IMG/VR virus record: IMGVR_UViG_3300023176_006354
Span: 1-39,355 of that record
DNA: 39,355 bases
From: a virus
Reading direction: 5' to 3' (one strand)
In this document: in pieces, positions 1 to 39,355 of the stretch
How positions within the stretch are numbered: position 1 is the stretch's first letter
How the letters are laid out: every line of letters begins with the position of its first letter
Notes under the pieces: generated by a model
Seen by the model: only the letters and a program-made list of their open reading frames with translations
Database searches by the model: none
What the model was told of the DNA's origin: nothing
Translations under genes and position numbers: made by a program

Positions 1-259
1 CAAATTGAAAAGTTTTTATCCAAGTTTGATGCACAGTTCTTGTTACATCATGAACTACGTCTTGAGCTTTTTTTACTAAAGGATAACATAAAGGATCTGC
101 TCTAGTAACAAATGCAACAGAGCTTTTGCGTATTTTTTTAGCCGCTTCAGGCCCACCACCAACTTCGCCTTGTTTTAACCAAGGCTTATATGTTTCAATG
201 ATTTCATTACATTCATCAGGAGTTAAAACATTTCTTACTATAGTATGCTGTGGTCTCAC
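1..259 (-). CDS. 2OG-Fe(II) oxygenase (PKHD/prolyl-hydroxylase-like), partial at window edge
   Basis: Only the first 86 residues are in the window; the gene runs off the left edge. It starts with GTG at 259, preceded by a strong ribosome site (AGGAAGGA, about 3 bases before GTG), and overlaps the upstream methyltransferase stop by four bases (GTGA). The visible N-terminus reads RNVLTPDECNEIIE, then LKQGEVGGG and KKIRKSSVAFV. This pattern opens the small PKHD-type 2-oxoglutarate/Fe(II) dioxygenases often found in T4-like marine phages. The catalytic HxD...H and Arg residues would lie beyond the edge and cannot be checked. It is the last gene of the left accessory cassette. Its substrate is unknown; hydroxylation of a protein, glycan or small molecule is possible. 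Confidence 0.6.
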   Translation of the reverse strand, partial: MRPQHTIVRNVLTPDECNEIIETYKPWLKQGEVGGGPEAAKKIRKSSVAFVTRADPLCYPLVKKAQDVVHDVTRTVHQTWIKTFQF

Positions 260-975
260 AAATCCTTCCTAATATGTATATACCAGATATCATCTGGATA
301 ATCTTTACTTTTTTCAGCGTGGATATATTTTAGATTATTTTTCTTTAGCATTTCTATAAATGTATACATATCACTTCCATGTTTTTTTGTATTTTCCATT
401 AAAATAATGTCACCATTATCTTTTAGATAATTATTTACATTATTAAAAAAATCTTTATGTATATTCCAATTATTATCTACAAATTTTCGATCTTCATGGC
501 ATAATTCATATTCTTCTGGATTATTCCAATTAGGAGGATTATCTTCCCAATTAAAATGCGGAGGATTACCAATTATTAAATCAAATTTTTGTTTAGGTAT
601 ATTCTTAAAATTATCAGAACAAATAAATTGTCCTCGGTTGTAAAGATTACTTGCTTTCAAAGAACTATTAATATTTTTTTCTAATGGAGCATGTATATCA
701 GCCATTATCATTTTATCAGCAATTCCTAATTTTAGCATAATAATAGAAAAATATGCTGGTCCACAACACCATTCTAAAGCATTATATATTTTATTATTTC
801 TTTTGTGTAATTGAATATAATTTATATATTCATCCCAATGTTTACTCCCATAGCCATCATCTTGACCTTTAGTATATATTTTTATACCATCACCTATAGC
901 TAATTCGATGTTTCTTAAAGGATATGGTATTGATTCATCATCATCTAAATATTTTGATTTTATCACAAACTTCAT
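256..975 (-). CDS. class I SAM-dependent methyltransferase (NPPH type)
   Basis: 239 residues with a Rossmann-type methyltransferase core. Motif I is ALEWCCGPAYF (about 66-76, where a Gly-rich loop binds SAM). An acidic residue follows at the end of strand beta-2 (MADIH, D93), and the motif IV tetrapeptide NPPH is at 137-140. (N/D)PP(Y/F/W/H) motifs are typical of enzymes that methylate a planar amino nitrogen, such as N6-adenine or N5-glutamine in the HemK/'MTS' group. The loop has CCGPA in place of the usual GxGxG, so SAM binding should be checked. The start ATG at 975 overlaps the carbamoyltransferase stop (ATGA), so translation is probably coupled. Nothing shows whether the substrate is DNA, RNA, protein or a small molecule. 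Confidence 0.65.
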   Translation of the reverse strand: MKFVIKSKYLDDDESIPYPLRNIELAIGDGIKIYTKGQDDGYGSKHWDEYINYIQLHKRNNKIYNALEWCCGPAYFSIIMLKLGIADKMIMADIHAPLEKNINSSLKASNLYNRGQFICSDNFKNIPKQKFDLIIGNPPHFNWEDNPPNWNNPEEYELCHEDRKFVDNNWNIHKDFFNNVNNYLKDNGDIILMENTKKHGSDMYTFIEMLKKNNLKYIHAEKSKDYPDDIWYIHIRKDL

Positions 976-2774
976 ATAATTTTACTATTCATCACAGTTA
1001 GTAGCTTACCATATTCTGGTAAATACAAATATTGAATATCACTTTGCTGTAAAGTCCACAAACAATCTTCAAGAGTTTCAACTAATGGTTCTCCACCAAG
1101 GTTGAAAGAAGTATTAAAGATAATTGGTATACCAGTTTTTTCTTTGAATGTTTTAATTATACGATAATATAAAGGATTCTCTTCTTCAGTTACTGTTTGA
1201 ATACGACATGATCCATCGACATGAATAATTGAAGGAATCTTTTCTTCAACACCATCTTTACACGATACTGCATACATCATATGCGGTGAATCTTTCATAC
1301 CACGTAAATCAAACCATTCATGCACGTCTTCAGCTAAAATAGATCCGGCAAATGGACGAAAATACTCTCGACGCTTGATTAAATTAACAAAATCTTTACC
1401 ATCTTCAAAGGTAGGATCAAACATTAAAGAGCGATTACCTAACGCCCTCGGCCCATTTTCTGAACGACCTTGAAAGCAAGCGACAATATTCTTTGTCGTC
1501 ATTAGTTCAACTACATGATCATCATCGCAGTCTTCTATTAAAGCTCCATACTGTTCTGCCAACTGTTCAATATCGGAATCATTATAATGATATTCTGGTC
1601 CAAGATAAATTTCTCGGCCATTGATTTTTTCTTCTGATTGAGATACTTCATAATAACCCCAAAGTGCTACACCGATTGCAGTACCTCCATCATTAGAAAT
1701 AGGTTCTACATATAATTCAATACCTTCTTCATTTAAGCGATCTAGAAAATAATAGTTAGCAACACAATTTAATGCATATCCTCCAGAAAATACAACTTTC
1801 TTTTTACCAGATAATTTAGAAGCTGTAAGTATTACATCTAATGCCATTTCTTGAGTTTGAGTTTGACAAGCATATGCGAGATCTCTACGATTTTGTAAAG
1901 TAGTAAGATCTGTTCCATCTTCACCAGAGTCTGTTAATTCTTTATATAAGTCCACATTTACCATAGCACCATTTGGATATCTAGGTACAATAACATTTCT
2001 ATCAGAAATTGGTAATCGCGTATCTTTTAGAAAAAGTTGAGGAATGTTTTCATTTGGTTTTCCATACGGAAATAATCCCATTGTTTTTCCAGCTTCAATT
2101 GCCCAGAATCCACAATATTCAGTAACGGCTTCATATACCTTTGTAATTCCAGCATGTCCGGACTTAAAATGTATGTGTGTGCCTTCTTCACCTAAAGAGC
2201 TAGAAGACTCTGCATAATTAATAGCATCAGTTATTGGTTCTCTAGAACCAGAATGTTTATAAAGAGTTTTGAAATTAGCTGGATATGAGCAATCAAATAT
2301 AGTTTCTGTTTCCCATAGATGAACTTTGTCAGAACCAAATGTTGCGCTTTTAACAGAACCAGCACCATCAATTACTACAGCCACAGCATCATCAAAGCCA
2401 GAGCGATAGAATGCGCATGCAGCATGAATTTTATGGTGTGAATGAGAAAGATCTACAACTTGTGGGTGATTCACTAAATCAGTTTTTCTATCAATTAATC
2501 CCATTTTACGTGCTAATCCAGTATACACGTTTTCACCCATATAATCTACTTTACCACAAGTATCTTCTAGCGATTGAGTATGAGAAATAAAAATATAATC
2601 TAATTTATCAGTATATTCTTTTACTTTCATCATGCATGCGTATGGGCCACCATCATATTTTGCACGAGTAAGTCTTTCTTCTTCTAAAGACCAAAGTATT
2701 TTTCCATCTTTAAGTAAACATGCGCCAGCATTATGGCCACGTGAAATACCCAAGATATATCCTGTATTATACAT
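972..2774 (-). CDS. NodU/TobZ-family O-carbamoyltransferase
   Basis: 600 residues, full family length. The N-terminal Kae1-like domain opens with GISRGHNAGACLL (9-21) and EEERLTR (31-37). The metal/carbamoyl-adenylate site HHKIHAACAF lies near 112-121, and a DGAG motif follows near 135. A GGYALNC motif sits near 328. The C-terminal carbamoyltransferase domain has ENGPRALGNRSL near 440 and RPFAGSI near 473. Family members move a carbamoyl group from carbamoyl phosphate via carbamoyl-AMP to a hydroxyl of a sugar or antibiotic. Homologues are frequent in T4-like marine phages, but their substrate is not known. GAGG gives a good ribosome site before ATG 2774. The gene lies between two oxygenases and two transferases, which suggests modification of a glycan or nucleoside rather than core metabolism. 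Confidence 0.9.
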   Translation of the reverse strand: MYNTGYILGISRGHNAGACLLKDGKILWSLEEERLTRAKYDGGPYACMMKVKEYTDKLDYIFISHTQSLEDTCGKVDYMGENVYTGLARKMGLIDRKTDLVNHPQVVDLSHSHHKIHAACAFYRSGFDDAVAVVIDGAGSVKSATFGSDKVHLWETETIFDCSYPANFKTLYKHSGSREPITDAINYAESSSSLGEEGTHIHFKSGHAGITKVYEAVTEYCGFWAIEAGKTMGLFPYGKPNENIPQLFLKDTRLPISDRNVIVPRYPNGAMVNVDLYKELTDSGEDGTDLTTLQNRRDLAYACQTQTQEMALDVILTASKLSGKKKVVFSGGYALNCVANYYFLDRLNEEGIELYVEPISNDGGTAIGVALWGYYEVSQSEEKINGREIYLGPEYHYNDSDIEQLAEQYGALIEDCDDDHVVELMTTKNIVACFQGRSENGPRALGNRSLMFDPTFEDGKDFVNLIKRREYFRPFAGSILAEDVHEWFDLRGMKDSPHMMYAVSCKDGVEEKIPSIIHVDGSCRIQTVTEEENPLYYRIIKTFKEKTGIPIIFNTSFNLGGEPLVETLEDCLWTLQQSDIQYLYLPEYGKLLTVMNSKII

Positions 2775-2786
2775 TATTAAACCTCA

Positions 2787-3362
2787 TCACTCTAAATTTA
2801 TATTAAACGATATTGATAGTCTTTCAATATCTATATATTGCTCTTTTACCCTGTGTAATAACCAACCTGGAAACAATAATAGTTCACCTTGTTTACAAAA
2901 TAAAGTTAATGTTGTTGATGCATTAACTATTTTTTTATTTGCAAGATTGCCACTTGTTGGATTTATAATTTCAAATCCTGCATCCTTGAAATTTTTTTTA
3001 TAATAATAAACTCCAGCAATATCAAATGCATTATGATCGTGCACAGGTGAATGTTGCAAATATTCTGTTTTTGTCATCCATGAAGAAATTATTTTTGGGT
3101 TTATTCCATTTCCACCAGATTCTTTTATATAATCATTTGTATATTTTATAATAGATTTTTCTAAATTTTTAAGATTATTATCTTTTATAAAATTTTTAGA
3201 AAACGTACTATCAGTTAATGATTGTATATTTGTTTCCCATTCTTTCTTTTTTTCGAATAAAACATTGTCATAGCATTGATCTATTTCATTTTGTATTCTA
3301 GAATATTCAAACCCAGTTATATGGGTACGCCATATTGGTGTACCAAAGATATCAAGCTTCAT
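2787..3362 (-). CDS. putative 2OG-Fe(II) oxygenase (TIGR02466-like)
   Basis: 191 residues. It opens MKLDIFGTPIW, the usual start of the small TIGR02466 oxygenases ('F.tPi'). The double-stranded beta-helix core shows SWMTKTEYLQHSPVHDHNAF (iron-site histidines at 108 and 110, Asn 111), then GVYYYK (117-122). The distal part reads LLLFPGWLLHRV with His170, followed by ERLSISFN with Arg181, expected to bind 2-oxoglutarate. All expected catalytic positions are therefore present. It lies 6 bases after the glycosyltransferase gene and 12 bases before the carbamoyltransferase gene, so the three are co-transcribed. The substrate is unknown. No strong ribosome site precedes ATG 3362, so it may depend on translation of the gene upstream. 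Confidence 0.75.
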   Translation of the reverse strand: MKLDIFGTPIWRTHITGFEYSRIQNEIDQCYDNVLFEKKKEWETNIQSLTDSTFSKNFIKDNNLKNLEKSIIKYTNDYIKESGGNGINPKIISSWMTKTEYLQHSPVHDHNAFDIAGVYYYKKNFKDAGFEIINPTSGNLANKKIVNASTTLTLFCKQGELLLFPGWLLHRVKEQYIDIERLSISFNINLE

Positions 3363-3368
3363 TAGTAA

Positions 3369-4406
3369 TTAAGCTATTTTCTTTTTCGCAAATGGTGGAT
3401 CTATTGGTTTACCGGCGTGTTGACAATCAGGACCATGTACATGACCAGAAAGTGGTTTTTCATCTTTTTTTACTTTTTTACTTTTTCCTAATTTATTAGT
3501 AACAGATTTTATTATAGTATTTACTGTTTCATCAGTAAGTATCATTAAATCTTCATTATTTCTTTCACCAGTAAAATCGTGTGTAACTCTCATAGGTATA
3601 TATCGGCGCTTTTCTTTACCATTATCAATAATAGTAAAATCTTTATTGTCAGGATAAGATATATTTTCTGGACAGGTTGAGCCAATAACTACAGTAGCTG
3701 GTTTTCCAAGTGCATGTGCATAATGTTGTCCCATTGAATCGCATCCGACAAAATAATCTGCAGCATTGATAAGTCCCATCCATTGTAATAAATTAACATT
3801 ACTTGGCATCAAAATTCCAAGTTGTTTTTCAGGTGGTGGTACTTCAATATTTGCCATCATAATTACGCAATAATGTTCAGCTAATTTTTCAGCAATTTCA
3901 TATACGTTTTTTAATTCTAAACTTCTACCACTAGAATCAATTATAAAATTGCCTTCTTTCATAACACCTGATCCAAAAGGTTGGAATACAACAACTTTTT
4001 CTTTTCCAACTGATGCTTTTGCTTGCGCAACAAAATTATATCCAAAGGCTTGATCAACTTTGTTAATTTCTAAATTAAAAGGTTTTGTCTCTGGAATATC
4101 AATAGTATTTTCATTGATAAGCATATCAAACGCTTGAATCAAATTACATTTTTGATTAAAATAAGCATTTAATCTATATGGTTCAGGAGAAATGATTTCG
4201 CGATCTATTAGTTTTTCTGTGAATAGGTCTTTATGTCCCATTGGATACACATTATCGCGAATAATAGGAGAAGCCATGTATAATTCTTGCCATGCTTCAG
4301 CAACAATTACTACATCTGGATCTATATTTTGTTTATATGCTTCTAAGGCAGGAATGGCGCAAAGAACTCTACCTGCGCCACCGTTTATAAAAAACGCTTT
4401 TTTCAT
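3369..4406 (-). CDS. GT9-like (heptosyltransferase-type) glycosyltransferase
   Basis: 345 residues with the fold signature of GT-B heptosyltransferases (GT9). An N-terminal Rossmann half begins FINGGAGRVLCAIPALEAY. A second half has VVFQPFGSG near 150, then MGLINAADYFVGCDSMGQHYAHALGKP (written here from two adjacent pieces: MGLINAADYFVGC and DSMGQHYAHALGKP, about 208-235) and VVIGSTCPENISYP. In GT9 enzymes this 'D/NSG.MH.A.ALG.P.v.lfG.T.P' block binds the nucleotide-sugar. The last 40 residues form a Lys-rich linker ending in HVHGPDCQH, a possible metal-binding or anchoring tail that is not part of GT9. It is the first gene after the sigma-70-like promoter at 4446-4474 and has a GGTGA ribosome site. 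The acceptor is unknown; host surface sugar or phage virion are both possible. Confidence 0.65.
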   Translation of the reverse strand: MKKAFFINGGAGRVLCAIPALEAYKQNIDPDVVIVAEAWQELYMASPIIRDNVYPMGHKDLFTEKLIDREIISPEPYRLNAYFNQKCNLIQAFDMLINENTIDIPETKPFNLEINKVDQAFGYNFVAQAKASVGKEKVVVFQPFGSGVMKEGNFIIDSSGRSLELKNVYEIAEKLAEHYCVIMMANIEVPPPEKQLGILMPSNVNLLQWMGLINAADYFVGCDSMGQHYAHALGKPATVVIGSTCPENISYPDNKDFTIIDNGKEKRRYIPMRVTHDFTGERNNEDLMILTDETVNTIIKSVTNKLGKSKKVKKDEKPLSGHVHGPDCQHAGKPIDPPFAKKKIA

Positions 4407-4445
4407 TAAAAATCACCATTAATTTAACTTTCAACAATATTATAT

Positions 4446-4474
4446 ATTATATCACAAAAAGTGATTATTGTAAA
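4446..4474 (-). promoter_or_regulatory. sigma-70-type promoter for the left accessory operon
   Basis: On the minus strand TTTACA (4469-4474) and TATAAT (4446-4451) are separated by exactly 17 bases. They lie about 40 bases upstream of the glycosyltransferase start at 4406. The -10 hexamer is perfect and the -35 differs at one position from TTGACA. No TATAAATA late box precedes this gene. The promoter overlaps the terminator-like hairpin at 4456-4485, so this 71-base gap looks like the border between a late structural unit and an early or host-type unit. Confidence 0.6.
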
Positions 4475-4485
4475 TAATTAATCAC
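4456..4485 (-). terminator. rho-independent terminator-like hairpin
   Basis: Minus-strand transcript reads GTGATTA (4479-4485), an 11-base loop, TAATCAC (4461-4467), then TTTTT (4456-4460). The stem is a perfect 7 bp but AT-rich, so termination may be partial. It overlaps the stop codon of the cysteine-rich gene at 4478 and would end the fibre transcripts coming from the right. Confidence 0.5.
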
Positions 4486-5593
4486 AATTATAATGTATTT
4501 TTATCATTCCCAATCTACCAGAGTCACCGCCACATGCTTGGCATCCACCGTCAACAACTCCTCCAGCTCCACCAGCGCCAGGTACTCCACAAAGATAACC
4601 TACACCATATAAGCTCGGTGCACCGTAACAACAACCATGACAAGTATTACCATACCAACAAATAGTGCAAATACAGTCTTCATATCTTGGAACAGGAGCA
4701 TTTTTTGTCCTAGCGCCATTTAGAGTACCACTTGGTATATACATACATGGCCATATTCCAGGAACTTTGAAGATTGAAGCATTTCTATCTACACCAAAAC
4801 CATCAGCACCTGCATCACATAATACTTTCGAATTCCAGAATGATGAAAAAACTGGAGGAATATTCACGTCATCATTGCCTGAATCCCAACAAAAGTTCCA
4901 TCCACTACAACAGTTTGGTGCACAGCCATCATTATTCTGATTACCTACAGGAATCGAACACAAACCAGAATTCGTGTTTGCAAATCCTCCAGCTGTCTGA
5001 GAATCTTCTTGCCATTGAGTATAACAATGCGATTTCCCTGCCATAGCGCATGCGCTATAACAACAATATTGTCCACTTGAAGTTCCTGGGACAAGAGTGA
5101 AGTAACTATCACCGCCACTTACTCCAGGAGTTGTTTGATATGCATAACAACAATATGCACACCCCGCGCATATACATATGCATTCACCAGCTTCTACATC
5201 TATTGTTGTTGCTATATACGCGCCGTTCGGCCCAAAAGGAGCACCGCCACAACAACAGTTTGAACTTGTACCTCCACCTGGACCCCACATTTCAATCATA
5301 ACTCTAGAAACACCAGCTGGTACACACCATGTGCAGGCAGCCCCGCATCTAAAATAACCATTGGAATTCCATATACATATATGGCAATTCTGGTACTCAT
5401 TCTCTGCAACATAAGCATCTAATTGAGTTCTCCATGTAGAAGAAATGTTTTCCTCACCAGTATCGGCCGTACCAATAATGTAATCGCCAGGGCCGACGTC
5501 ACCAGTAAAATCAAGCGGTGCAGCGCCTGCAAGCTTTTTATCGATGAGTTCGTTATTAGCTCTTATACCGGCGTATAATAGTAAATCTGCCAT
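4478..5593 (-). CDS. cysteine-rich, glycine-rich putative adhesin (copy A)
   Basis: 371 residues with about 35 cysteines, mostly as C, CC or CCC clusters. A short N-terminal part (1-70) is Cys-free and may be the virion attachment. The body then contains CTWCVPAGVSRV, WGPGGG, NCCCGG and DVEAGECICIC, and ends with CGGDSGRLGMIKI. The same framework occurs in the paralogue at 6312-7436, 0.7 kb upstream. The VPAGV...WGxGGG pattern matches the glycine-rich beta domain of phage tail fibres; the dense cysteines are not part of that common form. No signal peptide is present. Role inferred as a distal tail-fibre adhesin because it lies in the fibre cluster. The cysteines could form disulphides after lysis or bind metal. 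It is the last gene before the terminator-like hairpin. Confidence 0.6.
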   Translation of the reverse strand: MADLLLYAGIRANNELIDKKLAGAAPLDFTGDVGPGDYIIGTADTGEENISSTWRTQLDAYVAENEYQNCHICIWNSNGYFRCGAACTWCVPAGVSRVMIEMWGPGGGTSSNCCCGGAPFGPNGAYIATTIDVEAGECICICAGCAYCCYAYQTTPGVSGGDSYFTLVPGTSSGQYCCYSACAMAGKSHCYTQWQEDSQTAGGFANTNSGLCSIPVGNQNNDGCAPNCCSGWNFCWDSGNDDVNIPPVFSSFWNSKVLCDAGADGFGVDRNASIFKVPGIWPCMYIPSGTLNGARTKNAPVPRYEDCICTICWYGNTCHGCCYGAPSLYGVGYLCGVPGAGGAGGVVDGGCQACGGDSGRLGMIKIHYNCD

Positions 5594-5610
5594 AATTTAA
5601 TTAACCTATA

Positions 5611-6276
5611 TTAATCTATTTCTGGAAGCTGATTAAATAATAACTGTAATGCAGCTGGAATTTTTGGCACTTCTGATAAATCGTACTCAACATATTTCCA
5701 TGGATAAGCAGTAGATACTGTATCAATATATGTATTTAAAGTTGCAATGGCAGCATCAATTGCAGTTTGGTCATCTGTATCAAAATCATACGCATTATTA
5801 TATTTTTGAATATGAGCTAATCGATTTTTTGCTGTTATCTGTAATTGATTATCTGTGTCTTTTACTTTAGCATGAAGTGTTGGTAATTCAGCTGTAATAG
5901 TATTCCAATGCAATTCAAAATAATCATGCATATGTGGATTTGTTATTTTTTTATACGTACTGCCATCATGATTAGCTACATCTTCAAATGTGTGATCAGC
6001 ATGATCCACATATGGCGCATATAACATATATGCAATATCAGGATTTTCATTAGCATCCAATGTTATAGTTTCTATAAAATTGGCTGCTTGTTCATCAGAA
6101 AATGGGTCTATTTCTGAATCTACTGCATGATTAGGTAAAATCGTAGGAACAAATTTAGAATCAAAACCAATATAAAAATATTGAGGGCCTTCATAAGTAT
6201 ATGTTGCTGTTAAACCATCGTCCCAACTATCGACCCAAAGTTCGTCAGGAACATTAACTGTAAATTCTTTTTGCAT
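5611..6276 (-). CDS. conserved fibre-cluster protein of unknown function
   Basis: 221 residues, Cys-free and acidic, rich in Asp and aromatic residues. It opens with FTVNVPDELWVDSWDDG and has a helical middle (about 130-185). His-containing stretches occur near 110-140 (DHADHTFEDV, PHMHDYFELHW). No catalytic motif is recognised. It lies between the two cysteine-rich paralogues and has its own late promoter (6301-6308). Because it sits between two adhesin genes, a fibre-assembly chaperone or a small fibre subunit is the best guess, but this is inference only. The ribosome site GAGGA lies about 10 bases before ATG 6276. Confidence 0.5.
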   Translation of the reverse strand: MQKEFTVNVPDELWVDSWDDGLTATYTYEGPQYFYIGFDSKFVPTILPNHAVDSEIDPFSDEQAANFIETITLDANENPDIAYMLYAPYVDHADHTFEDVANHDGSTYKKITNPHMHDYFELHWNTITAELPTLHAKVKDTDNQLQITAKNRLAHIQKYNNAYDFDTDDQTAIDAAIATLNTYIDTVSTAYPWKYVEYDLSEVPKIPAALQLLFNQLPEID

Positions 6277-6300
6277 CTTTGAAGATTCCTCTAAAAATAT

Positions 6301-6308
6301 TATTTATA
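6301..6308 (-). promoter_or_regulatory. T4-type late promoter box
   Basis: Perfect TATAAATA on the minus strand, 25 bases before the start of the 221-residue gene at 6276. T4 late promoters consist of this box alone and are read by host RNA polymerase with phage gp55/gp33 and the gp45 clamp. Confidence 0.75.
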
Positions 6309-6311
6309 ACT

Positions 6312-7436
6312 TTAACAAAAGCTCACACGAACTGCTGCACCGCGACCGCTGTCGCCACATACACTATTATTACCACCCATCGCATGGGAGAATACTGACC
6401 CGTGCCCAGGCATACATCCAAATGCAGCGCCGCCAATTCCTCCTTGGGTAGCTGTAGAACATTGCGATCCACAACACGTACCAGAAGTATATTGAATGCA
6501 GAAATCACTTCCAGGATGTTTCTGTGTAGTTGCACCACTTGCTCCAAAACAAACAGTTGGTGCATAACAAAGCCAACCGTAGTGATTAGTATCATAACAC
6601 ATAGCATTCCATCGACGTGGTATCCAACCACATACTGGATTTCTAGACGCGTCTATAGTTGTGGGAGTTTGTGTGCAATGAGACGCAATATATGGTATAA
6701 CACCACATGTGGCGCAGCTATTAAAACAATAATCATAACCACTATTACAAAAACATGAACCTGACGGAGACGTACTAGAAGGATTCATCCATCTACATTG
6801 ATATTGATTGTCCTTAGCTATAGAACCATTAGCGTGGCTAACATACTCAGCTGATGATGGATCATACCCATATGTTACTCCATACTGGACAGAACAAGAC
6901 CATGAACAAAGCGTACCGCATCCGCCGGCAGCACACAACGATGTAATTCCTGGGCCTTCAATTCTGGAACATCCAGGCGTTAACTGGATTCCACCGCGAT
7001 ATCCCATACAGCAGTGTGTACATGTATTGCATATAACGTATTGTTCTCCTGGAGTTACATCCATTACTACAGAAATAAATTCACCAGTAGATCCGCCTGG
7101 ATGACCACCACAACAACAACCACTTGAAGAACCACCTCCACTGCCCCAAAGTTGAAATCCAACCCGTGATACACCGGCCGGTACAGTCCACGTACAAGAA
7201 CTTCCACACCTATTATAATTGTTATCCCAAACACAGAAAACGCCAGTAGAAGTAGTAGGAGAATCTGAAGGTAAGCCAGTGTCATCAATTTTTGGAATAT
7301 CTTCTGCCCAATTATCAGGATTTAACACTCTTAATGTACTTAATACATCTGGGGTTAAACCCAAAGCGTCGCCAATAGATTGAGAATATTCTTCTAAATC
7401 TTCTAAAATTTTATTGTATATTAATACATTAGACAC
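6312..7436 (-). CDS. cysteine-rich, glycine-rich putative adhesin (copy B)
   Basis: 374 residues with about 33 cysteines. Residues 1-67 are Cys-free and partly helical (MSNVLIYNKILEDLEEY), probably the attachment part. The body shows RCGSSCTWTVPAGVSRV, WGSGGGSSSGCCCGG, DVTPGEQYVICNTC and a final VCGDSGRGAAVRVSF. All of these align with copy A at 4478-5593, while the middle third differs. The start is GTG at 7436, with AGGAG 8 bases upstream, and a late promoter lies at 7463-7470. The two copies probably arose by duplication and diverged in the receptor-facing part. There is no secretion signal, as expected for a virion protein folded in the cytoplasm, which makes the many cysteines unusual. 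Confidence 0.6.
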   Translation of the reverse strand: MSNVLIYNKILEDLEEYSQSIGDALGLTPDVLSTLRVLNPDNWAEDIPKIDDTGLPSDSPTTSTGVFCVWDNNYNRCGSSCTWTVPAGVSRVGFQLWGSGGGSSSGCCCGGHPGGSTGEFISVVMDVTPGEQYVICNTCTHCCMGYRGGIQLTPGCSRIEGPGITSLCAAGGCGTLCSWSCSVQYGVTYGYDPSSAEYVSHANGSIAKDNQYQCRWMNPSSTSPSGSCFCNSGYDYCFNSCATCGVIPYIASHCTQTPTTIDASRNPVCGWIPRRWNAMCYDTNHYGWLCYAPTVCFGASGATTQKHPGSDFCIQYTSGTCCGSQCSTATQGGIGGAAFGCMPGHGSVFSHAMGGNNSVCGDSGRGAAVRVSFC

Positions 7437-7462
7437 TAAATTTTCTCCTAAGTACTTTTAGG

Positions 7463-7470
7463 TATTTATA
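7463..7470 (-). promoter_or_regulatory. T4-type late promoter box
   Basis: Perfect TATAAATA on the minus strand, in the 37-base gap upstream of the cysteine-rich gene that starts with GTG at 7436. It lies 26 bases before the start codon, leaving room for the AGGAG ribosome site. Confidence 0.75.
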
Positions 7471-7473
7471 CTT

Positions 7474-10400
7474 TTACGATACAGTTATTGTATCAATTAA
7501 TCCAGTAGTTGTATTATAGTTTACAACAACATTTTGTGTAGCAACTGGGCCAGTTTCAGTCCAACTTTCAGGCCTATAATACGTGGCATCAGCACCACCA
7601 AATAGACTCCAATTTGTACCGCCAGTTCCCCAAACAATATTTGAATATGTAATATCACCAACTTCAAAATATGTTGGATAACCATTTGAATCATATACCG
7701 CAGTAGAATTATCAAATGTTTGAGTAAAGAAAGCTTCACTTATATCAAATGATAATGTTATCCATTCAGGAGCTGTAGCGCCGCTATTAACTTGTAATAC
7801 TTGTCCAGCAGTACCAATATCTAATAAAGCATTAGTATCACCAGTTTGACCATATATTAATTGACCATCCGCAGTTGTTCCTGCATTTGCATCAACATAA
7901 GTTTTAACAGCTTGTTCAGTTGGAACTGCAAGGTTTGAATTACCTGATAAAGTTCCATCTGAAGAAAATTCATTAATTGATTCACCAAGTTGTGCACCAA
8001 TTGAACCAAGTCGTAAGCTAGTCAAACCAGAAAGATCGAATGCAGAAGCATCAAGTGTTGCTCTACCAGTTGCTTGGTCTACTCTAAAGTAGTTACCAAT
8101 TCTAAAGTTACCATCTTGGTCTGTTGATACATAGTAAACGCGTCCTGGAAGACTTTCAATAACTTCGTTACCCTGTGAAGGAGCTTGTGTTGGTACGCCT
8201 GGGTAATTAGTAGTTGTTCTACCACCAGTACCAATACTAAGGAAATCATGACCAGTTAATCGAATTTGCGAATAGTTATAGCGAATAATAAATGATTGTC
8301 CCTGATAACTATCAGCAGTATCTAGTTTTTCTTGTGATATTGTAACAGTAGCTGATCCAGAAACAGGATCCCATCCTGTAACAGCTGTTACAATATATGT
8401 TTGTGTATCTGTGCCTCGATTATATGTTTCAGTTGAATCAGCATCATTTTGAGCTCCAAGTAATGGACCTTCAACAAATTCAATTGAACCACCAGCAATT
8501 GGTTCTTGTGCTAATCCAGTTAATACTAATGCAAATCCTTGTTGACCTTGATGAGCGCTTGGTGCTAATGTAGCAGTTACTCCATCTTGTGCAGTAATTG
8601 TCGACCCATCTTGAAATAATGGATAATTATCTGTACCAAACCAATATTCTAATTGTCCAGTATCAGCAGTAACTGTAATCTCATTACCCATACCGGTATG
8701 GACACCACAATTATAATAATACGTTCCTGCTGTTGGAGCAACTAATACTACATATCTATTTGTAGATGCTGCAAAATTAGCCTGATAATCACCCCAAGTT
8801 ACTTCTGCTCCATCTATCCAGAAAGTTTGGCCAGCTATAGGAGTACCATCATCAGCAGCTGCTGAAATATAAAGAGGATGACCAGTATTAGTTGTATTAT
8901 TTTGTTCAAAGATATATGTTCTACCTTCAGCAAAATAAAGTTCAGACTTGATTACACCATCTATTTGAAATGCATTTCCAACATTATCGGTTAAATCGGA
9001 TCTTACTGATACTTTATACGTATCGCCATGTGTACCATATTTGATATTCGATATAACAATTCGATGAGCAGTAGGATCAACTAAATTGGTTTGAATATTT
9101 TCAATTTGTCCTTCAATGCTCGTTCCAGTAACACCAACATCAAATCCAGTTAATGCTGTACCAACTAAGACTCTTTCAGCAGTACCACCAGAAATATAAG
9201 TGGTAAATCCAGTACCATCAACTGTAGAAGTTAATCCAGAATCATTATATAATTCAATGTTGTTTGCATCAACAACAGAAGCAAAATAGCTATTACTATT
9301 TAGCTCAACCATACCAAGAACGCCAGATATATTATTCACTGGATCGCCGTTGACATAACCGTGTCCGTTAATTTGTAATCTAACAGGATTTGAACGAAGC
9401 GCATCTGTTATAGTTTCAATTACTAAACCATATCCAGCTAATTCTCTTGCATCAATAAAGTTTGTAAGAGCAGGGTTGCTTGAAGGTTTAAAATTATTTC
9501 CATCAATTACTTGCGCCCACCATGTTCTCTTAGTAGTATTGGTTGCATCACCTAAAATACCACGCCATGTTGTGTTACCACCATTATCGGTGACATTATC
9601 AAAATAAAACGCTTGACCATCTACCAAATTATGAGCAGTAGAAGTTGTTAAAGTCATTTCATCAGCTTGGTTAGCAGTTGCAGTTAATCCGGTGGCTGTT
9701 CCACCCACAGCTGCAGTAGAAGATGTAATTGTATCACCAACGGAAAATCCGGCAGGTGTCGAAAGTGTTGTAGCATCATAAGTAAGCGTATCGCCATACA
9801 TGATACCAGTTGTATCTGTCACATCTTCGTCTGAATCAAAACCTCTTGATACAGATCCATAAGTACCGTAAGAGTTATTACAGTTCAATCCGCGGATTTT
9901 ACCACCACCAGATGCTGCAAAACCAAAGTCACAGTAATATGTAAAACACGATACAATTTCTGATAAACCGCGATCTTTTACCCAGAAACCAACACCACCG
10001 TCATGGACTTGTGTAAAAGTGTGGAATACCATCGATCCACCAGAACCACTAGGTCCAACAGATCCATCAATAATAGCACCAACACCACCTGTAGAGAATG
10101 CAGAAGATTCTTTAACATAAGGCGACTTAGTAATTAATGAGTTTGGATTCAATCGACAATAAACACCACCAATAGTAGCATCTTCAATATCTTCTGGATC
10201 ACTAACTCCAAGTGCAAATCCAGTTAAACCTTTCAGCAACAGGCCTTCAATCATAACACCCGAAGAAAGGTAAAACATTGTTGCTTCATTATTTGGAGTT
10301 ACTCCATCATCTGAAATACCAACACCAAAACCATTGTCATTTGTAGTATCTGGTTGAATAATACAGTTACGTTGACCGTCGCCTACAATTGTTACATTTT

Positions 10401-11784
10401 CAGGAACGACAATTGGAAGTTGTTCGTTATATGTACCATCTTTTATAAAGATTGTTGCAGGCGAACGATTTGCCATATCAGCAGCAATATAATCACAAGC
10501 AAATCTTAAGCTTGCAAATGCATAGTCAATTGCTTTACCATGATCGTTATCATCTGCGGATGAAACTGAATCTTCAGAAACATAAAAGATTTTATCATTT
10601 TCATTAGCAAATTGCCAAGAGTAATTCTGACCGTCTGGAGTTTGTAAAAATTTACCAGCATTGCCAGTAGTACTTGGAAGAACATAAGCTGCGCCTGTTA
10701 CAAAAGTATCCCATTTGCCGGCAGCTTGATCTAAGAATAAATCAGTACCTGAAGTATGATCTTCTGTGCAAATATATGTGCTTACTGAATATGATACAAT
10801 ATCATCTTTTAAGTAATTAGTACCTGTTGTCCAAGCGCCCATATAACGAACGCCAGAATTATATTTTTCCCATTTACCAGCAGCAAGATCAGTTGCAAAA
10901 TCTGTTGACGTATGTGCAACCAAAGAAATATAAGAATTACCACCATAAGTAACTATGGTGCTGATTGCGTAATATGTTGAAGTATTCCAATCACCGGCTG
11001 TTGTTACACCGGAATAGAAAAGATCCCAGTCTGCAGGAGTATCACTTGGAGTTGATCCGGTAGAGGTTTGTAAAGCAATATATGTATTACCACCAAATAA
11101 AACGGTTTGCCCAGGAACATATTCTGTGGCAGCATCATAGTTGCCTTGGAAATCATTTCCCTTTTGGAACAGTGTCCAAAATCCAGTATCTTCTGGAATA
11201 TTACCAGTTGTTACTGTAGTACAAACATAAAGATTAGGACCATAACCAACAACATCTCCAGGCTGGTATGTCGTTCCAGCATTATATACACCTTCAGGAG
11301 AAATACCATCAACCATTGTTTCCCAATAAACTGGGTCACTAATTTGTTGTCCGGTGCTATCTTGTACAGCAATATATGCCCTACCACCAAATTTTACAAT
11401 ATCATTTTTTTGATAACTTGTTAATGCATTATATTCGCCTTCCCATTGAATACCGTCGACCATTTGCGACCAATATGTGTTATTGGGAGGAGTTTGACCA
11501 GTTGAGTCTAGTATAGCAATGTAAACTACACCACCATGTGCTACACCATCGCCAATACGATATTGTGTAGCAGCATCGTACTCTCCTTGGAATTTAAATC
11601 CTTCAACCATTAATGCCCAATAAGCATTATTGGTAGGAAGATTTCCAGCTGTTCTTACTGGATTACTATAAACATAAACATTACCACCGTACTTAACGAT
11701 GTCGTTAATTTCATAAGTGGTGGCCGCATCGTATTGACCAGCAAAATGAAATCTTAATTTACCTAAATCTATAAGTTGTGTCAT
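7474..11784 (-). CDS. large multidomain tail fibre with N-terminal repeats and cupredoxin-like domain
   Basis: 1436 residues. Residues 13-360 hold seven repeats of about 48 residues with the pattern G-x-Y/W-x-x-x-T-x-Y...DxVxYGGxxYxx...W, like the small carbohydrate-binding modules of chitinases and fibres. Next comes a pectate-lyase-like right-handed helix start (about 390-640: SPATIFIKDGTYNEQLPIVV, then NVTIVGDGQ). A domain at about 950-1040 reads GHPLYIS (His969) and YYYNCGVHTGMG (Cys1026, His1029, Met1032), matching a type-1 copper ligand set. The distal part has QDGNFRIGNYFRVDQATG and LAVPTEQAVKTYVD, sequences common in marine T4-like fibre proteins. It overlaps the upstream 86-residue gene by four bases (ATGA). 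Long-tail-fibre role is inferred from size, repeats and neighbours. Confidence 0.7.
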   Translation of the reverse strand: MTQLIDLGKLRFHFAGQYDAATTYEINDIVKYGGNVYVYSNPVRTAGNLPTNNAYWALMVEGFKFQGEYDAATQYRIGDGVAHGGVVYIAILDSTGQTPPNNTYWSQMVDGIQWEGEYNALTSYQKNDIVKFGGRAYIAVQDSTGQQISDPVYWETMVDGISPEGVYNAGTTYQPGDVVGYGPNLYVCTTVTTGNIPEDTGFWTLFQKGNDFQGNYDAATEYVPGQTVLFGGNTYIALQTSTGSTPSDTPADWDLFYSGVTTAGDWNTSTYYAISTIVTYGGNSYISLVAHTSTDFATDLAAGKWEKYNSGVRYMGAWTTGTNYLKDDIVSYSVSTYICTEDHTSGTDLFLDQAAGKWDTFVTGAAYVLPSTTGNAGKFLQTPDGQNYSWQFANENDKIFYVSEDSVSSADDNDHGKAIDYAFASLRFACDYIAADMANRSPATIFIKDGTYNEQLPIVVPENVTIVGDGQRNCIIQPDTTNDNGFGVGISDDGVTPNNEATMFYLSSGVMIEGLLLKGLTGFALGVSDPEDIEDATIGGVYCRLNPNSLITKSPYVKESSAFSTGGVGAIIDGSVGPSGSGGSMVFHTFTQVHDGGVGFWVKDRGLSEIVSCFTYYCDFGFAASGGGKIRGLNCNNSYGTYGSVSRGFDSDEDVTDTTGIMYGDTLTYDATTLSTPAGFSVGDTITSSTAAVGGTATGLTATANQADEMTLTTSTAHNLVDGQAFYFDNVTDNGGNTTWRGILGDATNTTKRTWWAQVIDGNNFKPSSNPALTNFIDARELAGYGLVIETITDALRSNPVRLQINGHGYVNGDPVNNISGVLGMVELNSNSYFASVVDANNIELYNDSGLTSTVDGTGFTTYISGGTAERVLVGTALTGFDVGVTGTSIEGQIENIQTNLVDPTAHRIVISNIKYGTHGDTYKVSVRSDLTDNVGNAFQIDGVIKSELYFAEGRTYIFEQNNTTNTGHPLYISAAADDGTPIAGQTFWIDGAEVTWGDYQANFAASTNRYVVLVAPTAGTYYYNCGVHTGMGNEITVTADTGQLEYWFGTDNYPLFQDGSTITAQDGVTATLAPSAHQGQQGFALVLTGLAQEPIAGGSIEFVEGPLLGAQNDADSTETYNRGTDTQTYIVTAVTGWDPVSGSATVTISQEKLDTADSYQGQSFIIRYNYSQIRLTGHDFLSIGTGGRTTTNYPGVPTQAPSQGNEVIESLPGRVYYVSTDQDGNFRIGNYFRVDQATGRATLDASAFDLSGLTSLRLGSIGAQLGESINEFSSDGTLSGNSNLAVPTEQAVKTYVDANAGTTADGQLIYGQTGDTNALLDIGTAGQVLQVNSGATAPEWITLSFDISEAFFTQTFDNSTAVYDSNGYPTYFEVGDITYSNIVWGTGGTNWSLFGGADATYYRPESWTETGPVATQNVVVNYNTTTGLIDTITVS
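10700..11748 (-). repeat. seven tandem ~48-residue coding repeats in the fibre gene
   Basis: The repeats open with GQYDAATTY, GEYDAATQY, GEYNALTSY, GVYNAGTTY, GNYDAATEY, GDWNTSTYY and GAWTTGTNY. Each continues with a D-x-V-x-Y/F-G-G-x-x-Y core and ends in a Trp-containing strand and a Gly. They are diverged at DNA level, so they are old protein repeats, not recent DNA duplications. Confidence 0.7.
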
Positions 11785-12041
11785 ACGATTTTAACCTGTA
11801 AATGTCCGTCGTCGGTCCATTGGAATTGTAAAGAATTTTGTGACCAAACCCAATGTTTATAGTCATCTTTATCAACAATATCATCTTGTAAGTCTGGTAG
11901 CTTAATTGCTACTGAATCATCATCAACGATTTGCAAATCTAAATTACCAGTTTCACCAGATAACTTAAATCCATAGAAAGTTTTATCAGAGACATTTCCA
12001 TTTTCTGGAAGACCATCTTGTCCAAATATACCTTCTGACAT
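11781..12041 (-). CDS. small acidic virion-cluster protein, unknown function
   Basis: 86 residues from ATG 12041. An in-frame TTG lies one codon earlier, but GGGAG is 7 bases before the ATG and the upstream stop overlaps it as TGATG, so the ATG is preferred. The protein is acidic and beta-rich: TFYGFKLSGETGNLDLQIV, then a Trp-rich end (YKHWVWSQNSLQFQWTDDG). No known domain is recognised. It lies between the 105-residue protein and the large fibre gene with overlaps on both sides (TGATG and ATGA), so it is translated together with the fibre. It may be a fibre connector or chaperone (inference). Confidence 0.5.
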   Translation of the reverse strand: MSEGIFGQDGLPENGNVSDKTFYGFKLSGETGNLDLQIVDDDSVAIKLPDLQDDIVDKDDYKHWVWSQNSLQFQWTDDGHLQVKIV

Positions 12042-12358
12042 CAATTAACTCCCGTTAAGAGCGATAATACTATATCAACAGAAGAATCAATACTTGCGGA
12101 CGCTTTAATTGAATCTCCAACTTCAAGCACAATTTTATTGCCTTTCATTACTTCGTCATTAAAACCATTTTCAATTCTAAAATTCTTTTTTATGTATATA
12201 TCATTTGCACCATCATTTAATATAATACTAACCGGCACGATTTGGTTTATAACATTTGAAGCGTTACAACCAATAACAACAGTTTTTTCAGTTGCAGTAT
12301 ACAGTGTGATTGGTGTAGTACCAACTCCTGTAGCTGAAACATTTGCAAATGCTGACAT
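12041..12358 (-). CDS. small beta-rich virion-cluster protein
   Basis: 105 residues with an all-beta pattern: SATGVGTTPITLYTATEKTV, then NQIVPVSIILNDGANDIYI, ending with DSSVDIVLSLL. Proteins of this type, with Thr/Ile alternation and an 'LYTA...vigc.asN' start, are common near fibre genes of marine T4-like phages and look like small beta-sandwich decoration or fibre-tip subunits. No catalytic residues are visible. Two late promoter boxes lie 19 and 32 bases upstream, so it heads a transcription unit with the 86-residue gene and the large fibre. An AGAAGAA ribosome site precedes ATG 12358. Confidence 0.55.
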   Translation of the reverse strand: MSAFANVSATGVGTTPITLYTATEKTVVIGCNASNVINQIVPVSIILNDGANDIYIKKNFRIENGFNDEVMKGNKIVLEVGDSIKASASIDSSVDIVLSLLTGVN

Positions 12359-12376
12359 ATTGTTCTTCTATCTATT

Positions 12377-12397
12377 TATTTATATTTATTATTTATA
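12377..12397 (-). promoter_or_regulatory. two overlapping-range T4-type late promoter boxes
   Basis: Two perfect minus-strand TATAAATA boxes, at 12377-12384 and 12390-12397, lie in the 65-base gap before the gene starting at 12358. The nearer box would start mRNA around 12371, leaving the AGAAGAA ribosome site in the leader. The gap is otherwise A/T only, so one box may be a chance match. Confidence 0.65.
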
Positions 12398-12423
12398 TAA
12401 TTACTCTATTCAAAGAAAAAAAA

Positions 12424-12954
12424 TTAACCTAAGGCAATTGCATAAGTGATTACATCATCTTCAAATTGTGTTAATCTTGTTTCTAAGTATTGGGAATCTA
12501 TTGGAATGTGTGTCTTCCATGTAGATCCATTATAAACTAAATCAATTCTTACATTTCCTACATCAACATTAATTGTGCTTCCAGAGCCTTCAATTGAATT
12601 AACACCAGAATCAAATATAAGAGGATTATCTGTCCAAGAATCAGCATCAAAAATTGTAACAAAACTTCCTGTCACTGGAGCTTGTGGAAGTGTTATAGTA
12701 AAACTTCCACCAGAAGTATCCGCTAATAAATAATCTCCGCCAGCTGCAGTATAGTTTGATGATATAGGAGTTATGGTAATACCTGATGTACCACCAGCGC
12801 TTTTTCTCGCAATAATATCAATTACGCCAGAATTTGTTTTATAATATAAAATACCATCTTCATAATTGATAGCTAGCTCACCATGATCTAAATCTGATGT
12901 TTGAGGTTGCGCAGTCGTTACATTCGATTTTTTTAAGAGTATCTTAGTAGCCAT
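12424..12954 (-). CDS. fibre/baseplate-attached structural protein with gp10-N-like beta domain
   Basis: 176 residues. The N-terminus, TKILLKKSNVTTAQP followed by LDHGELAINYEDGILYYK, is the collar/attachment motif seen at the start of many phage fibre and tropism proteins. Residues 75-165 (GDYLLADTSGGSFTITLP, then FVTIFDADSW and LVYNGSTWKTH) resemble the beta domain of T4 gp10/short-fibre proteins, where a strand pair ends in 'W..' after a hydrophobic 'L.l.y' strand. It is likely a small fibre or fibre-baseplate connector. GGAG lies 10-11 bases before ATG 12954. It is one of several small beta proteins in this cluster and could equally be a decoration protein. Confidence 0.6.
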   Translation of the reverse strand: MATKILLKKSNVTTAQPQTSDLDHGELAINYEDGILYYKTNSGVIDIIARKSAGGTSGITITPISSNYTAAGGDYLLADTSGGSFTITLPQAPVTGSFVTIFDADSWTDNPLIFDSGVNSIEGSGSTINVDVGNVRIDLVYNGSTWKTHIPIDSQYLETRLTQFEDDVITYAIALG

Positions 12955-12973
12955 TAACGCTTAAGCTCCATTT

Positions 12974-13177
12974 TTATTTTTTTTCTGGCGAGAGCTCCTT
13001 TATTTGAATTTTTTCCCATTTTCCAATAGGGCATTCAGCGCCAGAAAGTCTAACTTTTGCTGGCATAAAGCATCCGCATTTTTTACATACATTCAGTTTA
13101 GTTAAATTAACACACCGATTGCAAAGAGCAATTCTCCTTACAACTTCAGGGTGTCCTTTTGCTTCTATACCAAACAT
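12974..13177 (-). CDS. small zinc-ribbon-like protein
   Basis: 67 residues with six cysteines: CNRC (19-22), CKKCGC (31-36) and C49 in a CPIGKW motif. Two CxxC pairs plus an extra Cys suggest one zinc site. Small proteins with this CxxC...CxKCGCFM...K...CPxGKW layout recur in T4-like phages beside fibre or glycosyltransferase genes (DUF6171-like); their function is not known. It has its own late promoter (13193-13200) and a GGTGA ribosome site 4 bases before ATG 13177. It follows the possible glycosyltransferase directly. Confidence 0.65.
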   Translation of the reverse strand: MFGIEAKGHPEVVRRIALCNRCVNLTKLNVCKKCGCFMPAKVRLSGAECPIGKWEKIQIKELSPEKK

Positions 13178-13192
13178 TATATCACCTTACTC

Positions 13193-13200
13193 TATTTATA
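13193..13200 (-). promoter_or_regulatory. T4-type late promoter box
   Basis: Perfect TATAAATA on the minus strand followed by GAG, 15 bases before ATG 13177 of the zinc-ribbon-like gene. Confidence 0.7.
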
Positions 13201-13206
13201 ATAAAT

Positions 13207-14256
13207 TTAAGCTACAGGTTTATTATTTTCTAAATTAAGTGGAGGTCTTTTTTGTTTTTTTGCTTCATCAACTAAGCCTCTACCTTGTGCTAATGGTTTA
13301 TATAGTTCTCTTAATTCTTGAGATTTTTTATAATAAGCATCGATTCTTTCTTCATAATCATCTTGGAATTCAAAAATTAATCCACTCCATTTACATGCTA
13401 ATATATTTCCAAGTTTTCTTTGTGCGGCTTCAATTCCTTCTTTACGTTGTGTAATAGTCATAATTCTTGCAAAGGGAAGATATACCCCAGCGCCTTCACC
13501 AGAAAATACAGATATATTTTTTACGTTTTTACCGAGTGCTGTACCAGTTATAGAAAATTCAGAAGCTGTAGTCGTATAAACTGTTTTACAATTCTTAAGT
13601 AATTCAGCCCCTGAAACATCTTTATCAATAATTCGATCCCATCCCATTTTCCCAGCAATTCTTTGTACAACATCAGGAATAGTAAGTGGATGAGGTTTAA
13701 TCATTGCTTCTGGATCTTCAAATATGATTCTTTCAACAATTTCTAAATCAGCGAGATCTAATAAATTATGTCCAGGTAAAAATATTATATCATCGATATT
13801 TTTATATTTTTCTGGCAATTCATTTAATACATACTTATCAGCAAATGCATTGATAAATTTTTCTAAAGCTTCTTCGCCTGCTTTACCAGATTCTTCCTTT
13901 GCCGCAAAATCTTGAAGTCTGCAATTAATTTCTCTTGATTGCGTACAAATATACACACCACCAGCGGGAAATTCTGTATAAGTATATTCATGAAAATCAG
14001 TACCTTGCACAGAGCTTACATCATAAGTAGCATAAAAATGTGGAGGTGATTTTTCTCTTACAATATGTTCTATTGATTCGGCCCAATTATTTCTTGATGA
14101 ACGTTTAGTATATGGACCAATCTTACTTGCATCACCACCTTTTTCTTTCATAAGAAATTCATAGAGCCTAGGTTGGCACTTAGGCTCTACTTCTGGAAGT
14201 GACGGAGCTTTTTCTCCAGGAACAGCTAGATATTGCGTGGAACAATCTAATTTCAT
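13207..14256 (-). CDS. putative GT-B glycosyltransferase (KPHP motif), in fibre cluster
   Basis: 349 residues. The middle reads IIFLPGHNLLD (about 157-168), then PEAMIKPHPLTI with KPHP at 187-190. Further on are LLKNCKTVYTTTASEFSITG (about 218-237) and ALGKNVKNISVF. A KPHP block followed by a short segment ending in 'T..S.f...al..Gk.v' is the nucleotide-sugar or CDP-polyol binding half of capsule-type (KpsS/LipB-like) and glycerophosphotransferase GT-B enzymes. The N-terminal half is not recognised. The C-terminus is Lys/Arg-rich and helical. AAGGT is a good ribosome site before ATG 14256. It is separated from the left glycosyltransferase by 9 kb and lies among fibre genes, which suggests virion or fibre modification (inference). 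A structural role cannot be excluded. Confidence 0.5.
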   Translation of the reverse strand: MKLDCSTQYLAVPGEKAPSLPEVEPKCQPRLYEFLMKEKGGDASKIGPYTKRSSRNNWAESIEHIVREKSPPHFYATYDVSSVQGTDFHEYTYTEFPAGGVYICTQSREINCRLQDFAAKEESGKAGEEALEKFINAFADKYVLNELPEKYKNIDDIIFLPGHNLLDLADLEIVERIIFEDPEAMIKPHPLTIPDVVQRIAGKMGWDRIIDKDVSGAELLKNCKTVYTTTASEFSITGTALGKNVKNISVFSGEGAGVYLPFARIMTITQRKEGIEAAQRKLGNILACKWSGLIFEFQDDYEERIDAYYKKSQELRELYKPLAQGRGLVDEAKKQKRPPLNLENNKPVA

Positions 14257-14290
14257 GTTATTACCTTATCAATTTATTTTGTATTATATA

Positions 14291-14791
14291 TTATAGATTT
14301 TTTACATCAATTGTATATGGATCTACAACTCCTTCAGTTACATCAGCAAGTTCTTGCATTCGCGCATCAAGTACAGCAATATCATCTGTAGGTGTTAATC
14401 CTAATCTTACTTGACGATGATATCTTGCAACTTTCCAATCTAAATTTCGTAATAAACGATCTCTAGTTGCACGAACATAAGCCCAGCGTTTTCGTACACG
14501 AGTTTCTTGGTCTTTTTCTGGAACTTCAACTAACGTATAAGTTCTATACCAAGTTCCTGTTTCTTCGTTTTTCCAGGCAGTGCCGGGATACATTCGATGT
14601 GTAGCAGTTTCTACCACATCAACATCTGATTCAGGAATTGGATGCACTCTTACATACTGAGTTGCTGCTAAAGAAACATCAGTAATAGGTGTAGGCAACG
14701 TTGTATTCGCAAGATTGTCTCGCACCTCGTTTTCGTTTAGTGGAAATTCCAAAACCTCATTGGTTTCTTTATTCACTCTTGCGTATAGCAT
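14291..14791 (-). CDS. Tfa/gp38-like tail-fibre assembly protein
   Basis: 166 residues. It opens with YARVNKETNEVLEFPLNENE, a typical 'm.y.....g.v...pl...' start of tail-fibre assembly proteins. The C-terminal half is helical: VRATRDRLLRNLDWKVARYH, then LGLTPTDDIAVLDARMQELADV. This matches the 'r..RN.lL..tDw........l......y...L..l.d' helix pair in gp38/Tfa chaperones. Such proteins help fibre tips trimerise and sometimes stay on the tip. It lies directly downstream of the Thr/Tyr-rich protein (14807-16339), its likely client, with an AAGGAG ribosome site before ATG 14791. Confidence 0.65.
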   Translation of the reverse strand: MLYARVNKETNEVLEFPLNENEVRDNLANTTLPTPITDVSLAATQYVRVHPIPESDVDVVETATHRMYPGTAWKNEETGTWYRTYTLVEVPEKDQETRVRKRWAYVRATRDRLLRNLDWKVARYHRQVRLGLTPTDDIAVLDARMQELADVTEGVVDPYTIDVKNL

Positions 14792-14806
14792 TTTAGTTTA
14801 GCTCCT

Positions 14807-16339
14807 TTATTCAGTAAACCACGTAGTGGATCTTGAAGTTGTTACGGTTGTATTATTAGTATATGTAGTATCAAAAAATGTTGTTCTGTTAGTTACATTT
14901 GATGTAGCTTGACTAGTTGGATGCTGCGTTGATGCATCTGTAATACGGCTTGTTGGAACAGGCGTATTAGTAATATAGTCTGTTGCAATAGGTGTATCAG
15001 TAATATAGTCTGTTGAAAACGTTGTTAGATACAATGTTTGTACTGTATATTCAGTAATTGCTTGGTATGGATACTCAGTAGGTGTGCTCCAAGCTGTAAC
15101 AGTGCTTTGCGAAGTTGGATATTGTGTTTCAACGCTATAATCAGTTGGTTGAAATACAGTAGGCAACGCTTGTGTTGTATTAAAACAGTTTGGATACGTT
15201 GTTGGTACTGGATAATTAGTATATCCTATTACTGTTGGATAAGTAGTTGTACGAGATGTTACGTGTGCCGGAACATAGTATTGCGACACTCTACAAGATT
15301 GATAACTTGTTGGACATATTACACTAGAACACGAAAAATCTCTTGTGTGTACGTATGTTGTTGTTCCAGACGTTTGCCGACTAGTTGGAAAATATGAATC
15401 GTAATATGTAATCCCAGAAGTTACAACTTCATATGGAACACCAGTATTATAGCAACTTTGATAAGTTCCAGTACATGGCTGACAATTGTTTCCTTCTTGT
15501 ATACACCACTGCTCCATTGCGAGATCACCGTTTGGTGTACATGGAATCCCCGCAATTGGATCTTCTTGACCCGAAAATGGAACCTGTGCACAAGTGTTAC
15601 GCAAAGATATATAAGTTGTTGGTCCACTTGTGTTTCTAGATGTTGGGACAAAAGTATCAAATGTTGTAGTAAAAGATACAGCAACTGTTGTTGAATATTC
15701 AGCAGTAACTGTACAACCAGAGGCTGAACAACCTATGAAACCAGATTGACCGGTTTCGTTTCCATTTTCATCGTAATAAACACTACCGCTTGCTGGTCCA
15801 ACTTCAGTATTTGTTGTGACAGTATCACAAATGGTTGTATTTTCAAAAGCGCCTGGAGTTGTATATGAAGTGACATTGCTCGTATTTTCAATTATCGCAG
15901 AAGTATACGTGGTATTTACTTGGTATGGATCGCAAGTCACAAACGTTGTACTTTGAGGATATCCAGTGCTTACTGAAAAAACTGTGATCACAGGATACGT
16001 ATAACTAGTAGTAGTATTTCGCGAATAGTCTGTTGGAACTAGCGAAATGTACGTAGTTGGATTTGAATATAAAGTTCCTAATGGATAATAATCAGAAGTA
16101 ATATATGGAGTAGGCACAGCATATATTGTAGGCACCGGAGTGTTAGTAGTATAATCTGTAGGAAACGTAGTCGTTTTAGGAGTTAAAAATACAGTATCAA
16201 ATGTTGTTGGATATACAGTAGAATAACTGGTCACGGCCGACGTTTGCACCTGATACGAGGTACTTCTTGTTGTTGGAAAATAAGTAGGGTATGTAGTAAA
16301 CTGACCCTTTGCTCCGCCTAACCATATTCTACGTGACAT
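14807..16339 (-). CDS. Thr/Tyr/Ser/Pro-repeat fibre or adhesin
   Basis: 510 residues of low-complexity beta-type repeats; about one residue in four is Thr, with Tyr, Ser and Pro next. Recurrent units are TTYPT, TDY, TNTPVPT, PTSR and TSGTTTY, spaced every 8 to 14 residues. A Cys-containing middle (about 195-345) holds CSASGC, CIQEGNNCQPC and CSSVICPTSYQSC. There is no signal peptide or membrane segment. Alternating Thr/Tyr strands with Pro turns fit a long thin beta fibre, and the Thr/Ser density would suit O-glycosylation. The repeat is shared by none of the other genes here. The gene starts at ATG 16339 overlapping the previous stop (TAATG) and is followed by the Tfa-like gene, which supports a fibre role. 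Confidence 0.6.
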   Translation of the reverse strand: MSRRIWLGGAKGQFTTYPTYFPTTRSTSYQVQTSAVTSYSTVYPTTFDTVFLTPKTTTFPTDYTTNTPVPTIYAVPTPYITSDYYPLGTLYSNPTTYISLVPTDYSRNTTTSYTYPVITVFSVSTGYPQSTTFVTCDPYQVNTTYTSAIIENTSNVTSYTTPGAFENTTICDTVTTNTEVGPASGSVYYDENGNETGQSGFIGCSASGCTVTAEYSTTVAVSFTTTFDTFVPTSRNTSGPTTYISLRNTCAQVPFSGQEDPIAGIPCTPNGDLAMEQWCIQEGNNCQPCTGTYQSCYNTGVPYEVVTSGITYYDSYFPTSRQTSGTTTYVHTRDFSCSSVICPTSYQSCRVSQYYVPAHVTSRTTTYPTVIGYTNYPVPTTYPNCFNTTQALPTVFQPTDYSVETQYPTSQSTVTAWSTPTEYPYQAITEYTVQTLYLTTFSTDYITDTPIATDYITNTPVPTSRITDASTQHPTSQATSNVTNRTTFFDTTYTNNTTVTTSRSTTWFTE

Positions 16340-16725
16340 TACTGATTATATCTCCAAACCTGTACTGCTTTCCAATTTGTTCCATTATCTAAAGTTTCTA
16401 ATACAATCATTGTTGCTGCATTAGTTCCAGTGTTCATTGTGGGAGTATTTCCTTTATCAAATCGAGTTCCAGGCGGCCAAGTAATTGAACCAGCGCCAGG
16501 TTGTTCTAATATGAAATACGCAGTATTCACCGCCCCAGTAACTAGACCAGTAATTGTAAATGTTGTATTGCCAGTAATGGTTGCAGTAATTGTTTCGCCG
16601 TTTGACAGATCTACTGACTGGGCTCCTGATATACTGCCTAAAGCTTGTGTTTTACTTTTGAGAGCGGCATTAACTACATTACGATCATCATCGATAACTG
16701 TAACACCACCAACCTTGATTGCCAT
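16339..16725 (-). CDS. small virion structural protein (fibre-like)
   Basis: 128 residues. It starts MAIKVGGVTVIDDDRNV, a start motif common in short structural proteins of marine phages. A beta domain follows with LSNGETITATITGNTTFTIT, then FILEQPGAGSITWPPGTRF and NWKAVQVWRYNQ at the end. This single-domain design resembles the knob/decoration modules found inside longer fibres ('f.l.l.q..g..titwp...'). AAGGAG lies 8 bases before ATG 16725. Its stop overlaps the start of the Thr/Tyr-rich protein, so the two are translationally coupled and may act together. Confidence 0.65.
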   Translation of the reverse strand: MAIKVGGVTVIDDDRNVVNAALKSKTQALGSISGAQSVDLSNGETITATITGNTTFTITGLVTGAVNTAYFILEQPGAGSITWPPGTRFDKGNTPTMNTGTNAATMIVLETLDNGTNWKAVQVWRYNQ

Positions 16726-16759
16726 CTTCGTATCTCCTTAAGAAACTCGGCTAAGGTAA

Positions 16760-17701
16760 TTATTGATTTTCTATTTTAGCAGATAATTCCTTAATAGCCT
16801 CTATTAATACTGGAATAAGAGCATCATATGAAACGCGCTTAATTCCATCTGAACCAGTATTTACAACAAGTGGTAATACTTCTTCTACTTGTTGTGCAAC
16901 TACACCGATTGATGACTTACCGCTATCTTTCCAATCAAAATATACACCTTCTAATTGTTTTGCAATTTCCAGTGCGTTTGGAATTCTATTTATATTTGTT
17001 TTTAATGTTATATCAGACGTTGAATTAAAATTTGTTGCTGATATATCACCTGCAGCTAAATTTGCTAAATTGAAACTAGCATCACCAGTATCAATACCAC
17101 TTGGACTATCTGGTTCTAATGTATAACCATCATAAAATTTCCAAGTATCATCAGTCGCATCTCTAAATAATCCTGCGTGTGCATAACCACTTGCTAAACC
17201 AGTATCATTATAACCACCTGCAATACCTAAATCAGGTTCAAGATAAGTTTTAGCATATGCCGTTCCGCCAGAAGTATATGTATCAACATTTGTAGAAGCA
17301 ATTGTAAATGATGTTGCATTAGCAGAAGTAATTGCTACATCAGTAACATTAAAACTTGTTGGTGTAACACCAATTACAGTTACAAAATCTCCAGCAACAT
17401 AATTATTATCTGCTGTATATACAACATTAACACCGTCACCAACCGCATTTGTAATTGTAGCATTAACTCGACGATTCAAATAAATCATACTTTCAGCGAC
17501 TGAAAGATTTTGAGTATTTACAAAAGTTGTTGTACCAGATACCGTTAAGTCTCCATCAATATCAACTACTCCAGTAAACGATGGACTAGCTAATGGTGCT
17601 TTTAGATCAAGTTCATCACTAATATTCGTGAAGTTTGTATCAACTTCTGAATTCAGTAGTCTTGATCCTTTAACGCTTCTAAGTGTTAATGATACAGACA
17701 T
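16760..17701 (-). CDS. tail fibre with C-terminal S74 intramolecular chaperone
   Basis: 313 residues. The N-terminal half has marine-fibre features: LRSVKGSRLLNSEVDTNFTN, then APLASPSFTGVVDIDGDLTV and AESMIYLNRR. The last 88 residues are a Peptidase_S74 domain. STSDITLKTNI has Ser229 and Lys234 (the +5 spacing of the self-cleavage dyad), followed by LEGVYFDWKD, GVVAQQVEEVLP and a final helix (YDALIPVLIEAIKEL). S74 domains trimerise the fibre and then cleave themselves off after the segment before Ser229. The mature fibre is thus predicted to be about 228 residues. It lies in the fibre cluster, 8 bases after the coiled-coil gene. Confidence 0.85.
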   Translation of the reverse strand: MSVSLTLRSVKGSRLLNSEVDTNFTNISDELDLKAPLASPSFTGVVDIDGDLTVSGTTTFVNTQNLSVAESMIYLNRRVNATITNAVGDGVNVVYTADNNYVAGDFVTVIGVTPTSFNVTDVAITSANATSFTIASTNVDTYTSGGTAYAKTYLEPDLGIAGGYNDTGLASGYAHAGLFRDATDDTWKFYDGYTLEPDSPSGIDTGDASFNLANLAAGDISATNFNSTSDITLKTNINRIPNALEIAKQLEGVYFDWKDSGKSSIGVVAQQVEEVLPLVVNTGSDGIKRVSYDALIPVLIEAIKELSAKIENQ

Positions 17702-17709
17702 TTACGTTC

Positions 17710-17967
17710 CTATTTTTCTTTATTCGCCAAGGACAATAATAAACCTTTAATATCAGACAAATCTGACTTTATAGTATTTATATCTGATTCCATTGATTGT
17801 ATTTTACTTTGTGTATTATACTTAAATATTTCTTCTTTGTTAGCTTTATCTCTTTTACTAACATAAGCTTCATAAGCTTTTTTATCGCTATTAGTAATTG
17901 ATTTAGAATGAGTATCTTTTACTAGATGCTCAAATCCACTAAAAGGTTCTACATTTAATGTTTTCAT
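17710..17967 (-). CDS. small coiled-coil protein of the fibre cluster
   Basis: 85 residues, Lys/Glu/Ser-rich and Cys-free. Residues 25-83 are predicted helical with heptad-like spacing in the last 40 (SKIQSMESDINTIKSDLSDI, then KGLLLSLANKEK), so it probably forms a short coiled coil. No known family is recognised. It lies between the 626-residue structural protein (1-base gap) and the S74 fibre and may link a fibre to the baseplate or chaperone it (inference). Confidence 0.55.
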   Translation of the reverse strand: MKTLNVEPFSGFEHLVKDTHSKSITNSDKKAYEAYVSKRDKANKEEIFKYNTQSKIQSMESDINTIKSDLSDIKGLLLSLANKEK

Positions 17968-17968
17968 A

Positions 17969-19849
17969 TTATGCTAGTGCGATCACTCTTAAATTTTTAC
18001 ACTTAGGTACAATTGCTGAATTTGATGATGTGAATGCAATCTTAATTTCAAGTCCATCAAATGGAGTCAATTCATCGAGCTCTAATTCAATTTCAGTAAA
18101 CGCATTATCTAACGATACTGGAAGATTAGGAGCGGCGATTTCAATAAACTCTGCTGTTTCAGCGTCTTCACCAATCAAATATGGTTTATAATAAAATAAA
18201 ATATTTGATCCAGCTTTACGATTTACATCAACACGTAAATTCAAAGCCGTAGATGGATTTGCTAAAGTAATTTTTCGTGTAATATATTTAGAAATAACAG
18301 AACCATTTACATTTGCTTCTTCAACAATATATGTTTTACCATATACTATAGTAAAGTCAGTTGTTGTTGAAACAAAAGATGCTGGGTCTGCTAAATTAAT
18401 TGCTGATAAAGTAATTTCTGATCCGTCACTTGCTATATCAGTAACTCTATAAGTTCCATCTACATCTGTAACAACTCCGGTGAGTGTAATAGTAGATCCA
18501 ATCGGAATTGCCAAAGCATTTTCTTGATGAGCAAGTGGAACAGTCAAAACGCCTTTTTCATTCTGAGGTGTAACGTCAGTTGCAGTAAATGTGGTATTAA
18601 TTGCCGACATTAATGTTACTTCGTCTTCCGTTAACGGATGTTCAGAAGCATAAGTTGGATTATTAATTAAATTATGATAAGTTAATAATCCGATTTGTTG
18701 TTTATCGATTAATGGCGAAACATATTTATTTTGAGTAGACAAATTCATTCGATAATGAAATGATTCATTACCACTTAAATTATTTGCTTTCACAGTTGGA
18801 TTTGCAACTAATCGTGTTTGATTTAGTTCTGTTAATGTTGGTTGTATATCAAAGAACGTAGAATCTTGAGTATAATTTGTTAGTGTTCCTTTTAGTTGAT
18901 GAACAACATTAGTGTCACCATTTTGTATAAGACCCAACTTAGGCTGAACCGCGTCAATTAAAAGATTCTTTGTAACAACAACTTGGTTTCCACCAAAGCG
19001 CGCTGACGCTGTTGCAGCAGTACCAACATCAACTGTATAAGAATTTGTTGTAACATTTGAAATTTGAAGTGCAACACCTGCTACATTGTCAAAGTTAATT
19101 CCGAATCCAGTTCCTGGACCAGAGATACCTTGACCAAGAGCTGTTCCTGGTGTTACACCGTTATTTGCTGAAGCAACAGCTCCAGAAACATATCCATCTA
19201 AATTTGCAATTGAACTAATAACTACATAGGTACCATTTGTCATACCATGATATCTGTGATGAACACGCATAAGTGTTGAACCATTAAATACTTCTAATGG
19301 TTCATCTTGTAAAACTTTTGAATTCATTGCACCAAGTTGACGAGCTTTAAAATCAAGAGTTGCGGTAACATTTTTATCAAAGATTGCACGATATAAATTA
19401 AATTTTAGATCTTGTGTTTGTTCAGGCGTCCATGTAGTAGCATTTTGTGATTTATACAAAGTGCCCATATATGGTTGAGATGATATTCTTTTTCCTGTAA
19501 CTAAGTCATCTTGATCAAGTTCTGAAATATATACCTGATATTTTTTCGAATCTGTTCCTAAGCATAATGAATATTCGCCTGGAACAAGATATATCGGAGC
19601 ATCAAATATAATTGTAGTTGGCGTAGATGCATCTGTTGAAGTAGAAATGTTTCGCGGATACGTTATTTTCTCAGAGAAAGGAACAATATAATCTCCAGGA
19701 AACCCATTATCGTTAGCTCTTATTTGAGTTAACATTGGTAAATAAGTATCTTTTGTTTTGAAGTATAAATCAACTTTAGTCACGCAGCAAGGTTCTTCAA
19801 TAAAGAATGATTGCGCTAAAGGATCTACTAAACTATTCAGGCTTGCCAT
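17969..19849 (-). CDS. large baseplate/fibre-proximal structural protein
   Basis: 626 residues. The N-terminus, SLNSLVDPLAQSFFIEE, then CCVTKVDLYFKTKD, and later FDAPIYLVPGEYSLCLGTD with YQVYISEL, is a recurring pattern in marine T4-like phages directly after the DUF4815 protein. The rest is beta-rich without enzyme motifs: a run of jelly-roll-like strands ending LDELTPFDGLEIKIAFTSSN. There is no T4 gene with clear sequence identity; its place after the gp10-position protein suggests a baseplate-to-fibre connector similar in role to gp9/gp11. GGAGC precedes ATG 19849, and the stop of the DUF4815 gene is only 15 bases away. Confidence 0.6.
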   Translation of the reverse strand: MASLNSLVDPLAQSFFIEEPCCVTKVDLYFKTKDTYLPMLTQIRANDNGFPGDYIVPFSEKITYPRNISTSTDASTPTTIIFDAPIYLVPGEYSLCLGTDSKKYQVYISELDQDDLVTGKRISSQPYMGTLYKSQNATTWTPEQTQDLKFNLYRAIFDKNVTATLDFKARQLGAMNSKVLQDEPLEVFNGSTLMRVHHRYHGMTNGTYVVISSIANLDGYVSGAVASANNGVTPGTALGQGISGPGTGFGINFDNVAGVALQISNVTTNSYTVDVGTAATASARFGGNQVVVTKNLLIDAVQPKLGLIQNGDTNVVHQLKGTLTNYTQDSTFFDIQPTLTELNQTRLVANPTVKANNLSGNESFHYRMNLSTQNKYVSPLIDKQQIGLLTYHNLINNPTYASEHPLTEDEVTLMSAINTTFTATDVTPQNEKGVLTVPLAHQENALAIPIGSTITLTGVVTDVDGTYRVTDIASDGSEITLSAINLADPASFVSTTTDFTIVYGKTYIVEEANVNGSVISKYITRKITLANPSTALNLRVDVNRKAGSNILFYYKPYLIGEDAETAEFIEIAAPNLPVSLDNAFTEIELELDELTPFDGLEIKIAFTSSNSAIVPKCKNLRVIALA

Positions 19850-19864
19850 TATCTATTTTGCTCC

Positions 19865-22800
19865 TTAGTAAACTGTTCCATTATCTATTGAATTTTGTAG
19901 TGTAACATCTACAGCTTTTTGTGCCCAACCATTTGGATTTAATTGGTCTGAATTTGCAATTGCAACTGCTGCTTGAACTCCGATAAAAACACCAGGACTA
20001 ACTCCGCCAGGCATTGTTCCTTTTTCATTCATATAATTAGTAATTGATGCGTCTGAATCTGCACCAATTCCTCTAGCTATCCCTTCATTTACCATATCTT
20101 TTACGAAGTGTCCAACCTTAGCAGCTGCTTCATTATATTCTGATGGAATAATAGATCCATCAATTCCACCACCAGCTAATGGTTCAGTTGATGTTTCGGC
20201 ATCAATAAAATCTTGTACAGTAAGACCTTTGTGTTCAGCGTAAGCTTCAATTTCTTCTCTTTCAGATTCTGTTGGTGGTCGACCAAATGCATATGAGAAT
20301 ACTGCACCCATATAACCTAATGTATCATTGTTTTGAGAACGTGGCGGATCTAAATCTCCATCATCGTCATCATCTTCATCTAAGTCATGGAACGTGTATA
20401 TAACAACAGTATCTTTTTCTTCATGATAATCGCAATAGTAACTGGAATTTGCTTCAATTAATACAGCACTTTCTCCCCAATTACCATCAGCTAATATTTC
20501 ATAATAATCAGCACCGTAACACTCAAATCTTAAATGTGTATTTAATGCAGGTGCATCATTAGGATCATATGCTTCTGCTAAATCCAATTCCTTTTGAGTA
20601 ATTGTAGTATCACCATCAATAATTGCTTGTTCTAATGTTGCGGTATCAACATAACCACAATCTGCAGAATTCAAAGCATATACAATTTCATATGTACCAC
20701 AATTGCCATCATGATAAGATCGATATTCTGTAAATGGTAATCGACAATCAGTAGCTTGTCCTGATACTAATGTACCTGAAACTGGACATGGATCTCTGGA
20801 TTGACAATCTTCAACATTATTAGCATCGATCAAAGCAGTATAAGTTCCACATATACCAGTTACATAATTATAAGTTCCATCATAGTATTCACCCCAAAGA
20901 TCTTTAGAGTTTTGAGCTGAACCATCTACACAGAACGTATTCTTAATTACACCATTACCTTCACACGGATTTGGAGGTATACATCCAGGAGAATTTGCTT
21001 CTTTCACAACAACTGAAGTTGTACATACTCCATTTACATCCGGTCCACCAGCAATCAATTGCTTAAGTTCACCAGATTTATGATCGCAGAATGTATCTAA
21101 AACAGTTCCAGCAGTAGGACATCCTTGTACAACCGAATCTTCTTCATATTGACATGTGGCAACATTATTCGTTTCAATTAATTGATCGAAATAACCACCG
21201 TTGCCATCATGATATGTTCCATACAAATCATGTCCTTGGCAATATTTGTCTGCAATTTCTCCTTGATCAGTCCAATCAACTCGAGTTGAAGATTTTTGTA
21301 TAGCTTGTTCAGATACTCTTGGAACTCGAGTTGTAATAATTTTATTTTGCCAAGTGACTAATTTACCAGAAGAATTAAATTGCATTGAAGCAGAAGTAAA
21401 TTCATTTTCTGGATTATTTGTTGGATCATCAGTAATTCTTAATGTATATACACCAGTCGGTAAATTATATTTGCTTGCAGCATATTCAAATGTTGCATGT
21501 AATTCTCCGTCTGAATCTGTAACAAGTGATTTACCAACAACACCACCAATAGCTTCGATTGTAGAAGCAAGATATGCTCCATCTCCTGGATTATCATAAG
21601 CATCTTGAGGTTGGACTCTTGTCGCAAAATCTCCAGTATATCGTGTATTTTCTGTAACATTAATTCCGTTAAAGAATACAAAAACACGAGTGTCTGGCAT
21701 TAAACCAGATGCTTGGAACGGAATAGAAACATCTCTCATTTGAGAAATTACTGTTTCAGTTGAAACGCGCTCAACGTTTTCAATATCGTCATAACCAACA
21801 TCATATGCTGTGCCGTGTTGGCCAATAATATATTCAACTCCATTACGAAGATCAACTGAACCTACAATTTCTTCTCCCCAAATATATCCATCTACCACTC
21901 CATCAGCAGCATCTTGTTGTCTATATTCAGATAAGAGATAATCATAATCAGAAGTATCAACGCCGGGTCGAATTTCAGCTCCATTAATTTCTTGCTTCCA
22001 TATATCTGAACTCTTACCAGTAATTTTACCTTTAAAAGATACAACATTATATGGATTTAAATTTGTAAAAGTTGATGCTTTATTATTTTGAATAAATTTT
22101 TCTTCAGTATACGGAAGACTATATAAGTCACCAGTTAATGTATAATTTTTAGCTGTTCTTTCGTTTTTAATTGTCAATTCAGTTGCTTCATCAAAAGCAA
22201 AATCAATTGTAAGATCTTCTTTCAAATCCAACATGTGTTGTTTGAATACAGGTCTTAACGCATTATTAATCTTATCAATTGCTACTCTATAATCTTCTCG
22301 ATAAACATCACCAACACCGTGACCAGTAAATGAATCAACAATAAATCCATTCTTAAATCGATCTAATCCGTTGATGTCTTTTATCTGATAATTTTGAGTA
22401 TCTTGCTCAATCTGATTTAGTGTTGTATAATATTCTAAGTTTTTGATTCGCTTTTCAAGATTACCAATTGCACGCATGGTATAACGCTTGTTATCGATAT
22501 TAATAACTTTAATATCAGCTTTCAAATCAAATACGTAAGCGTTTTGTTTTAATAAGTATAGAACCATTGAGTCTGTTGGTGTTTTAGGCTCTTTTGGTTC
22601 AAGATCGCTCTTACCTTTTATAATACGAATACGGCCTTTATTAGTAAGTACAACTTTATCTACACGTGGTAAGTAGTATTCGTATGATGTTGATATATCA
22701 TCTTCATAATCAAGGAATTCACCAACACTAGCACCGGTTCCTGAGAAGCCAGTACCAGCATCATTAATCCTAGGACGAAAATCTAAACAATCTCTCAATA

Positions 22801-25177
22801 CGTATTGATTGCCACCTAAGGTAAGCGTTGGAATATCGTCGTATGCAATATCTGAATAAGAATCAACTGTAAAGAAATCACCCGAAGTATGAGTAAAATA
22901 ATCAAAGGTAATTCGAATAGGTGCAGTTGGTGCTGCAGCTCCTTTCTTTAATGTGATTGAAGCTCTATCGTAATAAAATGCTTTTTGACCATTTGAAAAA
23001 TCGTAACGATTAGTAATATCAATTTCAGTTGTGTTATCGTATGAAGGATCTCCAAATGCGCCAGATGTTGTCATCTTGACAGACACAAGGCGATATCCAT
23101 CAGCTTTTCCTAGGGAAATAGTATTTGCTTGAGCTGGGCCTTGAGTCAATACATCTTTTTGCGAATTTGTTTGAAGTACTTTGTTTTTAGCAGCTGCTGG
23201 AGCATTTGTTTTTTGTACAGTACCAACAATAAAAATAGTTTCAGTCGTATAACCTGCTCCCGATAAATCAATATCAACAACAGTATTATTACCTGAAAAA
23301 GTAAGAGTTGCAAGACCTAAATCAACCGGTGCACCTTGCGAATCATACGCTTGCCAATTATCATATGAATAACTATTAAAGCTTTCATCTGTATTTGCAT
23401 TTAATGATCCAGCAATACCAGCAGCAAGAGTACGAGTATATACTCTTCGCACTGAATAAATTGTGTCAGTGCCATTTGCATCAACCGTCTTAATAATATC
23501 AGCTGGTAAAGGAAATATGTAAGAATTCTTTTCTGGATTCTTAATAACCGCTTTTCCGACATTTAATACTTCACCTGAAATTGTAACACCTAGATAGTTT
23601 GAGTCAAGTGTTAAATTTAAATCATCAGTAATTATAGCGATCTTATAATAATCTCCACTGATTTCAATATAATCACCTTCATTCAAATCAGTGGTAAACG
23701 AAGTACCATTACCGGTAACAGCAGTGCTACTATTGGTTGCAGAAATTGTACCTTGAAGTAAGGTATTTTCTAAATCAATATCGGCGGTAAAATCTGATGC
23801 AGTTGTATTATTATACCAGATTTGCTTGGCATCTCTTGCGAAAGATTTGCCGGTAAACATTTGTATATCAAAAAGAAATATTTTATGTAACCCAGCTGAT
23901 AGATACGAAGTATATTGCTCAACGTGTCTTATACGAGCAGTACCAACCTGATTACCCTGAGCAGCTGCAGGACTTGCTGAATCGCCTACACTATCATATA
24001 AACGAACTAATGGTAAATCATCTAAATCTTCTGGAAAAGAATTTGTTATACTAGCAAAAACATAGTTGCCATAAGGAACATATACAGAACCAGAATCGAC
24101 TGCAGCTGTATCACGAGCTTTATCGCCAGCAATTGCTTGATTCTTAATTGAATCAATTTCGTAACCTTTTACGTATGCTTTTCCTGGATTTATTTTTGCT
24201 ATAAATTTGCTTGAATCACCGCCGCGATTTGAATCATAATAACCATTATTTGATCCAGTATCTAAATGCTCTAACAATTGCATACTATATTGACGTACAA
24301 CATAATCACCAGATTCGTCATACGTTCTACGAGCTAATACATCACCGAGTAAAGCATAATCGCCTATCACGGCTTGCGAAACAACTTGATTAGTTTGAAT
24401 TCTAGCAATTTCAATGTAATTTGGATCAGCAACCGAGTCTTGAATAAACTCTCGTCTTGCCATAGTCATATCAATGTATAAACGATCTGCTCCAGGAGCT
24501 GCATAGTTATAAGAACCATTTGCTGGATCAAGCAGTGTATTATCATCAGTGTAAGTATAGATTTTTTCTTCTACATCAAATCCAACAATTACACTTCCTG
24601 GTTTTCCAGTACGAGATAATACTAAAGTTGAATCTGGAAAATAAACAAAATGTCCATTAACATACATTATACCTTCTGAAATAATGTATGCGGAACCAAC
24701 AGTATTGACTTGAGCTGCCGCAGCAAAAACTCTAACACTTTTACCTGTATTGTAAATAGCTTCATCAGGAGAGAACCCTACACTTTCTTTATTATTTGTA
24801 GAGTTAAGCCATTTTACATAAATTGTTGGAGGATTACCATTCGAATCAGCCTGCGTTGCGTTAACAACTAAAGCTTTTTGTCCGGACTCAGTACCATATA
24901 CTTCAGTGTCAATTAAGCTAAGCACCGAATCATTTGCATCGGCTGCCAGTTTCACACAATTATATCTCAAATCAAGAGTAGCGTTACCGCCATGAACAAG
25001 CGTTCCATTCTTAAAAATGTGATCGCCAAATCTCTTGATTTGATTTTTTATAATACTTTGAAGCTGAGTAAGCTCTCGGGCTTGAACAGAAACTCCCGGC
25101 TTAAACAGAATTTGATGATAATTTTTTGTTTCATCAAAATCGTCAAAATAAGGATCAGTGTTTAGATTAATTGCCAT
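19865..25177 (-). CDS. DUF4815 baseplate/fibre protein with C-terminal Cys 'HDG' repeats
   Basis: 1770 residues. The start, FDDFDETKNYHQILFKPGVS, then VQARELTQLQSIIKNQIKRF and GDHIFKNGTLVHGG, is the signature of DUF4815 proteins in T4-like marine phages. Long beta regions with a helical insert follow (about 890-960). From about 1320 to 1590 a Cys-containing repeat appears: YHDGNGGYF...IETNNVATC near 1322, YDGT...ICGTY...IDANNVEDC near 1433, YHDGNCGTY...LNSADC near 1490, and LADGNWGES...IEANSSYYC near 1566. An acidic stretch (LDEDDDDDGDLDPP, near 1602) and a helical end (FGRPPTESEREEIEAYAEHK) close the protein. It occupies the gp9/gp10 position after gp8. Likely attached to the baseplate periphery and carrying fibres. 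Late promoter at 25203-25210. Confidence 0.75.
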   Translation of the reverse strand: MAINLNTDPYFDDFDETKNYHQILFKPGVSVQARELTQLQSIIKNQIKRFGDHIFKNGTLVHGGNATLDLRYNCVKLAADANDSVLSLIDTEVYGTESGQKALVVNATQADSNGNPPTIYVKWLNSTNNKESVGFSPDEAIYNTGKSVRVFAAAAQVNTVGSAYIISEGIMYVNGHFVYFPDSTLVLSRTGKPGSVIVGFDVEEKIYTYTDDNTLLDPANGSYNYAAPGADRLYIDMTMARREFIQDSVADPNYIEIARIQTNQVVSQAVIGDYALLGDVLARRTYDESGDYVVRQYSMQLLEHLDTGSNNGYYDSNRGGDSSKFIAKINPGKAYVKGYEIDSIKNQAIAGDKARDTAAVDSGSVYVPYGNYVFASITNSFPEDLDDLPLVRLYDSVGDSASPAAAQGNQVGTARIRHVEQYTSYLSAGLHKIFLFDIQMFTGKSFARDAKQIWYNNTTASDFTADIDLENTLLQGTISATNSSTAVTGNGTSFTTDLNEGDYIEISGDYYKIAIITDDLNLTLDSNYLGVTISGEVLNVGKAVIKNPEKNSYIFPLPADIIKTVDANGTDTIYSVRRVYTRTLAAGIAGSLNANTDESFNSYSYDNWQAYDSQGAPVDLGLATLTFSGNNTVVDIDLSGAGYTTETIFIVGTVQKTNAPAAAKNKVLQTNSQKDVLTQGPAQANTISLGKADGYRLVSVKMTTSGAFGDPSYDNTTEIDITNRYDFSNGQKAFYYDRASITLKKGAAAPTAPIRITFDYFTHTSGDFFTVDSYSDIAYDDIPTLTLGGNQYVLRDCLDFRPRINDAGTGFSGTGASVGEFLDYEDDISTSYEYYLPRVDKVVLTNKGRIRIIKGKSDLEPKEPKTPTDSMVLYLLKQNAYVFDLKADIKVINIDNKRYTMRAIGNLEKRIKNLEYYTTLNQIEQDTQNYQIKDINGLDRFKNGFIVDSFTGHGVGDVYREDYRVAIDKINNALRPVFKQHMLDLKEDLTIDFAFDEATELTIKNERTAKNYTLTGDLYSLPYTEEKFIQNNKASTFTNLNPYNVVSFKGKITGKSSDIWKQEINGAEIRPGVDTSDYDYLLSEYRQQDAADGVVDGYIWGEEIVGSVDLRNGVEYIIGQHGTAYDVGYDDIENVERVSTETVISQMRDVSIPFQASGLMPDTRVFVFFNGINVTENTRYTGDFATRVQPQDAYDNPGDGAYLASTIEAIGGVVGKSLVTDSDGELHATFEYAASKYNLPTGVYTLRITDDPTNNPENEFTSASMQFNSSGKLVTWQNKIITTRVPRVSEQAIQKSSTRVDWTDQGEIADKYCQGHDLYGTYHDGNGGYFDQLIETNNVATCQYEEDSVVQGCPTAGTVLDTFCDHKSGELKQLIAGGPDVNGVCTTSVVVKEANSPGCIPPNPCEGNGVIKNTFCVDGSAQNSKDLWGEYYDGTYNYVTGICGTYTALIDANNVEDCQSRDPCPVSGTLVSGQATDCRLPFTEYRSYHDGNCGTYEIVYALNSADCGYVDTATLEQAIIDGDTTITQKELDLAEAYDPNDAPALNTHLRFECYGADYYEILADGNWGESAVLIEANSSYYCDYHEEKDTVVIYTFHDLDEDDDDDGDLDPPRSQNNDTLGYMGAVFSYAFGRPPTESEREEIEAYAEHKGLTVQDFIDAETSTEPLAGGGIDGSIIPSEYNEAAAKVGHFVKDMVNEGIARGIGADSDASITNYMNEKGTMPGGVSPGVFIGVQAAVAIANSDQLNPNGWAQKAVDVTLQNSIDNGTVY

Positions 25178-25202
25178 TCTGATTGTTCCTAATAATAATC
25201 TC

Positions 25203-25210
25203 TATTTATA
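25203..25210 (-). promoter_or_regulatory. T4-type late promoter box
   Basis: Perfect TATAAATA on the minus strand followed by GAGA, 25 bases before ATG 25177 of the DUF4815 gene. It begins a late unit that likely reads on into the fibre genes. Confidence 0.75.
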
Positions 25211-25211
25211 A

Positions 25212-26786
25212 TCAAAACTTGATAAATGTTCTAAATGTAACTGTTTGTTCTTCTGATGAAGTAAATGCTAATCGATTATCAATGTACAAAACTTCTCCAG
25301 ATAAAACATCAATATCTGGATCTGTTACTGTAGTAACTGTAAAATTAGCTGATTCTTCCGCGTTATAAAACTCATCTGTGGCCACAGGTGTAGTTCCATC
25401 TGTTGGTATTACCAACATTGCATTATCTTCAGAACTTATAACTCTCATTACCTTTGCATCATTTGCCGTGTGAATAAGAGCATCTTCCGGATAACTATCG
25501 CCAAGGAAAGTACCTTCTAATTTAAAGCATGCTGAACCACCAGAATTAATAAATTTTCTATTTTCATTATACACATCAAAATCTTTTACAAGACCAAATT
25601 GTCTATATTGATTGTCTACAATTAATCCTTGATTTGTTTCAGCTTCAAACGAAACATAAAAACATAATGTATCTGCCATTAATTCTCTAGGAGCATCAAA
25701 TCCATGCCCGCCCAATGGAGACATTATTGCGCGAGAAGTAGTTGTTCCTAAATTTTCTGAAGCAATAGATACATTAGCGTATGTATAACCCGATCCACGA
25801 TTTGTCATTGTAATCGAATCAACTTCGCCATTTACATCTATAGTTGCAACTGCCGTTGCTCCAGTTCCATCGCCTGTAATAGTAATTGCAGGAGGAGCTG
25901 TATAACCAGCAGTTGAATTTGTAATAATAATTGTAGATATTTCTCCATCAACTGTAAGAGCTTCAACGTCAGCCTGTAATGAATCAAGATCTCCAGGAGT
26001 TGATAATGTTAAATCAATATCTGCTCCTTCGCCTGGATCTAATAATCCCTTAGTAACTGTCAAATATGCTTGTGTATATCCAGTTCCAGCATTTGTGATT
26101 GTTACACCAGTAACATTACCATTTTCAATTACAAGATCAGCAGCACCATCGGCACCGTCACCAGTAATTACGGCATAAGTTTGATCGTGATCGTAATCTT
26201 GCCCACCATCATTTAATATATAACCGGTGATAGTTCCAGCTTCATAATATTCGTTTTTCACTTTCTTTATGACTGGCATATAGTCATTAGTCATAAACTT
26301 ATTACGTAAGCTTAATGGAAGGAAATACATAAATTTCCAAACATATCCATCGGCAGTTACAGTATATCCAGGATCAGTACCAGTTGGTTTTACTGTTGAA
26401 GGTGCACCTGAATTATTGTCAATACATTTATAAACATTAAAATCATCTGTTAAAACGTAAAAGTCAATTTCATTCATTGCACCGGCATCGGCCAAGTATC
26501 TATCATCAAAGCGAGAATAAACAACATCAGCTGTCCAATCAATTCTTCGCGTAATAAAGGATACATTATTAATTGTGACACCTTTCACACCAATAATATT
26601 ATTACGGGTAGTTAATTCTTCGTTATAACGATTATTGGGAGTTGGCGCATTATCAATAGCGCCTTCATTGTCCCAAGAAAGAACCTGACCTATAAAGTAA
26701 TAATAACTAGCAGATCTATTTTGAATTTTTTCATAAATAGCATCCGCCATTGTATGGTGGAAATTTGGCCTAACGATAGCTACCAT
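25212..26786 (-). CDS. gp8: baseplate wedge protein gp8-like
   Basis: 524 residues, against 334 in T4 gp8. Shared features are FYNSIG-like FIGQVLSW early on, then ITRRIDWTADVVYSRFDD, DFNVYKCIDN and DGYVWKFMYFLPLS, matching the T4 gp8 segments with RRDW, VYRCLDV and DGYVWEYLFEIP. The extra length is mainly an insert at about 185-345 with beta repeats of the type TNAGTGYTQAYLTVTKG and APPAITITGDGTGATAVATI. gp8 dimers clamp gp6/gp7 in the wedge, so this protein should have the same place. It lies between the small structural gene and the DUF4815 gene, as gp8 lies before gp9/gp10 in T4. Confidence 0.75.
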   Translation of the reverse strand: MVAIVRPNFHHTMADAIYEKIQNRSASYYYFIGQVLSWDNEGAIDNAPTPNNRYNEELTTRNNIIGVKGVTINNVSFITRRIDWTADVVYSRFDDRYLADAGAMNEIDFYVLTDDFNVYKCIDNNSGAPSTVKPTGTDPGYTVTADGYVWKFMYFLPLSLRNKFMTNDYMPVIKKVKNEYYEAGTITGYILNDGGQDYDHDQTYAVITGDGADGAADLVIENGNVTGVTITNAGTGYTQAYLTVTKGLLDPGEGADIDLTLSTPGDLDSLQADVEALTVDGEISTIIITNSTAGYTAPPAITITGDGTGATAVATIDVNGEVDSITMTNRGSGYTYANVSIASENLGTTTSRAIMSPLGGHGFDAPRELMADTLCFYVSFEAETNQGLIVDNQYRQFGLVKDFDVYNENRKFINSGGSACFKLEGTFLGDSYPEDALIHTANDAKVMRVISSEDNAMLVIPTDGTTPVATDEFYNAEESANFTVTTVTDPDIDVLSGEVLYIDNRLAFTSSEEQTVTFRTFIKF

Positions 26787-26796
26787 TTTTTATCTC

Positions 26797-27243
26797 TTAA
26801 GATATTGAAATAGTCCAAGTAATAGTCATACTGTCGTCTACAGCTTTATTGACCACGTTAAATACAGTACGACAAAGCATTGTGCCGGCAGTACCATCAT
26901 TAAATACACCCGCTTCTGTAAGAGCAGCTGTACCAACTCCTGGACCCCAAGTAGCTACGTATTCAATCTCATTTGCTGTAACTGTATCAGTAGTTAAAGC
27001 AACACGAGCTTCTTCAGTCTCAAGAGTAGTATCACCTGCTGCAGCCAATGTAGTGCCAGTACCAACAGCCATGTGAGTCATTTCTGCAGGTGGTGCATCG
27101 TCATTTAAACGAGCCGCGATATATTCGCGCCCAGTAGTTACAACAAGGTTTTTAATATTCACCTTATCTTTTAATCGGCCGTCTGGAGCAAAGACTTCAA
27201 TCTCTACTTGACCAGTTGCTCCGATGAGTTCATTCATTAACAT
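26797..27243 (-). CDS. small virion structural protein (fibre-like)
   Basis: 148 residues. TGQVEIEVFAPDGRLKDKVN, then NLVVTTGREYIAARL, MAVGTGTT and YVATWGPGVGT...LTEAGVFN...LCRTVF..VNK...MTITWTI form a pattern repeated in many marine and enteric phages, usually annotated as a short tail-fibre or structural protein. A beta-sandwich with a 'vGtGtt' loop is expected. Start ATG 27243 has GGAGAC 7 bases upstream; an out-of-frame ATG nearby makes the start slightly uncertain. It lies between the gp7-position protein and gp8 and is probably a baseplate-associated component. Confidence 0.65.
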   Translation of the reverse strand: MLMNELIGATGQVEIEVFAPDGRLKDKVNIKNLVVTTGREYIAARLNDDAPPAEMTHMAVGTGTTLAAAGDTTLETEEARVALTTDTVTANEIEYVATWGPGVGTAALTEAGVFNDGTAGTMLCRTVFNVVNKAVDDSMTITWTISIS

Positions 27244-27255
27244 TTCATTTGTCTC

Positions 27256-28839
27256 CTAATTAAATGTTGTTAAACCTTCTGAATAATCTTCAGCAAAATA
27301 ATTTTCTGCATAAATATCGCCTAATAATTCAATTATACCAGTGCTATTACTATTTATACTGTCAGTCTGGTTAGAATTAAAATTAACTGATAGTAAACTA
27401 TCATCTGTTGTAACAGTATCAGATATGATCTTATTACGCGTAATTAGTATGTTTGAATCATCTGCGCCAACAGCGTCTGAAAGCGGCTTGCTATAATTCT
27501 TTTGTACTATTTGGTTTGCAGCTACTGAATCAGTTAATGGTTTTAATAATGTCCATTCCCAAACTGGTTCAGCTGTCACCACGACTTCAGCAACAGGTTT
27601 ATACATATGCTTAATTTCAGCATCTTCTGTATCAACAACATCTTGCAAACGAGTACGCAAATAACGACGTAAGGCATCAAGATTTCTTGATAGATCAAAT
27701 GAATTATTAATAACAAATTCACCGAATGCTACCATTCCAGCCGGATGCACTGTTCTATTTAAGACATTTTTATATTCATCAAATCTTTCAGACGATCGAA
27801 TCAAATAAGAATATTGTTGATAAAAGAAGTTGTCTTGCAAATATATATCATCAGATAAGAAACCGTTATTAGAGATATATTCACCGCGATATTCTACAAC
27901 AGGTCCATTTGTGAATTTTATAATTGCACGATTTGGATATGTAATTTGATCAGCATCTGGATCAGTAGATATTACAAAGTTGACTCCACCAATAATATCA
28001 ACTGTTGGTATAATCATGGCGTAAAAAGTATCTGAATATTCAACGCCAAAATTAATGAATTTAATATCTGTTAGCTCACCTGTTGTGTTATTAACTTCAG
28101 TCGTTTTGATTGTAACACCAGTGCCAGTAGCTTCTTCTATATCAATAAATTGTGCTAAACCAAAATTTTGTCCACCATATACAATTTCATATGTTGAAAC
28201 TGCTGGAACAACTGTAGCAACAACTCCAAATTCATTAATTGTAGAGTTTAAAACAATTCTGGCAATGTTAATTGATTTGGTTACAAATATTTCATAATAA
28301 TTTGTTTGGCCAACTTGTTTAATTCGTTCTACTTCTGCTGGTATTTGTAATCCATCAGGAGTTGTAATTGTAACTACATTTGCAAATAGATCAAATGGAT
28401 CGCCTGCAGTGACGTCAATAAAAACTGAATTCTGTTGAACCCATCTACCATCAGATGCTACTAATATTTTTTCTTTTGGAAAACTAACTTCAATTTCTGT
28501 ATTATATAAAAGTCTAAATAAAACTTTAAATGATTCTACAGAACCTTTTGCTTGATAGAATTGTACAATGTTTTTGTATAATATTTCTTTATTGACTTCT
28601 AAATTTGTAACAAAGCTTGAGCCTAACTCCTTTTCTAATAGGAGTAAGAAATCGTCAACAACAGTATCAATATCGCGATTTGCTAATATAGAATTAATCG
28701 CGTACGAGGGACCTCCCTCAGCATTCATGAAGTTATAGTATTCTTTTAAAAATTCAATCAGGGCAGCTGAATCTTCTATTAACTGTCGTGGTAATAGTGA
28801 CTCAACTTTACCTGTTTCTATATTATCGCGAGTAGCCAT
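27256..28839 (-). CDS. baseplate wedge protein in the gp7 position
   Basis: 527 residues, half the length of T4 gp7 (about 1030). The N-terminus is helical: LLPRQLIEDSAALIEFLKEY, then YNFMNAEGGPSY, VVDDFLLLLEKELGSSF and FYQAKGSVESFKVLFRLLYN. This conserved module of marine T4-like phages follows gp6 and likely binds it. A beta part with GGQNFGLAQFIDIEEATGTG and NFGVEYSDTFYAMI carries the same 'GxGY' module as gp8. The C-terminus consists of three diverged repeats (TDSVAANQIVQKNYSKPLSD, then AVGADDSNILITRN and SDTVTTDDSLLSVNF). No sequence identity to T4 gp7 can be shown by eye; the assignment is by position between gp6 and gp8. Confidence 0.6.
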   Translation of the reverse strand: MATRDNIETGKVESLLPRQLIEDSAALIEFLKEYYNFMNAEGGPSYAINSILANRDIDTVVDDFLLLLEKELGSSFVTNLEVNKEILYKNIVQFYQAKGSVESFKVLFRLLYNTEIEVSFPKEKILVASDGRWVQQNSVFIDVTAGDPFDLFANVVTITTPDGLQIPAEVERIKQVGQTNYYEIFVTKSINIARIVLNSTINEFGVVATVVPAVSTYEIVYGGQNFGLAQFIDIEEATGTGVTIKTTEVNNTTGELTDIKFINFGVEYSDTFYAMIIPTVDIIGGVNFVISTDPDADQITYPNRAIIKFTNGPVVEYRGEYISNNGFLSDDIYLQDNFFYQQYSYLIRSSERFDEYKNVLNRTVHPAGMVAFGEFVINNSFDLSRNLDALRRYLRTRLQDVVDTEDAEIKHMYKPVAEVVVTAEPVWEWTLLKPLTDSVAANQIVQKNYSKPLSDAVGADDSNILITRNKIISDTVTTDDSLLSVNFNSNQTDSINSNSTGIIELLGDIYAENYFAEDYSEGLTTFN

Positions 28840-28849
28840 ACTGTGTTAA

Positions 28850-30697
28850 TTACTCGTGTCGAGAGAATGTGGTATAAGACGATGTTCCAGCAGAACCTAA
28901 TGTGGTAATTGTATCTTCTTCACCAGTTACTGTAATGCCAGGAGTTTCGTCTTGCTCAATTGAAACTAGTTGATTATACTTAGGTGCAATATCATTTGAA
29001 TTTGGATCTGCAAAAATAAGTAATACATCAGAAGATTCAATTAATAAATTTTTCAATTCAATTTTACCCAGTGTGGGAAATATTGTACCAGCATTTGCTC
29101 TGACAATCGTATCACTATCAGCATTTAAAATTTGCACTGTTCTATTTGGAAATGCTCCAGGTTGAGGAATGTCGGCTAGCTTACATGATTGGCCTTGAAA
29201 TGTAAATGTATTTGAAGATAAAGTTTGCTCAGTAGTGTCAGTAATGTAAATAGGACTAGAAAATTTAATTACATAATCAGCAGAAAACCCAGTTTGTGGT
29301 TGAACATGCTTATGCATCTTTAATCTAGCAAAGGAATTTAATATACCCTTATCAACACTGTCTATGGCTTTTAACAGTTTGGAATAACGTAGTACACCAT
29401 CAAACTTTTCTAAATAAGTATCGTTATAGTCTAGAATAGCATTGCGTACTGCTGTTTCTAATTGACCTTTTGATCTTGCGGTTGAATTTGGATCGTATTT
29501 AAAGAATACATCCATAGTAATAAACGTATAATCTGGATTTTCGATTTCAGCAGTGACTGAACCCACATTACGAGCTGCAAGATATTGTTTAATAATATTA
29601 CGTGAAGTTGTCGATAAATATTCACTTGTCTTTGGCTTGATTGATAAGAAAACTTTACCGTATACAGGTGGATCATTGACTTCACCACCCCAGACTGATA
29701 TATCTTCAATGTAATCGTATTCTGCCATCAACACAGCTTTATAATCAATTGCAGTCACAGCTCTATTTTGTGAAGCAAATGATTTTGGAGCATTATGTCG
29801 AATTGATTCGGTTGTTTCTTTATCAGACCCAGTTGTTGTTCGAACAAATCCATCTACTTTTGTAATAGTAATTGCTGATATTCCACCAATAGATCCATCA
29901 ATGGTAAACGCGGTTGCGCCATTTCCATCCGATCCGTGTGTTTTAATAAATCCAATATCAACGATTTGACCAGTAACAGGCTGATGTCCTACAACATTAT
30001 CGCCAAAATATATTTGATATTGCCCGTCGTAACCTTCTTGCAAAAAGTAAGCAAAGGAATCTGACGCAACGTCAAGAATTGAATTATAATGTGCATATAC
30101 TTGTGATGTAGTTGCTGTCAATGAATCACGTACGGATACAATTAAAGTTTCTACGTCTGCCATGTCAGTAGGCAATTCAAACTTTTGATTTGGTACTTTA
30201 TTATTGATACGATATGTGAAAGTTTGTATTTCTCCTTCACATATTTCTATATTATTAAAGTAGTATTTGTTTTCACCATCTTTAATTGCTGTATAAGATT
30301 GATTTGTTACAAATTGATATTGGCGATTACCAATTAATCCTTGAAACTTTTGCCCTCGAGGAATTTCAATCGCAGTAGGATCAGAAGGAACTCCAGCAAC
30401 GACAACATTTAAATAAGCTTTTGCTGCAGTTGCTGATGATGGAGTATATCCTAACATCTTAGCATGAGAAACAACATTTGCTCTAAACTGTGCTGTATCT
30501 AAAAAACTTTCATTTGCATTAGTGTGAGCAAGCAAAGCATTATATTGAGTATTATAAGCAAGAATATCCAATAGGATACTCATACCCGATCCATCAAAAT
30601 CATAGTCGTTAAATTTATCTTGCGCACTGAGAAACGCTTTTAAATTAGTTTTGATTTGATCAAAATCTAGTTCAGTTACGTTCTTAATATTTGCCAT
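28850..30697 (-). CDS. gp6: baseplate wedge protein gp6 (baseplate J-like)
   Basis: 615 residues, close to T4 gp6 (660). Typical features are FDQIKTNLKAFLSAQDKFND, then FDGSGMSILLDILAYNTQYN and FLDTAQFRANVVSHAKMLGY near the N-terminus. The region TESIRHNAPKSFASQNRAVT, then AIDYKAVLMAEYDYIEDI matches the 'e.ir..AP....a.nRavT..Dy' core of baseplate J/gp6 proteins. gp6 forms the heterotrimeric wedge core with gp7 and the iris of the baseplate. The start overlaps the gp25 stop by one base (TAATG), and the pair gp25-gp6 is conserved in T4-like and R-type contractile systems. Confidence 0.9.
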   Translation of the reverse strand: MANIKNVTELDFDQIKTNLKAFLSAQDKFNDYDFDGSGMSILLDILAYNTQYNALLAHTNANESFLDTAQFRANVVSHAKMLGYTPSSATAAKAYLNVVVAGVPSDPTAIEIPRGQKFQGLIGNRQYQFVTNQSYTAIKDGENKYYFNNIEICEGEIQTFTYRINNKVPNQKFELPTDMADVETLIVSVRDSLTATTSQVYAHYNSILDVASDSFAYFLQEGYDGQYQIYFGDNVVGHQPVTGQIVDIGFIKTHGSDGNGATAFTIDGSIGGISAITITKVDGFVRTTTGSDKETTESIRHNAPKSFASQNRAVTAIDYKAVLMAEYDYIEDISVWGGEVNDPPVYGKVFLSIKPKTSEYLSTTSRNIIKQYLAARNVGSVTAEIENPDYTFITMDVFFKYDPNSTARSKGQLETAVRNAILDYNDTYLEKFDGVLRYSKLLKAIDSVDKGILNSFARLKMHKHVQPQTGFSADYVIKFSSPIYITDTTEQTLSSNTFTFQGQSCKLADIPQPGAFPNRTVQILNADSDTIVRANAGTIFPTLGKIELKNLLIESSDVLLIFADPNSNDIAPKYNQLVSIEQDETPGITVTGEEDTITTLGSAGTSSYTTFSRHE

Positions 30698-31140
30698 TAT
30701 CGAATTCTCTCTAAGTATACATCTACATCAACCAATCCTGGAACATTATTAATTTTAACAGACACCGAAATAAAGACTGCATTTTCGTCAGTACGATCAA
30801 ATATTTCTAATGCAGCTATTTGTACTCTTGGTTCATGATATTTAATTGTTCTTTTGATTGCTTCTCGCATTGAGGCAAGATTTACCGGACTAAAGTTTTC
30901 AAATAACTTATCAGTAATTGCACAGCCGACATTTGGTTGAAAAGGTCGTTCACCGTATCCAGTTAAAATTAAATTTCTTACTGATCTTCGTATTGCATTA
31001 ATATCTCTTAATGGAACTACATCACCAAAATTTGGATGAGGTTTAAAATTTAAATCTAAATCGGAATAGTCCACTGCCCGCGCAACGACGTTGGCGGTTA
31101 TTTTTTCGTAGCCTTTATCGGATAAGTATTCAGTACTCAT
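30697..31140 (-). CDS. gp25: baseplate wedge protein gp25
   Basis: 147 residues, close to T4 gp25 (132). The core reads YSDLDLNFKPHPNFGDVVPL, then INAIRRSVRNLILTGYGERPFQ (given as two parts: INAIRRSVRNLIL and TGYGERPFQPNVG), KLFENFSPVN and IKYHEPRVQI. It is the gp25/'lysozyme-like' (GPW) fold that starts sheath polymerisation by donating a beta-hairpin. No catalytic lysozyme residues are expected in this family. ATG 31140 follows a late promoter box (31147-31154) by only 6 bases with no ribosome site, so the mRNA should be leaderless. Confidence 0.9.
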   Translation of the reverse strand: MSTEYLSDKGYEKITANVVARAVDYSDLDLNFKPHPNFGDVVPLRDINAIRRSVRNLILTGYGERPFQPNVGCAITDKLFENFSPVNLASMREAIKRTIKYHEPRVQIAALEIFDRTDENAVFISVSVKINNVPGLVDVDVYLERIR

Positions 31141-31146
31141 AGTATC

Positions 31147-31154
31147 TATTTATA
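31147..31154 (-). promoter_or_regulatory. T4-type late promoter box directly before gp25 ATG
   Basis: Perfect TATAAATA on the minus strand, in TATAAATAGATACTATG. In T4 the first transcribed base is about 6 bases after this box, which puts it one base before the ATG. No Shine-Dalgarno sequence fits between box and start. Confidence 0.65.
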
Positions 31155-31156
31155 CC

Positions 31157-31408
31157 CTAATTGCCAGCAAATACGTTATTTGATCCCATAACTTTCACAT
31201 TCCCTTTTGAATCAATGTCGCCTTTTCGGCCGCATCCTTTTCCATTTACCCATACTGTATTTGAAGATTTGACTAATACGTTTCCGTTTGAATCTACATC
31301 ACCTTTACGATGTACTCCTTTCTCATTTGCAAACACGTTATTGGATGCTTGTACTGCAGTGTGACCAACAGCATCTATGTCTCCTTTACGATGAACTGAA
31401 TATGTCAT
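31157..31408 (-). CDS. PAAR-repeat spike tip protein (gp5.4-like)
   Basis: 83 residues built from three 27-residue repeats starting VHRKGDIDAVGHTAV, VHRKGDVDSNGNVLV and CGRKGDIDSKGNVKV, each ending SNxVxxN. The His/Cys-R-x-GD units and length match PAAR tip proteins such as T4 gp5.4 (97 residues), which cap the gp5 beta-prism and bind a metal with His/Cys. It lies downstream of gp5 with one gene in between, as expected for the tip. The start overlaps the previous stop by four bases (ATGA). Confidence 0.75.
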   Translation of the reverse strand: MTYSVHRKGDIDAVGHTAVQASNNVFANEKGVHRKGDVDSNGNVLVKSSNTVWVNGKGCGRKGDIDSKGNVKVMGSNNVFAGN

Positions 31409-32145
31409 ACTTCATTCTCCGGTGGAAAGGCATCATCAAATTTATCTGCGTAGTCTTTTATCTTACTTACCGATGGAGATATATTTGCATCAGATTTATT
31501 TGTTTCATCTAACATAAATCCATCACGAATAATTGATTGCCACATAATGCCATCAGTAACATAATTGCCACGATTTCGATATCCAGGACCCATTGTATCT
31601 CCAAGATAACGAATACGATCGACATCATTTTTTATTTCAGTAAGTGTTGAATTGTGCGTAGACAACTCACCGTTTAAAGTATCTAGTTTACCTTCAATAG
31701 TTGTAAGATGTCCATCCAACATATTATACATTTCATCAAATTTAGATCCTAACATCTGACCTATCATTGCAGCAGAAGAAAGTATAGCAGGTGAATAATC
31801 CATTACAGCTGATGTCGTATTTGAACTAGTATCTTTTACAGAAATTATATGATCTCCGATTTGAACAATTGCTGTAGCGCCAGTTCCATCTCCACTAATT
31901 GCAACTGTCGGAATATCGCCGGCCTGAGGAGGATTATTAATAGAATAATTACTACCATAATTAGTTATTTCATAACCAATTACTGATCCATTTTGAATGA
32001 TTGCATCAGCTGCAGCACCGCTTCCATTACCACCAGTAATCGTAACAGTTGCAGTAGTATAACCAGAACCAATTGTTCTTGGTATTATAGCTCTTACCTG
32101 ACCAGTATCTGATAAAAAATTATTGGTATGTGGAGCTAAAGCCAT
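31405..32145 (-). CDS. hub/spike-associated protein of unknown function
   Basis: 246 residues with two parts. The first (about 20-105) is beta-rich: TIGSGYTTATVTITGGNGSG, ITNYGSNYSINN and VAISGDGTGATAIVQIG, the module also found in gp8. The second (about 120-180) is a helical, probably coiled-coil segment (MYNMLDGHLTTIEGKLDTLN, then TEIKNDVDRIRYLGD). The C-terminus has no recognised motif. It sits exactly between gp5 and the PAAR gene with a four-base overlap (ATGA). A place on the spike or hub is therefore likely, but not shown. AGAGGA is a good ribosome site before ATG 32145. Confidence 0.6.
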   Translation of the reverse strand: MALAPHTNNFLSDTGQVRAIIPRTIGSGYTTATVTITGGNGSGAAADAIIQNGSVIGYEITNYGSNYSINNPPQAGDIPTVAISGDGTGATAIVQIGDHIISVKDTSSNTTSAVMDYSPAILSSAAMIGQMLGSKFDEMYNMLDGHLTTIEGKLDTLNGELSTHNSTLTEIKNDVDRIRYLGDTMGPGYRNRGNYVTDGIMWQSIIRDGFMLDETNKSDANISPSVSKIKDYADKFDDAFPPENEV

Positions 32146-32157
32146 CGCTTAATCCTC

Positions 32158-33177
32158 TTAGTTTAATCTAATATTCTTAGCAGTAATAACGTAATCTTTC
32201 TTAGCAGTCTTTGTAACTTGGCCTGACGTGGCTTGACTTAAATCGCCACCAACAACTTCACCTAAGTTACCAACCACTTCGTTTGATCGATTACCACCAA
32301 CATATTGTGTAAGATTACCGTAAATATATTCTGTCTTATTACCTTGTACTTCTACGTTATAATTACCCACAACAAATAAGTTACAATCACCTTCGATTGT
32401 AACACGAGATGTTCCTTTTACATTTACATAATCATCGCCTAAAGTCACTTCATAATTATCTTTAACAACTTTTAAAACTCTTTCACCAGCCGGATGTATT
32501 TCATAAAAAGTACCTGAACGGTGGTGTTCTTTAATTCGTTGATAATCAGCAGTATCGTCAATTTCAATTACATGCCCTGATTCTGATTCATGTACTTTAT
32601 TAAATGGATACTGTGGTTTAGCAGGACTAGGCGGTTCATCAAAATAAAAGATATTTGGTATGTCACCACTTAATTGAAATGGTTCTGCTTTTGATTTTTC
32701 TGCAACCTTACCAACACGAATTGTTTCTTGATTTTTAGAAGCCTGTGTGGCTAATCCACGTGCTGCACGATTTACATCTGATGCTGGTAAATAATTCGTT
32801 AATTCATCGTCTGTCTTTTTAGGATAATTACCCAATGGATCAAAGAATCCTTTTGATGGATCAGCTTCAATCGTATTCAATGAAGCAACCGAACCCATAA
32901 TAATTGGATCCTGTGCATCTGTTCCATCACGAAAGAATCCAACTACCCATGAACCTTCTACTAACCCATGTGGCGAACGCCCAACACCGGATGTTCCAGA
33001 TTCTGTAGTTGGTAAAAGTATTGTAGCCCAAGGTAGATCTTCTGTTGGCAATAATGCTTTATCTGCGGTATGGTAACCATAACATCTTACTCTTACTCGA
33101 TTTAAATATAAAGGGTCCGCACGGTCTTCAACAACACCATGAAACCATGCGAATTTTGTATCCATAAAATTATTCAT
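32158..33177 (-). CDS. gp5: gp5-like baseplate hub/spike, no lysozyme domain
   Basis: 339 residues, against 575 in T4 gp5. Residues 1-125 are the OB-fold hub domain: FAWFHGVVEDRADPLYLNRV, then RVRCYGYHT, LPWATILLP and GSWVVGFFRDG. Residues 235-330 form the triple-stranded beta-prism: spaced 8-residue units such as VNVKGTSR, VTIEGDCN, VEVQGNKT and EYIYGNLT. The T4 lysozyme domain between them is missing; a linker of about 100 residues without Glu/Asp/Thr catalytic pattern takes its place. The protein should form the central puncturing needle below gp27 and carry the PAAR tip. It overlaps the gp27-like gene by four bases. Confidence 0.85.
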   Translation of the reverse strand: MNNFMDTKFAWFHGVVEDRADPLYLNRVRVRCYGYHTADKALLPTEDLPWATILLPTTESGTSGVGRSPHGLVEGSWVVGFFRDGTDAQDPIIMGSVASLNTIEADPSKGFFDPLGNYPKKTDDELTNYLPASDVNRAARGLATQASKNQETIRVGKVAEKSKAEPFQLSGDIPNIFYFDEPPSPAKPQYPFNKVHESESGHVIEIDDTADYQRIKEHHRSGTFYEIHPAGERVLKVVKDNYEVTLGDDYVNVKGTSRVTIEGDCNLFVVGNYNVEVQGNKTEYIYGNLTQYVGGNRSNEVVGNLGEVVGGDLSQATSGQVTKTAKKDYVITAKNIRLN

Positions 33178-34478
33178 CGTTTATGCACCGAGTCTCTACG
33201 TATTTTCAATCGCGTATAATAACCAGTTTGATCGAATTGGTGTGTTGACGATACAATTAAATATCGACCTGATAACATTTCATCTGATTCTCTACCGGCT
33301 CCATCAACTTGACCAGACTTTGGAAATAAAATTTCAATCACGGTTCCTGGCATTAAACGTGTATCACCATTTAATTTGAGTGTATGCTCTATTTGTTCTA
33401 GGTTTGAATATACTGAATGTTTATATGCCATTTTATAAGAGCCAAATCCATGTACATTTACATGGTCATCATCAACCATCGCTAAATTGTTTTGATTGAT
33501 AAAAATATTATATGACTCTTTTAAATCTAATGGACTGACTCCTGATATAGAAAAATCTCTATCCCATACTAAATCTGATTCGGATCCGTCAATTAAAATT
33601 GGTTCATCTTCAAACGCGTTATAATCAATCGTTTCATATACCTTATTTGATAAATCTAAACGATGTGTACGTGTTACATATGATCCGCCTTTTACGCTTT
33701 TAAACGGAGAGAATCCAAGGTTTGATGATGCTTCTAATATACGTAATCGTTTTTCTTCAAATGATTCGTCAGTCTGCTCTTCGTGTGAATAAAACGTTCC
33801 TTGCCAATAAGTATCTAATACTTCAGAGGTAATCATATTATTATAAGAGTTTAAAACATATTTAGAATCATCAAACCTTTGATAAGTAAACATTGGCGCA
33901 CCGTTTGCTGCCATTGATTTTTTTAATATAAATGCAATAGCATCTGCATACGTTAACTTAGGACAAATAAATTTCATAGCACCAAGAGTCTGATCGTCAA
34001 GCATTTCTAATTCAGCGCCTACTTGGCGATAAAGCTCTTGAAGAATCTCAGCTGATGATCCAGATAACGATGTAGATATTTTTCGAAACTTAGCAACTAA
34101 ACCTAATGGTGATATGCAACGTATTTTATATGTGGCTAAATCAGGCTTTGGTTTACCATATAAAGGTATATCAAGGACATACCAATCGTTTTGTATATCT
34201 CGAATTGGTTCATCTTTTGTATTTTGTTTACGTACAACCGTGGATATCTTTTCATTGCCAGATATATTCATATCTTCAAAAAGAGATAAACCATCTGCAA
34301 TATCTAATTCAGCAATCAACGGCTGCTGAAAGATTGATTCATACACGGTAAAGGTTTGAACTAAGCTCGATATATCTCTTTCTTTACCAGATGCTGATTC
34401 CATCACAACATCTAAACGAAAGGAATTCGGTTCAATAGCCGAGTTGTCAGTGGGGTGTAACCCTTTTGATATTGTCAT
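33174..34478 (-). CDS. gp27: baseplate hub protein, gp27-like (phage tail hub, GpD-type fold)
   Basis: 434 residues, against 391 in T4 gp27. The N-terminus has FRLDVVMESASGKERDISSL, then TFTVYESIFQQPLIAELDI, a hub-type tube-domain start. The middle region reads ILQELYRQVGA and AIAFILKKSMAANGAPMFTYQ. The end, MPGTVIEILFPKSG, then LSGRYLIVSSTHQFDQTGYY with TRLKIRRD, is the typical closing strand pair of gp27/GpD hubs (after 'l.pG..i.f....'). A trimer of gp27 joins the hexameric tail tube to the trimeric gp5 spike. Position immediately before gp5 (ATGA overlap) and after gp53 supports this. Confidence 0.75.
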   Translation of the reverse strand: MTISKGLHPTDNSAIEPNSFRLDVVMESASGKERDISSLVQTFTVYESIFQQPLIAELDIADGLSLFEDMNISGNEKISTVVRKQNTKDEPIRDIQNDWYVLDIPLYGKPKPDLATYKIRCISPLGLVAKFRKISTSLSGSSAEILQELYRQVGAELEMLDDQTLGAMKFICPKLTYADAIAFILKKSMAANGAPMFTYQRFDDSKYVLNSYNNMITSEVLDTYWQGTFYSHEEQTDESFEEKRLRILEASSNLGFSPFKSVKGGSYVTRTHRLDLSNKVYETIDYNAFEDEPILIDGSESDLVWDRDFSISGVSPLDLKESYNIFINQNNLAMVDDDHVNVHGFGSYKMAYKHSVYSNLEQIEHTLKLNGDTRLMPGTVIEILFPKSGQVDGAGRESDEMLSGRYLIVSSTHQFDQTGYYTRLKIRRDSVHKR

Positions 34479-35257
34479 GAGTTAATTAACTTTTTATATC
34501 GAGTAGCGAACTCATCAACCACGGAAGCGTTTAAAACTTTTAAATCCATTTTATTATCGTTTTCTTTTAATTCATAATCAAAATTAGTAACAGGTAATTC
34601 TGTATCATCTTCATTAAATCTTAAACGATCAATCCAGTTACCATCTGAATCTATATAATGATGTACAGCATCTTCGTAAGATTGAATTAATACTTTATGA
34701 TCTGCGTTAAAAGAAAATACAATTGTGGATGTAATAAATCCAATTGATTCTGAATCTGAAAATTCGCCAACTACGTCTTTTACAATGACCTGATTTAATT
34801 GATGGTTTACCTTTTCAACAACTCCTGTAGCACCTGAATCAAAACCTAAAACCTGTTCACCAATTATAATATCTGTATTTCGGTTTGAAATCAGATGTAC
34901 ATCATTAACGGATCCAGATTTTTGTATTGGTGTTAATGCTATACGATTACCATATTTAGAAGTAACATAATTTTCTAATTCAAGAGAACTCTTTGGCCAT
35001 TGATGAAGGCCATCATTTAATCGAGGATTAATTACAAAAAAGGTCCACCAATAATTTGGTGTCTTATATAATTTCATCGATAACTGATCGGGTCTTGATC
35101 CGTCAGAAACTGTTTCCCACAAATAATACGTGTGGTTATCCATTTCATCTAAAAACGCTCTTACATTTTTAGATATATCAACAATAAAAATTTTATCGTT
35201 TGTTTCGTCTTGAAATTGATATTCTCTTAGTGGAAATGATCTAAAAAAGTTTAACAT
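34475..35257 (-). CDS. gp53: baseplate wedge protein gp53
   Basis: 260 residues, against 196 in T4 gp53. The family core is DISKNVRAFLDEMDNHTYYL, then WETVSDGSRPDQLSMKLYKT and PNYWWTFFVINPRLNDGLHQ, with the typical 'RP..la...Yg.p.lwW.f...N' line that gp53 shares with LysM-type wedge proteins. The C-terminal 120 residues are beta-rich, with a GEQVLGFDSGATGVVEKV segment not seen in T4. gp53 binds the gp6-gp7 wedge and makes ring contacts with its neighbour. It overlaps gp27-like by four bases (ATGA). The ribosome site is weak (GGTAT). Confidence 0.8.
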   Translation of the reverse strand: MLNFFRSFPLREYQFQDETNDKIFIVDISKNVRAFLDEMDNHTYYLWETVSDGSRPDQLSMKLYKTPNYWWTFFVINPRLNDGLHQWPKSSLELENYVTSKYGNRIALTPIQKSGSVNDVHLISNRNTDIIIGEQVLGFDSGATGVVEKVNHQLNQVIVKDVVGEFSDSESIGFITSTIVFSFNADHKVLIQSYEDAVHHYIDSDGNWIDRLRFNEDDTELPVTNFDYELKENDNKMDLKVLNASVVDEFATRYKKLINS

Positions 35258-35265
35258 GAAAATAC

Positions 35266-36057
35266 CTATATAAGAGCGATGTCAGCTTCGTTGAAATCGT
35301 TAAGAGTAAGAACTTTAGTTTCTTGAAAGGTTAATGACATATCAACTTCAAGAGGAGCTCCACCTTCAAAATGCATTGATGTAGGAGCTGAAAAATTTGT
35401 AGTAAAATTAACTAAATTCGTTTGATATATTGTAGGATAATAAGGATTCGGTTTACCTTCTTTTGTACAGAATTCAATTGCAAATACATGTGGATAAGTT
35501 AAAAGATAATTCCCTTGGCCTGATTCTGCGTACATAGTTGCACGAAAGAATCTTTGTATATTACGAATTTCATCTGCTTCAAATGGATTTTCAGCAACTA
35601 ATTTAAAATTAAATGCAAAAGATCTTAATACCATATTTTGAAAGGCAGTTACAGTATTTGGATTTACGGCCTTTCCTTTTGATTGTCCATATATATTTTG
35701 AAGTTGATCTGCACCAGGCACGATTGCTCCTGCACCAGAATTTTGTGCAATCTTCATGGCCAACATAGTTGATAATTCAGGATCAGCTGAACCACCAAAT
35801 GCTGATTCGTTCATTCGAGAAGCAATCTCACCGGCCGATTCGCCGTTTTTCATACCTTCTAAAATATTAGAACCCAATGGACCCATATCAAAGGTAGAGA
35901 ATGAAGCACCATCTGCGAATGATACTTGTTGTGGATGATATAGTGTTACTGTTCCAAACGTTTCTCCACCAGAGCCATAATCAGCTTTTGATGCAGTAAT
36001 TCTCATAAATGGTGCATTACCATCTAAATTTTCTGGATATATGAGATCGACTGACAT
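35266..36057 (-). CDS. gp48: baseplate tail-tube cap protein gp48
   Basis: 263 residues, against 364 in T4 gp48. The C-terminal half carries the family pattern: LRSFAFNFKLVAENPFEADE, then IRNIQRFFRATMY, LLTYPHVFAIEFC and MHFEGGAPLEVDMSLTFQET followed by KVLTLNDF, the tail-tube fold shared with gp54 and gp19. The N-terminal half is shorter and Gly/Ala/Ser-rich. gp48 closes the hub dome on which gp54 and the tube assemble. First gene of the minus-strand baseplate operon. A late promoter box lies at 36096-36103, 39 bases before ATG 36057. Confidence 0.75.
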   Translation of the reverse strand: MSVDLIYPENLDGNAPFMRITASKADYGSGGETFGTVTLYHPQQVSFADGASFSTFDMGPLGSNILEGMKNGESAGEIASRMNESAFGGSADPELSTMLAMKIAQNSGAGAIVPGADQLQNIYGQSKGKAVNPNTVTAFQNMVLRSFAFNFKLVAENPFEADEIRNIQRFFRATMYAESGQGNYLLTYPHVFAIEFCTKEGKPNPYYPTIYQTNLVNFTTNFSAPTSMHFEGGAPLEVDMSLTFQETKVLTLNDFNEADIALI

Positions 36058-36069
36058 TGACTGTTAACC

Positions 36070-36077
36070 TATAAATA
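36070..36077 (+). promoter_or_regulatory. T4-type late promoter box (plus strand) for gp4 unit
   Basis: Perfect TATAAATA, 26 bases before the first ATG of gp4. It points away from the minus-strand box at 36096-36103 in the same 45-base gap. Confidence 0.7.
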
Positions 36078-36095
36078 AAATTAAGTTTTCTAATC

Positions 36096-36103
36096 TATTT
36101 ATA
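36096..36103 (-). promoter_or_regulatory. T4-type late promoter box (minus strand) for the baseplate operon
   Basis: Perfect minus-strand TATAAATA followed by GATTAG, 39 bases before ATG 36057 of gp48. It touches the first codon of gp4 on the other strand (36103), so it lies within the predicted leader of the gp4 mRNA. Confidence 0.7.
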
Positions 36104-36558
36104 TGGTTATGGCCAAAACTTACAAAGGTAAATATAGAATTAAAAAGCCTGAAAAATATAATGGCGATATACGAAACGTTACGTATCGATCATTATGGGA
36201 AAGGCAATGCTTTCGGTGGTGTGAAGAAAGAGATGATGTAGTATCATGGTCTTCCGAAGAAACTGTAATACCTTATCGGTGCAAAACAGATAATCGAATC
36301 CATCGATACTTTATTGATTTAAAAATTAAATTCTCAAATGGTCGAATTGTGTTGGTTGAAATTAAACCTGAATCACAAACAAAACCTCCTAAGAAACCAG
36401 CTCGACAAACAAAGAAATATATTAATGAGGTCATGACCTACGTTAAGAATGAATCTAAATGGAAAGCTGCTAGCCAATATGCAGAGAACTATGGTTATCA
36501 TTTTGAAATATGGACAGAAAATCATCTTAAAAAATTAGGAATCAAACTCCTCACTTAG
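36103..36558 (+). CDS. gp4: head completion protein gp4 (PD-(D/E)xK-like fold)
   Basis: 151 residues, as T4 gp4 (150). Clear matches: GKYRIKKPEKYNGDIRN, then VTYRSLWERQCFRWC, EETVIPYRC, HRYFIDLKIKF, VEIKPESQTKPPKKPARQTK, KYINEVMTYVKNESKWKAA and FEIWTENHL. Glu33, Asp72, Glu86 and Lys88 form a TnsA/PD-(D/E)xK nuclease-like set (E...D...ExK). gp4 finishes the DNA-filled head so that the tail can join. The second in-frame ATG (36109, MAKTYKGKY) fits the T4 start better than ATG 36103; neither has a strong ribosome site. Confidence 0.9.
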   Translation: MVMAKTYKGKYRIKKPEKYNGDIRNVTYRSLWERQCFRWCEERDDVVSWSSEETVIPYRCKTDNRIHRYFIDLKIKFSNGRIVLVEIKPESQTKPPKKPARQTKKYINEVMTYVKNESKWKAASQYAENYGYHFEIWTENHLKKLGIKLLT

Positions 36559-36561
36559 CCA

Positions 36562-36569
36562 TATAAATA
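36562..36569 (+). promoter_or_regulatory. T4-type late promoter box directly before the next ATG
   Basis: Perfect TATAAATA in TATAAATAGATGTATG. The ATG at 36575 begins 5 bases after the box, which is where T4 late transcription is expected to start. No ribosome site is visible. Confidence 0.65.
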
Positions 36570-36574
36570 GATGT

Positions 36575-37168
36575 ATGGCAGAATCAATATTTGACAAATA
36601 TAAAAAAGACGCGATTGGTTCGGGTGTAAAACTCAGAACTGATGCTTCGCGTGATTGGTTTCAAGACAAATTAAAAACTTTAAGAAACGTCAATCGCCGT
36701 GGGTTATTAAGAGATCCAAACATGGTAAAAAGAAACCGTGCACGGGTTGGGTCGATGTATATGTATTTTTATGATCCAAAGACACGCGAAACGTTACCTT
36801 ATTATGACTCGTTCCCATTAACCATAATGGTTGAACCAGCTCCAGGAGGATTCTATGGATTAAATCTCCATTACTTACCGCCTGCTTTAAGAGCAAAAAT
36901 GTTAGACGCGTTAATGGACATTACAACAAATAAAAAATATGATGAGTCAACACGATTTAAATTATCATATCAATTATTGAAATCATCTTCTAAATTAAAA
37001 TGGTTTGCACCATGTTTTAAAAGATACTTATATGAACACATAGAGGCTTCACCTGTTATGGTGCCAGCCGATGAATGGGAAATTGCAGTATTTCTTCCGA
37101 CCGAACAATTTAGAAAAGCCAATAAGCGTTCCATTTGGAAAGATTCTAGACAAAGAGCTCTATCATGA
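36575..37168 (+). CDS. conserved T4-like virion/neck protein (gp2-position candidate)
   Basis: 197 residues, basic. It reads ASRDWFQDKLKTL, then RVGSMYMYFYDPKTRETLPY followed by YDSFPLTIMVEP, GGFYGLNLHYLPPALRAKML, SYQLLKSSSKLKWFAPCFKR with YLYEHI, and EWEIAVFLPTEQFRKA. This layout ('g.my.f.YdPK....LPYYD.fPl') is widely conserved in T4-like marine phages next to gp4. In T4 the neighbour of gene 4 is gene 2 (DNA end protector), but sequence identity to gp2 cannot be confirmed by eye, so the gp2 role is only positional. It overlaps gp54 by four bases. Confidence 0.6.
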   Translation: MAESIFDKYKKDAIGSGVKLRTDASRDWFQDKLKTLRNVNRRGLLRDPNMVKRNRARVGSMYMYFYDPKTRETLPYYDSFPLTIMVEPAPGGFYGLNLHYLPPALRAKMLDALMDITTNKKYDESTRFKLSYQLLKSSSKLKWFAPCFKRYLYEHIEASPVMVPADEWEIAVFLPTEQFRKANKRSIWKDSRQRALS

Positions 37169-38082
37169 TTTTAGATAACCCTATATCAGATTTACAAGCA
37201 AAGATATCAGAACGTGGCGGTTTAGCCCGTACAAATTTATTTGCTATTACATTTACTGGTCCAGCTTCAGTCAATCCGGACATTTATTTAGTAAATGCTA
37301 TATGCGAATCAGTATCTCTTCCTGGTAGATCTATATCTACAAATGAACACGCAACATGGAAGCATGCAACAAAGACTCCATATTCTTTTATTAATGACGA
37401 CGTTACTATGAATTTCTTAGTAACAAACGACTTTTATATTAAAAGGTTGATGGACAACTGGATGCGGTCTGTTATTAATGATGAGGATGGTGTTGTTTAT
37501 TATAAAAAGCAATACGCTTCTGATATTATTATAACTAATTTAGATTTAAAAGGCAATATGGTTTATAAGACTACATTGCAAAACGCTTTTCCAATTACGG
37601 TATCAGCAATTGAGTTATCAAATTCTTCTGAGAACGAAGTGATTCGATTAAGTGTTACATTTACATATGAAAATTTTAAAACAAATTCAACATATTTTAG
37701 TTTGGCAACATCATTGGCTGAATTAAAAAATGCAATATCTTTTCCAAATCCTTTAATGCCTTCGGTACCATTCTCGCCTTTCGGTGATCTTGGTGCTCAA
37801 GCCGAAACCATATTGGCAGGTTTAAAAGGACAAATAGCCGGTGAATTGTCTTCTGTATTACAAGCAATTACTGGCGATATACGCGGTAAAATTACTGCAA
37901 ATGCGAATTCAATCACGATACCTTACGAGGGATCGCTAGGAAGTGTAGTCAGTCAATTATCTGGTAAAGTGACTAATATATTTGGAGCGGGATTGAGTGG
38001 AACCATGAATGAAGCAGCTTCATCTGGAGGACAGAGTTTGATTTCACGCGCATCTTCAGGCGTGAAAAGTTTGTTTGGTTAA
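37165..38082 (+). CDS. gp54: baseplate-tail tube initiator gp54
   Basis: 305 residues, as T4 gp54 (320). It begins as a tail-tube-like protein (ARTNLFAITFTGP, then VNAICESVSLPGRSI). The core MDNWMRSVINDEDGVVYYKK, then DIIITNLDLKGNMVYKTTLQ and FPITVSAIELSNSSENEVIR with LSVTFTYENF matches the T4 segment with W..SVQDP.TG, DI.V, CIPISVSAPELS and I...DVTFAY. The last 120 residues are Gly/Ser/Ala-rich and helical. gp54 sits on gp48 and starts polymerisation of gp19. The start overlaps the previous gene (ATGA). An 8-bp inverted repeat covers its last codons. Confidence 0.8.
   Translation: MILDNPISDLQAKISERGGLARTNLFAITFTGPASVNPDIYLVNAICESVSLPGRSISTNEHATWKHATKTPYSFINDDVTMNFLVTNDFYIKRLMDNWMRSVINDEDGVVYYKKQYASDIIITNLDLKGNMVYKTTLQNAFPITVSAIELSNSSENEVIRLSVTFTYENFKTNSTYFSLATSLAELKNAISFPNPLMPSVPFSPFGDLGAQAETILAGLKGQIAGELSSVLQAITGDIRGKITANANSITIPYEGSLGSVVSQLSGKVTNIFGAGLSGTMNEAASSGGQSLISRASSGVKSLFG
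38042..38067 (+). other. 8-bp inverted repeat at end of gp54 gene
   Basis: TTTCACGC (38042-38049) pairs perfectly with GCGTGAAA (38060-38067) over a 10-base loop, followed by AGTTTGTTTGG. It lies in the last codons of gp54, 45 bases before gp26. The following T stretch is interrupted, so it may only slow or stabilise the mRNA rather than terminate. Confidence 0.4.
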
Positions 38083-38111
38083 TTTATTATTCTATATAAT
38101 AGGAGAATATT

Positions 38112-38816
38112 ATGGCATTACCTAAGTTGGTGTCTGCGAAGCACACCATGAAAATACCGAGTACAGGTCAGACAGTAGAATATAGACCGTACTTAGTAAA
38201 AGAAGAAAAAGTTTTAATGATGGCATTTGAGACGAAAGACCAATCTCAAATGGTAAGAGCATTAAGGGATACAGTGGCCGCTTGTACTGAAGGCCAAGTT
38301 GACGTTGATAAGCTAGCATTATTTGATTTAGAGTACGTGTTTCTAAAACTCAGAGCAAAATCTGTTGGTGAAACATCGAAACTTAAAATTAAATGCTCTG
38401 ATTGTTCGACGTCAAATGAAGTAATGGTGGATTTAAACACTGTTGAAGTACAAGGGGAAGTAAAACAAAACGCAAAGGTCCAATTAACAGATGAAGTAGG
38501 TGTTGTATTAAAATATCCTACGGTAAAGGGATCTTATAAGAATACGAGTAAAGCAAAGGATGATACATCACAAGCCTTTGCACAAATAGCTGCATCGATT
38601 GAATCAATATACGATGCCGAAAATGTTTATGCTGCATCTGATGAGTCTGCAGAGAGTATCAATGACTTTATTGAATCTCTAACATCAGATCAGTTTAAAA
38701 AGATTACGAGTTTTTTTGATGACATGCCAAAACTAAAGCATGACATCGAGTTTGATTGCACAAACTGTAAGACTCATAATAAATTAACGATAGAGGGCCT
38801 AACGAATTTTTTCTAA
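38112..38816 (+). CDS. gp26: gp26-like baseplate hub / tail-assembly chaperone (pre-frameshift product)
   Basis: 234 residues, as T4 gp26 (208), T4-baseplate family. VEYRPYLVKEEKVLMMAFET near the N-terminus is the family signature ('...rPltvkee..l'). Two CxxC pairs are seen: C95/C98 (KIKCSDCSTSN) and C216/C219 (EFDCTNCKTHN), a likely four-Cys zinc site that flanks the domain. The last codons ACG AAT TTT TTC TAA contain a T_TTT_TTC slippery heptamer (38807-38813) directly before the stop, giving a predicted -1 product (see next entry). A strong AGGAGA ribosome site precedes ATG 38112. It lies before the tape-measure-position gene. Confidence 0.8.
   Translation: MALPKLVSAKHTMKIPSTGQTVEYRPYLVKEEKVLMMAFETKDQSQMVRALRDTVAACTEGQVDVDKLALFDLEYVFLKLRAKSVGETSKLKIKCSDCSTSNEVMVDLNTVEVQGEVKQNAKVQLTDEVGVVLKYPTVKGSYKNTSKAKDDTSQAFAQIAASIESIYDAENVYAASDESAESINDFIESLTSDQFKKITSFFDDMPKLKHDIEFDCTNCKTHNKLTIEGLTNFF
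38807..38813 (+). promoter_or_regulatory. candidate -1 programmed frameshift site (T_TTT_TTC)
   Basis: In the gp26 reading frame the sequence is AAT TTT TTC TAA. The heptamer T TTT TTC fits the X_XXY_YYZ rule, so the Phe-Phe tRNAs can slip back one base and still pair. The zero-frame stop follows at once. After slipping, translation continues CTA ATA GGT for 62 more codons to TGA at 38999-39001. Confidence 0.65.
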
Positions 38817-39001
38817 TAGGTCTCTCTCATGAAACATTGGAGAATCATTACAAAACTAACTTTGCATTGATGCAACATCACAAATATTCTCTAACTGAAT
38901 TAGATAATATGATTCCCTGGGAAAGAGAAATATATGTTATATTGCTCCAACAATATATTAAAGATGAGAATGATAGAATTAAAATGCAAAATAAGCGCTG
39001 A
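38813..39001 (+). CDS. -1 frame extension of gp26 (gp51-position tail-assembly segment)
   Basis: 62 codons, open from the slippery site to TGA 38999-39001, too short and without an own start to be called as a normal gene. The peptide begins LIGLSHETLENHYKTNF, then ALMQHHKYSLTELDNMIPWE, REIYVILLQQYIKDENDRIK and ends MQNKR. The MIPWEREIYV motif with a following helix is like the short C-terminal domains that frameshift products add to tail-assembly chaperones (lambda gpT type). The frame upstream of the heptamer holds no ATG, GTG or TTG after its last stop. The first internal ATG is at residue 20 and has no ribosome site. In T4 gene 51 follows gene 26, so this segment may be the gp51 counterpart. 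The frameshift itself is inferred. Confidence 0.6.
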   Translation, partial: LIGLSHETLENHYKTNFALMQHHKYSLTELDNMIPWEREIYVILLQQYIKDENDRIKMQNKR

Positions 39002-39015
39002 TGAGAGAGACGTAA

Positions 39016-39355
39016 ATGGCCGACGATTTAACTAAAAAACTACAAGAAATTGCGAATCAAATTGCGGAAGCAACTGCAGCAATTGCTAGAGAAAGCGAAA
39101 ATAATCAAAAGCTTTCTGGCGCAGAAAAGAAACAAAGTACCGAAGAGTTGAAAAAGCTCAATGCTACTTTGGCTGCTCTTGTAGCTGAACAAAGCGATGC
39201 AAAAGAATCTTTACAAAATTTAGACGGTCTGAACGCCCTTACACAAACATTAAAGGACCAAAAGGCTGCTGCTGATAGAGATTTAAGTCTTGCAGAGTTG
39301 GGCAAAAAGTTAGATTCCTTAAACAGTCTCACAGAAGGTAATGCTGCTTCTGAAC
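39016..39355 (+). CDS. coiled-coil protein in tape-measure/hub position, partial at window edge
   Basis: 113 residues are visible; the gene leaves the window at the right edge. It starts MADDLTKKLQEIANQIAEAT, followed by long helices rich in Ala, Glu, Lys, Gln and Leu (for example STEELKKLNATLAALVAEQS, LTQTLKDQKAAADRDLSLAE), clearly coiled coil. There is no Cys or His. The ATG at 39016 follows GAGAGA after the end of the frameshift segment. By position after gp26/gp51 and by its composition it is probably the tape measure or the gp29-like hub protein, but only the complete length can decide this. A gp28-type or scaffolding role is also possible. Confidence 0.5.
   Translation, partial: MADDLTKKLQEIANQIAEATAAIARESENNQKLSGAEKKQSTEELKKLNATLAALVAEQSDAKESLQNLDGLNALTQTLKDQKAAADRDLSLAELGKKLDSLNSLTEGNAASE

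Follow-up and report, generated by a model that had tools for sequence, protein, structure and literature searches.

A threonine-repeat protein encoded beside phage tail-fibre genes is probably the glycan acceptor of an adjoining phage-only glycosyltransferase

Introduction

The serine-rich repeat adhesins with GtfA/GtfB, AIDA-I with Aah and HMW1 with HMW1C each combine a repeat-rich adhesive protein with a dedicated transferase encoded by an adjoining gene. These are secreted bacterial proteins, served by enzyme families other than the one described here, and they come without a phage chaperone or tail module. We know of no Thr-repeat acceptor in the glycosylation of mycobacteriophages. As far as it is summarized in PMC12619734 (citing Freeman 2023), the mycobacteriophage system resembles our proposal in being phage-encoded glycosylation of virion proteins, and differs in that the C-termini of capsid and tail-tube proteins are glycosylated.

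According to the available part of PMC11339370, Clostridium Maf adds Kdo and Neu5Ac to Ser and Thr of flagellin; therefore, CMP-Kdo and CMP-Neu5Ac can serve as donors for transfer to Ser/Thr. The Maf/flagellin system (CMP-Pse/Leg, also CMP-Neu5Ac and CMP-Kdo) is like the one proposed here in that a dedicated enzyme puts a CMP-ulosonic acid onto Ser/Thr of one surface-fibre protein, whereas the acceptor here is a phage low-complexity repeat. The Maf domain is absent from the 10 Pfam families matched at E ≤ 0.1 by the 34 phage enzymes that we aligned.

The retaining Kdo transferases KpsC (GT107), WbbB (GT99) and KrkA (GT140) resemble the phage enzymes in their GT-B model and KxHP motif. In the sections of PMC12887879 that we drew on, (K/R)XHP is the CMP-binding motif of sialyl- and Kdo-transferases, KrkA itself having Ser at the first position, and QXXXD carries the nucleophile of Kdo transferases of the KpsC, WbbB and KrkA type. 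The phage enzymes differ in having no QXXXD nucleophile and an invariant Asn in its place, and the acceptors of the known enzymes of this type are saccharides, as far as the excerpts of PMC10148158 and PMC9587256 go. CMP-Kdo is made by E. coli BL21 (PMC10148158).

Results

The window, by which we mean the whole 39,355-base virus record analysed here, carries a T4-like baseplate and tail region on its minus strand, encoding a tail tube cap, gp25-, gp6-, gp7- and gp8-like proteins (the gene numbers are our naming) and a VrlC-like protein (phrog_358). After the baseplate genes, the order on this strand is as follows.

16760..17701, minus strand: tail-fibre protein, 313 aa, with a C-terminal Peptidase_S74 intramolecular chaperone (PF13884, E = 1.6e-13)
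16339..16725, minus strand: tail-fibre tip-like domain protein, 128 aa, proposed docking site (phrog_7760 and phrog_9017, tail fibre)
14807..16339, minus strand: Thr-repeat protein, 510 aa, proposed glycan acceptor on the tail fibre (from composition and register; no Pfam or PHROG match)
14291..14791, minus strand: Phage_tail_APC/Tfa-like accessory protein (MLYA... family), 166 aa, proposed assembly chaperone of the Thr-repeat protein
13207..14256, minus strand: predicted GT-B glycosyltransferase, 349 aa, phrog_26179, with the KxHP motif K187-P-H-P

The Thr-repeat gene starts with an ATG at 16339, and one base is common to its start codon and the stop of the upstream gene. Its frame is uninterrupted on the minus strand, and the plus strand of 14807-16339 is packed with stops. 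An earlier note, made from the letters of this DNA, had read the two genes that follow as a Tfa-like chaperone and a KPHP-type enzyme, and we found both in place (14291-14791 and 13207-14256).

Thr accounts for 123 of the 510 residues (24.1%), bearing out the quarter given in that note, and this content is the highest among the 30 main minus-strand ORFs compared (median 7.7%). Ser and Thr together make up 34%, and there are 46 Tyr, 41 Pro and just 2 Lys residues. The Cys-rich centre noticed earlier is also real, with 14 Cys between residues 136 and 385. The units TTYPT, TNTPVPT and TDY do occur, more sparsely than had been claimed (two, two and five copies, respectively), and their supposed return every 8-14 residues was not borne out: Thr-Thr autocorrelation gave a register of 4 residues, with z = 4.5 at lag 4 and z = 6.3 at lag 8 when the protein is compared with shuffled versions of itself. 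A second Thr stands four residues on for 48 of the 123 Thr, and the pattern can be written as T-[TS]-[YFR]-x.

The mean z over a set of 42 non-identical Thr-repeat proteins, among them that of the window, was 4.4, 4.0, 2.7 and 1.9 at lags 4, 8, 12 and 16; z exceeded 3 at lag 4 in 27 of the 42, and some have a 6-residue register instead. The ends are conserved, with MSRRxWLGxxKGQ at the N-terminus and TSRSTTWFT[EQ] at the C-terminus. When relatives were aligned in four divergent pairs, 51-65% of Thr was kept versus 24-36% of other residues, and the same codon was used at just 29-40% of the kept Thr. Because Thr is kept while its codons turn over, the repeat is one of protein and not of DNA. Tandem Repeats Finder detected a single 2.2-copy array within the gene. 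That no common fibre family with this repeat comes to mind, as the earlier reading had it, is consistent with the missing Pfam or PHROG match. The tblastn search of 50,697 phage records with the protein gave no match at E 1e-5 and, with the limit raised, a single one at E = 3, pointing to DLP_6; in our view, the result is blank because low-complexity filtering probably masks the sequence.

The AlphaFold monomer of the Thr-repeat protein, built from an alignment of six sequences, had a mean pLDDT of 35.4. The repeats scored about 25 and formed no strands, in what is a weak test with six sequences, and the Cys-rich centre was the sole weakly beta part. The protein had earlier been proposed as a beta-fibre and glycan acceptor. 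The strandless, low-pLDDT monomer leaves the first half unsupported and leaning towards refuted; six sequences and a monomer being what they are, this is weak evidence against a beta-fibre and no refutation. The second half, a putative acceptor, agrees with the gene linkage found in both directions and with the GT-B model of the neighbouring enzyme (see below). A fold of such low confidence is in keeping with a polypeptide that depends on modification or on partners, for which six sequences and a monomer are likewise a poor test.

All 34 aligned enzymes match phrog_26179 ("unknown function"), the window's at E = 3.8e-62. The AlphaFold (AF2) model of the enzyme reached a pLDDT of 87.4 and a pTM of 0.83. 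Its best structural match is KpsC (6mgc; Z 10.8, rmsd 4.0 Å over 224 residues, most of the chain; about 12% identity); the top eight rows of the comparison are all KpsC or WbbB (Z 10.8 to 9.6), and KrkA scored 9.5 and 9.2. After these Kdo transferases come another GT-B enzyme at 8.5 and a polysialyltransferase at 8.4. We thus predict from the model a GT-B glycosyltransferase whose nearest relatives are the CMP-Kdo transferases KpsC and WbbB.

The KxHP motif is present in all 34 enzymes, with K187, H189 and P190 invariant. By contrast, QXXXD is absent at its site upstream of HP in 34/34, where an invariant N164 stands instead (register set manually); two QXXXD matches elsewhere among the 34 were taken as chance. 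A CMP-sugar donor is therefore likely and the KpsC mechanism is not, and with Asn in that position homology does not settle donor and mechanism, so we did not file the enzyme as a member of GT99, GT107 or GT140. Pfam/NCBIfam searches with the 34 enzymes gave no significant known glycosyltransferase family (best E 0.0061, in 1/34), and no true relative reached significance in a PDB profile search (KpsC at E = 0.66); a kinesin fragment (E = 0.006), the best match of that search, was taken as chance. The BFVD search returned two matches at E ≤ 0.001, one being a Vibrio phage protein that we take for a family member.

Since tblastn with the Thr-repeat protein found no relatives, the enzyme was used instead. 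A homologue occurs in 45 phage records, of which 35 bear the name of Vibrio, 9 that of Caulobacter and 1 that of Stenotrophomonas. CMP-Kdo would require Gram-negative hosts, and these three genera are all Gram-negative. Among viral contigs, searches with the Thr-repeat protein, the chaperone or the enzyme yielded no relative, a search with a 626-aa neighbour yielded five loci, and a three-sequence enzyme alignment returned just Lullwater and Cr30 again. In bacterial genomes the enzyme was found in 1/399 and 1/398, both times in the same Oxalobacter genome that had been used as the centre. It is nearly absent from the sampled bacterial chromosomes, and we read it as a probable phage-only transferase.

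We inspected the phage regions of 7 of the 45 records. In Cr30, Lullwater, BL199, KVP40 and QD01, a Thr/Ser-repeat ORF lies directly upstream of the enzyme or one small gene away; in Lullwater the repeat protein is gp41 and the enzyme gp42, and the Cr30 partner is short and Tyr-rich, and its autocorrelation has no clear period. In Vibrio phage D527 (L016, 4928-5482), such an ORF is open and in place, is missing from the listed annotation, and is homologous to KVP40.0254 (phrog_30374). In Stenotrophomonas phage DLP_6 (L015, 3736-7602), a gp7-like baseplate wedge protein is extended at its C-terminus by a fused Thr-repeat stretch of about 750 residues, and the enzyme gene sits elsewhere in the record, far from the fusion. 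The fusion places this type of repeat on a predicted virion protein.

A DNA pattern for the conserved enzyme motif matched 52 viral and 14 genome stretches, of which 51 and 2, respectively, encode the enzyme. The forward test comprised 63 non-redundant enzyme loci, 56 of them with at least 700 bases upstream; same-phage duplicates (L001, L018-L021, L037, L047) and all loci of the reverse scan described below were left out. To be counted, an ORF had to lie on the same strand, be 80 aa or longer, have at least 28% Thr in some 80-aa window and end within 1 kb; these criteria were fixed after a first look at the data. A Thr-repeat ORF was found within 1 kb upstream of the enzyme in 52 of the 56 testable loci (16 of 19 clusters when the enzymes are grouped at 60% identity), versus 3 of 107 for other genes of the same loci (at least 250 aa, not Thr-rich themselves). 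Looking for the same gene order in relatives, a check proposed earlier, thus came out in favour of the pairing. Of the seven loci too short upstream, four could be extended (counted in the 56 under their extended ids), and the ORF was present in 4/4. No ORF was counted at four loci: one at a contig end, where a fragment of 68 aa is left (T 43%); Cr30, whose partner has 116 aa (T 20% and Y 19%); Oxalobacter, which has two ORFs of 80 aa; and DLP_6, with its repeat fused elsewhere. The order at the Oxalobacter prophage-like locus is two TSR ORFs, enzyme and APC protein.

The reverse scan used a Ser-Trp-Thr-Thr-Ser-Trp-type repeat pattern that is blind to the enzyme, and 81 stretches matched. ORFs below 100 aa, with T80 below 0.30, or with less than 300 bp downstream were left out; these include L238 (62 aa, enzyme present) and L227, L249 and L274, which run into the edge of the contig or stretch. 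Sixteen Thr/Trp-repeat ORFs were at least 100 aa long and had at least 300 bases downstream, near-identical loci among them (L224, L268 and L270; L038 and L044). The enzyme lies directly downstream in 13 of the 16, and 10 of the 13 were new. The misses are L252, probably a frame artefact, and L220 and L267, with no enzyme within 2.9 and 9.9 kb downstream, respectively. As a control, a generic scan for ACN every 12 bases gave at least 120 stretches; among these, 80 loci were analysed, and the enzyme was found in 0/80 of these generic Thr-rich period-4 ORFs, many of them TPTP-like. Hence, the enzyme link is specific to this kind of repeat. The adjacency is conserved in both directions (52/56 and 13/16), as in a dedicated acceptor-transferase cassette.

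Between the Thr-repeat gene and the enzyme gene lies a single gene family in 26 non-identical cases, 17 of which were aligned. The window's 166-aa member falls below the Pfam cut-off for PF16778 (E = 0.0026, 18.0 bits versus 26.6) and matches phrog_4912 at E = 3.7e-4; 7 of the 17 members match PF16778 at E ≤ 0.1, the best at 1.2e-8, and the Oxalobacter APC protein, which lies after the enzyme, matches it at E = 3.5e-15 (56 bits). On the other side, 59 loci were compared with a model of the window's fibre tip; in 34 of them, including ten that had seeded the model, the ORF immediately before the Thr ORF matches, and there the tip domain is the end of the upstream ORF. Several loci missed by the model, Lullwater and Cr30 among them, have a similar-looking but unmatched end domain. 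The usual module is fibre tip, Thr-repeat protein, Phage_tail_APC-like chaperone and enzyme. Two plasmids of Campylobacter fetus came from a plasmid search made later. One of them, phage-like, has a fibre tip, then two ORFs with TSW repeats (T 16 and 19%) and the enzyme, followed by a protein that by eye resembles the APC family.

Discussion

The conservation of the repeat as Thr, its near-obligate linkage to the enzyme gene and the features of the enzyme suggest to us, with a probability of roughly 0.7, that the Thr-repeat protein is a tail-fibre-associated glycan acceptor of the adjoining phage-only enzyme. From them we infer the acceptor role, the sugar, the order of steps, the place in the virion and the purpose as follows. 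The Thr-repeat protein would be made in the cytoplasm, mostly without a fold of its own. The cognate GT-B enzyme would bind a CMP-sugar through its KxHP motif and attach the sugar to many Thr/Ser hydroxyls spaced four residues apart; this sugar is probably an acidic ulosonic acid, for instance Kdo or one that resembles sialic acid. The APC-like protein may then pass on the modified product, which would form a sleeve or adhesive at the fibre tip, stiff, charged and mucin-like.

Another way for the two genes to travel together is through the same host glycan: the enzyme would alter host LPS, for example by adding or capping Kdo, against re-adsorption or superinfection, and the Thr-repeat protein would be the matching receptor-binding tail protein. 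The transferases of the pelagimyophage host-recognition cluster are read in this way in the part of PMC7029224 available to us, and the fold of the enzyme is indeed closest to Kdo transferases of capsule and LPS. However, the enzyme is linked to one type of repeat across otherwise unrelated tails (Autographiviridae, T4-like and prophage) and shows no link to tail genes generally (3/107); moreover, known receptor-binding domains are folded, whereas no fold is predicted for the repeat, and its Thr is kept over other residues. We therefore regard this explanation as unlikely.

More improbable still, the Thr-repeat protein might be an unglycosylated trimeric beta-fibre or an amyloid-like thread, with a structural 4-residue register, and the enzyme would target something else in the virion. 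Its beta-branched and aromatic residues favour strands, and a monomer from six sequences tests this weakly, but the repeats at pLDDT of about 25 are strandless, and an enzyme acting elsewhere leaves the near-obligate pairing unexplained. That the enzyme hypermodifies phage DNA and sits in the tail region by chance seems to us very improbable: it adjoins the same gene in 52 of 56 loci, and its nearest folds use CMP-ulosonic acids, which to our knowledge occur in no DNA modification. What speaks for it is that phage glycosyltransferases are often DNA-modifying, at least in the passages of PMC12619734 consulted.

Returning to the acceptor reading, a fuller version of it is possible, albeit on the doubtful side. 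In this version, phages would have a protein O-glycosylation of their own: a GT-B family that uses CMP-sugars and is as yet unclassified would transfer Kdo, or some other ulosonic acid, to a Thr polypeptide of period 4, and a tail appendage of many unrelated Gram-negative phages would wear a sugar of the host LPS, serving adhesion, stealth or phage-phage exclusion. Our searches of open-licence papers for phage virion glycosylation and Thr-rich phage proteins gave no description of a module of Thr-repeat protein and enzyme, and our data suggest that many phages build a sugar-coated tail part by an apparently undescribed system. It would assign a function to phrog_26179 and to Thr-repeat ORFs that low-complexity-filtered searches miss, and it predicts glycosylated tail parts in cultured phages, namely KVP40-like Vibrio phages, Caulobacter phages Cr30, Lullwater and BL199, and Stenotrophomonas phage DLP_6. 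So compact an enzyme, acting on a simple repeat, would be of use in glycoengineering as well.

Some further features of these loci may be recorded. In L228, L231 and L220, an ORF at or beside the Thr-repeat gene ends with a segment like that of an intein, "...NDxFxANGILTHN", which may be a fibre end that cleaves itself. In the window, a 67-aa protein with two CxxC pairs (zinc-ribbon-like, phrog_13558) is encoded at 12974-13177, between the enzyme and the next fibre genes. The 1436-aa tail fibre at 7474-11784 (phrog_9851) has in its N-terminal part repeats of a module of about 50 aa, of the kind "FQGEYDAATxYxxGDxVxYGGxxYxxxxxSTGxxPxxxTYW", which we take to resemble carbohydrate-binding modules. 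Two phrog_35878 paralogues (4478-5593 and 6312-7436) lie on either side of a phrog_9740 gene, one of them with a weak match to a tail fibre assembly family. Still on this strand, the downstream part at 972-3362 encodes two enzymes that could tailor a virion or surface glycan: a Nol-like carbamoyltransferase (phrog_1601, E 1e-162) and a 2OG-Fe(II) oxygenase (phrog_81).

Follow-up and report, generated by a model that had tools for sequence, protein, structure and literature searches.

The question raised by this locus is why a T4-type tail gene of an uncultured virus ends in a slippery run and is followed, in the -1 frame, by an open stretch that has no start codon ahead of it. Among contractile phages T4 serves as the model, and two of its proteins, gp26 and gp51, long counted as hub chaperones whose mechanism was not known. 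The window, i.e., the whole 39,355-base stretch analyzed here, is a fragment of an uncultured virus and carries T4-type baseplate, neck and tail genes. Comparison with related loci indicates that gene 26 of this marine T4-type myophage is very probably its tail assembly chaperone gene, whose product is made in a short and in a long form by means of a -1 slip on T_TTT_TTC. The features discussed are listed in Table 1.

Table 1. Features of the gene 26 region in the window, with the evidence for each.
Feature	Position	Strand	Evidence
Tail tube family protein, gp54/gp19-like, upstream neighbour	37165..38082	+	PHROG 45 (E 1e-35); PF06841 (gp19), PF23849 (about 1e-6)
Gene 26, short tail assembly chaperone (TAC-N), zero-frame product, 234 aa	38112..38816	+	PF12322, PHROG 150
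TAA closing the -1 frame upstream of the slip site	38780..38782	+	sequence
Predicted slippery heptamer T_TTT_TTC, -1 tandem slippage	38807..38813	+	sequence; T_TTT_TTN conservation in relatives
-1 frame extension, gp51-type C-terminal domain, 62 aa + stop	38813..39001	+	PHROG 634, dN/dS, T4 gp51 alignment
Zero-frame stop TAA, immediately 3' of the heptamer	38814..38816	+	sequence
Possible weak hairpin, candidate stimulator, a few bases 3' of the heptamer	38819..38846	+	folding energy
Tape-measure-like gene, start only, cut by the window end	39016..39355	+	matching contig L001

The identity of the zero-frame product was established by a Pfam profile search, in which residues 9-234 matched PF12322 (T4_baseplate) with an E value of 3e-63 (213.8 bits against a cut-off of 24.5), and by a profile match to PHROG 150 (E 4e-66); no Pfam chaperone family other than PF12322 was detected for gp26. 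The AlphaFold2 model of the protein had a pLDDT of 86.7, and no relative with at least 60% gp26 identity was found among the phage records. Additionally, gp26 (38112-38813, + strand) contains two CxxC pairs, CSDC and CTNC, which suggest a possible zinc ribbon. Similar pairs are found in T4 gp26 and have been lost in many cyanophage relatives (CPDDGET).

The 3' end of gene 26 reads AAT TTT TTC TAA. A first-pass annotation of this DNA had described the T_TTT_TTC within this ending, a -1 frame open for 62 codons, and the closure of that frame within about 30 bases upstream with no usual start codon, and all three observations were confirmed. After the slip, the -1 frame runs from a first codon CTA (38813-38815) to a TGA at 38999-39001; its nearest upstream stop lies 25 bases 5' of the heptamer, and no start codon is present in the -1 frame of the window upstream of the slip. 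The joined product, in which base 38813 would be read twice, has a length of 296 aa, and its extension carries the sequence LIGLSHETLENHYKTNF...MIPWEREIYV.... Among the real genes of the window, the combination of a strong terminal heptamer and a long -1 extension is found in gp26 only.

It had also been proposed that the slip would gain support from conservation of T_TTT_TTC in relatives and from a synonymous pattern of change in the -1 frame, and both were found. Related loci in which the end of gp26 is complete numbered 172 and came from uncultured contigs and named phages. In 169 of them T_TTT_TTN precedes the gp26 stop by 7 or 10 bases, corresponding to 42 of 44 clusters formed at 70% protein identity and to hosts ranging from cyanobacteria to Aeromonas, Vibrio, Ochrobactrum, Rhizobium, Acidovorax and Stenotrophomonas. 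In all 42 clusters the first Phe codon of the slip site is TTT, and the codon 5' of Phe-Phe, which encodes N, S, D, A or T, always ends in T. The joint probability of a T-ending codon and TTT, given the residues and the codon usage of each gene and treating the clusters as independent, is about 10^-23.5. Other Phe-Phe pairs within the same genes are slippery in only 2 of 41 cases, and in Acidovorax phage ACP17 the gp26 gene uses TTC for 13 of its 14 Phe codons, the sole TTT being that of the slip site. An additional seven named phages, Aeh1, phiAS5, VmeM-32, S13, Ci1, 6E35-1b and V45v66, all read GAT TTT TTC or GAT TTT TTT. Judged from these loci, the slip signal is kept in most T4-type phages outside T4's own group.

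The extension matched PHROG 634, the gp51 family of baseplate hub assembly catalysts, with an E value of 4e-28 over residues 3-62 (profile positions 58-117 of 121). When searched alone against Pfam, it returned Stealth_CR2 and NMT, which were rejected as far below cut-off. Across 625 related pairs, dN/dS was 0.088 in the -1 frame and 1.4 and 2.8 in the other two, and two thirds of the substitutions in the -1 frame fell at third positions. By this measure of purifying selection, the extension evolves as a protein in the -1 frame only. These data bear on the possibility that there is no functional junction, i.e., that heptamer and open frame occur together by accident or are what is left of a system that has decayed. 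The probability of 62 open codons at the base composition of the window is about 0.013, a value that, for the window alone, would leave some room for coincidence and is insufficient to dismiss it. It is the comparison with relatives that puts a chance origin of the open frame out of the question, since conservation in 42 divergent clusters and the low dN/dS refute it and leave this explanation with a vanishingly small probability.

The exact form of the conserved site also speaks to the level at which the frames are joined. In transcriptional slippage, RNA polymerase would insert a base at the T run and the frames would be joined in the mRNA, and such a process would fit both a homopolymer of 6 to 8 T and the record of one Stenotrophomonas phage that differs by one T exactly at the run. 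However, the run is short and usually consists of exactly six T followed by C (the second slip-site codon is TTC in 29 of the 42 clusters), and the X_XXY_YYZ register is exact to the base, which is required by tandem tRNA slippage and not by polymerase slippage. Transcriptional slippage was thus considered highly improbable, and a slip of the ribosome remains the preferred reading.

In most database records, those of several phages among them, the extension is annotated as a separate small gene (gp51), which would have its own start and be translated via internal initiation or stop-start coupling after gp26. The start codons available in the relatives are informative in this regard. An ATG overlapping the gp26 stop (TAATG or TGATG) is present in CZ01, 6E35-1b, RHph_I9 and Mendera, as a separate gene would predict, but all four also keep the heptamer, and an appreciable Shine-Dalgarno match at this ATG was seen in the Mendera group only. 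The first-pass annotation had regarded relatives with their own ATG and ribosome site as evidence against the frameshift; the ATG part of this was found in these four phages, and a candidate ribosome site in the Mendera group. An additional coupled product is possible in the lineages with a stop-overlapping ATG.

The first start candidate within the extension of the window is a TTG at 38837, nine codons in, and the first ATG, at 38870, lies inside the conserved domain; neither of these candidate starts is preceded by a Shine-Dalgarno sequence. In Aeromonas 65 and in locus L079 the first 20 codons that follow the slip contain no -1-frame start, and most other relatives have none before the conserved core. 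Aeh1, whose gene ends GAT TTT TTC GAC TGA and is followed by a 57-aa -1 extension, has no start before the middle of that extension. The window, Aeromonas 65, Aeh1, S13 and most marine relatives lack both an ATG ahead of the core and a Shine-Dalgarno sequence. The annotated starts, moreover, often remove the conserved N-terminal core (Melnitz, OC, Aeromonas 65), and T4-type gp51, as described below, is a fusion protein. Taken with the retained heptamer, these observations make a separate gene a highly improbable explanation, and production of the extension by a -1 frameshift at the end of gene 26 is favored.

In the annotated records L081, L084, L087, L089, L091 and L188-L190, the extension is either unannotated or begins at an internal ATG that removes the conserved LSH core, and a joined gp26-extension product is annotated in none of the frameshift-type records inspected.

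Loss of the heptamer with retention of both frames, which had likewise been named as evidence against the frameshift, was observed in the Ackermannvirus-like phages K444 and GG32, set against the 169 loci that keep the heptamer. In Vibrio phage K444 (L090, 3200-3405) and Salmonella phage GG32 (L091, 3290-3470), the -1 extension lies right after gp26, and the gp26 ends, ACG CTT TTT GCG TAA and GAG ATT TTC ATT TAA, respectively, contain no canonical slippery heptamer. K444 has TAATGATGG at the gp26 stop, and re-initiation or an unusual slip is possible in this phage. A different variation was seen in a copy from the Mendera group (L187, near 2259), which otherwise matches L186 and whose slip-site run is one T shorter, placing gp26 into a third frame; this may represent either a homopolymer sequencing error or a natural slip-site variant.

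The relationship between the two forms becomes clearer when the locus is compared with T4 itself. The T4 hub assembly chaperones gp26 and gp51 (PMC3004832) share with the window locus the PF12322 N-terminal family and the PHROG 634 C-terminal domain. In contrast to the window, T4 has two separate genes in divergent orientation, encoding gp26 (208 aa) and gp51 (249 aa). Residues 1-201 of T4 gp51 comprise a complete PF12322 domain (E 4e-52), which is followed by the PHROG 634 domain, and the gp26 end in all frameshifting relatives aligns with the transition of gp51 into its C-terminal domain. By this alignment, T4 gp51 is a natural fusion of a gp26 domain and the extension, joined in register at the slip point. 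The T4 gp26 gene ends GAG TTC TTT GAG, and in the T4-group genomes that could be read (44RR could not) gp26 ends GLKEFF, coded GAG TTC TTT or GAA TTC TTT, which is non-slippery. The suggestion of the first-pass annotation that T4-type gp26 and gp51 form one such system is therefore upheld by the fusion nature of gp51 and the shared domains, with the amendment that T4 itself uses two separate genes; on this evidence, the two forms very probably come from a frameshift in this phage and from two genes in T4.

This distinction explains two observations of Sullivan et al. 2010 (PMC3037559), namely that cyanophage gp51 has about 20% of the length of T4 gp51 and matches its C-terminus, and that gp51 appeared to be missing in Aeh1 only. 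An AlphaFold2 model of a T4-type gp51 (pLDDT 88.4) and the model of the window gp26 largely agree in their succession of helices and strands as far as the junction, past which the gp51 model has additional helices of lower confidence. In a tree, T4-type gp26 and gp51 group together and apart from the frameshifting genes with support of 91/90, one long-branch row aside; the tree is taken as rough support, and the long branches of L101 gp26 and 44RR gp26 (the latter having an end unlike the others) may reflect faulty sequence reading. This grouping suggests a single duplication in the T4 branch. Altogether, it seems probable that the -1 frameshift is ancestral in the T4 superfamily and that the T4 branch underwent one duplication, giving the divergent genes 26 and 51, followed by recoding of the slip site to TTC TTT.

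The slip site of the P2 E/E' pair is a T-run heptamer. The lambda G/GT and P2 E/E' pairs are reportedly produced by programmed -1 frameshifting, in work said to be that of Levin (1993), Christie (2002) and Xu (2004). The window locus resembles both in having a predicted -1 shift at a heptamer close to where a short chaperone gene ends, and a long extension. The first-pass annotation had compared its layout with those of lambda G/GT/H and P2 E/E', and the neighboring genes bear this out, with a tail-tube-type gene before the chaperone and a tape-measure-like gene after it. The latter was recognized through contig L001, in which the matching gene (L001:3405-5336, 643 aa) has profile matches to PHROG 991 (tape measure, E 7e-8), PHROG 4200 (1e-4) and PHROG 1535 (2e-4). 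The gene order is thus tail tube, chaperone, tape measure, as in lambda V-G/T-H. Unlike these similarities of layout, no detectable sequence or fold similarity to lambda gpG was seen for the window gp26, and no such link of gp26 or gp51 to gpG or to other solved chaperones was detected. Sequence and fold searches of the PDB with the gp51 model and alignment gave nothing convincing, a result that says nothing on the novelty of the fold.

By analogy with these systems, most ribosomes would stop at the TAA at 38814 and release the short chaperone gp26 (TAC-N), and a minority would move one base back on T_TTT_TTC and translate 62 more codons, yielding a long gp26-51 (TAC-NC). Many short and few long copies would then coat the tape measure protein from the next gene, as in lambda G/GT. 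The extension of the rarer long form would recruit subunits of the tail tube or the hub, and both forms would depart before completion of the virion. T4 gp51 is needed for assembly yet absent from the particle (PMC3004832), as expected of such an assembly factor. We infer the slippage itself, along with its efficiency, the ratio of short to long forms and the partners of both.

Tail assembly chaperone genes of T4-type phages have been identified before, reportedly by Vladimirov, Gautam and Davidson (2022). According to PMC10274946, that paper describes T4-like phages with a short gene and a longer fusion gene, and in PMC12846349 it is the source given for poly-T slippery sequences in the TAC-N genes of T4-like phages. 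By these two accounts, the T4-type chaperone frameshift has already been described as a general phenomenon. The present locus belongs to the same system, as far as those accounts of it extend, and is a new and well-supported case, in a marine phage that is uncultured. According to Atkins et al. 2016 (PMC5009743), the G-T frameshift is conserved widely among long-tailed phages, T4 being the exception, and an ancestral frameshift lost in the T4 branch, if true, explains this exception. A conserved -1 shift at a T run (GTTTTT) in a chaperone gene ahead of the tape measure gene is likewise known in the Vandenendeviridae and Andersonviridae (PMC12846349), families other than that of the window, the likeness being one of locus layout and motif.

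Sequences that could stimulate the slip were sought on both sides of the heptamer. Upstream Shine-Dalgarno pairing exceeded that of synonymous shuffles by a small margin (mean z of -0.5 for the 42 clusters) and was strong in a few clusters only, e.g., L018, L119, L170 and Aeromonas 65. Over 45 nt, the hairpin of the window reaches a minimum free energy of -6.4 kcal/mol, with a z of -1.5 relative to synonymous shuffles, and is suggestive only. Downstream structure had a mean z of -0.8 over 39 clusters, a strong case being CZ01 with a z of -4.2 for a 75-nt stretch. Given mean z values of this size, neither a Shine-Dalgarno sequence nor a downstream stem-loop is claimed as a general stimulator, and no strong common stimulator of either kind was found family-wide.

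If gp26 and gp51 are viewed as a short and a long version of a single protein, which most relatives would produce by frameshifting, a testable mechanism for these chaperones follows. This view would additionally permit the proper annotation of many marine phage genomes, many of the inspected frameshift-type records having the extension cut or omitted, and the T4 branch would offer a clean natural case in which a frameshift has been replaced by gene duplication.

Two other observations were made in the window, both on the minus strand. An auxiliary gene at 972-2774, close to the tail fibre region, encodes a Nol-like carbamoyltransferase (PHROG 1601, E 1e-162). Two genes at 4478-5593 and 6312-7436 both belong to PHROG 35878, a family of unknown function, and flank a third small unknown gene, an arrangement which suggests that the pair arose by duplication.
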